This document shows positions 1 to 40,469 of a stretch of DNA of 40,469 nucleotides, one piece after another. The notes beneath the pieces were generated by a model. The model did no database searches, was not told the DNA's origin, and worked only from the letters and a program-made list of their open reading frames with translations. Each line of letters opens with the position of its first letter. Positions within the stretch are counted from its first letter, which is position 1. Location of the stretch: NCBI GenBank assembly GCA_027487315.1, contig JAIYDW010000052.1, positions 1 through 40,469 of the forward strand, written 5' to 3'. This DNA comes from Verrucomicrobiaceae bacterium (GTDB lineage Bacteria; Verrucomicrobiota; Verrucomicrobiia; Verrucomicrobiales; Verrucomicrobiaceae). The translations under genes and the position numbers were made by a program.

Positions 1-210
1 GGAGACGGCGTGACCGGGGGAGGAGACGGCGTGACCGGGGGAGGAGATGGCGTGACCGGGGGAGGAGATGGCGTGACCGGGGGAGGAGATGGCGTGACCG
101 GGGAGGGAGACGGCGTGACCGGGGTGGGAGATGGCGTGACCGGGGGAGGAGATGGCGTGACCGGGGGAGGAGACGGCGTGACCGGGGTGGGAGACGGTGT
201 TTCCGGGGGA
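1..210. repeat. 21-bp tandem repeat, about 10 copies
   Basis: Ten head-to-tail 21-bp units begin at 1, 22, 43 and so on to 190; the last is degenerate. The shared core is GGAGAYGGCGTGACC followed by a G-rich spacer. Because the period is a multiple of three, the + strand reads as the heptapeptide TGGGDGV repeated, but no real gene is apparent. The array lies just downstream of the 3' end of the minus-strand sulfatase ending at 264 and may continue left of the window. Copies differ by C/T in the core and by G/A/T changes in the spacer. Confidence 0.95.
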
Positions 211-263
211 GGGGGTGCTCCGTGGAGGAGAGTGATGGACGAGGTGGAGGGGTCCACCCGACT

Positions 264-2615
264 TTACTTTAGGTTCACCCTTACCTCTTCGATCTTGCCG
301 TTGAAGGCGAAGGGGCGGCGGTCGTAGTAGAGCTTTGAAACGGGCGAGCCGAGGTCGGTGCCGACGTCGAAGGTCTCGCTGGCAGTGAAGGCGAGCGCGA
401 CGGTTTGCGGGAGTTCTAGGGTGGCGTATTCGGTGCCGTCCACTGAGATGACGACGGTGCCGGGGCTGCCGGGTTTGGCGATGGTGGTCTCCACCTGGAT
501 TTTGTGTTTGCCGGCTGGGAGTTTCTTCTCCGAACGGGTGTTGTAGCGCTCGATCATCATGAGGTTGTATTCGAAGGCGAGGTGGCCCTGCTCCATGAAA
601 AGGCTGAGTCCGCCGGAGAAGCCACCGAGGGCGTAGATCACACCGGAGGCGTTTTCAGGCACTTCGGCGGCGATGGTCACGGTGCTGGAAACGCGGCCCA
701 GGCCGGGAGCGGTGAACTCCGGCATGCGGCGGGTGGAGGCGTCGAACTCCCAGCTCTTGTATGGCGTCGAAACGCGGTCTTCGGGGTGCAGGGCATACCA
801 GAAACTGCCGCCGATGGGGAAAGCCTTGTTGGCTTCGGCTTCATTTGCGAACAAAGCGGATAGCTCGGAGACTTTCCCAGGGTTCGCTGCGGCGAGGTTG
901 TCTGCCTGGGAGAAATCCTTGCGCAGATCGTAGAGTTCCCAAGTGTCGCCGGCGGGGTCCCAGTTCTCGCCCTGCTTGGCGTGCGCGGGCACCAAGCTGG
1001 GTCCGAGGGCGCTGGCCATCCAGCCGTCGTGATAGATCGCGCGGTTGCCGAAGATTTCAAAATACTGGGTGTCCTTTTTCGGCTCCGCCTTCGGGTCGTT
1101 GAAGGTGTAGGCGAAGCTGGTGCCGTCGAGTTTGTCCTGCTTGAAGCCGTCCACGGACTCCGGCGGCGTGATGCCGGTGATTTCATAAATCGTCGGCACG
1201 ATGTCATTCACATGGGTGAACTGGGAGCGCGGCGTGGTGTCGTGCTTGATTTTGGCGGGCCAGGAAACCGCCATTGGGTTGCGGGTGCCGCCGAGGTGGG
1301 AGGCGACTTGTTTCATGTATTGGAATGGCGTGTTGCCCGCCCAGCCCCAACCGGCGTGATAGATGTTGTCGGTTTTGGCGCTGCCAAGGACGTCCAGCCC
1401 GCCAAGATCATCGAGCGTCTTCATCTGCTGCTCGACGGTGCTTTTGATTTTGTTTTGGAAGATCAGTTCGGAAATGGAGCCGTTCTGGCCGGCGGTGGCC
1501 GCGCCGTTGTCGCCGAACAGATAGAGCACGATGGTATTGTCGCGTTGGCCCTGGCGCTCCAGTTCGTCGATGATGCGTCCGGCTTCGGTGTCGGCATGCT
1601 CGACGAATCCGGCGAAGATTTCCATCAGCCGCGTCTGGAACACGTGCTGGTTTTCCGGGATGTCGCTCCAAGCCGGGATGGACGGCGGACGAGGCGTGAG
1701 TTTTGCATCGGCGGGGATCCAGCCCATCGCTTTTTGCTTGGCGAAAACTTCCTCGCGCATCTTGTCCCAGCCGCCGTCGAACTTGCCCTTGTATTTGTCC
1801 GCCCATTCCCTGGCGACGTGGTGCGGTCCGTGGCCCGCGCCCGGCGCGTAGTAGATGAAGAACGGCTTGTTCGGCGTGTAGGCGCGGTGCTGGCTCATCC
1901 AGCTAACGGCCTTGTCGGCGAGGTCGGTGGATAGGTGGTAGGATTCATCATGCGGCGGCTCGATCTGGTTCAGATTCTCGACGAGGCGCGGTTCCCATTG
2001 CGAGGTCTCGCCGGCGAGGAAGCCGTAGAAGTAGCTGAAGCCGATGCCGGAACCGGTGGGCCAGTGCGTGAACGGCCCCATCGAGGTTGTCTCGGTGGCG
2101 GGCGTGTTGTGCCATTTGCCGAAGGCGGCGGTGTTGTAGCCGTATTCGGTTAGAACCCGTGCCGCGGTGGCGGTGGTCTGCGGGATGGTGCCGATGTAGC
2201 CGTCCCAGTCGGCGGCCATCTCGGTGATCACGCCGTTGCCGACGTGGTGGTGATTGCGCCCGGTGAGCAGGGCCGCCCGGGTGGGCGAGCAGAGGGCGGT
2301 GGTATGGAACTGGTTGTAGGAAATCCCGGTCTTGGCGATGCGGTCCAGGGTGGGCGTGTGGATCGGGCCGCCATAGGTTTCCGCCTGGCCGAAACCGACA
2401 TCGTCGAGCAGGATGATGACTACATTGGGCGCGTCCTTGGCGACATGCTGCGCGGGCTTGCGCCACTGGTGGGTGGAGGCTTTGAGCGAAGGACCAGCCT
2501 TGCTTGCGGAAGGAGTGTCCGCGAATGGCAGGGCCGGGCCTGTCGCGGGCTCGGCGGCACTAACCGCTGCGTTGAGACTGCACAGGAGTGCGAGGAGTGT
2601 GATTTTCGTTTTCAT
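264..2615 (-). CDS. Secreted type I sulfatase (arylsulfatase family), copy 1
   Basis: A 783-residue sulfatase that should hydrolyse sulfate esters in the periplasm or outside the cell. Residues 1-20 form a signal peptide. The metal-binding pair D71-D72 lies in LLDDVGFGQ. C109 in CSPTR is the cysteine that family members convert to formylglycine. GKWHNT (165-170) and GDNGAA supply further active-site motifs. After the alkaline-phosphatase-like core, a C-terminal beta domain of about 170 residues ends in FDVGTDLGSPVS and PFAFNGKI, a layout shared with the other two sulfatases here. The ATG overlaps the TGA of the upstream sulfatase in an ATGA junction, so the two are probably translationally coupled. 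The substrate cannot be told from sequence alone. The maturation enzyme is not in the window. Confidence 0.95.
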   Translation of the reverse strand: MKTKITLLALLCSLNAAVSAAEPATGPALPFADTPSASKAGPSLKASTHQWRKPAQHVAKDAPNVVIILLDDVGFGQAETYGGPIHTPTLDRIAKTGISYNQFHTTALCSPTRAALLTGRNHHHVGNGVITEMAADWDGYIGTIPQTTATAARVLTEYGYNTAAFGKWHNTPATETTSMGPFTHWPTGSGIGFSYFYGFLAGETSQWEPRLVENLNQIEPPHDESYHLSTDLADKAVSWMSQHRAYTPNKPFFIYYAPGAGHGPHHVAREWADKYKGKFDGGWDKMREEVFAKQKAMGWIPADAKLTPRPPSIPAWSDIPENQHVFQTRLMEIFAGFVEHADTEAGRIIDELERQGQRDNTIVLYLFGDNGAATAGQNGSISELIFQNKIKSTVEQQMKTLDDLGGLDVLGSAKTDNIYHAGWGWAGNTPFQYMKQVASHLGGTRNPMAVSWPAKIKHDTTPRSQFTHVNDIVPTIYEITGITPPESVDGFKQDKLDGTSFAYTFNDPKAEPKKDTQYFEIFGNRAIYHDGWMASALGPSLVPAHAKQGENWDPAGDTWELYDLRKDFSQADNLAAANPGKVSELSALFANEAEANKAFPIGGSFWYALHPEDRVSTPYKSWEFDASTRRMPEFTAPGLGRVSSTVTIAAEVPENASGVIYALGGFSGGLSLFMEQGHLAFEYNLMMIERYNTRSEKKLPAGKHKIQVETTIAKPGSPGTVVISVDGTEYATLELPQTVALAFTASETFDVGTDLGSPVSKLYYDRRPFAFNGKIEEVRVNLK

Positions 2616-4951
2616 GGTTTGGAACCTGAGAAGACCTTGTCGGCGGCTTTGATCGTCACTTTCTCCAACTCGCCGGTGAAGGTGAACGGAGCCTCATATT
2701 GGTGACTGACCGGCGTGCCGGTGTTGCGACCAAACAGGAGGCCGTAACCAGTGACGGCGCTGTATTGTCCCGCTATCTTGATGTCCTTTTTCTCGGCGAC
2801 TTTCTGACCATCGACGGACAACACGAGGTCACCGAGGAAGTAGTCGGGTTTGAGGTTCTTTTGCGTCGGCGTGAAGTGCGCGCTGAGGGTGTGTTTGCCT
2901 GCAGGGATCACGTCCGGCGAGACAACATCGGCCTCGCCGAGTTTGAGGCAGTTGTGGACGTAGTGGAACTTGCCGCCCTTCAGAAACAGGCTCCAGCCGC
3001 CGAACTCCCCGCCGGTGCAGGCAAGCACGCCTTCGGCTCCTTTTTCTGGAATGACGACGTGCGCGGTGATCGTGTGCTCCACGCCGAGCAGTTGCGGCGC
3101 GGCGAGCGGATGCACGATGGAGGTGCCGGGATAGTAGGTGTATTCGTCTCGCTTCTGCGCGGCGACGGGGCGCGTGGGATCAGCCACGCGCTCGTAGCGG
3201 CGGTCGTCGAGCGGGAAGACACCGTTGGCTTCCGCTTCGTTCCGCCAGAGGTCCTGCAGTTCCTTGAGCTTGGCGGGATTGGCGGCGGCCACATCGTTGA
3301 ATTCGGTGGGATCCTCGTCGGTGTGGTAAAGCTCCCATTTATCCTCGGTGTAAGGCGCATCCTTTTTGTGCCAGACCACGGCTTTCCACCCGCCGGCCCA
3401 GATCGCGCGACTGCCGAGCATTTCAAAATACTGGGACTTCTTCCGCGTCGCCGCCGCGCCGTCGGTGAATGTGTATGCCATGCTCACGCCGGGCATCGGC
3501 TGTTGCTTCACGCCGTTGACCGAGGTCGGCGCGGGCAGGCCGGTGACTTCCAGAATGGTCGGAACGACATCCACGAGGTGGTGATACTGGTTCCGGATGA
3601 CGCCTTGTTCTTTGATCTTCGCGGGCCAGGAGACGATGAAGGCATCAGTGTTGCCGCCCGCGTGCGTGTCCTGTTTCCAGCGTTTGAAGGGCGAGTTGCC
3701 TGCCATGGACCAGCCCATGGGATAATGCGGGTCAGTGGCGGCGCTGCCGGCGGCATCGAGGTTCTTGATCATCTCCTCGACCGTATCGGGGAAGTAGTTG
3801 CGGTAGCGGTCGGTGTTCAGCGTCCCGTCGCGCAGGCCTTCCTGCGAAGCGCCGTTGTCTGAGGTGAGGATGATGAGCGTGTTGTCGGCGATGCCCATGT
3901 CATCGAGCGCGGCAAAGAGGCGTCCGATTTCGTGGTCTGCGTGATCGAGGAAACCGGCGAACACTTCCTGCAGCTTCGCATAGACCTTGCGATGATCGGC
4001 GTCCAACTCCGCCCACCGTTGCACTCCGGGATTCGCGGGCGGCAGCTTGGCGTCCGGCGGCATGATGCCGAGTTTCTTCTGCCGCTCGAAGGTCTCCTCG
4101 CGGACCTTGTCCCATCCTTGGTCGAACTTTCCCTGATACTTCGCGATGTATTCCTTCGGCGCATGCAATGGCGCGTGGCAGGCCCCGAGCGCGAGGTAGG
4201 TGAAGAACGGCCGGCCAGTGCTGGTCTGCTGGAGGTCGCGGATATAGGCGATGGTGTGATCGACGAGATCGGTCGTGAGGTGATAGCCGGGCCGGGTCGG
4301 CGTCTCGATCATCGTGTTGTCCTGGATGAGGAGCGGTGCCCATTGGTCCGTCTCGCCGCCGAGAAAGCCATAGTATTTCTCAAACCCCATGCCCAGCGGC
4401 CAGCGGTCGAACGGCCCGGCGGCCGTGTAGGCGGTATAGGGCGTGAGGTGCCATTTGCCGAGGGCCAGGGTGTTGTAGCCGTTCTGTTTCAGGGTTTCCG
4501 CGATGGTCGCCGCGCTCTTCGGGATGGAGCCGTAGTTGCCGGGGAAACCGGTGGCCGCCTCGGTGATCGCCGCCATGCTGACCGCCTGGTGATTGCGCCC
4601 GGTCAGCATTGCCGCCCGCGAGGGGGAGCAGAGTGCCGTGGTGTGAAAGTTGTTATATCGCAACCCGCGCGCCGCGAGACTGTCGATGTTGGGCGTGGCA
4701 ATCGGACCGCCATAACAGCCGATCTGACCGAAGCCCACGTCGTCCAACAGGACGATCAACACGTTCGGCGCACCCTTCGGCGCGGTGAGCGGCAGCGCAG
4801 GCGAAAAGTCCGGCGTCGAATCCTTGTAGGTCTCGCCAATCTTGCCTTTAAACTCCGGCGCGGGCGGCGGAAGGATCGTGCGGTCCTGTGCTGGCAAGGA
4901 GAATGCCGGCCAAACCAGGATGATGGAAAAGAAGAGCGCGTTGGTTTTCAT
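2612..4951 (-). CDS. Secreted type I sulfatase (arylsulfatase family), copy 2
   Basis: A 779-residue exported sulfatase. A signal peptide (about 1-21, ending SLPAQ) precedes a short linker (APEFKGKIGETYKDSTPDF) also found in the third copy. The metal pair D70-D71, C108 in CSPSR (predicted formylglycine) and GKWHLTP are all present, so the enzyme looks catalytically intact. The second half carries DNGAS and the C-terminal beta domain with GRNTGTPVSHQYEAPFTFTG. It is the upstream partner of copy 1, with a 4-nt overlap. It lies 193 bp downstream of the antiporter gene; that gap has no obvious gene. Similar length but clear divergence from copies 1 and 3 suggests old duplication and possibly different substrates (inference). 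Confidence 0.95.
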   Translation of the reverse strand: MKTNALFFSIILVWPAFSLPAQDRTILPPPAPEFKGKIGETYKDSTPDFSPALPLTAPKGAPNVLIVLLDDVGFGQIGCYGGPIATPNIDSLAARGLRYNNFHTTALCSPSRAAMLTGRNHQAVSMAAITEAATGFPGNYGSIPKSAATIAETLKQNGYNTLALGKWHLTPYTAYTAAGPFDRWPLGMGFEKYYGFLGGETDQWAPLLIQDNTMIETPTRPGYHLTTDLVDHTIAYIRDLQQTSTGRPFFTYLALGACHAPLHAPKEYIAKYQGKFDQGWDKVREETFERQKKLGIMPPDAKLPPANPGVQRWAELDADHRKVYAKLQEVFAGFLDHADHEIGRLFAALDDMGIADNTLIILTSDNGASQEGLRDGTLNTDRYRNYFPDTVEEMIKNLDAAGSAATDPHYPMGWSMAGNSPFKRWKQDTHAGGNTDAFIVSWPAKIKEQGVIRNQYHHLVDVVPTILEVTGLPAPTSVNGVKQQPMPGVSMAYTFTDGAAATRKKSQYFEMLGSRAIWAGGWKAVVWHKKDAPYTEDKWELYHTDEDPTEFNDVAAANPAKLKELQDLWRNEAEANGVFPLDDRRYERVADPTRPVAAQKRDEYTYYPGTSIVHPLAAPQLLGVEHTITAHVVIPEKGAEGVLACTGGEFGGWSLFLKGGKFHYVHNCLKLGEADVVSPDVIPAGKHTLSAHFTPTQKNLKPDYFLGDLVLSVDGQKVAEKKDIKIAGQYSAVTGYGLLFGRNTGTPVSHQYEAPFTFTGELEKVTIKAADKVFSGSKP

Positions 4952-5144
4952 AGTTAGTTGAATGGCGGACTTGGTTTAGGAAAACTTCGACGAGCCGTCG
5001 AGCTCGTCCATCCGTGTGAGGCGGAGGCGGACCAAGGAATTCCAGCCGGGATCGGCAAGCGTTCCGTTTTGGGGCCCGACGTTCAGATGGAATACATCAT
5101 CGTGACCGTTGTGTTGAGCCCGCTCCCGCTGGCGGCAGGACATG

Positions 5145-6374
5145 TCACGATTCATGCGGAGTGGGGTTCGAGTTTTTGGAGGCACCCTTGGCCTTGCTGG
5201 AAAGGGGTGAGGCGAAATGCGCCGTCATAATCGGGCCCAGCACACAGGTGACAATTACCAGGATGAGCACTGCATTGACAAATTCATTGCTCAGGAGGCG
5301 TTCGCCCTTTGAATTAAGAGCCTGATAGCCGACGACCGCTGAGGCGAGGGTTGCCGCCATCTGTGGGTAGGACAAGGTTGCCATCGTCCTGGTCTCCGCC
5401 GGCTCAAAATGATAGATTTTTCCCGTGATCCAGGCGGCCAGCGACTTGCCCCCGATGGTGCCGGCAATCAATCCAATGACCAGCAGGGGTTGCCCAAGAA
5501 GAGTCCCCTTCATGACGGCAAAGTCTACAAGGAAGCCGGTGGCGAGGAAAAAGGCCGGGATAAAAAGCGAGTGCGCCACTACCTCAAGTTGTTCGATGGC
5601 AAAGCGGCCTCGAAGCGTGCGTTTGAGCGCCAAGCCGACTAGAAATGCGCCCACGATCCCCTCAAGTTTGATGAAACTCGCCCCCTCCGCTGCCAAGGCG
5701 AGGGCCACCAGCAAGATCGTCACCCTGGCCTCAGGGGTGCCACCGTAACGGATGATTGCCATGCGCGTGAGTCTGCTCAATCCGAACAGAATAAGCGGCA
5801 CAAAGAGCGCGAGTTCAACGAGTTCGCTCAGGAGGAAGTTCCAGGAAAAACCCGTTTGGTGCACCGACACGGCGACAGCCAGGACCAGCATGGAAGCGAT
5901 ATCTGTGAAAATGGTGCCGCTCACGGTCACGCTCACGGCAGCGTTGTGGGTGAGACCAAGTTTTTGCAGGATGGGGTAGGCCAACAGCGTGTGTGAGGCG
6001 ATGATTGAGCCGATTAACACAGCGGCATTGACCGAGTATCCCAGCGCCAAGCCCAGAGCGACCCCGGCCATGAAAGGCATGGCGAAGGTGAAAAGCCCGA
6101 AAACCGCCGCCCGGTTCCGGTTTTTTTTGAACAATTCGAGGTCGATTTCGAACCCGACGAAGAACATGAACAAAAGTTTTCCCAGCTCGGAGAACAGCGA
6201 AATAATCTTGCTGTCATGATCGATCATGCCCAGAAGAGGCGGTCCGACGACCATTCCTGCGGCAATGAAGCCCAGCACGCCTGGAAGCCGGAACCGCTCC
6301 ATGAGTTTGGGCAGCAACAGAGTCATGCCCATCACCAAGGCAAACTTGGACAGCATGGAAAGGTGATCGATCAT
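5145..6374 (-). CDS. Cation:proton antiporter, CPA2/Kef-like membrane domain
   Basis: A 409-residue, very hydrophobic protein with about 11-13 predicted membrane segments, matching the Na+/H+ exchanger domain of the CPA2 (KefB/GerN-type) superfamily. Typical signs are the N-terminal LMERFRLPGVLGFIAAGMVVGP and FFVGFEIDLELFKKN segments (each only partly conserved) and the GTIFTDIASMLVLA helix, where the TD pair sits in the expected ion-binding region. It lacks the C-terminal TrkA-N/RCK domain of true Kef channels, so a simple Na+(K+)/H+ antiport role in the inner membrane is likeliest. The gene sits between sulfatase genes on the same strand, 88 bp after the sulfatase remnant and 193 bp before copy 2. 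It could help with pH or salt balance when sulfated material is broken down (inference). Confidence 0.9.
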   Translation of the reverse strand: MIDHLSMLSKFALVMGMTLLLPKLMERFRLPGVLGFIAAGMVVGPPLLGMIDHDSKIISLFSELGKLLFMFFVGFEIDLELFKKNRNRAAVFGLFTFAMPFMAGVALGLALGYSVNAAVLIGSIIASHTLLAYPILQKLGLTHNAAVSVTVSGTIFTDIASMLVLAVAVSVHQTGFSWNFLLSELVELALFVPLILFGLSRLTRMAIIRYGGTPEARVTILLVALALAAEGASFIKLEGIVGAFLVGLALKRTLRGRFAIEQLEVVAHSLFIPAFFLATGFLVDFAVMKGTLLGQPLLVIGLIAGTIGGKSLAAWITGKIYHFEPAETRTMATLSYPQMAATLASAVVGYQALNSKGERLLSNEFVNAVLILVIVTCVLGPIMTAHFASPLSSKAKGASKNSNPTPHES

Positions 6375-6462
6375 GGGTGAAATCTCTCTGCCATCAAAAG
6401 CCGGGTCTCGTCAGTGATTTTGTCGCGGCATGCGGGTTTTATCCTCCTGATAGCCAAGTGTC

Positions 6463-6717
6463 TCACCGGAGATAAATTGACAATTTGCCGAATTTATCTT
6501 CAAAGGTAAAGGGGCGGCGGTCGTTGTCGAGGTTCGAAACCGGCGAGCTGAGATCGGTGCCGACGTCGAAGGTTTCACAGGGGGGGGCGTTTTGCCTTTT
6601 GCCGAAAGCGGCGGTGTTGTAGTCGTATTCGGTGAGGACGCGGGCGGCGGCGGATGCGGGCACGCCACGCGCCAGCACGAATCCGACGACAAGAATGGAA
6701 GACAGCCTGAAATTCAT
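6463..6717 (-). pseudogene. Internally collapsed sulfatase remnant (84-codon mini-ORF)
   Basis: The frame keeps a signal peptide (1-23, MNFRLSSILVVGFVL then ARGVPASA). It then jumps to a piece matching sulfatase copy 1 residues 150-171 (AARVLTEYDYNTAAFGK), and then to the extreme C-terminus matching residues 747-783 (ETFDVGTDLSSPVS, DRRPFTF). Two large in-frame deletions (about 125 and 575 codons relative to copy 1) have removed the catalytic cysteine, both metal aspartates and nearly all of the fold. GKWHN has decayed to GKRQN. The ATG still overlaps the TGA of copy 3 by 4 nt, like the copy 2/copy 1 junction, so it marks the position of a former fourth sulfatase. A sulfatase function is impossible; a tiny secreted product is conceivable but unsupported. 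Confidence 0.85.
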
Positions 6718-9077
6718 TTGATCAGTGGTTGGGTGGGTGAAATCTCGATGGTCACGCCATTGATCTTGCCGGTGAAGGCGAAGGGCGCTTGCTTGCGGTA
6801 GGCGGCAGTGACGGTGGCTCCGAGGTCCATGCCGATGTCCATGGTTTCAGTCGCCGAGAAGCGGGCGGGCGCGACGTTTTTCACATCGCCTTTGCCCACG
6901 GACTTGCCGTTGATGAAGAGTTCGGCGGGGCCACCGGTGGATTCCTGGAGCATCTTGAACGGCTGCTGCTCGTATTTCATCGCCACTTCGACCTCGCCGG
7001 TTGGGAGCTTGTCGGCGGACTCGATGTGATAGGTCGCCTTGCCGAAGAAGTTGTAGTCGTAGGCCAGCTTGCCGTCTTTCACGTAGAGCGAATAACCGGC
7101 GGAACTGCCACCGCAGGCGACGATGACGCCGTCCGCGCCGCTCTCCGGGATGGTGAGCTTGGCGGTGATGGTGTGGGAGCGCTGATAGATCGGGGTGGCG
7201 CTGCCTTCCGGGATGCGCACGGTGCCGGCCTGATAGTTGAACTTGGTGCGGCCGGCGACGACGGACGGCCGATTGGCGAAGGCGCGCTCGGCGAAGCGGT
7301 CATCCAGCGGGAAGACGCCGAATTTCTCGGATTCACGGTCGAAGATGGCTGTGAGCTCCTTGAGCTTTTCCGGGTTCTCCGCGGCAACATCCTTCGACTG
7401 GGAGAAGTCCTGATTGATGTGATACAGACTCCATTGGCTGTCCTTGAAGCCAAGCGACCCGGTGAGAATCCACGGTGCGCCGTGGAACGAGGTGGCGACC
7501 CAGCCGTCATGGTAGATGGCGCGGTGGCCGCCGGTTTCGAAATACTGGGTGGTGCGCAGGCCGGGCGCCTCGGCCTGATCGAAAGTGTATTCCATCGGGG
7601 TGCCGGCCATAGGGACCTGCGGGATGCCATCGACTTCGGCAGGCGCGGGAATCTTGGCGGCATCGAGGATGGTCGGTGCGATGTCCACGACGTGATGGAA
7701 CTGCGTGCGAAGGGCTCCCTTGTCCTTGATCCGCGCGGGCCAGGAAATGATCATGCCATTGCGGGTGCCACCGAAGTGCGAGGGCACGCGCTTCATCCAT
7801 TGGAAGGGGGCTGCACCGGCCCACGACCAACCGACCGGATAGTGATTTTCGTGGAGCGGCCCACCGATTTCATCGATCAGGGGAAGCTGACCCGCCACTG
7901 TGTCGGGAATGCCGCTCTGGGTCATCATGTTGTTGAGCGTGCCGGTGACGCTGCCCTCGGCGCTCGGGCCGTTGTCGCCGATCACGCAGATGATCATCGT
8001 GTTCTCGGCCTGAGGAGAATGCTCGATGGCATCAATGAGCCGTCCGACGTGGTAGTCCGTATGCGCTAGGAAGCCGGCAAATGTTTCCATATGCCGGGCG
8101 TAAAGTGTTTTCGCATCTGCGCTCAGCGAGTCCCATGCCTCGATTTCCTTCGGCCGCGGGGTGAGCTGCGTGTCGGCGGGCACCACGCCTAGCTGTTTCT
8201 GACGGGCGAGAGTTTCCTCACGGACTTTATCCCAGCCCTGGTCGAACTTTCCGTTGAATTTGTTGATCCATTCCTTGGGCGCGTGGAGCGGGGCATGGGC
8301 AGCACCGGGCGCGAAATACATGAAGTAGGGCTTGGTCGGCGCGACCGACTCGTGATTGCCGATCCAGCGGATCGCATTGTCCACCAGGTCTTCGGTGAGG
8401 TGGTAGCCTTGTTCGGCGTTTTTTGGTGGTTCGACGGCGGTGGTGTTAAGATAGAGCTGCGGTTCCCACTGGCTGGTTTCCCCGCCGTGGAAGCCGTAGA
8501 AATACTCAAAGCCCATTCCGGTCGGCCAGTGGTCGAAGGGCCCCACGGCATTGGTTTCCCAATCCGGGGTGTTGTGGTTCTTCCCCCACATTCCGGTGCT
8601 GTAGCCGTTGTCGCGCAGGATGCGGGCGACGCTGGCGGCGTTCTTCGGGAGGATGCTGTTATAGCCGGGATAGCCGGTGGAAAGCTCGGTGATGGTGCCG
8701 GTTGCGACAGTGTGGTGATTGCGGCCAGTGAGCAGGGAGGCACGCGTGGGCGAGCAGATGCCGGTGGTGTGGAAACGATTGTAGCGCAGGCCTTGGGCGG
8801 CGATTTTATCGAGGTTCGGCGTCGGCACCGGACCACCGAAGGTTCCGGGTTGGCCGAAGCCGACATCGTCTAGCAGGATGAAGACCACGTTCGGCGCATC
8901 TTCGGGCGCGGTCACGCCCTGCGGAAAGTCGGGAGTGGAGTCTGCAAAGGTCTTGCCGATTTTTCCTGTGAACGATGGATCGGGGATCGGGAGCCGCGAA
9001 CGTTGGTCGGCTGTTTGTCCGAAAGCCGGGAATGGCAACAGCGCGGTTATTGCAATGAGTGGGGCGAGCGATTTCAT
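6714..9077 (-). CDS. Secreted type I sulfatase (arylsulfatase family), copy 3
   Basis: A 787-residue exported sulfatase. A signal peptide (about 1-20, ending FPAFGQ) is followed by the D70-D71 metal pair and C108 in CSPTR, the predicted formylglycine site. The usual GKWH motif reads GKNHNTPDWE here, so the lysine and histidine are kept but the tryptophan is replaced. GDNGPS and the C-terminal beta domain with MDIGMDLGATV and APFAFTGKI complete the family layout. It is the first sulfatase of the run, 227 bp downstream of the outer-membrane barrel gene, across a gap that contains a strong inverted repeat. The start ATG at 9077 gives a good signal peptide directly. Likely periplasmic; substrate unknown. 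Confidence 0.95.
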   Translation of the reverse strand: MKSLAPLIAITALLPFPAFGQTADQRSRLPIPDPSFTGKIGKTFADSTPDFPQGVTAPEDAPNVVFILLDDVGFGQPGTFGGPVPTPNLDKIAAQGLRYNRFHTTGICSPTRASLLTGRNHHTVATGTITELSTGYPGYNSILPKNAASVARILRDNGYSTGMWGKNHNTPDWETNAVGPFDHWPTGMGFEYFYGFHGGETSQWEPQLYLNTTAVEPPKNAEQGYHLTEDLVDNAIRWIGNHESVAPTKPYFMYFAPGAAHAPLHAPKEWINKFNGKFDQGWDKVREETLARQKQLGVVPADTQLTPRPKEIEAWDSLSADAKTLYARHMETFAGFLAHTDYHVGRLIDAIEHSPQAENTMIICVIGDNGPSAEGSVTGTLNNMMTQSGIPDTVAGQLPLIDEIGGPLHENHYPVGWSWAGAAPFQWMKRVPSHFGGTRNGMIISWPARIKDKGALRTQFHHVVDIAPTILDAAKIPAPAEVDGIPQVPMAGTPMEYTFDQAEAPGLRTTQYFETGGHRAIYHDGWVATSFHGAPWILTGSLGFKDSQWSLYHINQDFSQSKDVAAENPEKLKELTAIFDRESEKFGVFPLDDRFAERAFANRPSVVAGRTKFNYQAGTVRIPEGSATPIYQRSHTITAKLTIPESGADGVIVACGGSSAGYSLYVKDGKLAYDYNFFGKATYHIESADKLPTGEVEVAMKYEQQPFKMLQESTGGPAELFINGKSVGKGDVKNVAPARFSATETMDIGMDLGATVTAAYRKQAPFAFTGKINGVTIEISPTQPLIK

Positions 9078-9129
9078 AGTTTGAACGAGTTAGGTGAGTG
9101 AAGTAAGCATGGGTTGCCAAATAGGGAAA

Positions 9130-9176
9130 CCCTGCCTTCGTCTGGTGCTACCAGTGGTAGACGTGATCTCGCAGGG
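9130..9176. other. Nested inverted repeat upstream of sulfatase copy 3
   Basis: Outer arms CCCTGC (9130-9135) and GCAGGG (9171-9176) enclose CGTC/GACG arms and an inner perfect dyad CTACCA-G-TGGTAG (9148-9160). The element lies 53-99 bp upstream of the start of sulfatase copy 3 and downstream of the barrel gene. It lacks a following T-run on the minus strand, so it is not a standard intrinsic terminator. It could be an mRNA leader hairpin, a processing site or an operator. Confidence 0.45.
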
Positions 9177-9304
9177 CAGACTGACTTCATGGCGAGGGAA
9201 CTGCAAAAAACGGATAGGATGTTGAGATTGGTTTGGACGGGGTGGGATCCATGAGATGAACTGAAGAACGGGTTGTAGAATGGCGTGCTGCCATACGATT
9301 CGAA

Positions 9305-10075
9305 TCAAAATGTAGGGAACAGCGCGGTGAATGTGAAAGAGATGCTCCACTCACTCAGGCCGTCGCGGTCGATGAGGTTGTATTGCGGATTGAGGGCAAA
9401 ACGCACCGGCTGACTTCCGATTTTGGTGACTTTGCCGATTTGAAAACCCACAGGCGCGCTGAGCCACTGGCTAGCTTGCCAGTCATAAGTGAATTGCAGA
9501 TCCCCAGCGCTGAGCGACCAGCCGCGGCCGAGTTGATAGGCGATGACGGGCTGGAGTTGGCTGATTACGGTGTCGCTCGCGAAAAGATTCTGGCTGAAGA
9601 GACCGAACTGGAACTTCTTGCCTGACTTTGCCACGAACCCAACGGCAGGACCGATGGAGAATTGGTCAGGCAGGTCGCCTGTCGTGTCGAAGTTCATCAA
9701 AGGCCCAAAACCCCAGCGGCCCCAGCTTTGATTGAACATGAACAAATCAAAGACGCTGATGGGACCGAAGCCTTCTTGACCGCGACCACTCAATTGGTAG
9801 GGCACCGTGAGACGCAGGAGGTTTGGGTGATCGAGGAATTCGAACGGAATGGCGGGTCGAAACGTAAGCGACCATGAATCATCCGGCAACCCAGGAGCGT
9901 CGCCGTAGAATCCACCGGTGTAGTTTCCGAGAAAATTGAAAGCCATCAGCGACGCGGTGGGATCGGTGGCCTTGATGGCGAGTTCATTGGCATTTGAGTC
10001 GTTCGCTTCAGGCCGCGCAGACTCCTGAGAGTAGAGCGAGCTGGCGACGACGAGAAGGAGTGCGATTTCTTTCAT
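9305..10075 (-). CDS. Predicted outer-membrane beta-barrel protein
   Basis: A 256-residue protein with a short signal peptide (1-17). The rest alternates aromatic and polar residues in many short beta strands (for example RPAIPFEFL, LRLTVPYQL, WGRWGFGPLMNF, FQFGLFSQNLF), and it ends in ALFPTF with a C-terminal phenylalanine, as is typical for barrels inserted by the BAM complex. The overall look resembles the putative transporter/MetA-like barrel families, in which GPAVGF and FALNPQYNL type strands are common. It precedes sulfatase copy 3 on the same strand and may import or export sulfated substrates or products (inference). I cannot name the family with certainty, and no substrate is evident. 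Confidence 0.7.
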   Translation of the reverse strand: MKEIALLLVVASSLYSQESARPEANDSNANELAIKATDPTASLMAFNFLGNYTGGFYGDAPGLPDDSWSLTFRPAIPFEFLDHPNLLRLTVPYQLSGRGQEGFGPISVFDLFMFNQSWGRWGFGPLMNFDTTGDLPDQFSIGPAVGFVAKSGKKFQFGLFSQNLFASDTVISQLQPVIAYQLGRGWSLSAGDLQFTYDWQASQWLSAPVGFQIGKVTKIGSQPVRFALNPQYNLIDRDGLSEWSISFTFTALFPTF

Positions 10076-10131
10076 GAACGGGAGAAGGTGGTCACCGTTT
10101 TACGGGGATTTGAGAATCGAGAGGCCTGCGT

Positions 10132-10148
10132 GAAACAAGTGTTGTTTC
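10132..10148. promoter_or_regulatory. Perfect 7-bp dyad upstream of barrel gene
   Basis: GAAACAA-GTG-TTGTTTC lies 57-73 bp upstream of the barrel-gene ATG, in a 222-bp gap that separates it from the small lipoprotein gene. Spacing and symmetry suit a regulator site, perhaps for the LysR protein encoded at 12003. The sequence differs from the dyad next to that regulator, so the link is weak. Confidence 0.3.
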
Positions 10149-10297
10149 TGGGGTCAAGTTCTCGCGACAGTCAGACTTCGATGCGCAGTTCGGCGTGTTG
10201 GGTAAGAGGGGGTGACAGCGCAGAGTGTTTGGGTTGGATGCGTGGCCGTTTGGAAAACGGGTGGAATGATGGTCTGGCGAAATGCTGTATCGCCCCA

Positions 10298-10525
10298 TTA
10301 AAAGCCGCGACGGTCCCAGCGGTCTTCTCGGCGGTCGAGTTTGTCCTCTCTCCGGTCGAGAGGCCCTCGATTGTAGGATTCATCGATGCGGTTCTCCAGG
10401 TAATCGCGTCGATCTTCGCGGTGGTCCGCCCGGCGCACAGGGCCAGGGCCCCGGCAGGACGTGATGCCGAGGAGAGCGACTGCGAGGATTCCGAACAGGA
10501 TAGAGCTTGTATGTCTCACATTCAT
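10298..10525 (-). CDS. Small Arg/Asp/Glu-rich lipoprotein
   Basis: A 75-residue protein. Residues 1-23 form a signal sequence ending in the lipobox ITSC with C24 as the predicted lipidated residue. The mature part is almost wholly charged, with near-repeats of DRRED (DHREDRR, DRREDKLDRREDRWDRR). No known domain was recognised. It follows the DUF6515 gene by 45 bp on the same strand and probably shares its transcript. Such short, highly charged lipoproteins are common beside DUF6515-type genes, but a function cannot be assigned. The coding call rests on the clean lipobox and the operon position. Confidence 0.65.
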   Translation of the reverse strand: MNVRHTSSILFGILAVALLGITSCRGPGPVRRADHREDRRDYLENRIDESYNRGPLDRREDKLDRREDRWDRRGF

Positions 10526-10570
10526 GATTGGATGATGCCGGGGGTCGGTGGCGCAAAAAGAATCTCTGGG

Positions 10571-11113
10571 TCAAAACTGAACCGTTCGATACTGCGTCAT
10601 TCCGCCGACCATGACGGGTTGGTAGTAGAGGCCGTTGAAGGCGTAGTAGGTGCCGCCGTTGACCACGGTGACCGAGGCACCGGGGGGCAAAACAGGGACG
10701 ATGACGCCGATGGGAGGGGCGACGACCACGTAGCCTGATGAAGACGGCTGATAGTAGGTGCCGCCGTAGTAGGCATAGGGCGAGCTGCCGACGTAGACCG
10801 TCGAGTAGCCACGTGGCGGGGAGGCGATGGCAGCACCTATGACTGCGCCGGTGACCATTCCCGCTGCAAGCCCGACGCTAAATCCAGGGCGGCGACGGTC
10901 GATGTCCACATCGATATGCCGATTGGAGTTGATGTTGATGTTTCGATTGGAGTTGATGTTGACGTTCCGGTTGCCGTTGAAGTTAACGTTGCGGTTCACG
11001 TTGACGCTGCGATGGACGCGCGGACCGGCCATCCCTGGAATGGTTGAGGAGGCGAGGGCGAGGAAGGTGAGGCAAGCGACAGGCTGGCGGAAGCGCTGAA
11101 GGAAGGTTTTCAT
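10571..11113 (-). CDS. DUF6515-like envelope protein with Asn/Arg repeats and glycine zipper
   Basis: A 180-residue exported protein. A signal peptide (1-29) is followed by a low-complexity stretch of Asn/Arg alternation (NVNRNVNFNGNRNVNINSN, about 38-66). Next comes a glycine-zipper-like segment (SVGLAAGMVTGAVIGAAIA) and a Tyr-rich C-terminal domain with YYGGTYYQP, IGVIVPVLPPGA and TYYAFNGLYYQPV. That C-terminal pattern is the one I associate with DUF6515 proteins. It is probably periplasmic or attached to the outer membrane. It sits 22 bp downstream of the DUF2092 gene, consistent with one operon. Biochemical role unknown. Confidence 0.75.
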   Translation of the reverse strand: MKTFLQRFRQPVACLTFLALASSTIPGMAGPRVHRSVNVNRNVNFNGNRNVNINSNRNININSNRHIDVDIDRRRPGFSVGLAAGMVTGAVIGAAIASPPRGYSTVYVGSSPYAYYGGTYYQPSSSGYVVVAPPIGVIVPVLPPGASVTVVNGGTYYAFNGLYYQPVMVGGMTQYRTVQF

Positions 11114-11135
11114 AATGGAGTCGATGAGCGTGGGG

Positions 11136-11930
11136 TTACTTGGAAGGTTGGGTTTCGGCGGAGGTGTCCGGGGTCGGCACGAGATCGATTTTTGCGGAGC
11201 CTGGAGGTGGATCGAAGGCGAAGACGAAATCAGGCAGTTTGGTTCCGAAGTCCCATTTGCTGAAGATTCCGATGACTTGTTGCGAGCTCTCGCCCTCTTT
11301 TGATTTGATCACCGCCTTGCGCAGCAATGGGACGGGACCTTCATCGATCCATGCCTGCCATTCGACCTCATCGTTCTGAAAGGCGACGTGGTGGCAGGCA
11401 AAGCCGAGCACTGGTTCGACCCCGAGATACTGTCCCGTCTTCGCATTCTTGGCTCCGTCACCGAAAGGGCGGCTGATCAAGATGTCGCTGATCGGGAACT
11501 CGACACCGTAGTCATTCTCCATTTTCTTGATCGTTTCGTCGATGGTAGCTGGCGCTGCGGTGGTGCCGTAGAACCCTTTCTGCTGATCTAGCAGCGTGAA
11601 GTTCTTTCCATCGTAATAGAAGCTGCGCTTCGGAACGGTGGTGCGCACGTTGAGCTGCACCTGATCGGGACGTCTGAGGCGGATGTCCAGAATCTTTGTG
11701 AACTGAGCCTGGACGCCTTCTTCCAGGTCGATGTCGCCCCAGACTTCGGTTGTGACGGAGAACTGTTTGGCGTTGGCGAGGTGATCGACTGCCCGGTTGA
11801 GGATGGCGACAGCCTGCGGATCAACGGAGGGCACTTTGGGTTGGCTTGGTTCATCTGCTGCCGAGCCGGGTTGCGAACCGAGCATGAAAATCGAGAGTGC
11901 GGTGAGGGTCAGAATCTGGTTGGGTTTCAT
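11136..11930 (-). CDS. DUF2092 periplasmic protein (LolA-like fold)
   Basis: A 264-residue exported protein with a signal peptide (1-24, ending GSAADE). The body starts with AVAILNRAVDHLANAKQFSV and continues with RRPDQVQLNVRT, FYYDGKNFTLLD and FACHHVAFQNDEVEWQAWID, the recurring pattern of DUF2092. That family is grouped with the LolA/LppX-type half-barrels that hold lipids or hydrophobic ligands. It is the first gene of the minus-strand run and diverges from the LysR gene across 72 bp, so it is the best candidate for direct LysR control. Ligand and role are unknown; a periplasmic binding role that serves the sulfatases is inference. Confidence 0.85.
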   Translation of the reverse strand: MKPNQILTLTALSIFMLGSQPGSAADEPSQPKVPSVDPQAVAILNRAVDHLANAKQFSVTTEVWGDIDLEEGVQAQFTKILDIRLRRPDQVQLNVRTTVPKRSFYYDGKNFTLLDQQKGFYGTTAAPATIDETIKKMENDYGVEFPISDILISRPFGDGAKNAKTGQYLGVEPVLGFACHHVAFQNDEVEWQAWIDEGPVPLLRKAVIKSKEGESSQQVIGIFSKWDFGTKLPDFVFAFDPPPGSAKIDLVPTPDTSAETQPSK

Positions 11931-11952
11931 GAGAGAAAAAAGAATCGCGTCT

Positions 11953-11981
11953 AATACATGTTCGCTTGCCTTTTAATCCAA
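11953..11981 (-). promoter_or_regulatory. Candidate promoter of the DUF2092-sulfatase run
   Basis: On the minus strand a TTGGAT -35 (11976-11981) is spaced 17 bp from a TGTATT -10 (11953-11958), putting the start of transcription a few bases before the DUF2092 ATG at 11930. The AGTTG-TT-CAACT dyad lies immediately upstream of the -35 box, where LysR activators usually bind. Confidence 0.35.
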
Positions 11982-11983
11982 TG

Positions 11984-11995
11984 AGTTGTTCAACT
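11984..11995. promoter_or_regulatory. Candidate LysR operator
   Basis: The dyad AGTTG-TT-CAACT is in the 72-bp divergent spacer, 8 bp before the LysR-gene ATG and just upstream of the candidate DUF2092 promoter. LysR regulators typically bind imperfect dyads in such divergent spacers and repress themselves. No second copy was found in the window, so assignment is by position only. Confidence 0.35.
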
Positions 11996-12002
11996 GGCGG
12001 CC

Positions 12003-13010
12003 ATGACTTCTATGCATGTGGATCTGCGCATGATTCAACACGCCACGACTTTGGCGAGTGAGCGCAACTACGCCAAGGCAGCGAACCTGCTTCATTTGAG
12101 TCAGTCCGCGCTGTCGCGGAGTATTCTGGAACTGGAAAAGCGAGTGGGTAAGAAGTTATTTGACCGGAATAACGGTGGTGTGCAGCCGACAGAGGTGGGG
12201 CGGTTGTTTCTGAATCATGCGGAGGTGATTCTGGAGAAGGCCTCTGACATGGACCGTGATCTACGTCAGGTGACGGAGCGCAAAGGAGGGGAATTGAAGG
12301 TAGGTGCAGGCACTTATCCGACAGATATGTTTTTAGGACAAGCGGTGGGCAGACTCACCGTGATGAGACCCGGCATTCAGGTGGAGGTGATTCACGACCA
12401 AGTGGTCGATCTCATTCAACGTTTGCGTAAGCGGGAGTTGGACCTTCTGGTCGGGGATGCGGCGTGGTTGCAAGGGGCGGACGACATCACCGCGATACCT
12501 TTGAAGAGCCATCAGGGTTACGCTGTGGTCAGGGCGGGACATCCGCTGCTCAGCAAAAAGGAGATTTCATTGGAATCCGTGTTTGCCTTTCCTTTGGTGG
12601 CCTCAGGGCGGGCGGCATCGCGCCTGGCTGCTCTTGCTGCCAAAGTTGGCGACAGCAAGAATGGCGCTGGATTGCAGGCGCGCTGGCTGCCGGCCGTCAT
12701 GACCGAGTCGCTTTCGATGATGTGCTCGACGGTGGCCAACTCGGATGCCATCACGCTCCTGCCGCTTCAGCTTGCGCTAGCGGAGTGTGATCGGGGTCGG
12801 CTCGCCATTCTGCCGCTGGAGTTGCCTTGGCTAAACATTGCCTTCTCAGTGATGCATCTTGCGCATCGTCCGTTGTCGCCGCTGGGAGGGGATTTTCTTC
12901 ATGCGATCAAGGAGGCGGATGCGGCCCTGCTCGATGAGGAGACGAAGTCGGCCATCCGTCTGAGCAAGCTTTGGCGGATGCCTGCGGCCAAGCGCCGATT
13001 GAAAAAATGA
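12003..13010 (+). CDS. LysR-family transcriptional regulator
   Basis: A 335-residue regulator. The N-terminal winged helix-turn-helix (about 8-66) shows the LysR signature, with ASERNYAKAANLLHLSQSAL and SRSILELEKRVGKKLFDR. The remainder is a periplasmic-binding-protein-like effector domain with GELKVGAGTYPTDM, LDLLVGDA and VVRAGHPLL. It is transcribed away from the DUF2092-to-sulfatase run, the classic arrangement for a LysR protein that controls its divergent neighbours. The inducer is unknown; a sulfated or aromatic compound would fit the targets (inference). An alternative start is the ATG at 12012. The extra basic tail (AKRRLKK) is unusual but unremarkable. Confidence 0.93.
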   Translation: MTSMHVDLRMIQHATTLASERNYAKAANLLHLSQSALSRSILELEKRVGKKLFDRNNGGVQPTEVGRLFLNHAEVILEKASDMDRDLRQVTERKGGELKVGAGTYPTDMFLGQAVGRLTVMRPGIQVEVIHDQVVDLIQRLRKRELDLLVGDAAWLQGADDITAIPLKSHQGYAVVRAGHPLLSKKEISLESVFAFPLVASGRAASRLAALAAKVGDSKNGAGLQARWLPAVMTESLSMMCSTVANSDAITLLPLQLALAECDRGRLAILPLELPWLNIAFSVMHLAHRPLSPLGGDFLHAIKEADAALLDEETKSAIRLSKLWRMPAAKRRLKK

Positions 13011-13164
13011 CAGATGCTTGGAGGTGAAGTTTTTGGCGGGCCGTTTGTGCGGATCAAGGGCAAGCCCATTGCTCATTAAGCGGAGGGTGGTGGGGTTTCG
13101 TTTGGACGGCATTTATGAGGGATAGAAGGGAGGGGAAAAGGGCGTTTTTTGGGTCTTACTTTTT

Positions 13165-15519
13165 ATGCGCGCTGTGTTTTTGATTTTGGGTTTGATGGGT
13201 TTGGCTTCCTTTGGGGCTGAGGTGAAGAAGGAGATGCCGATGACTCCGGGTGGGGTGTGGCGGGCTCATGATATGAATCGGCCGAGGCCGTTGGTGGTGA
13301 CTCCGGCGGGGGTGAGCACGCAGGAGAAGGCGGGGGCGGCGCCGTCCGATGCGGTGGTGTTGTTTGATGGGAAGGATCTTTCGAAGTGGAAGTCGGATCC
13401 GAAGAAGGATCAGGCGGGAGGTGACGATAAGCCGACGTGGAAGGTGGCGGGGGATTACATGGAGGTGGCGCCGAAGACGGCGGGGATTCGGACGCGGGAG
13501 AAGTTCAAGGGGGACTGGCAATTGCATTTTGAGTGGGCGACGCCGGCGGAGGTGAAGGGGAATGGTCAGGGGCGAGGGAACAGTGGGTTGTTCATCGGGG
13601 GGTTCCCGGAGATTCAGGTTTTGGATTCGCACGAGAATGACACGTATCCGGATGGGCAGGCGGCGGGGCTTTATGGGCAGTATCCGCCGATGGTGAACGC
13701 GAGTCGGAAGCCGGGGGAGTGGCAGACGTATGATGTGCTGTTTGAGCGGTCGAAGGCGGGGCAGAAGGCTCGGCTGACGGTGATTCACAATGGGGTGGTG
13801 GTGCACTATTTGCGGGAGTTTGACAGCACGGCGCAGGAGGGGGACATCGCCCTGCAGGATCACCACAATCCGATGCGGTTTCGGAACATTTGGATGCGGC
13901 CGTTGAGGGTGGATTCGGATAAGGTGGGGACGAAGCCGGAGGTGAAGAAGGAGATCAAAAAGGAGATGAAGAAAGAGGTGAAGGCGAAGGTGGAGGAGAA
14001 GGCGGTGGGGGCGGTGAAGGAGGTGGTGATCAAGACGATGACGGCGCAGATGCGGTATGATGTGGAGGGGTTCACGGTGCGGCCGGGGGAGCGGGTGAAG
14101 TTGAGGTTTGAGAACGGGGATGATTTGCCGCACAACATCGTGTTTTGCCAGCCGGGGACGGATACGGTGGCGATGGCGCTGAAGCAGATGGAGAATCCGG
14201 AGGCGGCACTGAAGCGGGATTGGGTGCCGGAGGACAAGGCGATCTGGTTGCACTCGAAGATGCTGAATCCGCACGAGGAGCAGACGCTGGAGTTTGCGGC
14301 GCCGGAGAAGGCGGGGGACTATCCGTTTGTGTGCACGTTTCCGGGGCACGCGCTGTCGATGAAGGGGGTGATGAAGGTGCTGCCGATGGGTGGGGGTTTG
14401 AAGGATCTGCGGTTTGCGATGTATCTGGGGGCTTGGAGCAAGTTACCGGATTTTAACACGCTGAAGCCGCATCGGGAGGGGGTGATTGAGGACAATCTGA
14501 TTCAGATCAAGCTGGATGATTACAAGAATGAGTTTGGGGTGGTGTATACGGGTGGGCTGGAGGTGCCGAGGACGGGGAGCTATCGGTTTTACATTGCGGG
14601 GGATGACGGGGTGCGGTTGAAGATCGATGGGAAGATGGTGGTGGAGCATGATGGGATTCATCCGGCGGGGGAGATCAAGGAAGGGAGTGTGAAGCTGGAT
14701 GCAGGGCTGCATGAGTTGCGGTTGGAGTATTTTCAGAAGGCGGGTGAGTTGGCGGTGTTTGCGGCGTGGAAGGGGGCGAACTTCGATGTGACGCCGCTTT
14801 CGGCTTGGAAGCCTGAGGGTTGGGAATCGGGGGCGAAGGCGAAGAAGAAGGCGGACTATCCGCCGATGCCGCTGGCGGTGAAGGAGGAGCCGGTGATGTA
14901 TCGGAACTTCATTGCGGGGGCGGGGAATCGGGCGATTGCGGTGGGGTATCCGGGCGGTGTGAGTTTGGCGTGGAGTGCGGAGCAGATGAATTTGGCACTG
15001 GTGTGGCGCGGGGCGTTCATCGATGCGTCGATGCACTGGAACAGTCGGGGCGGGGGCTATCAGACGCCGCTGGGGTATGATGCGGTGCAGCCGGCGTATG
15101 GGCAGCCGTTTGCGGTGTTATCGGCGCCGGATGCGGTGTGGCCGACGGTGCAGGAGCGGGCGGTGGGGTATGTGTGGAAGGGGTATCGGTTGGATGAGAA
15201 GCGGCATCCGGTGTTTCAGTATGAGTGGAACGGTGTTGAGGTGGAGGAACGCTATGAGGTGGCGGATGGGGCGCTGAAGAGGGTGCTGACGCTGGCTGGG
15301 GCGGTGCCGGAGGGGACGTTTTTGCGTCTGGGGGCAGGGAAGGTGAAGGCGCAGGAGGGTGGGTTTGTGGTGGCGGGGCCGACGCTGAACCTGGGGAAGC
15401 TGGCGTTTGAGAATCGCTGCGTCATTCGGGCGAAGGGGGCGGTGGTGGCTGGGGAGAGCCTGGTGGTGCCGGTGACTGGGGCGGGGGTGATTGAGGTGGG
15501 GTATTCCTGGGTGAAGTAG
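13165..15519 (+). CDS. Secreted DUF1080 / azurin-like cupredoxin / PA14 modular protein
   Basis: A 784-residue exported protein. A signal peptide (1-18) is followed by a DUF1080 (3-keto-disaccharide hydrolase-type, concanavalin fold) domain at about 62-247, with VVLFDGKDLSKWK and GNSGLFIGG. A Lys/Glu-rich linker (about 252-285) leads to a cupredoxin domain (about 290-405) whose ligands are all present: H323 (LPHN), C390, H395 and M399, i.e. C-x4-H-x3-M as in azurin. A PA14-like domain (about 410-550, YRFYIAGDDGVRLKIDG) precedes a C-terminal domain with GNRAIAVGYPGGVSLAW and WRGAFIDASMHW, of a type seen in large PVC-group secreted proteins. It probably acts on or binds carbohydrate and carries electrons through copper. 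No neighbour shares its strand closely. No Shine-Dalgarno sequence is evident; the ATG follows TTACTTTTT. Confidence 0.9.
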   Translation: MRAVFLILGLMGLASFGAEVKKEMPMTPGGVWRAHDMNRPRPLVVTPAGVSTQEKAGAAPSDAVVLFDGKDLSKWKSDPKKDQAGGDDKPTWKVAGDYMEVAPKTAGIRTREKFKGDWQLHFEWATPAEVKGNGQGRGNSGLFIGGFPEIQVLDSHENDTYPDGQAAGLYGQYPPMVNASRKPGEWQTYDVLFERSKAGQKARLTVIHNGVVVHYLREFDSTAQEGDIALQDHHNPMRFRNIWMRPLRVDSDKVGTKPEVKKEIKKEMKKEVKAKVEEKAVGAVKEVVIKTMTAQMRYDVEGFTVRPGERVKLRFENGDDLPHNIVFCQPGTDTVAMALKQMENPEAALKRDWVPEDKAIWLHSKMLNPHEEQTLEFAAPEKAGDYPFVCTFPGHALSMKGVMKVLPMGGGLKDLRFAMYLGAWSKLPDFNTLKPHREGVIEDNLIQIKLDDYKNEFGVVYTGGLEVPRTGSYRFYIAGDDGVRLKIDGKMVVEHDGIHPAGEIKEGSVKLDAGLHELRLEYFQKAGELAVFAAWKGANFDVTPLSAWKPEGWESGAKAKKKADYPPMPLAVKEEPVMYRNFIAGAGNRAIAVGYPGGVSLAWSAEQMNLALVWRGAFIDASMHWNSRGGGYQTPLGYDAVQPAYGQPFAVLSAPDAVWPTVQERAVGYVWKGYRLDEKRHPVFQYEWNGVEVEERYEVADGALKRVLTLAGAVPEGTFLRLGAGKVKAQEGGFVVAGPTLNLGKLAFENRCVIRAKGAVVAGESLVVPVTGAGVIEVGYSWVK

Positions 15520-15553
15520 GGGGGATGGCTGGAAGCCCTCACTTCTTGGGGGG

Positions 15554-15604
15554 CGACCGAGTCGGTCGATCCACGGGGGAAAGGCAAGCTGGAAGCTTGC
15601 TCCA
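15554..15604. repeat. Two adjacent palindromes between convergent genes; one is dispersed
   Basis: In the 88-bp gap between the convergent DUF1080 and response-regulator genes, the perfect palindrome CGACCGA-G-TCGGTCG (15554-15568) is followed by GCAAGCT-GGA-AGCTTGC (15584-15600) and TCCACC. A close copy of the second element occurs at 25752-25777 in the same orientation, again followed by a CCCACCTT tail. They look like REP-type dispersed palindromes that may also end transcription from either side. Confidence 0.6.
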
Positions 15605-15607
15605 CCT

Positions 15608-16276
15608 TTAGGCTTTGCGTTTGGCGAGGATTTCGATGGCGGCGAGGGTGGCGGCGGTGCGGCTTTCGACGCCCATTTTTTGGAAGCAGACGCCGAGGTG
15701 TTGTTTGGCGGTTTTTTCGCTCATTTCGAGGATGGCGGCGACGTCGCCGTTGCTTTTGCCTTGGGCGACCCAGAGGAGGACTTCGGCTTCGCGGGGGGTG
15801 AGACCGAAGGCGGTTTGAAGGGGTTCGTGGGAGGTGAAGTCGGGGTCGAAGGAGGCGTTGGTGGCATCGTCGAGGCGGCCACGAATGGCGGCGGCTTTGG
15901 CGAGTCGGGTTTGCACGGCGGCGAGGAGGTCGTCGCGGACGACGGGCTTGGTGAGGTAGTCGTCGGCGCCGAAGTTCATGCCGGCGCGGATGTCGGAGCG
16001 GTCGCTTTTGGCGGTGAGGAAGATGAAGGGGGTGGTGGCGAAGGCGTCTTCGACGCGCAAGGCCTGGACGACGCCGTAGCCGTCGAGTTCGGGCATCATG
16101 ACGTCGCAGAGGATGAGGTCTGGCTTTTCCCGGTGGGCGACTTCGATGCCGACGAGGCCATTTTCGGCGGTGCAGGTGTCGTAGCCTTCGAGTTCAAGCA
16201 TGAGGGCGACGTTGCGGCGCATGGGGGCTTGGTCTTCGATGATGAGGATTTTTGACTTGGGCATGGTGTCAACCAT
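15608..16276 (-). CDS. NarL/FixJ-type response regulator with LuxR HTH
   Basis: A 222-residue two-component response regulator. The receiver domain (about 8-125) has the acidic pair E14-D15, phospho-acceptor D58 (DVMMPELDG), T88 and K110 (DYLTKP). The C-terminal LuxR-type helix-turn-helix (about 155-215) reads LTPREAEVLLWVAQGKSNGD then SEKTAKQHL. The start at 16276 is favoured because GAGGG lies just upstream; the ATG at 16264 is possible. It is divergent from the globin gene across 75 bp, and that spacer holds a dyad also found upstream of the histidine kinase at 19121. It is probably the partner of that kinase and controls both promoters (inference). Confidence 0.95.
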   Translation of the reverse strand: MVDTMPKSKILIIEDQAPMRRNVALMLELEGYDTCTAENGLVGIEVAHREKPDLILCDVMMPELDGYGVVQALRVEDAFATTPFIFLTAKSDRSDIRAGMNFGADDYLTKPVVRDDLLAAVQTRLAKAAAIRGRLDDATNASFDPDFTSHEPLQTAFGLTPREAEVLLWVAQGKSNGDVAAILEMSEKTAKQHLGVCFQKMGVESRTAATLAAIEILAKRKA

Positions 16277-16298
16277 GTACCCTCACGAGGCGAAGCGC

Positions 16299-16318
16299 TA
16301 TCCGACAAAAGTCGGATA
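16299..16318. promoter_or_regulatory. Two-component dyad, site 1
   Basis: The palindrome TATCCGAC-AAAA-GTCGGATA lies between the response-regulator start (23 bp away) and the divergent globin start (34 bp away). A second site upstream of the histidine kinase, read on the opposite strand, matches at 18 of 20 positions. It is the best candidate binding site for the LuxR-type regulator. No T-run follows on either strand, so it is unlikely to be a terminator. Confidence 0.7.
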
Positions 16319-16351
16319 CCCGAAGACGGAGAATCGTAGTAGTTTTGACCT

Positions 16352-16780
16352 ATGACGCCTGAACAAGTCCATTTAATCCGCAAATCTTTCGCTGAGTTGT
16401 CCCGGCATGAACACATCGCCGCCTTGGTGTTTTACCGGCGTTTGTTTGAAATCGACCCGAATTTGCAGCGCTTGTTCAAGGGGGACATTGAGGAGCAGTC
16501 GAAGAAGTTGCTGGAGATGCTGGCGGTGTTGATTGCGATGCTGGAGCGGCCATTGGGGTTGGAGTTGGAGTTGAAGGCGATGGGGCTGCGGCATGCGGGT
16601 TATGGGGTGAAGGACGAGCATTATGCGATGGTGGGGCGCGCGCTTTTGGACATGCTGGCGGAGACGCTGGACCGGGGGTTCACGCCGGAGGTGCGGGAGG
16701 CGTGGACGGCGCTTTATGGGGCGGTCGAGGCGGTGATGAAGATGGGGGCGGCTGAGGCGGATTTGCCTGTGGGGGCTTGA
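16352..16780 (+). CDS. Single-domain globin
   Basis: A 142-residue protein that fits a bacterial single-domain (flavohaemoglobin-like/Vgb-type) globin. Landmarks are Y28 at the expected distal B10 position, F42 (CD1) in RLFKGD, Q49 near E7, and the proximal haem ligand H81 in LRHAGYGV, followed by HYAMVGRALLDML and a G/H-helix region with WTALYGAVEAVM. No reductase domain is attached. It should bind oxygen or nitric oxide in the cytoplasm. It lies between, and opposite in direction to, the genes of a two-component pair and shares a dyad with the response-regulator promoter, so haem-ligand chemistry and this signalling pathway may be linked (inference). No Shine-Dalgarno sequence is clear. Confidence 0.93.
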   Translation: MTPEQVHLIRKSFAELSRHEHIAALVFYRRLFEIDPNLQRLFKGDIEEQSKKLLEMLAVLIAMLERPLGLELELKAMGLRHAGYGVKDEHYAMVGRALLDMLAETLDRGFTPEVREAWTALYGAVEAVMKMGAAEADLPVGA

Positions 16781-16787
16781 GGTGATT

Positions 16788-16815
16788 GCGGAATGCGGAA
16801 TGCGGAATGCGGAAT
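16788..16815. repeat. Heptamer tandem repeat GCGGAAT x4
   Basis: Four perfect copies of GCGGAAT lie in the 55-bp gap between the convergent globin and histidine-kinase genes. It is a short simple-sequence tract with no hairpin. The length is typical of slippage-prone microrepeats. Confidence 0.9.
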
Positions 16816-16835
16816 TTGGAGGGAGTTAGAATGGT

Positions 16836-19121
16836 TCAGGTGAAGAGGGGGAGGCGGATGGTGAAGGTGGTGCCGGTGCCGGATTTTGAGTCGAGGTGAA
16901 TGGTGCCGCTGTGGAGATCGATGCAGCGTTTGACGATGACGAGGCCGAGGCCAGTGCCGGGGATTTCACCGACGTTGGAGCAGCGATAGAAGGCTTCGAA
17001 GAGGTTGGGGATGTCTTGTTCGGGGATGCCGATGCCTTGATCCTGGACGGTGAATACGGCGTCGTTGCCGTCGCGGTGAGCGGTGAAAATGACGGGGGTG
17101 CCTTCGGGTGAGTATTTGACGGCATTGGTGATGAGGTTGCCGAAGATGTGACGGAGGAGGGATTCGTCGGCGTGGGCGTTGGAGAGATCACCGGAGGGTT
17201 GCCAGAGGATGGGGCATTTGCGGTTGGTGGCGGAGAGGGATTCGTCGGTGAGTTTGGCGGCGAGGACGTCGATGTCGATCGGGGCGGGGCGGTAGCCGAG
17301 TTTGCCGGCTTCGACGCGGCCGAGGACGAGGACTTGCTCCATGAGTCCGGCCATGTGTTTGGTGGCGCTGTGGATGTCCTCCTGGAGTTCGTGTTTTTGT
17401 TCGAGGGGCAGTCGGTCGTCGTAGTGACGCATGAGTTCGATGGCGGACATGATGATGCCGAGTGGGGTTCGAAACTCATGGGAGACCATTGTGATGAAGC
17501 GGCTTTTGAGTTCGCCGAGTTCGCGTTCCTGATCGAGAGCGCGTTTGAGTTCGGATTTGGCTTTGTTGAGTTCGAGGGTGCGTTCGGTGACACGCTGTTC
17601 GAGGTTTTGATTGAGTTCAATGGCAGTGGTTTCGGCGAGGGTGCGCTGTTTGAGGGAGCGATAGAGGGTGGTGATCCAGGCGGTGCTGAGGACTAGGACG
17701 ACGGCGGCGATGGTGGTCCAGGTCCAGAACTGGCGTTGGCGATAAGCGGGTGAGAGGCCGAGGGAGATGACGTCGTTGGGATCGGTGAGCCAGAGTTGGC
17801 GTGCGACACTGGCGGTGGCGGGGTCGACGAGACCGGTGACGATCAGATCGTCGTTGGGATTGAGGTTGGAGAAGGGGCTTTTGGAGCGTGACTGGAGCAT
17901 GGCGGGGAGTTGGACGCCATCGGCTTCGAGGATGAGGGTGGAGCGCCATTGATTGCGATTGAGCGGGTATTGGTCCTGACGAATGAGGCGGGCGCGGACT
18001 TGGACGAGGTGATGGGTGAGGGCGCCTTTGGTGATGGCATCTAGAGTGGTTTCGATGGGTTCGGGAGGGTCCTGGCTGCCGACGATCCGGATGTGGCCGA
18101 GGTGAAGGGAGAAACCGTTTTCACGACTGTCCGGGGTGGGTGTCCAGCGGGAGCCGACGACTTCCACTTCATCGCCTGGGTGGACGACGGGCAAGGTGCC
18201 GCCGTCGGCGTAGAGGTGGCCGCTGCTGCTGGATCTGAGCCAACCGTGTTCGAGGCCGACGCAGACGGCGTCATTGCCATTGCGCAGGCAGACGATTTGT
18301 TTGCCTGTGACACCAGAGACGACGCCCCGGATGCGGATGCGTTCGGCAGTGGGGATTTGCTGGTCGGCGACCTTTTGCATGGGGGTGAGGGGGAAGTCGA
18401 AGGCGTCTTGTTTGCCTGGTGAGAGGACTTCCAGTTGATCGGGAGTCGGGGCGATGAGGGTGTCGGCTTGAGAGTGGGAATTGCCCATGTTGACACCGGT
18501 GACGCGGATGCGCGCGCCGTGGAGGTCTTTGGGGAAGTCCTTGGAACGATAGCCCCGGATGTGGACGACGGCCCAGGTTTCGGGGCCGGTGATCATGATG
18601 CTGAGGGTGGGGGATTTGAGGGTCCACATGACGACGATGCCTTCGACAGTGACCCATTTGTTGTAGTGGGCGAAGGAGGTCAGTTCGGTGACGGAGATGG
18701 GGGTGGGTATTGGGAAAGTGCCGGTGCCGACGACAGAGACGGTTTGGCCTTCGATGTGGGGGTAGCGGTGGTCTTGGACGTCGATGATTTTGGTGTGGCC
18801 TTCGACTTCGACTTGGTCGCCGATTTGGGGGCAAGGGGTATTGGCAGGGAGGGCGACACCGATGCCGGATTGACCGTCGTGGATTTTGAAGGAGTCGCGA
18901 TCTAAGGAGACAAAGGTGACGACGCCGCGGAGTTTGACGGGGCGGGATTCGTCTGCGGCGCGATCGGGGCCGAGGTCTTGGACGGACTGAATGGTGGTCA
19001 GAGGGACCCTGGGATTGTCGGGGGTGTTTTGGCTCGACGACATGCCGGTCAAAAGCCGGCTGAAGAGGACGGTCAAGATGATGAGTTGCCGGAGAGGATT
19101 TGCCCGGAGTGGAGAGGCCAT
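16836..19121 (-). CDS. Sensor histidine kinase with large periplasmic OB-like sensor
   Basis: A 761-residue membrane kinase. An N-terminal signal/anchor (about 8-27) precedes a ~430-residue periplasmic part containing several OB-fold-like repeats (VKLRGVVTFVSLDRDSFKI then GDQVEVEG, and IRIRGVVSGV then GDEVEVVG). A second membrane helix is at about 460-483. The cytoplasmic part has a coiled linker (LNQNLEQRVTERTLELNKAK), the dimerisation/phospho-acceptor helix with H548 in VSHEFRTPLG, and an ATPase domain with N box (GNLITNAVKYS), DQGIGIP and GTGLGL. No receiver domain is fused. The orphan response regulator at 15608 is the likely partner, with the globin gene between them. A dyad 55 bp upstream of the start matches the one near the regulator. 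The ligand is unknown. Confidence 0.95.
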   Translation of the reverse strand: MASPLRANPLRQLIILTVLFSRLLTGMSSSQNTPDNPRVPLTTIQSVQDLGPDRAADESRPVKLRGVVTFVSLDRDSFKIHDGQSGIGVALPANTPCPQIGDQVEVEGHTKIIDVQDHRYPHIEGQTVSVVGTGTFPIPTPISVTELTSFAHYNKWVTVEGIVVMWTLKSPTLSIMITGPETWAVVHIRGYRSKDFPKDLHGARIRVTGVNMGNSHSQADTLIAPTPDQLEVLSPGKQDAFDFPLTPMQKVADQQIPTAERIRIRGVVSGVTGKQIVCLRNGNDAVCVGLEHGWLRSSSSGHLYADGGTLPVVHPGDEVEVVGSRWTPTPDSRENGFSLHLGHIRIVGSQDPPEPIETTLDAITKGALTHHLVQVRARLIRQDQYPLNRNQWRSTLILEADGVQLPAMLQSRSKSPFSNLNPNDDLIVTGLVDPATASVARQLWLTDPNDVISLGLSPAYRQRQFWTWTTIAAVVLVLSTAWITTLYRSLKQRTLAETTAIELNQNLEQRVTERTLELNKAKSELKRALDQERELGELKSRFITMVSHEFRTPLGIIMSAIELMRHYDDRLPLEQKHELQEDIHSATKHMAGLMEQVLVLGRVEAGKLGYRPAPIDIDVLAAKLTDESLSATNRKCPILWQPSGDLSNAHADESLLRHIFGNLITNAVKYSPEGTPVIFTAHRDGNDAVFTVQDQGIGIPEQDIPNLFEAFYRCSNVGEIPGTGLGLVIVKRCIDLHSGTIHLDSKSGTGTTFTIRLPLFT

Positions 19122-19174
19122 GGGCCAATGTTAGCTTGGGGTGAGATTCGATTCGAGCTTTAGCTGAGAGGGAT

Positions 19175-19194
19175 CATCCGACTTTGGTCGGATA
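19175..19194. promoter_or_regulatory. Two-component dyad, site 2
   Basis: Read on the minus strand, TATCCGAC-CAAA-GTCGGATG lies 54-73 bp upstream of the histidine-kinase start. It matches site 1 at 18 of 20 positions, including the loop, which suggests a sequence-specific protein site rather than a chance hairpin. Confidence 0.7.
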
Positions 19195-19217
19195 GGGGGC
19201 AGACAGGAGTGTCCGCT

Positions 19218-19850
19218 TTACGAGGGGGAGAGTTGCTCGATGAGGATGCGATTGATCAGAGGGCGTTGGCGGAGGGCGATGATGTGGTCGCCATTGGGAA
19301 TGGGGTGGTGAATTTGGGGGATTTGGCGGTCGAAGGGAAAAACCGGGTCGTGGGTGCCGTGGATTTGAAAGAGGTCGGGGTGATGTTGGAGTCCGGTCCA
19401 AGTTCGTGCTTGGAGGCAGGCCCAGGCGATGAACCGGGGGTCGGAATTGCGAAACATTTCGAGCATGTGGGCGCGGATCGGGCCGAAGAGTGAGGTGGGA
19501 TAGGCGAGGGATTGGAGGTGTTTGAAGGGCAGGAAGCGGGCGGTGGGGGAGATGGCTCGAAGGGCGGGATGGATGTGGTGACTTTGGGTGCCGCTGGAGA
19601 TGAGGATGAGCTTGCGGATGGGGAGGTGTTTGGAGATTTCGGCAGCGATCATGCCGCCGAGTGACATGCCGATGAGGGTGTCGCCCGGGGCGATTTGATG
19701 ATGTCTGGCGAAGGCTTGGGCGTAGCTTTCGAAGGGCGCATCGATGGAGTCTGGGGGGATGAATCCGAGGCGGCGAACGGGGAAGGGGAAGTCATAATCC
19801 CGGAAGAGGTCTTCGGTCCCGCCGATGCCGGGGAGGAGATGAACGGTCAT
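19218..19850 (-). CDS. Alpha/beta hydrolase
   Basis: A 210-residue hydrolase of unknown substrate. It begins MTVHLLPGIGGTEDLF, with the oxyanion-hole loop LLPGIGG. The nucleophile elbow is GMSLGG with S63, and D168 (GTHDPVFP) and H189 (NGDHI) complete the catalytic triad. The frame stays open much further upstream (to 20255), but that extension is Ser/Pro low complexity and antisense to nothing of its own; it is the protease gene read out of frame, so the ATG at 19850 is chosen. It lies 22 bp after the CPBP protease gene on the same strand, probably in an operon. No signal peptide, so cytoplasmic. Confidence 0.88.
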   Translation of the reverse strand: MTVHLLPGIGGTEDLFRDYDFPFPVRRLGFIPPDSIDAPFESYAQAFARHHQIAPGDTLIGMSLGGMIAAEISKHLPIRKLILISSGTQSHHIHPALRAISPTARFLPFKHLQSLAYPTSLFGPIRAHMLEMFRNSDPRFIAWACLQARTWTGLQHHPDLFQIHGTHDPVFPFDRQIPQIHHPIPNGDHIIALRQRPLINRILIEQLSPS

Positions 19851-19872
19851 GCGCGTAGATACGCGGGTGGGA

Positions 19873-20634
19873 TTACCAGTAGCCGTATTGGCCTGACTTG
19901 AGGATGTAGATGCCGAGGAGGAGGTTCCCGAGGGCGTGCATGAGGATGCAGGCGCGGAGGGATTTGGTGTGGATGGCGAGGGCGTAGACGAGGGAGCCCC
20001 AGAGGAAGGCGGCGGCCCAGTCTTCGGGATTGTGGATGAGGGTGACGGCGAGGGTGGTGATCCAGAAGGCTTTCCAGGAATGAGTGCCGAAGGGGATGCG
20101 GGTGAAGGGTTTGTCGCCGGCGATGGCGTAGCGCATGAGCCAGCCGCGCCAGCAGAGTTCCTCGACGAGGGGGACGACGAGGGTGCTGCGGGCGAAGCGG
20201 AAGATGAGGGAGATTTTTTGGCCGAGCGGATGATCGGCGAGGAGGGTGGGGTCAAAGCCGTCGGAGCGGTCGGCGAGGCCGAGCCATTTCCACCAGGAGG
20301 GAGGGATGGAGTCGGTTAGATGCCACTGCTGGAAGAGGAAGCCGGGGAGGATCCACAGGGCGATGCCGATGGTGGCGGCGAGGGTGGCGAGGGCGAGGTG
20401 GGAGGGTTGGCAGGCGGCGAGCTGGTAGTGTTGACGCCACGAGAAGAGGAGGCCGGCGCAGAAGAGGGTTTGGATGGGATACCACCAGTGTTCGGGCTGC
20501 TGGATGTACCAGGGGAGGGCGGAGTTTTCGACCTGGAACCAGCCGGGCACCATCGAGAGCAGCATGAACGCCACCAAGGGGCCGACGTGGGCGGCGGTGG
20601 GGTTGTTGCGGAGCGCGAGGAGCGCGGCTTTCAT
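19873..20634 (-). CDS. CPBP-family intramembrane glutamic protease
   Basis: A 253-residue protein with about seven to eight hydrophobic segments. It has the CPBP/CAAX-protease motifs in order: E158-E159 with R163 in EELCWRGW, H201 in TLIHNPEDW, and H233 with N237 in MHALGN. These residues make the glutamic intramembrane active site. The length and the late position of the motifs resemble the CAAX-protease-related subgroup associated with exosortase/PEP-CTERM systems, but no exosortase or PEP-CTERM substrate is visible here. It lies 22 bp upstream of the alpha/beta hydrolase gene. Substrate unknown. Confidence 0.9.
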   Translation of the reverse strand: MKAALLALRNNPTAAHVGPLVAFMLLSMVPGWFQVENSALPWYIQQPEHWWYPIQTLFCAGLLFSWRQHYQLAACQPSHLALATLAATIGIALWILPGFLFQQWHLTDSIPPSWWKWLGLADRSDGFDPTLLADHPLGQKISLIFRFARSTLVVPLVEELCWRGWLMRYAIAGDKPFTRIPFGTHSWKAFWITTLAVTLIHNPEDWAAAFLWGSLVYALAIHTKSLRACILMHALGNLLLGIYILKSGQYGYW

Positions 20635-20664
20635 GGGGGAGCGATGGCAGTGCGCGGAGTTGGG

Positions 20665-21876
20665 TCAGGCGTTAGCGAGAGCCGGGGTCTTTGCGGTGGT
20701 CTTGCGGGCGCGGACTTCGGCGACGAATTCCTCCATGAGGTCCATGGCTTTGGCGATGAGGTCGGGGGCGGTGGCGTAGCAGCAGCGGACGAAGCCTTCG
20801 CCTGCGGTGCCGAAGGCGGTGCCTGGGACGACAGCGACGGATTTGCTTTCGAGGAGGCCGAGGGCGAATTCTTTGCTGGTGAGGCCGGTGCTGCGGATGT
20901 CGGGGAAGACGTAGAAGGCGCCGCCGGGATTGAAGCAATGGAGGCCCATGGCGTTGAGGCGGGCGACGATGAGGTTGCGCCGTTCTTCGTAGGAGACGCG
21001 CATGTCTTCGTAGGCGGAGGCACCGAGCTTGAGGGCTTCGAGACCGGCGACCTGGCTCATGATGGGAGCGCAGAGCATGCAGTATTGGTGGACCTTCATC
21101 ATGGCCTCACGGAGCGGGGCGGGGGCGCAGGCGTAACCGAGGCGCCAACCGGTCATGGCGAAGGCTTTGGAGAAGCCGTGGAGGAGGACGGTGCGCTCGC
21201 GCATGCCGGGGAACTCGACGATGCTTTTGTGGGTGCGTCCGTCGTAGAGGAGTTCGCAGTAGATTTCGTCGGTGAAGACGAGGAGGTCGTGTTTGACTGC
21301 GAGGGCAGCGACTTTTTCGAGTTCCTCAGGAGGCATGATGCCGCCGGTCGGGTTGGTGGGGAAGTTGAGAACGAGGACGCGGGATTTGGGAGTGATGACT
21401 TTTTCGATGTCCTCGGCCAGGATGGCGAATTCGTTTTCTTCGCGAGTGTTGACGATGACCGGGACGCCGTAAGCCATCTTGATGCTTGGGCTGTAGGAGA
21501 CGTAGCAGGGCTCGTGGTAGATGACTTCGTCGCCGGGATTGAGGACGGCACGGAAGGCGATGTCGAGGGCTTCGGAGACACCGACGGTGACGAGGATCTC
21601 GGTTTTGGGGTCGTAGCGGACGTGGAAGAGCTGGTCGACGTAATCGGAGATGGCGATGCGGAGGCTTTCGAGACCGAGATTGGAGGTGTAGCTGGTTTGG
21701 CCGCGTTCGAGCGATTTGATGGCGGCGTCACGGATGGGCCAGGGGGTGGGTTTGTCGGGCTCGCCAACGCCAAGGGAGATGACGTCGGTGCGGCCGATGA
21801 CGAGTTCGAAGAAGTCGCGAATGCCGGAGCGCGGGAGGTCGCGGACCTGGCGGGAGAGTTTGCTGTCGTAGTCCAT
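20665..21876 (-). CDS. Class I/II PLP-dependent aminotransferase
   Basis: A 403-residue fold-type I aminotransferase of the AspC/AlaT-like subgroup. It shows ISLGVGEPD near the N-terminus, TVGVSEALDIAF, LNFPTNPTGG, TDEIYCELLYDG and the PLP-binding K237 in GFSKAFAMTGWRLGY. The conserved C-terminal arginine is in EGFVRCCYA. It should transfer the amino group of an amino acid to a 2-oxoacid in the cytoplasm; alanine, aspartate or aromatic substrates cannot be separated by eye. The Lrp/AsnC regulator gene is directly upstream, 26 bp away, as in the alaR-alaT pair of Bacillus subtilis, so amino-acid-responsive control is likely. Confidence 0.95.
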   Translation of the reverse strand: MDYDSKLSRQVRDLPRSGIRDFFELVIGRTDVISLGVGEPDKPTPWPIRDAAIKSLERGQTSYTSNLGLESLRIAISDYVDQLFHVRYDPKTEILVTVGVSEALDIAFRAVLNPGDEVIYHEPCYVSYSPSIKMAYGVPVIVNTREENEFAILAEDIEKVITPKSRVLVLNFPTNPTGGIMPPEELEKVAALAVKHDLLVFTDEIYCELLYDGRTHKSIVEFPGMRERTVLLHGFSKAFAMTGWRLGYACAPAPLREAMMKVHQYCMLCAPIMSQVAGLEALKLGASAYEDMRVSYEERRNLIVARLNAMGLHCFNPGGAFYVFPDIRSTGLTSKEFALGLLESKSVAVVPGTAFGTAGEGFVRCCYATAPDLIAKAMDLMEEFVAEVRARKTTAKTPALANA

Positions 21877-21902
21877 GGAGGTTGGCTGCGGAGGTCGGGA
21901 AA

Positions 21903-22382
21903 TCAGGGGGAGACGAGGAGGCGATCTTCTTCGATGGTGGCACCGACATTGAAGCCACCTTCTTTGTAAGCTTTGAGTTGGAAGCGGGTGGCGGTGGAGA
22001 GGACGCCGCCGATGGTGCTGAGTTTTTCGGAGACGAAGGTGGCGACTTCGAGGAGGTCTTCGGCTTCGACGATGACGGCGAGGTCGTAACCGCCGCTCAT
22101 GAGAAAGCAGTCGCGGACCTGGTCGAAGCGGGAGATGCGGCGGGCCATGCGGTCGAAGCCACCGCCGGCTTCAGGGGAGATGCGGACTTCGATGAGGGCG
22201 CGGACGCCGCGCTGGCCGGCTTTTTGGCGGTCGATGACGGCTTGGTAGCCGAGGATGGTGCCATCGGCTTCGGCGTCGGCGGTGCGTTGCTCGATTTCGG
22301 ACTCTGAAGTGCCGAGGCGGAGGGCGAGTTCGGCAGGGGTGAGTTTGGAGTTATTGTGGAGGAGGTGGATGAGGGGGTCCAT
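21903..22382 (-). CDS. Lrp/AsnC-family transcriptional regulator
   Basis: A 159-residue regulator. The N-terminal helix-turn-helix (about 1-55) has LLHNNSKLTPAELALRLGTS, and LGYQAVID marks the end of the DNA-binding part. The C-terminal RAM/AsnC ligand domain (about 60-140) includes ALIEVRISPE, FDQVRDCFLMSGGYDLAVIV and EKLSTIGGVLSTATRF. It forms a probable operon with the aminotransferase 26 bp downstream and is likely to regulate it and itself. The ligand is presumably an amino acid. Confidence 0.94.
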   Translation of the reverse strand: MDPLIHLLHNNSKLTPAELALRLGTSESEIEQRTADAEADGTILGYQAVIDRQKAGQRGVRALIEVRISPEAGGGFDRMARRISRFDQVRDCFLMSGGYDLAVIVEAEDLLEVATFVSEKLSTIGGVLSTATRFQLKAYKEGGFNVGATIEEDRLLVSP

Positions 22383-22427
22383 GGGGGGAGCAGGATAGGC
22401 GAGAAATGGAGGATACGCTAGTGCGCA

Positions 22428-22712
22428 TCACAGGACGGGGCCTTTGACGGACCAGCGGTTGAGGATGAAACCGGTGGCGGCGGCCTCTTTCCATTTGGCG
22501 AAGTGAGGGGTGGTGTAGTGGACGTGCATGGCGGCCTCGTCGACGTAGGACTCGCTGAGGGCGAAGAGGTTGGGTTTTTCGAATTGGCGGTTGACCTCGA
22601 AGCGCAGGCAGCCGGGTTCCTTCACGGACTCGACGGCGTTGAGCGTGATGACGCTGAGAAATTCATCGACGCGGGTGGGTTCGATCTCCAGAATGACAAT
22701 GACGTTGACCAT
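22428..22712 (-). CDS. ABM-domain monooxygenase-like protein
   Basis: A 94-residue protein starting MVNVIVILEIEPTRVDEFL. It fits the antibiotic biosynthesis monooxygenase (ABM) ferredoxin-like fold, with ESVKEPGCLRFEVNRQ, FALSESYVDEAAMHVHYTTP and HFAKWKE. A GTG 18 bp upstream (22730) is in frame, but the ATG at 22712 gives the standard family N-terminus. Relatives include small dimeric quinol-forming monooxygenases such as YgiN, and also LsrG-type isomerases, so the reaction is uncertain. It follows nothing closely on its strand. Cytoplasmic. Confidence 0.88.
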   Translation of the reverse strand: MVNVIVILEIEPTRVDEFLSVITLNAVESVKEPGCLRFEVNRQFEKPNLFALSESYVDEAAMHVHYTTPHFAKWKEAAATGFILNRWSVKGPVL

Positions 22713-22812
22713 GGTAATGGGAAAAGACACGAATTATTACGAAATGGCAACGTTGGGACTGCGTACAAGTGTATTAATTCCGTTTGAAGTTAAACCCAGG
22801 TCTGATTGAACT

Positions 22813-23826
22813 ATGAAGTTGATGCTTTCTACTCGACACCTCGTTGCCATGATGTTGGTGGTTTCGTGGACTGGAATGGCGCAGGAGGTGAAGCCTGCCC
22901 CTGCGAAGCCTGAGGTCAAAAAGGAAGCTGTGGCGGCGGAGAAGCCTGCCGTGAAGCCTGTTCCGGCGGTGAAGCCGGAGGCGAAGAAGGATACGGCACC
23001 TCCTGGGAAGGTGGAGGGGAAGGAGATGGCGGAAAAGAAGAAGGAGGCTGCGAAACCCGCGCCGCCGGCGAAGCCGATTTTTGCGGATGCGAACCTGGAA
23101 AAAGCGGTAAGGAAACAGGTCTTTGCCAAGCGCGAGAATAACGAACCGATCACGGCTGAAGATGTAGCTAATTTGTCGACGGTGGATGGCAAGGGGATGG
23201 GGATCAAAGATCTGGCCGGTTTGGAGAAGTGTGCGGCTTTGGCGTCGCTGACATTGCCGGGCAATCAGATTGCCAACCTGGGGCCATTGAAGGGGTTGGG
23301 GCGTTTGCAGTTTCTGGATTTGTCTCAGAATCAGGTGGTTGATATTGCGCCCCTGTCGGAGTGCAAGGCCCTACAATACGTGGAGCTGACGGGAAACAAG
23401 GTGGTGGATGTGAAGCCACTTGCGGGCATTCAGGCGCTAACGTCTTTGTATTTGGCGAACAATCAAATCGTTGACCCGTCGCCCTTGTTCAAGTTGCCGA
23501 AGGTTTGGACTCTTTATTTGGAGGGTAATCAGGTGGCGAAGATTGACGGGATTGGCGGGATGCGATGGCTTTCGATGCTTTCGTTGAAGGGCAATAAGGT
23601 GGTGGACATTGCGCCATTGGAGGGGTTGACGGAGTTGAAGTTTTTGTTTTTGGACGACAATCAAATTGCTGATTTTTCGCCCTTGCATCGCATGTGGAAA
23701 AAAGACCAAGCGGGAGAGCGCAAGTGGTCGCCGTATTGTCAGATATTCACGACGGGGAATCCTATCAATGAGGCTTCCAAGGCGCTGCTTGAAGAGTTGA
23801 GAGCGGCGGGTGCCCGACTGAAGTAG
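22813..23826 (+). CDS. Secreted leucine-rich repeat protein
   Basis: A 337-residue exported protein. A signal peptide (1-23) is followed by a Lys/Pro/Ala/Glu-rich, probably disordered segment (about 25-90). A capping helix (FADANLEKAVRKQVF) leads into SDS22/internalin-type leucine-rich repeats of about 22 residues (for example LQFLDLSQNQVVDIAPLSEC, LTSLYLANNQIVDPSPLF, LKFLFLDDNQIADFSPL), at least seven repeats to about residue 300. LRR domains of this type bind proteins. It lies 44 bp before the PQQ-like propeller gene on the same strand and may share its transcript. Partner unknown. Confidence 0.9.
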   Translation: MKLMLSTRHLVAMMLVVSWTGMAQEVKPAPAKPEVKKEAVAAEKPAVKPVPAVKPEAKKDTAPPGKVEGKEMAEKKKEAAKPAPPAKPIFADANLEKAVRKQVFAKRENNEPITAEDVANLSTVDGKGMGIKDLAGLEKCAALASLTLPGNQIANLGPLKGLGRLQFLDLSQNQVVDIAPLSECKALQYVELTGNKVVDVKPLAGIQALTSLYLANNQIVDPSPLFKLPKVWTLYLEGNQVAKIDGIGGMRWLSMLSLKGNKVVDIAPLEGLTELKFLFLDDNQIADFSPLHRMWKKDQAGERKWSPYCQIFTTGNPINEASKALLEELRAAGARLK

Positions 23827-23870
23827 TGCCATTAATTTGCTAAATCCCAGACTCCAAACCCAAGACATTT

Positions 23871-25118
23871 ATGATCAAATCCTCCCTTACTGTTGGCAGC
23901 CTAGCGGCTGTGATGATGACTGCCACCTTGACGATGGCTGGCGATTGGCCGCAGTGGAGGGGAGTGAATCGCGATGACATTTCGAGCGAGACGGGACTGC
24001 TCAAGAAGTGGCCAAGCAAGGGGCCTGAGAAGGTTTGGATGTTTGACGATGCGGGGTTGGGTTATTCGGGTTTTTCGGTTGTGGGTGGGACGCTCTATAC
24101 CATGGGATCGCGAGACGCGGTGGAGTATGTGATTGCGGTGGATACGGCAACGGGGAAAGAGAAGTGGTCTGCGGAGGTCGGCGCGGTTTATACGAACGGC
24201 TGGGGAGACGGTCCGCGCTGCACGCCAACGGTGGATGGTGCGCATGTGTATGCCATTGGCGGACGCGGGAATTTGATCTGCCTGACGGCGGCAGACGGTA
24301 AGAAGGTTTGGGAGGTGGGTTTGGTGGATGATCTGGGAGGCAAGTTGCAGTCGTGGGGGTATACGGAGAGTCCGATCATTGAGGGCGATTTGGTGGTGTG
24401 CACCCCCGGGGGAGAGAAAGGGACGGTGGCGGCCTTTGACAAGAAGAGCGGGAAGCAGGTCTGGCAGACGAGTGACTGGACGGACAATGCGCAGTATTCG
24501 TCGATTATCGGAGTGGATCACAATGGGGGAAGGCAATTGATTCAGTTGACGATGCAGACGCTGGCGGGAGTGGATCCGAAGGACGGAAAAGTGATTTGGA
24601 AGACGGAGTTTCCTGGCAAAACGGCAGTGATTCCGACACCGATCTTCAAGGATGGACAGGTATTTGTTGCCGCCGGCTATGGCGTGGGTTGCAAGTCCGT
24701 GAAGGTGGGCGCAGGCAATAAGGTCGAGGAACTGTATTCGAATACCGACATGGTGAACCACCACGGCGGTGTGGTGTTGGTCGGGGACCACTTGTATGGC
24801 TACTCAGACAAGGGCGGCTGGACGTGCATGGAGATGAAGACGGGCACGGTGGTTTGGGCGGAGAAAAAAGAGCTCAAAAAAGGAGCGATTCACTGTGCGG
24901 ATGGGATGCTGTATTTGCAGGAAGAGGACACGGGCACGGTGGTATTGATCGAAGCCTCGCCGAAGGGGTGGAATGAGAAGGGGCGGTTTGTGATTGAACC
25001 GCAGACGACGCAGCGGAATCCGAAGGGCAAAGTGTGGACCCATCCGGTGGTGGCGAATGGTCGGTTGTATTTGAGGGACCAGGAGTTGCTGTTTAGCTAC
25101 GATGTGAGTGGGAAGTAG
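23871..25118 (+). CDS. Secreted PQQ-binding-like beta-propeller protein
   Basis: A 415-residue exported protein. A signal peptide (1-23) is followed by DWPQWRGVNRDDISSETG, a start typical of PVC-group propellers, and then repeated blades of the form 'VVGGTLYTMG', 'VIAVDTATGKEKWSAEVG', 'NLICLTAADGKKVWEVGL', 'VAAFDKKSGKQVWQTSD' and 'GVDPKDGKVIWKTEF'. This is the outer-membrane-assembly/PQQ-dehydrogenase-like propeller fold. The residues needed to bind PQQ itself were not recognised, so it is best taken as a structural or binding propeller. It lies just downstream of the LRR gene. Periplasmic. Confidence 0.92.
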   Translation: MIKSSLTVGSLAAVMMTATLTMAGDWPQWRGVNRDDISSETGLLKKWPSKGPEKVWMFDDAGLGYSGFSVVGGTLYTMGSRDAVEYVIAVDTATGKEKWSAEVGAVYTNGWGDGPRCTPTVDGAHVYAIGGRGNLICLTAADGKKVWEVGLVDDLGGKLQSWGYTESPIIEGDLVVCTPGGEKGTVAAFDKKSGKQVWQTSDWTDNAQYSSIIGVDHNGGRQLIQLTMQTLAGVDPKDGKVIWKTEFPGKTAVIPTPIFKDGQVFVAAGYGVGCKSVKVGAGNKVEELYSNTDMVNHHGGVVLVGDHLYGYSDKGGWTCMEMKTGTVVWAEKKELKKGAIHCADGMLYLQEEDTGTVVLIEASPKGWNEKGRFVIEPQTTQRNPKGKVWTHPVVANGRLYLRDQELLFSYDVSGK

Positions 25119-25257
25119 CCTGGCTTCAGCAGTGGGTGAGGCGGCGTTGAAGGGTGTTCCAGGGACGTCCCAAACGCGCCAGACCTAGTTTAGGGTTTCT
25201 ACTCTGCTGTGACAGAAATTCAGCCCAAACCATTTTTGGGCGAGTTCGAATCGACGA

Positions 25258-25332
25258 TGGTGCACGGAGAGGGATTCGAACCCCCGACCAACTCGGTGTA
25301 AACGAGCCGCTCTACCACTGAGCTATCCATGC
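25258..25332 (-). tRNA. tRNA-Val (anticodon UAC), CCA encoded
   Basis: Read on the minus strand, the acceptor arms GCATGGA and TCCGTGC pair over 7 bp with one G-U. The D arm (GCTC/GAGC), an anticodon stem with loop TTTACAC, and a T arm with loop TTCGAAT all fold properly. The anticodon is TAC, reading valine codons. The discriminator is A and the 3' CCA (25258-25260) is encoded. Confidence 0.97.
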
Positions 25333-25440
25333 TTTTTCGTGGAGGCGTAGAAAATGAGGGTGAAAGGGTGTTGGAGCAAGTGAAAGATGGGGTGAGTGAG
25401 GTTGAAAATGGGGGTTGCTCGGGTGTCAGGAAATGGTGAA

Positions 25441-25622
25441 GCTGTAAAGGTTTTCTCAGATGAGAGAAGATTATCAATTTTATGTTGCGCGATGATAATT
25501 ATGGGCGAGTGTAGCAGCAGGTGAGGGGAGTGGCTGAGCTGCTTCAGGAACCGAGACTTTCGAAAATCATTGTTAGGGCTGTGAGGACCCCGTGCTGTAT
25601 GTGAGGCACGGGGTTCTCCGTT
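25441..25622 (+). repeat. ~182-bp direct repeat, copy A (candidate small RNA)
   Basis: Copy A aligns end to end with copy B (25807-25989), with one 1-nt indel. The first ~95 bp carry scattered substitutions, whereas the last ~85 bp, from CTGCTTCAGGAACCGAGACT to the final hairpin, are almost identical. Conservation of an RNA-like 3' half that ends in a GC hairpin and T-run suggests a duplicated small RNA or a non-coding repeat element. Minus-strand open frames across both copies are put out of phase by the indel, which argues against a protein. Confidence 0.8.
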
Positions 25623-25626
25623 TTTT
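25587..25626 (+). terminator. Intrinsic terminator-like hairpin in repeat copy A
   Basis: ACCCCGTGC (25587-25595) pairs perfectly with GCACGGGGT (25606-25614) across a 10-nt loop, and the stem is followed by TCTCCG and six T residues. In copy B the same hairpin (25954-25981) is present but the T-run is broken (TTCTTGG). It would end transcription on the + strand. Confidence 0.65.
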
Positions 25627-25751
25627 GGGGGGGATGGGTTCATGGAAATCACGGATGGTACGGAATGGGGAAGTGGGGCGTGGGGAGGGGCTCACACGAA
25701 GGCACTAAGGTACCAAGGAGTTGGATGGGGAGTTGGGTGGTGGTTGAGACG

Positions 25752-25777
25752 GGCAAGCTGGGAAGCTTGCCCCACCT
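25752..25777. repeat. Dispersed palindrome, second copy
   Basis: GCAAGCT-GGGA-AGCTTGC (25753-25770) followed by CCCACCTT is a near-copy of the element at 15584-15604. It sits between the two ~182-bp repeats, near a CACGAAGGCACTAAGG tract of the kind scattered in non-coding DNA of this phylum. REP-like role suspected. Confidence 0.6.
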
Positions 25778-25806
25778 TGGGTGGGGAGTTGTGAGGAAGA
25801 TGTCAG

Positions 25807-25989
25807 GCTGTAAGGGTTTTCTCAGGTGAGAGAAAATTCTCAAATTTATGTTGCGTGCTCTCAATTATGGACGAATGTAACAGCAGGTGAGAGAAGCGGC
25901 TGGACTGCTTCAGGAACCGAGACTTTCGAAAAATCATTGTTAGGGCTGTGAGGACCCCGTGCTGTATGTGAGGCACGGGGTTCTCCGTT
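25807..25989 (+). repeat. ~183-bp direct repeat, copy B (candidate small RNA)
   Basis: This is the second copy of the element at 25441-25622, 184 bp further on. It retains the 9-bp hairpin ACCCCGTGC/GCACGGGGT (25954-25962 and 25973-25981) exactly, while its 5' half has diverged. It ends 7 bp before the stop of the convergent pseudouridine-synthase gene, so the hairpin may serve that junction. Confidence 0.8.
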
Positions 25990-25996
25990 CTTGGGC

Positions 25997-26677
25997 TCAG
26001 AGATCGAGGTATTTCCATTCGCCTTCGGGGAGGTCGTCGAGGGTGTAGGGGCCGAAGCGGGTGCGGTGGAGGGTTTCGACGTGGTAGCCTTGGCTGGCGA
26101 ACATGCGGCGGACCTGGTGGTAGCGGCCTTCGGTGAGGGTGAGGGCGGCGGAGCGGGAGCCGGTGATTTCGAGGTGGGCGGGGAGGCAGGGTTTGGTTTC
26201 GCTGCGGAGGATGAGGTCGCCGCGGGCGAAGGTTTCGATGACAGTGGGCTCGAGGTCTTTGTCGACGGTGACCTCATAGGTTTTTTCGAGGTCGGATTTG
26301 GGGGAGGTGTAGCGGTGGACGAGGGAGCCCTGGTCGGTGATGAGAATGAGGCCGGTGGTGTCTTTGTCGAGGCGGCCGATGGAGGTGACGGTGGGTTTGC
26401 GGTCGAGCCAGGTCTCGGGGAGGAGTTCGTATATGTTGGCGCCTTCGGCTTCGCTGTGGGTGCAGCTGTAGTCGAGGGGTTTGTGGAGCATGGCGAGCAG
26501 GCCGTTGGGGTGGTCGAGGGGTTTGCCGTCGACAGTGACTGTGGTAGGGTCGGCTTTTTGATCGGGGCGAGTGGCGGGGACGCCGTTGATGTGGATGCGG
26601 CCTTCGCTGACCCAGGCGGCGGCTTCGCGGCGGGTGCCGTAGCCGAGGGAGGAGAGGATTTGATCGATGCGGCGCAT
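25997..26677 (-). CDS. rsuA: RsuA-family pseudouridine synthase
   Basis: A 226-residue RNA-modifying enzyme. An N-terminal S4 RNA-binding domain (about 1-45, MRRIDQILSSLGYGTRREAA) is followed by the catalytic domain with LHKPLDYSCT, the catalytic D104 in GRLDKDTTGL, EKTYEVTV and TEGRYHQVRRMFA. Length and the PAHLEI/LEITGS region suit RsuA (16S rRNA U516) better than RluB/E/F, but that choice is by resemblance only. The frame is open upstream to 26743, but the ATG at 26677 gives the family N-terminus. It diverges from the Cys-cluster gene across 52 bp. Confidence 0.92.
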   Translation of the reverse strand: MRRIDQILSSLGYGTRREAAAWVSEGRIHINGVPATRPDQKADPTTVTVDGKPLDHPNGLLAMLHKPLDYSCTHSEAEGANIYELLPETWLDRKPTVTSIGRLDKDTTGLILITDQGSLVHRYTSPKSDLEKTYEVTVDKDLEPTVIETFARGDLILRSETKPCLPAHLEITGSRSAALTLTEGRYHQVRRMFASQGYHVETLHRTRFGPYTLDDLPEGEWKYLDL

Positions 26678-26729
26678 GGGGGAGGAAAAGGGGATTGAGT
26701 TGGGTGAGGGGATGCGGGAAGAGTGGAAC

Positions 26730-27188
26730 ATGAAGTCGGGCAAGAGAAGCGGTAAAAAGCGGCCAGAGGTGGATCGTGAGGTTTTTGAGGAGGTGGAAGG
26801 GATTTATGCGGAGTTGGAGGGGCGATTGGCTGGGTTGGAGAGGGATTGCCGGGTGGTGACGCGATGTTGCCGGTTTCAACTGACGGGGGAGGTGCCGGTG
26901 TTGACCTTGGGGGAGGCGCTGGTGGCGGCGCGCGGGGTGCGGGCGAGTGGGCGGCGGGAGTTGAAGCCGCATCCGGAGGGGGCTTGTCCGTTATTGGGGA
27001 AGGAGGGCCGATGTACGATTTACCGTGACAGGCCGTTCGGGTGTCGGACGCATTTTTGTCGTGCGGCAGGCGGGGTGGTGCCGCGGAAGCTGGTGGGGGA
27101 CTTGATTCAGCGGCTGGAGGCGCTGGATGAGAAACTGGGCGGCGATGGCTCCCGGGGTTTACCGGAGGCCATCGCCGCAGTTTTGTGA
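26730..27188 (+). CDS. YkgJ-family cysteine-cluster protein
   Basis: A 152-residue cytoplasmic protein. After a basic start (MKSGKRSGKKRPEVD) and a helix, the cysteines appear as RCCRFQL, CPLLGKEGRCTIYRDRPFGC and THFC, the pattern of the YkgJ/Fe-S (PF03692-like) zinc- or iron-binding family. The ATG at 26730 is preceded by GGAAGAG at good spacing; ATGs at 26712 and 26667 are in frame, but the latter would overlap the divergent neighbour. Function in the family is not established; metal binding is inferred from the cysteines. Confidence 0.85.
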   Translation: MKSGKRSGKKRPEVDREVFEEVEGIYAELEGRLAGLERDCRVVTRCCRFQLTGEVPVLTLGEALVAARGVRASGRRELKPHPEGACPLLGKEGRCTIYRDRPFGCRTHFCRAAGGVVPRKLVGDLIQRLEALDEKLGGDGSRGLPEAIAAVL

Positions 27189-27215
27189 AGGGGATGGATG
27201 GGCTTTATCCGACGA

Positions 27216-27830
27216 TTACTTGTCGTCTGAATTGATGGTTTTGAAGGCTATGCCAGCGAGAAGGCCGGCGGCGGAGCAGACGACGAGGTAGAGCCACAGG
27301 TTGGAGGCTTTGATGAGGCCCATCATGACGGCGCCGACGGCGACGGCGGGGTTAAAGGCACCGCCGGAGATATCGCCGACAGCGATGGCACCAGCGGTGA
27401 CGGTGAGGCCGATGGCGGCGCCGTAGAAGCTGTTGTTAGCGGTGCCTTTGGCGGTGGCGACGTTGAGGACGACCCAAGCGAGCGCGAAGGTGAAGGAGAG
27501 TTCGGCGACGAGGGCTTTGGCGATGACGATGTCACCGGCGGTGCCTTTGCCACGGAGGAAAGTGACGAGGAGGGCGGCGAGGACAGCGCCGATCATTTGG
27601 AAGGCGATGTAGGGGACGACGTCTTTGGTGTCGCACTTGCCACGGATCCAGACGGCGAGGGTGACGGCGGGGTTGAAGTGGGCGCCTGAGATGTGGCCGC
27701 CTGCGAAGATCATGACGGCGAGGGTGAGGCCGATGGCGATGGGGGCAAGGGCGTGGGCTCCGATGACAGAGTTGCCGACGGCGAAAACGAGGAAAAAGGT
27801 CCCCAACAGCTCGGTGATGTATTTCTTCAT
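27216..27830 (-). CDS. Aquaporin (MIP family) with a non-standard selectivity filter
   Basis: A 204-residue, six-helix inner-membrane channel. Both half-helix motifs are present: N53-P-A in HFNPAV and N160-P-A in AFNPAV. In most water channels the second NPA is followed by the filter arginine, but here V163 follows. By alignment to E. coli AqpZ, the other filter positions are I33 (F43 in AqpZ), A148 (H174) and G157 (T183). That hydrophobic, wide filter recalls plant TIP-type channels and suggests passage of larger or uncharged solutes as well as water (inference). The frame extends upstream to 28046, but the ATG at 27830 is the family start. Convergent with the Cys-cluster gene. Confidence 0.93.
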   Translation of the reverse strand: MKKYITELLGTFFLVFAVGNSVIGAHALAPIAIGLTLAVMIFAGGHISGAHFNPAVTLAVWIRGKCDTKDVVPYIAFQMIGAVLAALLVTFLRGKGTAGDIVIAKALVAELSFTFALAWVVLNVATAKGTANNSFYGAAIGLTVTAGAIAVGDISGGAFNPAVAVGAVMMGLIKASNLWLYLVVCSAAGLLAGIAFKTINSDDK

Positions 27831-27911
27831 AGCGAGGGGATTGGACCGAGGAAGGCGGGGTTTGGCAAGCAAATAGTTTGTTGGGTTAGGGCGGGAGCTG
27901 TTTTGAGGCGT

Positions 27912-28958
27912 ATGGTTTGGATGAGTGTTGCGCGGAAAGAGGTCGAAATCGCTGGGGGTGGGTTGGCGGGGTTGAGTTTGGGGGTGGCGTTGAGGGGGAG
28001 GGGGGTGCCGGTGCGGGTGCGGGAGGCGGGGGTGTATCCGCGGCATCGGGTTTGCGGGGAGTTTATTTCGGGGGTGACGGATGATGAGTTGGGTGGGTTA
28101 GGGATTGCGGATTTGTTGGAGGATGCGGAGCGGCATACGAGCACGGTTTGGTTTGATGAGGGAGGGGAGGTGATGCGGGGGGAGTTGCCGAGTGCGGCGC
28201 GGGGGGTGAGTCGGTTTTGCTTGGATTTGCGGTTGGTGCAGCGGTTGCGGGAGCTGGGGGGGATGGTGGAGACGGGGGCGCGGGTGGAAGGGGTGGCTGG
28301 GGGACGGGAGGGGTTGGTTTTGGCGGTGGGGAGGCCGAGGCGGGAGTCGAAGTGGCTGGGGTTGAAGGCGCACTATTCTGATTTGCGGCTGGAGGCGGGG
28401 TTGGAGGTGCATGTGACGGGGAAGGGGTATGTGGGGCTGACGGGGGTGGAGGATGGGAGGGTGAATGTGTGCGGGCTGTTTGATCGGGGTGAGGCTTTGG
28501 GGGCGGGTGGGCGTGGGGGGGCCGTAGTGCGGGCGGTGAGGGAGGCGGGTTTGGGGGAGTTGGCGGGGCGGTTGGAGGAGGCGGAGGTGGATGAGCGGTC
28601 GGTGACCGGGGTGAAGCAGTTTTTGCTGGGGTGGCAGCCGCGAGCGGGGGTGGATGAGTTGAGGTTGGGGGATCAGGCGGCGATGATTCCGCCGTTTACG
28701 GGGAACGGGATGAGCATGGCGTTTCAGGGGGCGCTGGATGCGGTGGAGCCTCTGGTGGGTTGGAGTGAGGGGCGGATGGGGTGGCGGGAGGCGGTGAGTA
28801 TGGTGCGGAAGGCGCATCGGAGGCGGTTTGGGGCGCGGTTACGCTGGTCGTGGCTTTTGCATGGGCTGCTGTTGAACGGGGGGACGCGACAGGTGTGCCT
28901 GGGGCTGGTGCGACAGGGGTGGGTGCCGTTTGAGGCGATTTATCGGCGGGTGCGGTGA
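27912..28958 (+). CDS. FAD-dependent oxidoreductase (geranylgeranyl-reductase-like)
   Basis: A 348-residue flavoprotein. The N-terminal dinucleotide motif EIAGGGLAGLSLGVALRGRG, the RHRVCGEFIS motif and the second FAD motif GDQAAMIPPFTGNGMSMAFQ place it in the geranylgeranyl-reductase/halogenase-like group of FAD oxidoreductases. The substrate is unknown; relatives often act on isoprenoids or polyketide products, and here there is no such neighbour. The start is the ATG at 27912 or at 27921; the first has GAGG close upstream. The coding strand is extremely G-rich even for this window. It lies 57 bp before nuoF on the same strand, but a regulatory site and promoter separate them. Confidence 0.9.
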   Translation: MVWMSVARKEVEIAGGGLAGLSLGVALRGRGVPVRVREAGVYPRHRVCGEFISGVTDDELGGLGIADLLEDAERHTSTVWFDEGGEVMRGELPSAARGVSRFCLDLRLVQRLRELGGMVETGARVEGVAGGREGLVLAVGRPRRESKWLGLKAHYSDLRLEAGLEVHVTGKGYVGLTGVEDGRVNVCGLFDRGEALGAGGRGGAVVRAVREAGLGELAGRLEEAEVDERSVTGVKQFLLGWQPRAGVDELRLGDQAAMIPPFTGNGMSMAFQGALDAVEPLVGWSEGRMGWREAVSMVRKAHRRRFGARLRWSWLLHGLLLNGGTRQVCLGLVRQGWVPFEAIYRRVR

Positions 28959-28960
28959 GC

Positions 28961-28978
28961 TTGTGAAATTTTTCACAA
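28961..28978. promoter_or_regulatory. Rex-type operator upstream of nuoF
   Basis: TTGTGAAA-TT-TTTCACAA is a perfect 18-bp palindrome that fits the known Rex consensus TTGTGAA-N4-TTCACAA. It begins 2 bp after the preceding stop codon and 38 bp before the nuoF ATG. Rex is an NADH/NAD+-sensing repressor known to control NADH dehydrogenase genes in Streptomyces, so both position and target agree. Confidence 0.72.
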
Positions 28979-28985
28979 ATCCCTC

Positions 28986-29013
28986 TTGCCGCTCTGTGGC
29001 GTAACCGGATAAT
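28986..29013 (+). promoter_or_regulatory. Candidate nuoF promoter
   Basis: TTGCCG (28986-28991) and GATAAT (29008-29013) are spaced 16 bp apart. The -10 box ends only 2 bp before the ATG at 29016, so transcription might begin at about 29019-29021, where a second ATG lies. That would give a leaderless mRNA. The Rex-like palindrome lies just upstream. Confidence 0.35.
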
Positions 29014-29015
29014 GC

Positions 29016-30416
29016 ATGATGGCCTCCGCAATCACTTATCTTCCTGGCAAAGAACCGCATGTCCGGGAGCATCGTTTGATCTTCAAGAACATTGATCGTG
29101 TGGGGTATGACCCTTCGATCGAGTGCTACGAGCAAAACGGGGGCTATGCGCAGCTGAAGAAGGCGTTCACGATGGCGCCTGCGGACATCACGAATGAGGT
29201 GAAGAAGTCGGGGTTGCGGGGTCGGGGAGGTGCGGGCTTTCCGACAGGGGTGAAGTGGGGTTTCATTCCGCCGACGAATACGAAGCCGGTGTACATCATT
29301 TGCAACGCGGATGAGTCAGAGCCGGGGACGTTTAAAGATCGGTATATTCTGCATCAGGACCCGCATCAGTTGCTGGAGGGCATGATCATCGCATGCTTCG
29401 CGGTGGGTGCGAAGCTGGGTTACATTTACATTCGCGAGGAGTTTCCGATGGCGGCGGTGATTGTGGAGAAGGCGATCGCTGAGGCGCATGCGAAGGGGTA
29501 TTTGGGGAAGAACATTCAGGGGTCGGGTTTTGATTGCGAGCTGTATGTGCACCGCGGCGCGGGGGCTTACATTTGCGGGGAAGAGACGGGGTTAATTGAG
29601 AGCCTGGAGGGCAAGCGCCCGTATCCGCGGATCAAGCCTCCGTATTTCCCGGCGGCGTTGGGTTTGTACATGTGCCCGACGATTGTGAACAATGTGGAGT
29701 CGCTGTGCCATGTGAAGCACATTTTGGAGATGGGTGGTGAGACGTATGCGAAGCTGGGGACGCCGAACAACACGGGGACTCGGATTCTGTGTGTGTCTGG
29801 CGATGTGGTGAACCCGGGTTATTTTGAGGTGGAAGTGGGCAAGGTGACAATGGGGGAAGTGATCGACGTGCTCTGCGGTGGGTTGAAGCCGGGGCGGAAG
29901 CTGAAGGCGATCATTCCTGGGGGCTCGTCGGCCAAGGTTTTGCGGGCGGATGAGACGTTCAAGCTGAAGGATGGTCGGGAGCTGACGATCATGGACATCC
30001 CGATGGATTTTGACACGATGGCGGCGTGTGGATCGATGGCGGGATCCGGCGGAGTGATCATCATGGATGACAGCCGGTCGATGAGCTGGGTGATCAACAA
30101 TTTGAACAACTTTTATGCGCACGAGTCGTGCGGGCAGTGCACGCCGTGTCGTGAGGGAAGTTTGTGGATGAAGAAGATCAGCGACCGGATCGTGGCCGGG
30201 ACGGCGAGTCCGGATGATGTGGACACGCTGGAGAGCGTGGCGAACCAGATTGAGGGCAAGACGATCTGCGCGTTTGGTGAGGCGTGTTCCTGGCCGACTC
30301 AGAGCTTCATCAAGAAGTTTGGGGAGGAGTTGAAGGGGGATTGCAAGCCGGAGTTGGCGGGCAAGGTGGTGGCGGAGGAGGGCCTGGTGGCGGCGGCTGG
30401 ATTGGTGGGGGTATAA
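29016..30416 (+). CDS. nuoF: NADH-quinone oxidoreductase subunit F
   Basis: A 466-residue NuoF, the NADH- and FMN-binding subunit of respiratory complex I on the cytoplasmic side. The glycine-rich FMN/NADH motif GRGGAGFPTG spans 69-78, followed by CNADESEPGTFKDR and GAGAYICGEETGLIESLEG. The N3 iron-sulfur cluster cysteines are C372, C375 and C378 in SCGQCTPC plus C418 in TICAFG. Unlike the usual arrangement there is no nuoE before it and no nuoG after it, so it is detached from the rest of the operon. A Rex-like operator lies in the upstream spacer. Paralogous HoxF/HndC-type flavin subunits are alternatives, but the length and lack of fused ferredoxin domains favour NuoF. Confidence 0.95.
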   Translation: MMASAITYLPGKEPHVREHRLIFKNIDRVGYDPSIECYEQNGGYAQLKKAFTMAPADITNEVKKSGLRGRGGAGFPTGVKWGFIPPTNTKPVYIICNADESEPGTFKDRYILHQDPHQLLEGMIIACFAVGAKLGYIYIREEFPMAAVIVEKAIAEAHAKGYLGKNIQGSGFDCELYVHRGAGAYICGEETGLIESLEGKRPYPRIKPPYFPAALGLYMCPTIVNNVESLCHVKHILEMGGETYAKLGTPNNTGTRILCVSGDVVNPGYFEVEVGKVTMGEVIDVLCGGLKPGRKLKAIIPGGSSAKVLRADETFKLKDGRELTIMDIPMDFDTMAACGSMAGSGGVIIMDDSRSMSWVINNLNNFYAHESCGQCTPCREGSLWMKKISDRIVAGTASPDDVDTLESVANQIEGKTICAFGEACSWPTQSFIKKFGEELKGDCKPELAGKVVAEEGLVAAAGLVGV

Positions 30417-30595
30417 GGTTTGGGGGCTTGGGGATGGTGGGTGAATCCTACCGTCTTCTTGTGGTGTGATCGATCCGACCAGAGAGCTAGCTTGATGAGC
30501 TTTGTGTTAGTGATAGCAGTTGCTGTTGAAAACAGGGGGAAGTATTAGCGAAGAGTGGAGGGGTATGTTCTAGATCACTCAATAACTACTTTTTT

Positions 30596-31114
30596 ATGAA
30601 GAAATTGTCTTATTTGAATGGCACAGAATGTGAGCCAGTAACTGAGATCGATGTTGCCTCTTTTAAGGAAGCTATAGGACTTGATCGGTTATCCGAGACC
30701 TTTGTGAGTTACTGTAAATCACAAAATGGAGGGGTTCCGGCCCCCAGTTGTGAGTACTTTGTCCCTGACTCTTCTAAGATTGAATATTGGAATTTTTGTC
30801 AGCAGAGGTTTATCAACCCCGCAGGGGAAATTGATATAAGTAAATTGTTAGGCATTACTTCACAAGATAGGTTTTCAATTCTGCATTGGACGAGTAACGC
30901 AAGGCGGATTTGGGGATTGGCTGGTGACTATTTTTGTGTCGCGTATGATGGGATCGGAAGCAAGATTGTGAGCCGATTGGTAGATGGGGCCGATCAGGTA
31001 TACTTTTGGGAACCCCATGTGGAACCGCATTTTTTTCTGATCGCCGACAGCCTAGCTGATTTTTATGATGGTCTGGGGATGGCTCCTGATGTTCCTGACA
31101 CTGAGTTGGATTAG
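30596..31114 (+). CDS. SUKH (SMI1/KNR4)-like protein
   Basis: A 172-residue acidic protein. The layout LSETFVSYCKSQNGGVPAPS, then SKLLGITSQD, AYDGIGSKIV, VYFWEPH and IADSLADFYDGL follows the SMI1/KNR4 (SUKH) fold: an N-terminal helix, 'xNGGxP' turn, central sheet and a closing helix. Many bacterial SUKH proteins are immunity proteins against secreted or contact-dependent nuclease toxins, but no toxin gene is visible here. The gene is clearly more AT-rich than its neighbours and has no Shine-Dalgarno sequence, its ATG following CTACTTTTTT. Probably acquired horizontally. Confidence 0.75.
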   Translation: MKKLSYLNGTECEPVTEIDVASFKEAIGLDRLSETFVSYCKSQNGGVPAPSCEYFVPDSSKIEYWNFCQQRFINPAGEIDISKLLGITSQDRFSILHWTSNARRIWGLAGDYFCVAYDGIGSKIVSRLVDGADQVYFWEPHVEPHFFLIADSLADFYDGLGMAPDVPDTELD

Positions 31115-31301
31115 CCTTATTGATCCGAGTATGGGAGGGAGGGCTACCATTCTTGGGGAGAAACGGGTATAGAGCAGGAGTGGGAAAGAAGCGGACGCCG
31201 CAAAAGGGGGATTGGCGGAGAGGTTGTGGTGGGTTGTCGGTGTTGGAGCGAAGGTTCGAGAACGCTAGGCTGATGGGTGTCAGGCTGTTGCGGGATAGGG
31301 G

Positions 31302-31907
31302 TCAATCCTGGCTTATGCCCGATTCTGCATCTTGTTTGGACATGGTTCTGTTAGATGATTCATTCGGAAACGGGTGTCTCAACTCGAGAAGATCTTGAAG
31401 ATCTTTCAGGGAATCGACCCGATCTCCATCATTGGATGAGATATCAAAGCAGTAGTGCCGGTGTAAGGAGTCGAGAAGGTCGAAGACATGGCCGGGTGCA
31501 ATGGCGTAGTGTTTTCGAAACGACAACTCTGGAGGCGAGCCAGCAAAATCAACTCCGAAGGCGGTTTTGAGTTCGCTGCAAATCAAGTTGGAGCGCCATT
31601 CCGGAATACTTGCTTCTTCAGGCGGTGTTGTAGCTTTGATGGGGACAAAGTTTGGATTATCCGAACTTAGGGTCCGCATAATTGGAAAGGCCCAAAACGA
31701 AATGAAGGCAAGAGGAGCAATTCCTAGTATAGCGAACCGCTGGCTTATCGTGGATGGAGATATCCATAAGTACATGCCTGTGAACAGATAGTATCCAGCA
31801 AACAAGTCGAACGGGCTCAAGTGCTTTACCTCTTGTGAAAGATGGTGCGAGAAAATGAGTAGCCCGATTGTAACCAAGAATAGTGCGATGCGCGTTGTTC
31901 TCTTCAT
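31302..31907 (-). CDS. Membrane protein of unknown function
   Basis: A 201-residue protein not recognised as any family. Three hydrophobic segments lie at about 7-20 (IALFLVTIGLLIFS), 32-50 and 58-78, followed by a soluble C-terminal part (about 80-201) with two cysteines and a His-rich stretch (LDSLHRHYCFD). The N-terminus is basic, so the C-terminal domain is probably periplasmic. It is convergent with the SUKH-like gene and shares its low GC content, so the two probably arrived together. Whether it has any link to immunity cannot be told. Confidence 0.6.
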   Translation of the reverse strand: MKRTTRIALFLVTIGLLIFSHHLSQEVKHLSPFDLFAGYYLFTGMYLWISPSTISQRFAILGIAPLAFISFWAFPIMRTLSSDNPNFVPIKATTPPEEASIPEWRSNLICSELKTAFGVDFAGSPPELSFRKHYAIAPGHVFDLLDSLHRHYCFDISSNDGDRVDSLKDLQDLLELRHPFPNESSNRTMSKQDAESGISQD

Positions 31908-32084
31908 CTTACAATTTCGAGCCCGTGGTGGTGCCCGATGAATAGATTATCGGAAGTTATGTTGTTTTGTCAGCAACTTTGTCTCCAACAGTTTTTATGC
32001 TTTCCGACGGATTGTTTGATACATGATATGGCTTTGGACTCTTGTTTGGGATTTGAGGGTCGTAAGACGAGGGGAGGGGTTTTG

Positions 32085-33494
32085 TTAGTGGGCGCGGTGG
32101 GTTTTGAAGAGGGCTAGGGTGCGGTCGCGTTCGGTGGAGTGGTCGATGATTGGGAGGGGGTAGCCGGGGGCGAGGGGGCGGTTGTCTTTGGGGGGGGCTT
32201 GGAGGCGTTCGCTGGAGATGCTGCGGAGTTCGGGGACCCATTGGCGGATGTAGGCGCCGTCGGGGTCGTAGGTTTTGGTTTGGGTCCAGGGGTTTTGGAT
32301 GCGGAAGTAGGGGGCGGCGTCGGCGCCGGTGCCGGCGCTCCATTGCCAGCCGCCGTTGTTGGAGGCGTTCTCGCCATCGACGAGGTGTTGCATGAAGAAG
32401 CTTTCGCCGAGGCGCCAGTGGCAGTGCAGGTCCTTGGTGAGGAACATGGAGACGATCATGCGGACGCGGTTGTGCATGAAGCCGGTGTGGAGGAGTTCGC
32501 GGATGCCGGCGTCGATGATGGGGAAGCCGGTGCGGCCTTGGGACCAAGCGAGGAAGTGGTCGTCGGTGCCGGGCCAGGGGATGCCGCGCCAGTCGGGGTT
32601 GAATTCTTCGTCGAATACTTCGGGATGGTTGACGAGGATGGCGAGGTAGAATTCACGCCAGGCGAGTTCTTTGATGTAGGTTTCGATGGAGTCGCGGGCG
32701 GCGGGCGGGGCGTTTTCGGCGGCTTGGCGGCAGCGTTGGTAGAGTTCGCGGATGCTGAGCAGGCCGAAGCGGAGGTCTTGGCCGAGGCGGGAGGTGGTCT
32801 GGCCGGCGGGGAGGTTGCGTTTGTCTTTGTAGGTGTGGAGGATGCCGGAATCGACAAGGTGCTTCATGCGCTGGCGGGCGGCGCGCTCGCCGGGTTCGAG
32901 CACACCGGAGACATCGCCAGTGAGGCCCCAGTAGTCGAGGGTGGGGACGGGCAGGGATGGGAGGGTGGAGGCTGGGCCGAGGGTGGTGACGCGGGGGAGG
33001 GATGGGGGTTTTGGGAGGCTGAGCCAGTTGCGGCTGTAGGGGGTGTAGACGCGGTATTCGGTGCCGGAGCCGGTGAGGACTTCGGGGGCTTCATGGAGGA
33101 CGCGGTCTTTGTAGTGGTGGCACTCGATGCCGAGTTCGTGGCAGAGGGCGCGGATTTGATCTTCCATGGCGCGGCCGTAGGGATCGTAGTCGCGGTTGAA
33201 GTAGAGGGCTTCAGCTTGCGTTTCCTGGATGAGTTGGCGGAGTTCCTGGGCGGCGTCGCCGGCGCGGAGGATGAGGCGGGAGCCGAGGGTGTCGAGGTTT
33301 TTTGAGAGGGAGTCGAGGCAGCCGGCGAGGAAGTGCTGGCGCTTGGCTCCGGTCCACTGGTGGTGGTTCTTCCATGTGCTGAGGATGTAAACGGGGATGA
33401 CCTGGGCGGAGTTTTTGGCGGCGTGATGGAGAGCGGTGTTATCGGTGAGGCGGAGGTCTTTGCGGAACCAGTGGAGGGCGATGCGATGGGGCAT
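32085..33494 (-). CDS. phrB: Deoxyribodipyrimidine photolyase
   Basis: A 469-residue DNA repair flavoprotein that splits UV-induced cyclobutane pyrimidine dimers using light. The N-terminal antenna domain starts HRIALHWFRKDLRLTDNTAL. The FAD-binding domain includes KDKRNLPAGQTTSRL, IKELAWREFYLAIL, WSQGRTGFPIIDAGIREL, TGFMHNRVRM and the ENASNNGGWQWSAGTGADAA signature. Length and motifs fit class I CPD photolyase; a cryptochrome cannot be fully excluded. It stands alone on the minus strand between the AT-rich pocket and the Gfo/Idh gene's terminator. Confidence 0.96.
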   Translation of the reverse strand: MPHRIALHWFRKDLRLTDNTALHHAAKNSAQVIPVYILSTWKNHHQWTGAKRQHFLAGCLDSLSKNLDTLGSRLILRAGDAAQELRQLIQETQAEALYFNRDYDPYGRAMEDQIRALCHELGIECHHYKDRVLHEAPEVLTGSGTEYRVYTPYSRNWLSLPKPPSLPRVTTLGPASTLPSLPVPTLDYWGLTGDVSGVLEPGERAARQRMKHLVDSGILHTYKDKRNLPAGQTTSRLGQDLRFGLLSIRELYQRCRQAAENAPPAARDSIETYIKELAWREFYLAILVNHPEVFDEEFNPDWRGIPWPGTDDHFLAWSQGRTGFPIIDAGIRELLHTGFMHNRVRMIVSMFLTKDLHCHWRLGESFFMQHLVDGENASNNGGWQWSAGTGADAAPYFRIQNPWTQTKTYDPDGAYIRQWVPELRSISSERLQAPPKDNRPLAPGYPLPIIDHSTERDRTLALFKTHRAH

Positions 33495-33565
33495 GGGGAG
33501 GGAATACGTTTGGGGCGTGGGGGAAGTGATCAGTAATCAGTGGATCCGTATTCAGTTAGAGAATG

Positions 33566-33596
33566 AAAAAGGCGGCACCTTTTTGGGGTGCCGCCT
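33566..33596 (-). terminator. Intrinsic terminator of the oxidoreductase operon
   Basis: Perfect arms AGGCGGCACC (33570-33579) and GGTGCCGCCT (33587-33596) enclose a 7-nt loop. On the minus strand the stem is followed by a run of T residues, the complement of AAAAA at 33566-33570. It lies 30 bp past the stop of the Gfo/Idh/MocA gene at 33626. Confidence 0.88.
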
Positions 33597-33625
33597 GAGG
33601 AGGGGGAGTCGATTCTCTGGAAGAA

Positions 33626-34969
33626 TTAGACGAGGCCTTCGGTGATGCCAGGGATGGCGACGGGGTAGCCGCCGTTGGCGTCGGGTTGCACGGGGGCTTC
33701 GCTTTCCCAGGTGAGGATGGAGGGCATCAGCTGGACTTTGGAGGCCAGGGCATCTTCCCACTTGAGTTCCTTGCCGGAGTAGGTGGCTAGGCGACCGAGG
33801 ATGGCGGTCATGGTGCTTTCAGCGCCGTAGTAGGCGTTGTTGAGCGGGGTGTTGTTGCGGATGGCAGCCTGGAGGGTGTCGTGCTCGATTTGATACGGAT
33901 CTGGGTCCTGGCGGTTGCCGTTAGCGGCTTTGGCGGGGCGATATTTCCAGATGGTTTTGCCGGAGTGATCGACGGCATAGCAGTTGGGTTTGTTATCGAG
34001 GTAGAGTTTGCCTTTGGTGCCGGTGAACTCTTCGCGCACGGCGTTGTAGACGCCTTTTTGGTGGCGGCACTGGGAGTTGATGCGGACGCCGTTGGCGTAG
34101 GTGTACTCGACGTAGTGGTGGTCGTAGATTTGGCCGAATTTGGCTTCGGTGCGTTGCTGGCGACCGCCCATGCCTTGAGCGCTGATGGGGTGGGAGCCGA
34201 TGAACCAGTTGGCGACGTCGATGTTGTGGATGTGCTGCTCGTTGATGTGGTCACCGCAGAGATAGGTGAAGAAGTACCAGTTGTTGACCTGGTATTGGAG
34301 TTCGGACATGCCTTCGGTTTTGTCGCGGAACCAGATGCCGCCGCCGTTCCAGTAAACCTGGCCGCCGACGATGTCGCCGATGATACCGTTTTCCTTCACT
34401 TCCTTGAGAGCGTCGAGGTAGCAGTTCTGGTAGCGACGCTGGAGGCCGACGACGACCTTGAGGTTTTTCTCATCGGCGACTTTGGCCATTTCCATGACTT
34501 TGCGGATCCCTGGAACGTCGGAGGCGACGGGTTTCTCCATGAACACGTGTTTGCCGGCGTTGACGGCGGCTTCGAAGTGGTAGGGGCGGAATCCTGGAGG
34601 GGTGGTAAGGACGACGAGGTCGCAGTTTTCGATGACTTTTTGGTAGCCGTCGAGGCCGGCGAAGATGCGCTCCTGGGGGACGTCAACGCGCTCGGCGTGT
34701 TTTTGGCGGAGGTTGGACAGGGCGCCTTCGGCTTTTTCTTTGAAGGCGTCTGCGACGGCGTGAAGGGTGATGCCTTGCTGGCCGGTAGAGAGGGCTTGGT
34801 TAGCGGCGCCGGATCCGCGACCGCCGCAGCCGATGAGGCCGATTTTGATTTGATCGCTGCCGGCGGCGTAGGCGCTGCGCTCGATGCTGAGGGCGGCGGT
34901 GGCTGCTGTGGCGGCGGCGGTTTTGCCGAGGAAGTCGCGGCGGGTGGTGGGGGTGGGTTGGGTGCTCAT
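33626..34969 (-). CDS. Tat-exported Gfo/Idh/MocA-family oxidoreductase
   Basis: A 447-residue NAD(P)-dependent oxidoreductase. The N-terminus TTRRDFLGKTAAATAATAAL is a twin-arginine signal, so the folded enzyme should be exported with its cofactor. The Rossmann domain begins IKIGLIGCGGRGSGAA; the family motif HVFMEKPVASD holds the conserved EKP lysine, and GDHINEQHIHNIDVANWF provides the catalytic-histidine region. Members oxidise or epimerise sugars and inositols; the substrate here is unknown. The sugar epimerase gene lies directly upstream (39 bp) and an intrinsic terminator lies downstream, so the two form an operon for sugar modification. Confidence 0.94.
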   Translation of the reverse strand: MSTQPTPTTRRDFLGKTAAATAATAALSIERSAYAAGSDQIKIGLIGCGGRGSGAANQALSTGQQGITLHAVADAFKEKAEGALSNLRQKHAERVDVPQERIFAGLDGYQKVIENCDLVVLTTPPGFRPYHFEAAVNAGKHVFMEKPVASDVPGIRKVMEMAKVADEKNLKVVVGLQRRYQNCYLDALKEVKENGIIGDIVGGQVYWNGGGIWFRDKTEGMSELQYQVNNWYFFTYLCGDHINEQHIHNIDVANWFIGSHPISAQGMGGRQQRTEAKFGQIYDHHYVEYTYANGVRINSQCRHQKGVYNAVREEFTGTKGKLYLDNKPNCYAVDHSGKTIWKYRPAKAANGNRQDPDPYQIEHDTLQAAIRNNTPLNNAYYGAESTMTAILGRLATYSGKELKWEDALASKVQLMPSILTWESEAPVQPDANGGYPVAIPGITEGLV

Positions 34970-35008
34970 GGTTTTAACGGGTTGGATGTGATTGGCGTGA
35001 AGGGGAGT

Positions 35009-35860
35009 TTAGGCCAAGGCCTTTTTGATGAGGGCGATGCCTTCGGTGTAGACTTGTTCGGTGGAGGGGAAGAAGTCGCGCCAGACGCGGGTGGCGGCCG
35101 CGAGGTCGGGGAGGGCTCCGCCGAAGGCTTCGATGGTCATCCAGCCGTTGTAACCGATTTTTTTGAGGTGCTGGATTTGCTCGGTGATGTTGATGTGGCC
35201 ACGGCCAGGGGTGCCACGGTCGTTTTCGGAGATGTGGACGTGGTTGAGTTTGCCGGAAGCGAAGACGGTGTCGATGGCAGTGAAGGGGTTCTTCTCTTCG
35301 ATGTTGGCGTGGAAGGTGTCGTACATGGTGCCGAAGTTGGGGTGGTCGACACGCTTCACGTAGGCGGCGGCTTGCTCCATGGTGTTGAGGAGGTGGGCTT
35401 CGAAGCGATTGAGGGCTTCGATGGCGCATTTGACACCAGCGGCTTCGGCGACGGGGGCGATGGCGCGATGGACGCCAGCGGCGCCTTCGAGTTCGGCTTC
35501 GGAAGGGTAGGCGCCGGAGAATTGGCCGAGGACTTGATAGTAGGGGCCGCAGAGGGTTTGCACGCCGGCGTTGTGGGCGCAGTCGAGGACACGCTTGAGG
35601 TGGTCGATGGCGCCCTGGCGATTGGCGGCGTCGGCGCTGATGGCGTTGTGGGCTTCGTCGGGGAGGACGGTGACGGCGGTGGCTTCGAGGCCGTTGTCTT
35701 TGAGGACTTGGCCGATGTGTTTGAAGTGGTCGGGGCTGCTGACGTCGAAGATGGGGATTTCGACACCGTCGTAGCCAGCGGCTTTGAGTTTTTCGATGAC
35801 GGCAAAGTTTTCTTCGGTCACGTGACCGGTCCAGAGGAGGAGGTTAAATCCGATTTTCAT
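35009..35860 (-). CDS. Sugar phosphate isomerase/epimerase (ketose 3-epimerase-like)
   Basis: A 283-residue TIM-barrel enzyme. The four metal-binding residues of the D-tagatose/D-psicose 3-epimerase group are visible in order: E in IEALNRFE, D in MYDTFHANIEE, H in HVHISENDRG and E in MTIEAFGG. The GTPGRGHIN segment after the histidine is also typical. It should interconvert ketoses at C3, or a related isomerisation, in the cytoplasm (no signal peptide). It is the upstream gene of the operon with the exported Gfo/Idh/MocA oxidoreductase. Confidence 0.92.
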   Translation of the reverse strand: MKIGFNLLLWTGHVTEENFAVIEKLKAAGYDGVEIPIFDVSSPDHFKHIGQVLKDNGLEATAVTVLPDEAHNAISADAANRQGAIDHLKRVLDCAHNAGVQTLCGPYYQVLGQFSGAYPSEAELEGAAGVHRAIAPVAEAAGVKCAIEALNRFEAHLLNTMEQAAAYVKRVDHPNFGTMYDTFHANIEEKNPFTAIDTVFASGKLNHVHISENDRGTPGRGHINITEQIQHLKKIGYNGWMTIEAFGGALPDLAAATRVWRDFFPSTEQVYTEGIALIKKALA

Positions 35861-36005
35861 TAGATAGGGTCAGAACACTATGGAAAGAGGTGGGTGAGCG
35901 CAAGCTTTGTGCTGGGATAAACTGAGGGAGAGGGGAACGCGAGGTGTATGGGGGTCCTTTCTCTTTTCGAATCGGGGGAAGGCGGGAAATTCGAAGAAAA
36001 ATGCT

Positions 36006-36034
36006 TTGCAATTAATTAACTCAATCTAACTATT
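36006..36034 (+). promoter_or_regulatory. Candidate promoter of the LysM lipoprotein gene
   Basis: An AT-rich stretch holds TTGCAA (36006-36011) and, 17 bp on, ACTATT (36029-36034) with TATTAC overlapping. It is 34-62 bp upstream of the ATG at 36068 in an otherwise featureless 207-bp gap between divergent genes. The -35 box is good and the -10 box is poor. Confidence 0.3.
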
Positions 36035-36067
36035 ACAAGACTCCAACCCCCTGATCTGGTTCTTCCG

Positions 36068-36565
36068 ATGAAAGCGTTTCGACTTCTCCCTGTTTTGATG
36101 GTGCCCTTGCTGACGGTTTCGTGCAAGAACACGAAAAATACCGGCTATGAGGACCCGTATGCGGCGAACTTTGCGACGGACGGGGGATACAATCCTTATC
36201 CATCGGGTGGCGGGGGCGGGTATGAGGCACCGGCATCGACACCAGCACCAACTTACGAGGCGCCGTCGACCCCAAACTATGAGGCACCTCCGACGACGGA
36301 CAACTATGCGTTTGAGGCCGCATCCAAGCCGACGCCGGCACCTTCGAAGCCCAAGACTTCATCGAGTTCAAGTTCAACGGTGAAGAAAAAGCCGACGAGC
36401 ACGACGGCGAAGAAGTCGAGTTCGAGCAAGACGCATACGGTAGCGAAAGGGGATACGCTTTATGGATTGGCGCTGAAGAACAAGACGACGGTAGCGAAGA
36501 TCAAGGCGGCCAATGGGATGAGCAGTGATCTGATCCGACTGGGTCAGAAGATCAAGATTCCCTGA
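36068..36565 (+). CDS. LysM-domain lipoprotein
   Basis: A 165-residue envelope lipoprotein. The signal peptide ends in the lipobox LTVSC with C19 lipidated. A Gly/Pro/Tyr/Ala-rich, probably disordered linker (about 25-90) and a Ser/Lys/Thr-rich segment (about 91-118) lead to one C-terminal LysM domain (about 120-165: HTVAKGDTLYGLALKN then IRLGQKIKIP), which binds peptidoglycan. It likely anchors or measures the cell wall from the outer membrane. It is convergent with the SGNH-protein gene, only 15 bp apart, with no clear terminator between. Confidence 0.92.
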   Translation: MKAFRLLPVLMVPLLTVSCKNTKNTGYEDPYAANFATDGGYNPYPSGGGGGYEAPASTPAPTYEAPSTPNYEAPPTTDNYAFEAASKPTPAPSKPKTSSSSSSTVKKKPTSTTAKKSSSSKTHTVAKGDTLYGLALKNKTTVAKIKAANGMSSDLIRLGQKIKIP

Positions 36566-36580
36566 GAAGGCGGCCTGGTT

Positions 36581-37579
36581 TTATTTTTTCTTCACTTGAG
36601 TGGGGATGGTGCGCCATTTGCCTTGGGTGAATTCGCGGGCTGTGAAGAGCCAGACGACGACTTTGCGACTGTTCCAGAAGTCCGGTTCTTTGACGGTGCG
36701 GCGGGCGATGTCAGCGCGGGGTTGGTCGGCACCGGAGGCTTGGCTGGAGATATCTTCGATGGGGAGGGAGAGGGCGGCAGCGAGGTGATCGATGAAGCCG
36801 GCATCGGTGGCAAGCATGGGGCCGCCGGTGCGGAAGACCTGACAATGGCTGTCGCCGATGACGAGGACGGGTGAGGGGCCTGAGGTGGCGGGGCTGATTT
36901 TGCGAATGGGAAGGGACTCCGGAGGGGTGCTGGCTTTTTCGGCGTCGGTGAGGAGATCGCCATGGAACTGGAGAGTCTCAGGGGTGCTGGTTGTGAAGGA
37001 GGTCTTTTGTGCAGTGGAGATGGAAGGAAGCGACGCAAGGTGAGTGGCGACAGCCTTGGCGGCGAGTTCGGCGCCGAGGGGGGACCAATGGGAGTCGGTG
37101 GCACAGAAGAGGGATTCTTCCGGGTGGTCGATGCGATGCTGGCGGAAGAGGGTTTCGAGGTCGGTGACTTGGATGCCGGTGCTCGCGATTTTGTCGAGGA
37201 AGGCTTTTTGGGAGGTGGCGTCGGTGGGGGTGAGGTCGGAGGCGAGTTTTTCGGGGTAGATGGAGGCTTTGGTGGGGACGGGGACGAGGAGGAGATCGAC
37301 GCCTAGGACTTTGAGGGCAGAGGCGTATTCCTGGATGATGGGGAGAGGGTCGGTGCCTTCGACATTGAGCTGGGTGAGGTCGGCGGCTTGGGCGAGGTCG
37401 CCCTTAGAGAGGTGGGCGAGTTCTTTGATGACAAAACGCCAGGGAGCGACAGCGCCGGGGACAGCGGATTGGCCTTTGGGGGCGGCGGAAAGAGAAGTGG
37501 TGACTGCAGCGGTGAAGTCGGCCGCGTGGGAGAAAACGGCAAGCGAGAGGCAAATGAAGAGGATGCGTGGAGTCTGCAT
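36581..37579 (-). CDS. AlgX/AlgJ-like SGNH protein (O-acetyltransferase-like)
   Basis: A 332-residue exported protein. With the ATG at 37579 the signal peptide (1-19, MQTPRILFICLSLAVFSHA) starts at once; an in-frame GTG at 37603 is less likely. The family signature is VPVPTKASIYPEKL (about 99-112), D162-S-H164 in TDSHWSP and the nucleophile S244 in VIGDSHCQVF, matching the DxH and GDS motifs of the alginate acetyltransferases AlgJ/AlgX. Such proteins add acetyl groups to exported polysaccharides and usually work with an AlgI-type membrane acyltransferase, which is not in the window. Periplasmic role inferred; substrate unknown. Confidence 0.85.
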   Translation of the reverse strand: MQTPRILFICLSLAVFSHAADFTAAVTTSLSAAPKGQSAVPGAVAPWRFVIKELAHLSKGDLAQAADLTQLNVEGTDPLPIIQEYASALKVLGVDLLLVPVPTKASIYPEKLASDLTPTDATSQKAFLDKIASTGIQVTDLETLFRQHRIDHPEESLFCATDSHWSPLGAELAAKAVATHLASLPSISTAQKTSFTTSTPETLQFHGDLLTDAEKASTPPESLPIRKISPATSGPSPVLVIGDSHCQVFRTGGPMLATDAGFIDHLAAALSLPIEDISSQASGADQPRADIARRTVKEPDFWNSRKVVVWLFTAREFTQGKWRTIPTQVKKK

Positions 37580-37693
37580 GGTTTGGGAAAGGGATACGGT
37601 CACTGATGACTGGTCTGGCAGATTTTGGTGTGAGTGTGGGAAGGATGCAAGGGAGGCTTGCCCTTTGGTTGGCGAAAACTTAGAATTTGGGCC

Positions 37694-38992
37694 ATGAAAA
37701 ATCTTTGGATTTTGGGAGGCTTGGAGCGGACTTTGTGTTGGTTCGTCTTAGGGGCTGTTGGCTCATGTTTCCTTAGTGCACAAGAGACTGGGGGAATGCG
37801 GAAATGGACGAGTGCGGATGGGAAGGTGATTGAGGCCGCGTTTGTGGGGCTGGAAGGTGAGAGTGTGAAGATCAAGAGCAGCAATGGCGCGGCTTTCGTG
37901 GTGCCGCTGTCGAGGCTTTCGGCTGAAGATCAGGCGTGGGCGAGGGCGGCTGGTGAGAAGACGACTCTGGCAGCAGGTGTCGCAGCGACAGGGCAGCCGG
38001 TGGCAGAGAAGGTGTGGCCGCGTTCGGTGGGGTTGGATGATAAGCCGGAGGTAGTGACAGTGAGGGAGGATGCGGAGAAGAAGGAGTTTGTTTATCGGTC
38101 GCCGCACTATGAGTTCATTTGTGATTCGAAGTTGGGAGCGAATGTGGTGCGGGAGTTTGGTCGCATGTTTGAGGCGACGTATTTGCTGAACTGCAAGCTG
38201 CCGCTGGATTTGAAGCCGAAGCCGGAGCCGTTGAGAGAGTATTTTCAGGCGCGGTTGTATACGAATGCGGAGGACTATTTTGCGAATGGCGGGGTGGAGG
38301 GTTCGGCGGGAGTGTACTCGAGGGGGGACAAGGCTTTGAAGGTGCCTTTGAAGAGCTTGGGGGTGAAGATGGTGGGGAGCCGTGTGTCTCTCGATAAGAC
38401 GGGTGACGATGACAATGCGACACTGATTCATGAGATCACCCATCAGATGATGAATCACTGGCTGAGGTTTTTGCCGACCTGGTATACGGAGGGGAGTGCG
38501 GAGTATGCGGAGATCCTGGAGTACAACACGAACGGGCGGTTTTCGCTGGCGGGGTTGAGGCAGCGATTGGAGGACTACACGACGCGATGCAATCTGTGGC
38601 AGACGACACCTTTCAAGATGCTGGACTTGAAGGAGTTGATGGAGATTGAGTCGGCGGAGTGGTCGGCGGCGCTGGTGCGGCCAGTGCAGGTGGCGAATGT
38701 GACCGGGGCGACGCAGGCAACGCAGAATTATGGATCGGCAGGTCTCTTGACGTATTATTTTTACCATCAGGATGGCAATGGGGATGCGGCGAACATCATT
38801 GCGTATTTGCGGGCGATTGAAGCGGCGGGCAATGAGGCTGACGAGAGTGCCTTAGCGAAGAAGCATTTGCTGCGTGACCGGACTTATGAGCAATTGGCGG
38901 TTGATGTGAAGAAGGGGCTCAAGAAGGAGGGGATTGAGGTGGAGTTTGAGGGCGAGGTGAAAAACGGGGGGACGGGTAGTGCGGGTAACTGA
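37694..38992 (+). CDS. Secreted SHD1-domain zinc metallopeptidase-like protein
   Basis: A 432-residue protein with an N-terminal hydrophobic signal (about 10-29). An SHD1-type domain (about 34-80: RKWTSADGKVIEAAFVGLEG then VPLSRLSAEDQAW) is followed by a gluzincin-like peptidase domain with H246-E247 and H250 in HEITHQMMN and a downstream glutamate region EGSAEYAEILEY. This is the zinc HExxH plus distal Glu plan of many PVC secreted proteins. The frame opens at 37634, but the ATG at 37694 gives the signal peptide. It is divergent from the SGNH gene and convergent with the partial gene at 39003. Substrate unknown. Confidence 0.85.
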   Translation: MKNLWILGGLERTLCWFVLGAVGSCFLSAQETGGMRKWTSADGKVIEAAFVGLEGESVKIKSSNGAAFVVPLSRLSAEDQAWARAAGEKTTLAAGVAATGQPVAEKVWPRSVGLDDKPEVVTVREDAEKKEFVYRSPHYEFICDSKLGANVVREFGRMFEATYLLNCKLPLDLKPKPEPLREYFQARLYTNAEDYFANGGVEGSAGVYSRGDKALKVPLKSLGVKMVGSRVSLDKTGDDDNATLIHEITHQMMNHWLRFLPTWYTEGSAEYAEILEYNTNGRFSLAGLRQRLEDYTTRCNLWQTTPFKMLDLKELMEIESAEWSAALVRPVQVANVTGATQATQNYGSAGLLTYYFYHQDGNGDAANIIAYLRAIEAAGNEADESALAKKHLLRDRTYEQLAVDVKKGLKKEGIEVEFEGEVKNGGTGSAGN

Positions 38993-39002
38993 ATGAGTCG
39001 GG

Positions 39003-40469
39003 TTAGAGCTTGGGTGGAGCGATGTCGTACCATTTTTCGAGATCGAAGGCGGTTGTGTCATCGAGGACACGCTGGCCTTCGAGTTCGGGGTGATGAAGTG
39101 TGAGGTCGAGGGGTTCGACGAGGAGCTCGAAGGAATCGCCCGGTTTGCGAGGGAAGCCAGAGCAGGGTTTGCGGTCCATAAGGGCCCAGTGGCAGACGAG
39201 GATTTGCTTTGGCTCGTAGGTGCCTTCGAGGACTTGTTCGACATCATAGATGCAGGCGATCATGGCGCGGGTGTAGGGGTCGATGCCTTCGGGGGTGGGA
39301 ACTCCGGTGGCTTCGACGAGTTTGGCGCGGAGACGGACGCGAGGAGGAGTTTGGGAGAGAGCTTTGGTGATGCGGGGCTGCCATAGGCGATGGCTGGACT
39401 GAATGGCACTGTCAGGAAGGGCGATGGTGTGGAGAGCGATGCCTAGAAGTCCGACGGGAAGTGAATTTCCGCCGAACTGGGTGGTGGTTGCATCTGGCAG
39501 GGCGGGGATGGTGATTGTGGGGAGGGCGGTGCCGTTGACGAAGAGCGTGAGTTGGGCTCCGTCTTGGCGGAGGGCAAGGTAACAAGGGAGGTCCAGGGAG
39601 GGATGGTCAAGGCCGGTGCCGTTGATGGTGAGTCTGCCGTTATCGAGGGTGATTTGCCTTCCGGGGAGGCTCATTAGCGAGCCTGATAGAGGGGATCGGG
39701 TATGTGGTAGGCTTGGAGGAAGCAGGGTGGCTTCGAGTGTCCAGGATGGGGCATTGGCCAGGGCCTTTGTGATTTGGGCTTGAGCGAGTGCATTCGGTCT
39801 GAAGGTGCCGGAGGCGAGTTGCATGTCGAGGCGTGGGCCAAACAAAGCGGTGCCTTCGGGCTCGACGTAGCATTCGAGATTTTTGCTGTCGGGGAGGCTG
39901 ATTTGGTTGGGTTTGCCGACGGCTTCCCAGAGGAAGGCTAGGTGGGTGGTATCGGTGGGCCAGGCTTGGGTGCTTTTTGACGCGGCGATGCCTTGGGGGA
40001 AGTTGGAGAGGAGCGCTGATTCGCCATTGGCGATCCAAACATCGGGGTAGGCATCGGTGTTTTGGTTTTGGGTGAGGGTGACGCTGCCGTCGAATCCGGT
40101 GACGGACGCATTGAGCTTGGCGATCACGACTTCGGCAGTGCGGCCGCCTTTGCTGATGATGCTGCCTTCGCCGCCGTGCTCGGCGATGTAAGGTCCGGTG
40201 AGGGCGACGAACTGGGCATGATTGGACCAGCGAGGGTGATAGATTTCTCCTTTCTCAAGACCTGCGATTTCACTGAATTTCAGGGTCCAAGTTCTTGCTT
40301 CGGGAGAGGAGGTGAAGAGGGTAACCATGCGATGGTTGCCGTCGAGCATCCAGGAAAGGTAGCTGTTGTCCGGGGCCATGCCTGACCAGCAACCGGTGAC
40401 CGTGGGCATGAAGCTATTGGATTGAGGTGCGAAGAGGTATTGACCGCCATGAGGCCAAGGAGCCTGACC
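39003..40469 (-). CDS. Partial gene: propeller-like plus lectin-like protein (5' end beyond window)
   Basis: The frame stays open to the window edge at 40469, so at least 488 residues are seen and the true start lies outside. The upstream part reads PWPHGGQYLFAPQSNSFMP and SYLSWMLDGNHRMVTLFTSS, then HPRWSNHAQFVALTGPY, which resemble blades of a WD40/TolB-like propeller. A central part (roughly APSWTLEATLLPP to VGLLGIALHTIAL) looks like a concanavalin/LamG-type jelly roll. The C-terminal region (TRAMIACIYDVEQVLEGTYE, ILVCHWALMD) is not recognised. Probably an exported surface or periplasmic protein; function unknown. Confidence 0.7.
   Translation of the reverse strand, partial: GQAPWPHGGQYLFAPQSNSFMPTVTGCWSGMAPDNSYLSWMLDGNHRMVTLFTSSPEARTWTLKFSEIAGLEKGEIYHPRWSNHAQFVALTGPYIAEHGGEGSIISKGGRTAEVVIAKLNASVTGFDGSVTLTQNQNTDAYPDVWIANGESALLSNFPQGIAASKSTQAWPTDTTHLAFLWEAVGKPNQISLPDSKNLECYVEPEGTALFGPRLDMQLASGTFRPNALAQAQITKALANAPSWTLEATLLPPSLPHTRSPLSGSLMSLPGRQITLDNGRLTINGTGLDHPSLDLPCYLALRQDGAQLTLFVNGTALPTITIPALPDATTTQFGGNSLPVGLLGIALHTIALPDSAIQSSHRLWQPRITKALSQTPPRVRLRAKLVEATGVPTPEGIDPYTRAMIACIYDVEQVLEGTYEPKQILVCHWALMDRKPCSGFPRKPGDSFELLVEPLDLTLHHPELEGQRVLDDTTAFDLEKWYDIAPPKL

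Follow-up and report, generated by a model that had tools for sequence, protein, structure and literature searches.

A Rex-type operator and a conserved promoter precede nuoF

The window (the whole 40,469-nucleotide stretch of DNA from a Verrucomicrobiaceae bacterium that we analysed) carries nuoF, which encodes the NADH-binding subunit of complex I (Table 1). The nuoF product exceeds the cut-off of NCBIfam model TIGR01959 (562.9 bits; cut-off 558.65) and has matches to the Pfam families Complex1_51K and NADH_4Fe-4S. Upstream lies the exact 18-mer TTGTGAAATTTTTCACAA, a palindrome that matches the 18-bp Rex consensus TTGTGAA-N4-TTCACAA perfectly and has an A/T-rich spacer (ATTT). The initial annotation had reported a perfect Rex-type palindrome at exactly this position, between the preceding stop codon and a nuoF promoter, and both statements proved correct: the upstream stop codon ends 2 bp before the palindrome, and the promoter, which begins 7 bp downstream of it, is backed by conservation. 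The upstream gene encodes a FAD-dependent oxidoreductase-like protein with a weak, below-cut-off match to the geranylgeranyl reductase family.

The -35 element TTGCCG is present in all 15 nuoF sites compared, at a distance of 5-7 bp from the operator, and the 16-bp spacer to the -10 element is kept in 14 of them. A conserved ATGGCC in relatives (protein start MAS...) favours the second of two possible nuoF start codons. As this ATG follows the -10 element by only 5-8 nt, here (window 29008-29021) and in most relatives, the nuoF mRNA is probably leaderless, and the predicted transcription start would place the operator at about -59 to -42.

Table 1. Coordinates of features in the window and of the rex locus elsewhere in the source genome
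Feature	Position	Strand	Remarks
Arylsulfatase-like genes (three)	264-2615, 2612-4951, 6714-9077 (together 264-9077)	-	Large; recognised by eye
FAD-dependent oxidoreductase-like gene	27936..28958	+	5' neighbour of the operator; start uncertain
Rex operator TTGTGAAATTTTTCACAA	28961..28978	.	Palindrome with W4 spacer; kept before nuoF in relatives
-35 element TTGCCG, nuoF promoter	28986..28991	+	7 bp 3' of the operator
-10 element GATAAT, nuoF promoter	29008..29013	+	16-bp spacer from -35
nuoF, NADH-binding subunit of complex I	29019..30416	+	ORF listed from 29016; start at 29019 favoured
SMI1/KNR4 (SUKH) family gene	30596-31114		Shortly 3' of nuoF
16-bp rex palindrome ATGTGATTTTTCACAA	L035:4620-4635		Adjoins the rex start codon
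rex	L035:4636-5253 (contig C202)		Matches to NCBIfam models and PDB chains

Among the neighbouring genes are one of the SUKH family, whose members are often toxin immunity proteins, and three that are arylsulfatase-like.

Seven perfect sites precede respiratory and ATP synthase units

Allowing up to three mismatches, the window alone gives two matches against 0.92 expected, a comparison that is uninformative. The source genome (5.87 Mb, 256 contigs) was searched with the pattern TTGTGAANNNNTTCACAA and, as a control, with the reversed pattern. There were seven perfect matches genome-wide and none for the control. With up to two mismatches allowed, the whole genome held 14 sites, seven of them perfect and seven with two mismatches, against seven control matches; sites with exactly one mismatch were absent from the whole genome. 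The perfect sites thus stand clear of the background, since one-mismatch sites are lacking and two-mismatch sites occur only at the control level.

Read with 10-17 kb of context, and with subunits other than nuoF assigned by inspection of their sequences, the seven sites precede nuoDE, nuoBC, nuoF, nuoG, nuoHIJKLMN, actA-B-C-D-E (the genes for alternative complex III), and atpB-E-F-H-A-G-D-C. Thirteen of the 14 complex I genes, dispersed over five units, therefore lie behind a site. The sole exception is nuoA, a stand-alone gene on another contig (L216 from ~1438; G000:C145), at which no Rex site was found. The further copies of the palindrome that the initial annotation proposed to look for thus exist, each ahead of a unit for oxidative phosphorylation (OXPHOS), and together they seem to place nearly the entire respiratory chain and the ATP synthase under one redox switch. 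That annotation had also suggested redox feedback on electron entry at nuoF itself; the operator is there, but nuoF is not singled out, as most OXPHOS loci share it. Control specific to nuoF is accordingly rejected, the site being common to all major OXPHOS units.

These counts also bear on whether the palindrome arose by chance or serves as the terminator of the upstream gene. It follows the stop codon directly and could fold into a short A/T-rich hairpin; yet no T-run lies downstream, the seven copies (none in the control) each precede an OXPHOS unit and have varied upstream contexts, and conservation before the downstream genes contradicts such an origin. Chance is rejected by the reversed-control patterns in this genome and in 40 genomes of the family, and we give either explanation practically no credence.

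The genome encodes Rex, and rex has a shorter palindrome of its own

The Rex homologue that the annotation had called for is encoded on contig C202 (G000:C202). The protein has full-length matches to curated NCBIfam models (NF003995, 246 bits, cut-off 126; NF003993, 243 bits, cut-off 217), passes the cut-offs of six Rex models in all (the former two and NF003992, NF003996, NF003994, and NF003989), and matches Rex chains in the PDB with an E value of 7e-45. Rex of T. maritima contacts DNA through the winged-helix residues Arg12, Ser33, Glu34, Lys43, Gln46, Arg48, Lys49, Ser52, Gly58, Arg60, Gly61, and Tyr64 (PMC8836258). Mapped by alignment, 11 of these 12 residues are identical here, the exception being Ser52, which is replaced by Thr53. 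The NAD(H) pocket is also kept, with the GxGxxG motif as G90-V-G-N-L-G95 and with Y101, D116, and D192 as equivalents of Tyr100, Asp115, and Asp191, so that the NADH switch retains its Tyr and Asp. Judged by its sequence and the curated models, the protein is Rex.

Autoregulation of rex is common but not universal. No 18-bp site was found at the genome's own rex, where only a 16-bp form, ATGTGATTTTTCACAA, is present. The 23 rex loci of the family that we examined (including L015-L037) carry the 2-bp-spacer palindrome GTGAWWWWTCAC or, in three cases, a perfect TTGTGAA-N2-TTCACAA, which ends at the rex start or 3 bp before it, so that the half-sites are 2 bp closer together than in the nuo and atp operators. 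A TTGACA-like element precedes this palindrome in most family rex loci, and because it is located behind that element, the palindrome would probably cover the rex -10 element. In the sample of f2 genomes, no rex locus showed the 16-bp form.

Operators and rex are present and lost together

Across 40 genomes of the family, perfect sites total 311 (summed from the per-genome table) against a single control match, and every genome has 4-11. For the order we profiled 212 genomes, counting as rex-positive those with a Rex N-terminal domain above the cut-off. All 162 rex-positive genomes have at least two perfect sites, and 46 of the 50 rex-negative genomes have none. The exceptions are one genome with a single site whose spacer contains G/C and three drafts (G295, G326, and G339; 90-95% complete) with 4-7 sites in which no rex was found; the drafts count against the Rex reading, as does the lack of a site at nuoA. 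Both rex and the sites are absent from three genera (g12, parts of g14, and parts of g159), and this distribution makes several separate losses likely. In rex-less G249, G372, and G358, operator remnants with 1, 2, or 4 mismatches persist before nuoD (one mismatch at L247, four at L248, and two at L249). Such lineages, with rex lost and operators decaying, are natural controls.

Elsewhere in the phylum, few perfect sites occur. The distant members G200 and G095 each have their sole perfect site directly before rex (L151, L152). Two more distant members (L154, L156) have single perfect sites before operons with nuoE-like genes, which possibly encode NADH-dependent hydrogenases.

The same profile addresses the alternative that a CRP/FNR-family regulator, and not Rex, uses the palindrome. 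The CRP consensus is TGTGA-N6-TCACA, which the palindrome core matches exactly, and weak matches to the Crp-type helix-turn-helix are present in the genome. Over the 212 genomes, however, the sites track rex and not these matches, which occur in site-less g12 and are missing from site-rich G006 and G008. Furthermore, the palindrome shares with Rex sites an invariant W4 spacer and invariant bases at its outer (T/A) and inner (A/T) positions, the identical sequence occurs at rex in distant lineages, and the centre, near -50.5, is not among the usual positions for activation by CRP. We therefore rejected CRP/FNR as the regulator on the order profile, and regard this alternative as very improbable.

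Fragments of split nuo and atp operons have operators of their own

Of the 133 sites read within the order, 131 precede nuo, act, atp, polyprenyl diphosphate synthase, or ndh2 genes (102/104 in 15 genomes and eight named contigs, and 29/29 in four genomes from three additional families); of the two others among the 104, one belongs to a nuoF truncated at the end of its contig. A perfect site in G010 (L119:4477) is found ~160 bp before a gene for an RNA-binding (RRM) protein with no obvious role in respiration. At least seven genomes have a site at the gene for polyprenyl diphosphate synthase, which probably serves the quinone tail.

The palindrome is kept upstream of nuoF in relatives in which nuoF heads its own unit, and the close cultured relative Brevifollis gellanilyticus has the nuoF site as well (L042); where nuoF is part of a nuoDEF... 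operon, the site precedes nuoD instead (L251, L252, L254, L255). Operon structure ranges widely. G273 has nuoD-N as a single operon with a single site, and G275 likewise has one operon and one site for nuoD-L, to the end of the stretch examined. In the window's family, split-off nuoE (L122, L135, L160) or nuoI-J (L125) have a site of their own. G284 (f57) has 13 sites, one each at nuoBC, nuoD, nuoE, nuoF, nuoG, nuoH, nuoIJK, nuoM, actA, atpB, atpA, atpG, and atpD. Its atpG, atpD, atpA, and atpB each carry their own site (L220, L261, L265, and L263), as if the atp operon had been broken up. Among the relatives read, operon fragments with their own operators thus comprise nuoE, nuoI, nuoM, atpA, atpD, and atpG. 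Because operons in the order range from intact (nuoD-N, one site) to scattered (13 sites), how the genes of one complex stay co-regulated after operon break-up becomes testable.

The promoter is part of the pattern. Of 83 nuo/atp-type sites, 66 are followed after 4-8 bp by a TTG... element and, 15-18 bp beyond that, by a hexamer resembling -10; shuffled sequence gives a mean of 1.3. The operator-to--10 distance is near constant, composed of a gap of 7 and a spacer of 16 bp or, in nuoB, of 5 and 18 bp. At actA and the polyprenyl synthase genes, the operator is ~10-45 bp ahead of the start codon.

A broader proposal is about as likely as not: that in Verrucomicrobiales, as operons break, a Rex operator accompanies every fragment of the complex I gene set (and, in one genome, of the ATP synthase genes); that a near-invariant block (operator, 7 bp, TTGCCG, 16 bp, GATAnT), in up to 13 copies per genome, keeps the scattered OXPHOS genes in register; and that in the window's family Rex sets its own level through the 2-bp-spacer operator over its own -10 element, read as a different, weaker site.

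A proposed redox switch for oxidative phosphorylation

The palindrome is very probably an operator of the genome's Rex, within a regulon of complex I, alternative complex III, and ATP synthase. This reading has its basis in the DNA, namely the operator, the promoter, the Rex gene, the set of targets, and the co-loss with rex; binding, the sign of control, and release by NADH are extrapolated from studied Rex proteins. In those, the NAD+-bound form binds DNA and represses, and NADH releases it (PMC5355995; PMC2883068; PMC8836258). By analogy, at a high ratio of NAD+ to NADH a dimer of Rex would occupy the operator (~ -59 to -42), which lies shortly before the -35 element, and reduce transcription. 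It would probably act by obstructing RNA polymerase or the alpha C-terminal domain of the enzyme, and the A/T-rich operator centre is a possible binding site for that domain. As NADH builds up, it would bind Rex, and Rex would leave the operator. The complex I, complex III, and ATP synthase units would then be induced jointly, adding NADH-oxidising capacity. We infer feedback on oxidative phosphorylation as a whole because the same operator stands at nearly all complex I loci, at alternative complex III, and at ATP synthase.

The position of the nuoF operator counts against this scheme in one respect: it lies upstream of -35, unlike the S. avermitilis nuo and atp operators, which overlap it, and steric repression is therefore less obvious. 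Rex might instead bind and activate, or mainly modulate, transcription. The nuo and atp operators overlap neither -35 nor -10, and the near-constant operator-to--10 distance is what contact with RNA polymerase on one helix face would give; constant spacing would equally result if the promoter blocks shared an ancestor or if the A/T centre served as an UP element. The actA and polyprenyl synthase operators, however, are in a repressor position, and activation by Rex-NAD+ would cut NADH oxidation as NADH rises, a perverse sign. We judge activation improbable and favour repression.

Relation to known Rex regulons

In Streptomyces, Rex has already been demonstrated to control nuo and atp by way of this operator. 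Rex of S. avermitilis bound nuo and atp and repressed both; its regulon resembles the one described here in its consensus (TTGTGAANNNNTTCACAA), in having the nuo and atp operons and ndh2 as direct targets, and in its NADH-released repressor (PMC5355995). There, however, a single imperfect operator, which overlaps -35, serves an undivided nuoA-N operon, and cydABCD and the hem genes are targets as well (PMC5355995). In the present genome the operators are perfect and lie a short way upstream of -35, each scattered unit has one, and alternative complex III (in relatives, also polyprenyl diphosphate synthase) is a target. Rex of S. aureus is released by NADH from the operator TTGTGAAW4TTCACAA, which has the same W4 spacer, but its targets are anaerobic and fermentation genes (adhE, ldh1, pflB, nirR, and others), with nuo unmentioned (PMC2883068).

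In the literature that we searched, neither Rex in Verrucomicrobiota nor the control of dispersed complex I genes by a single regulator was the subject of any paper, and no experiments on a verrucomicrobial Rex turned up. As far as searched, what is new is the phylum, two of the targets (alternative complex III and polyprenyl synthase), the pattern of one operator per fragment, and the 2-bp-shorter rex palindrome. With these findings, the control of respiration by Rex extends to Verrucomicrobiota, where the regulon is very clean and appears to span the entry of NADH, the oxidation of quinol, and the synthesis of ATP together.

Bacillus subtilis offers a further parallel: Rex is reported to control ndh and so to close an NADH feedback loop (Gyan et al. 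2006, as cited in PMC2883068), the enzyme there being a Type II NADH dehydrogenase and not complex I. In the order studied here, a site at ndh2 was seen in G215 only (L144).
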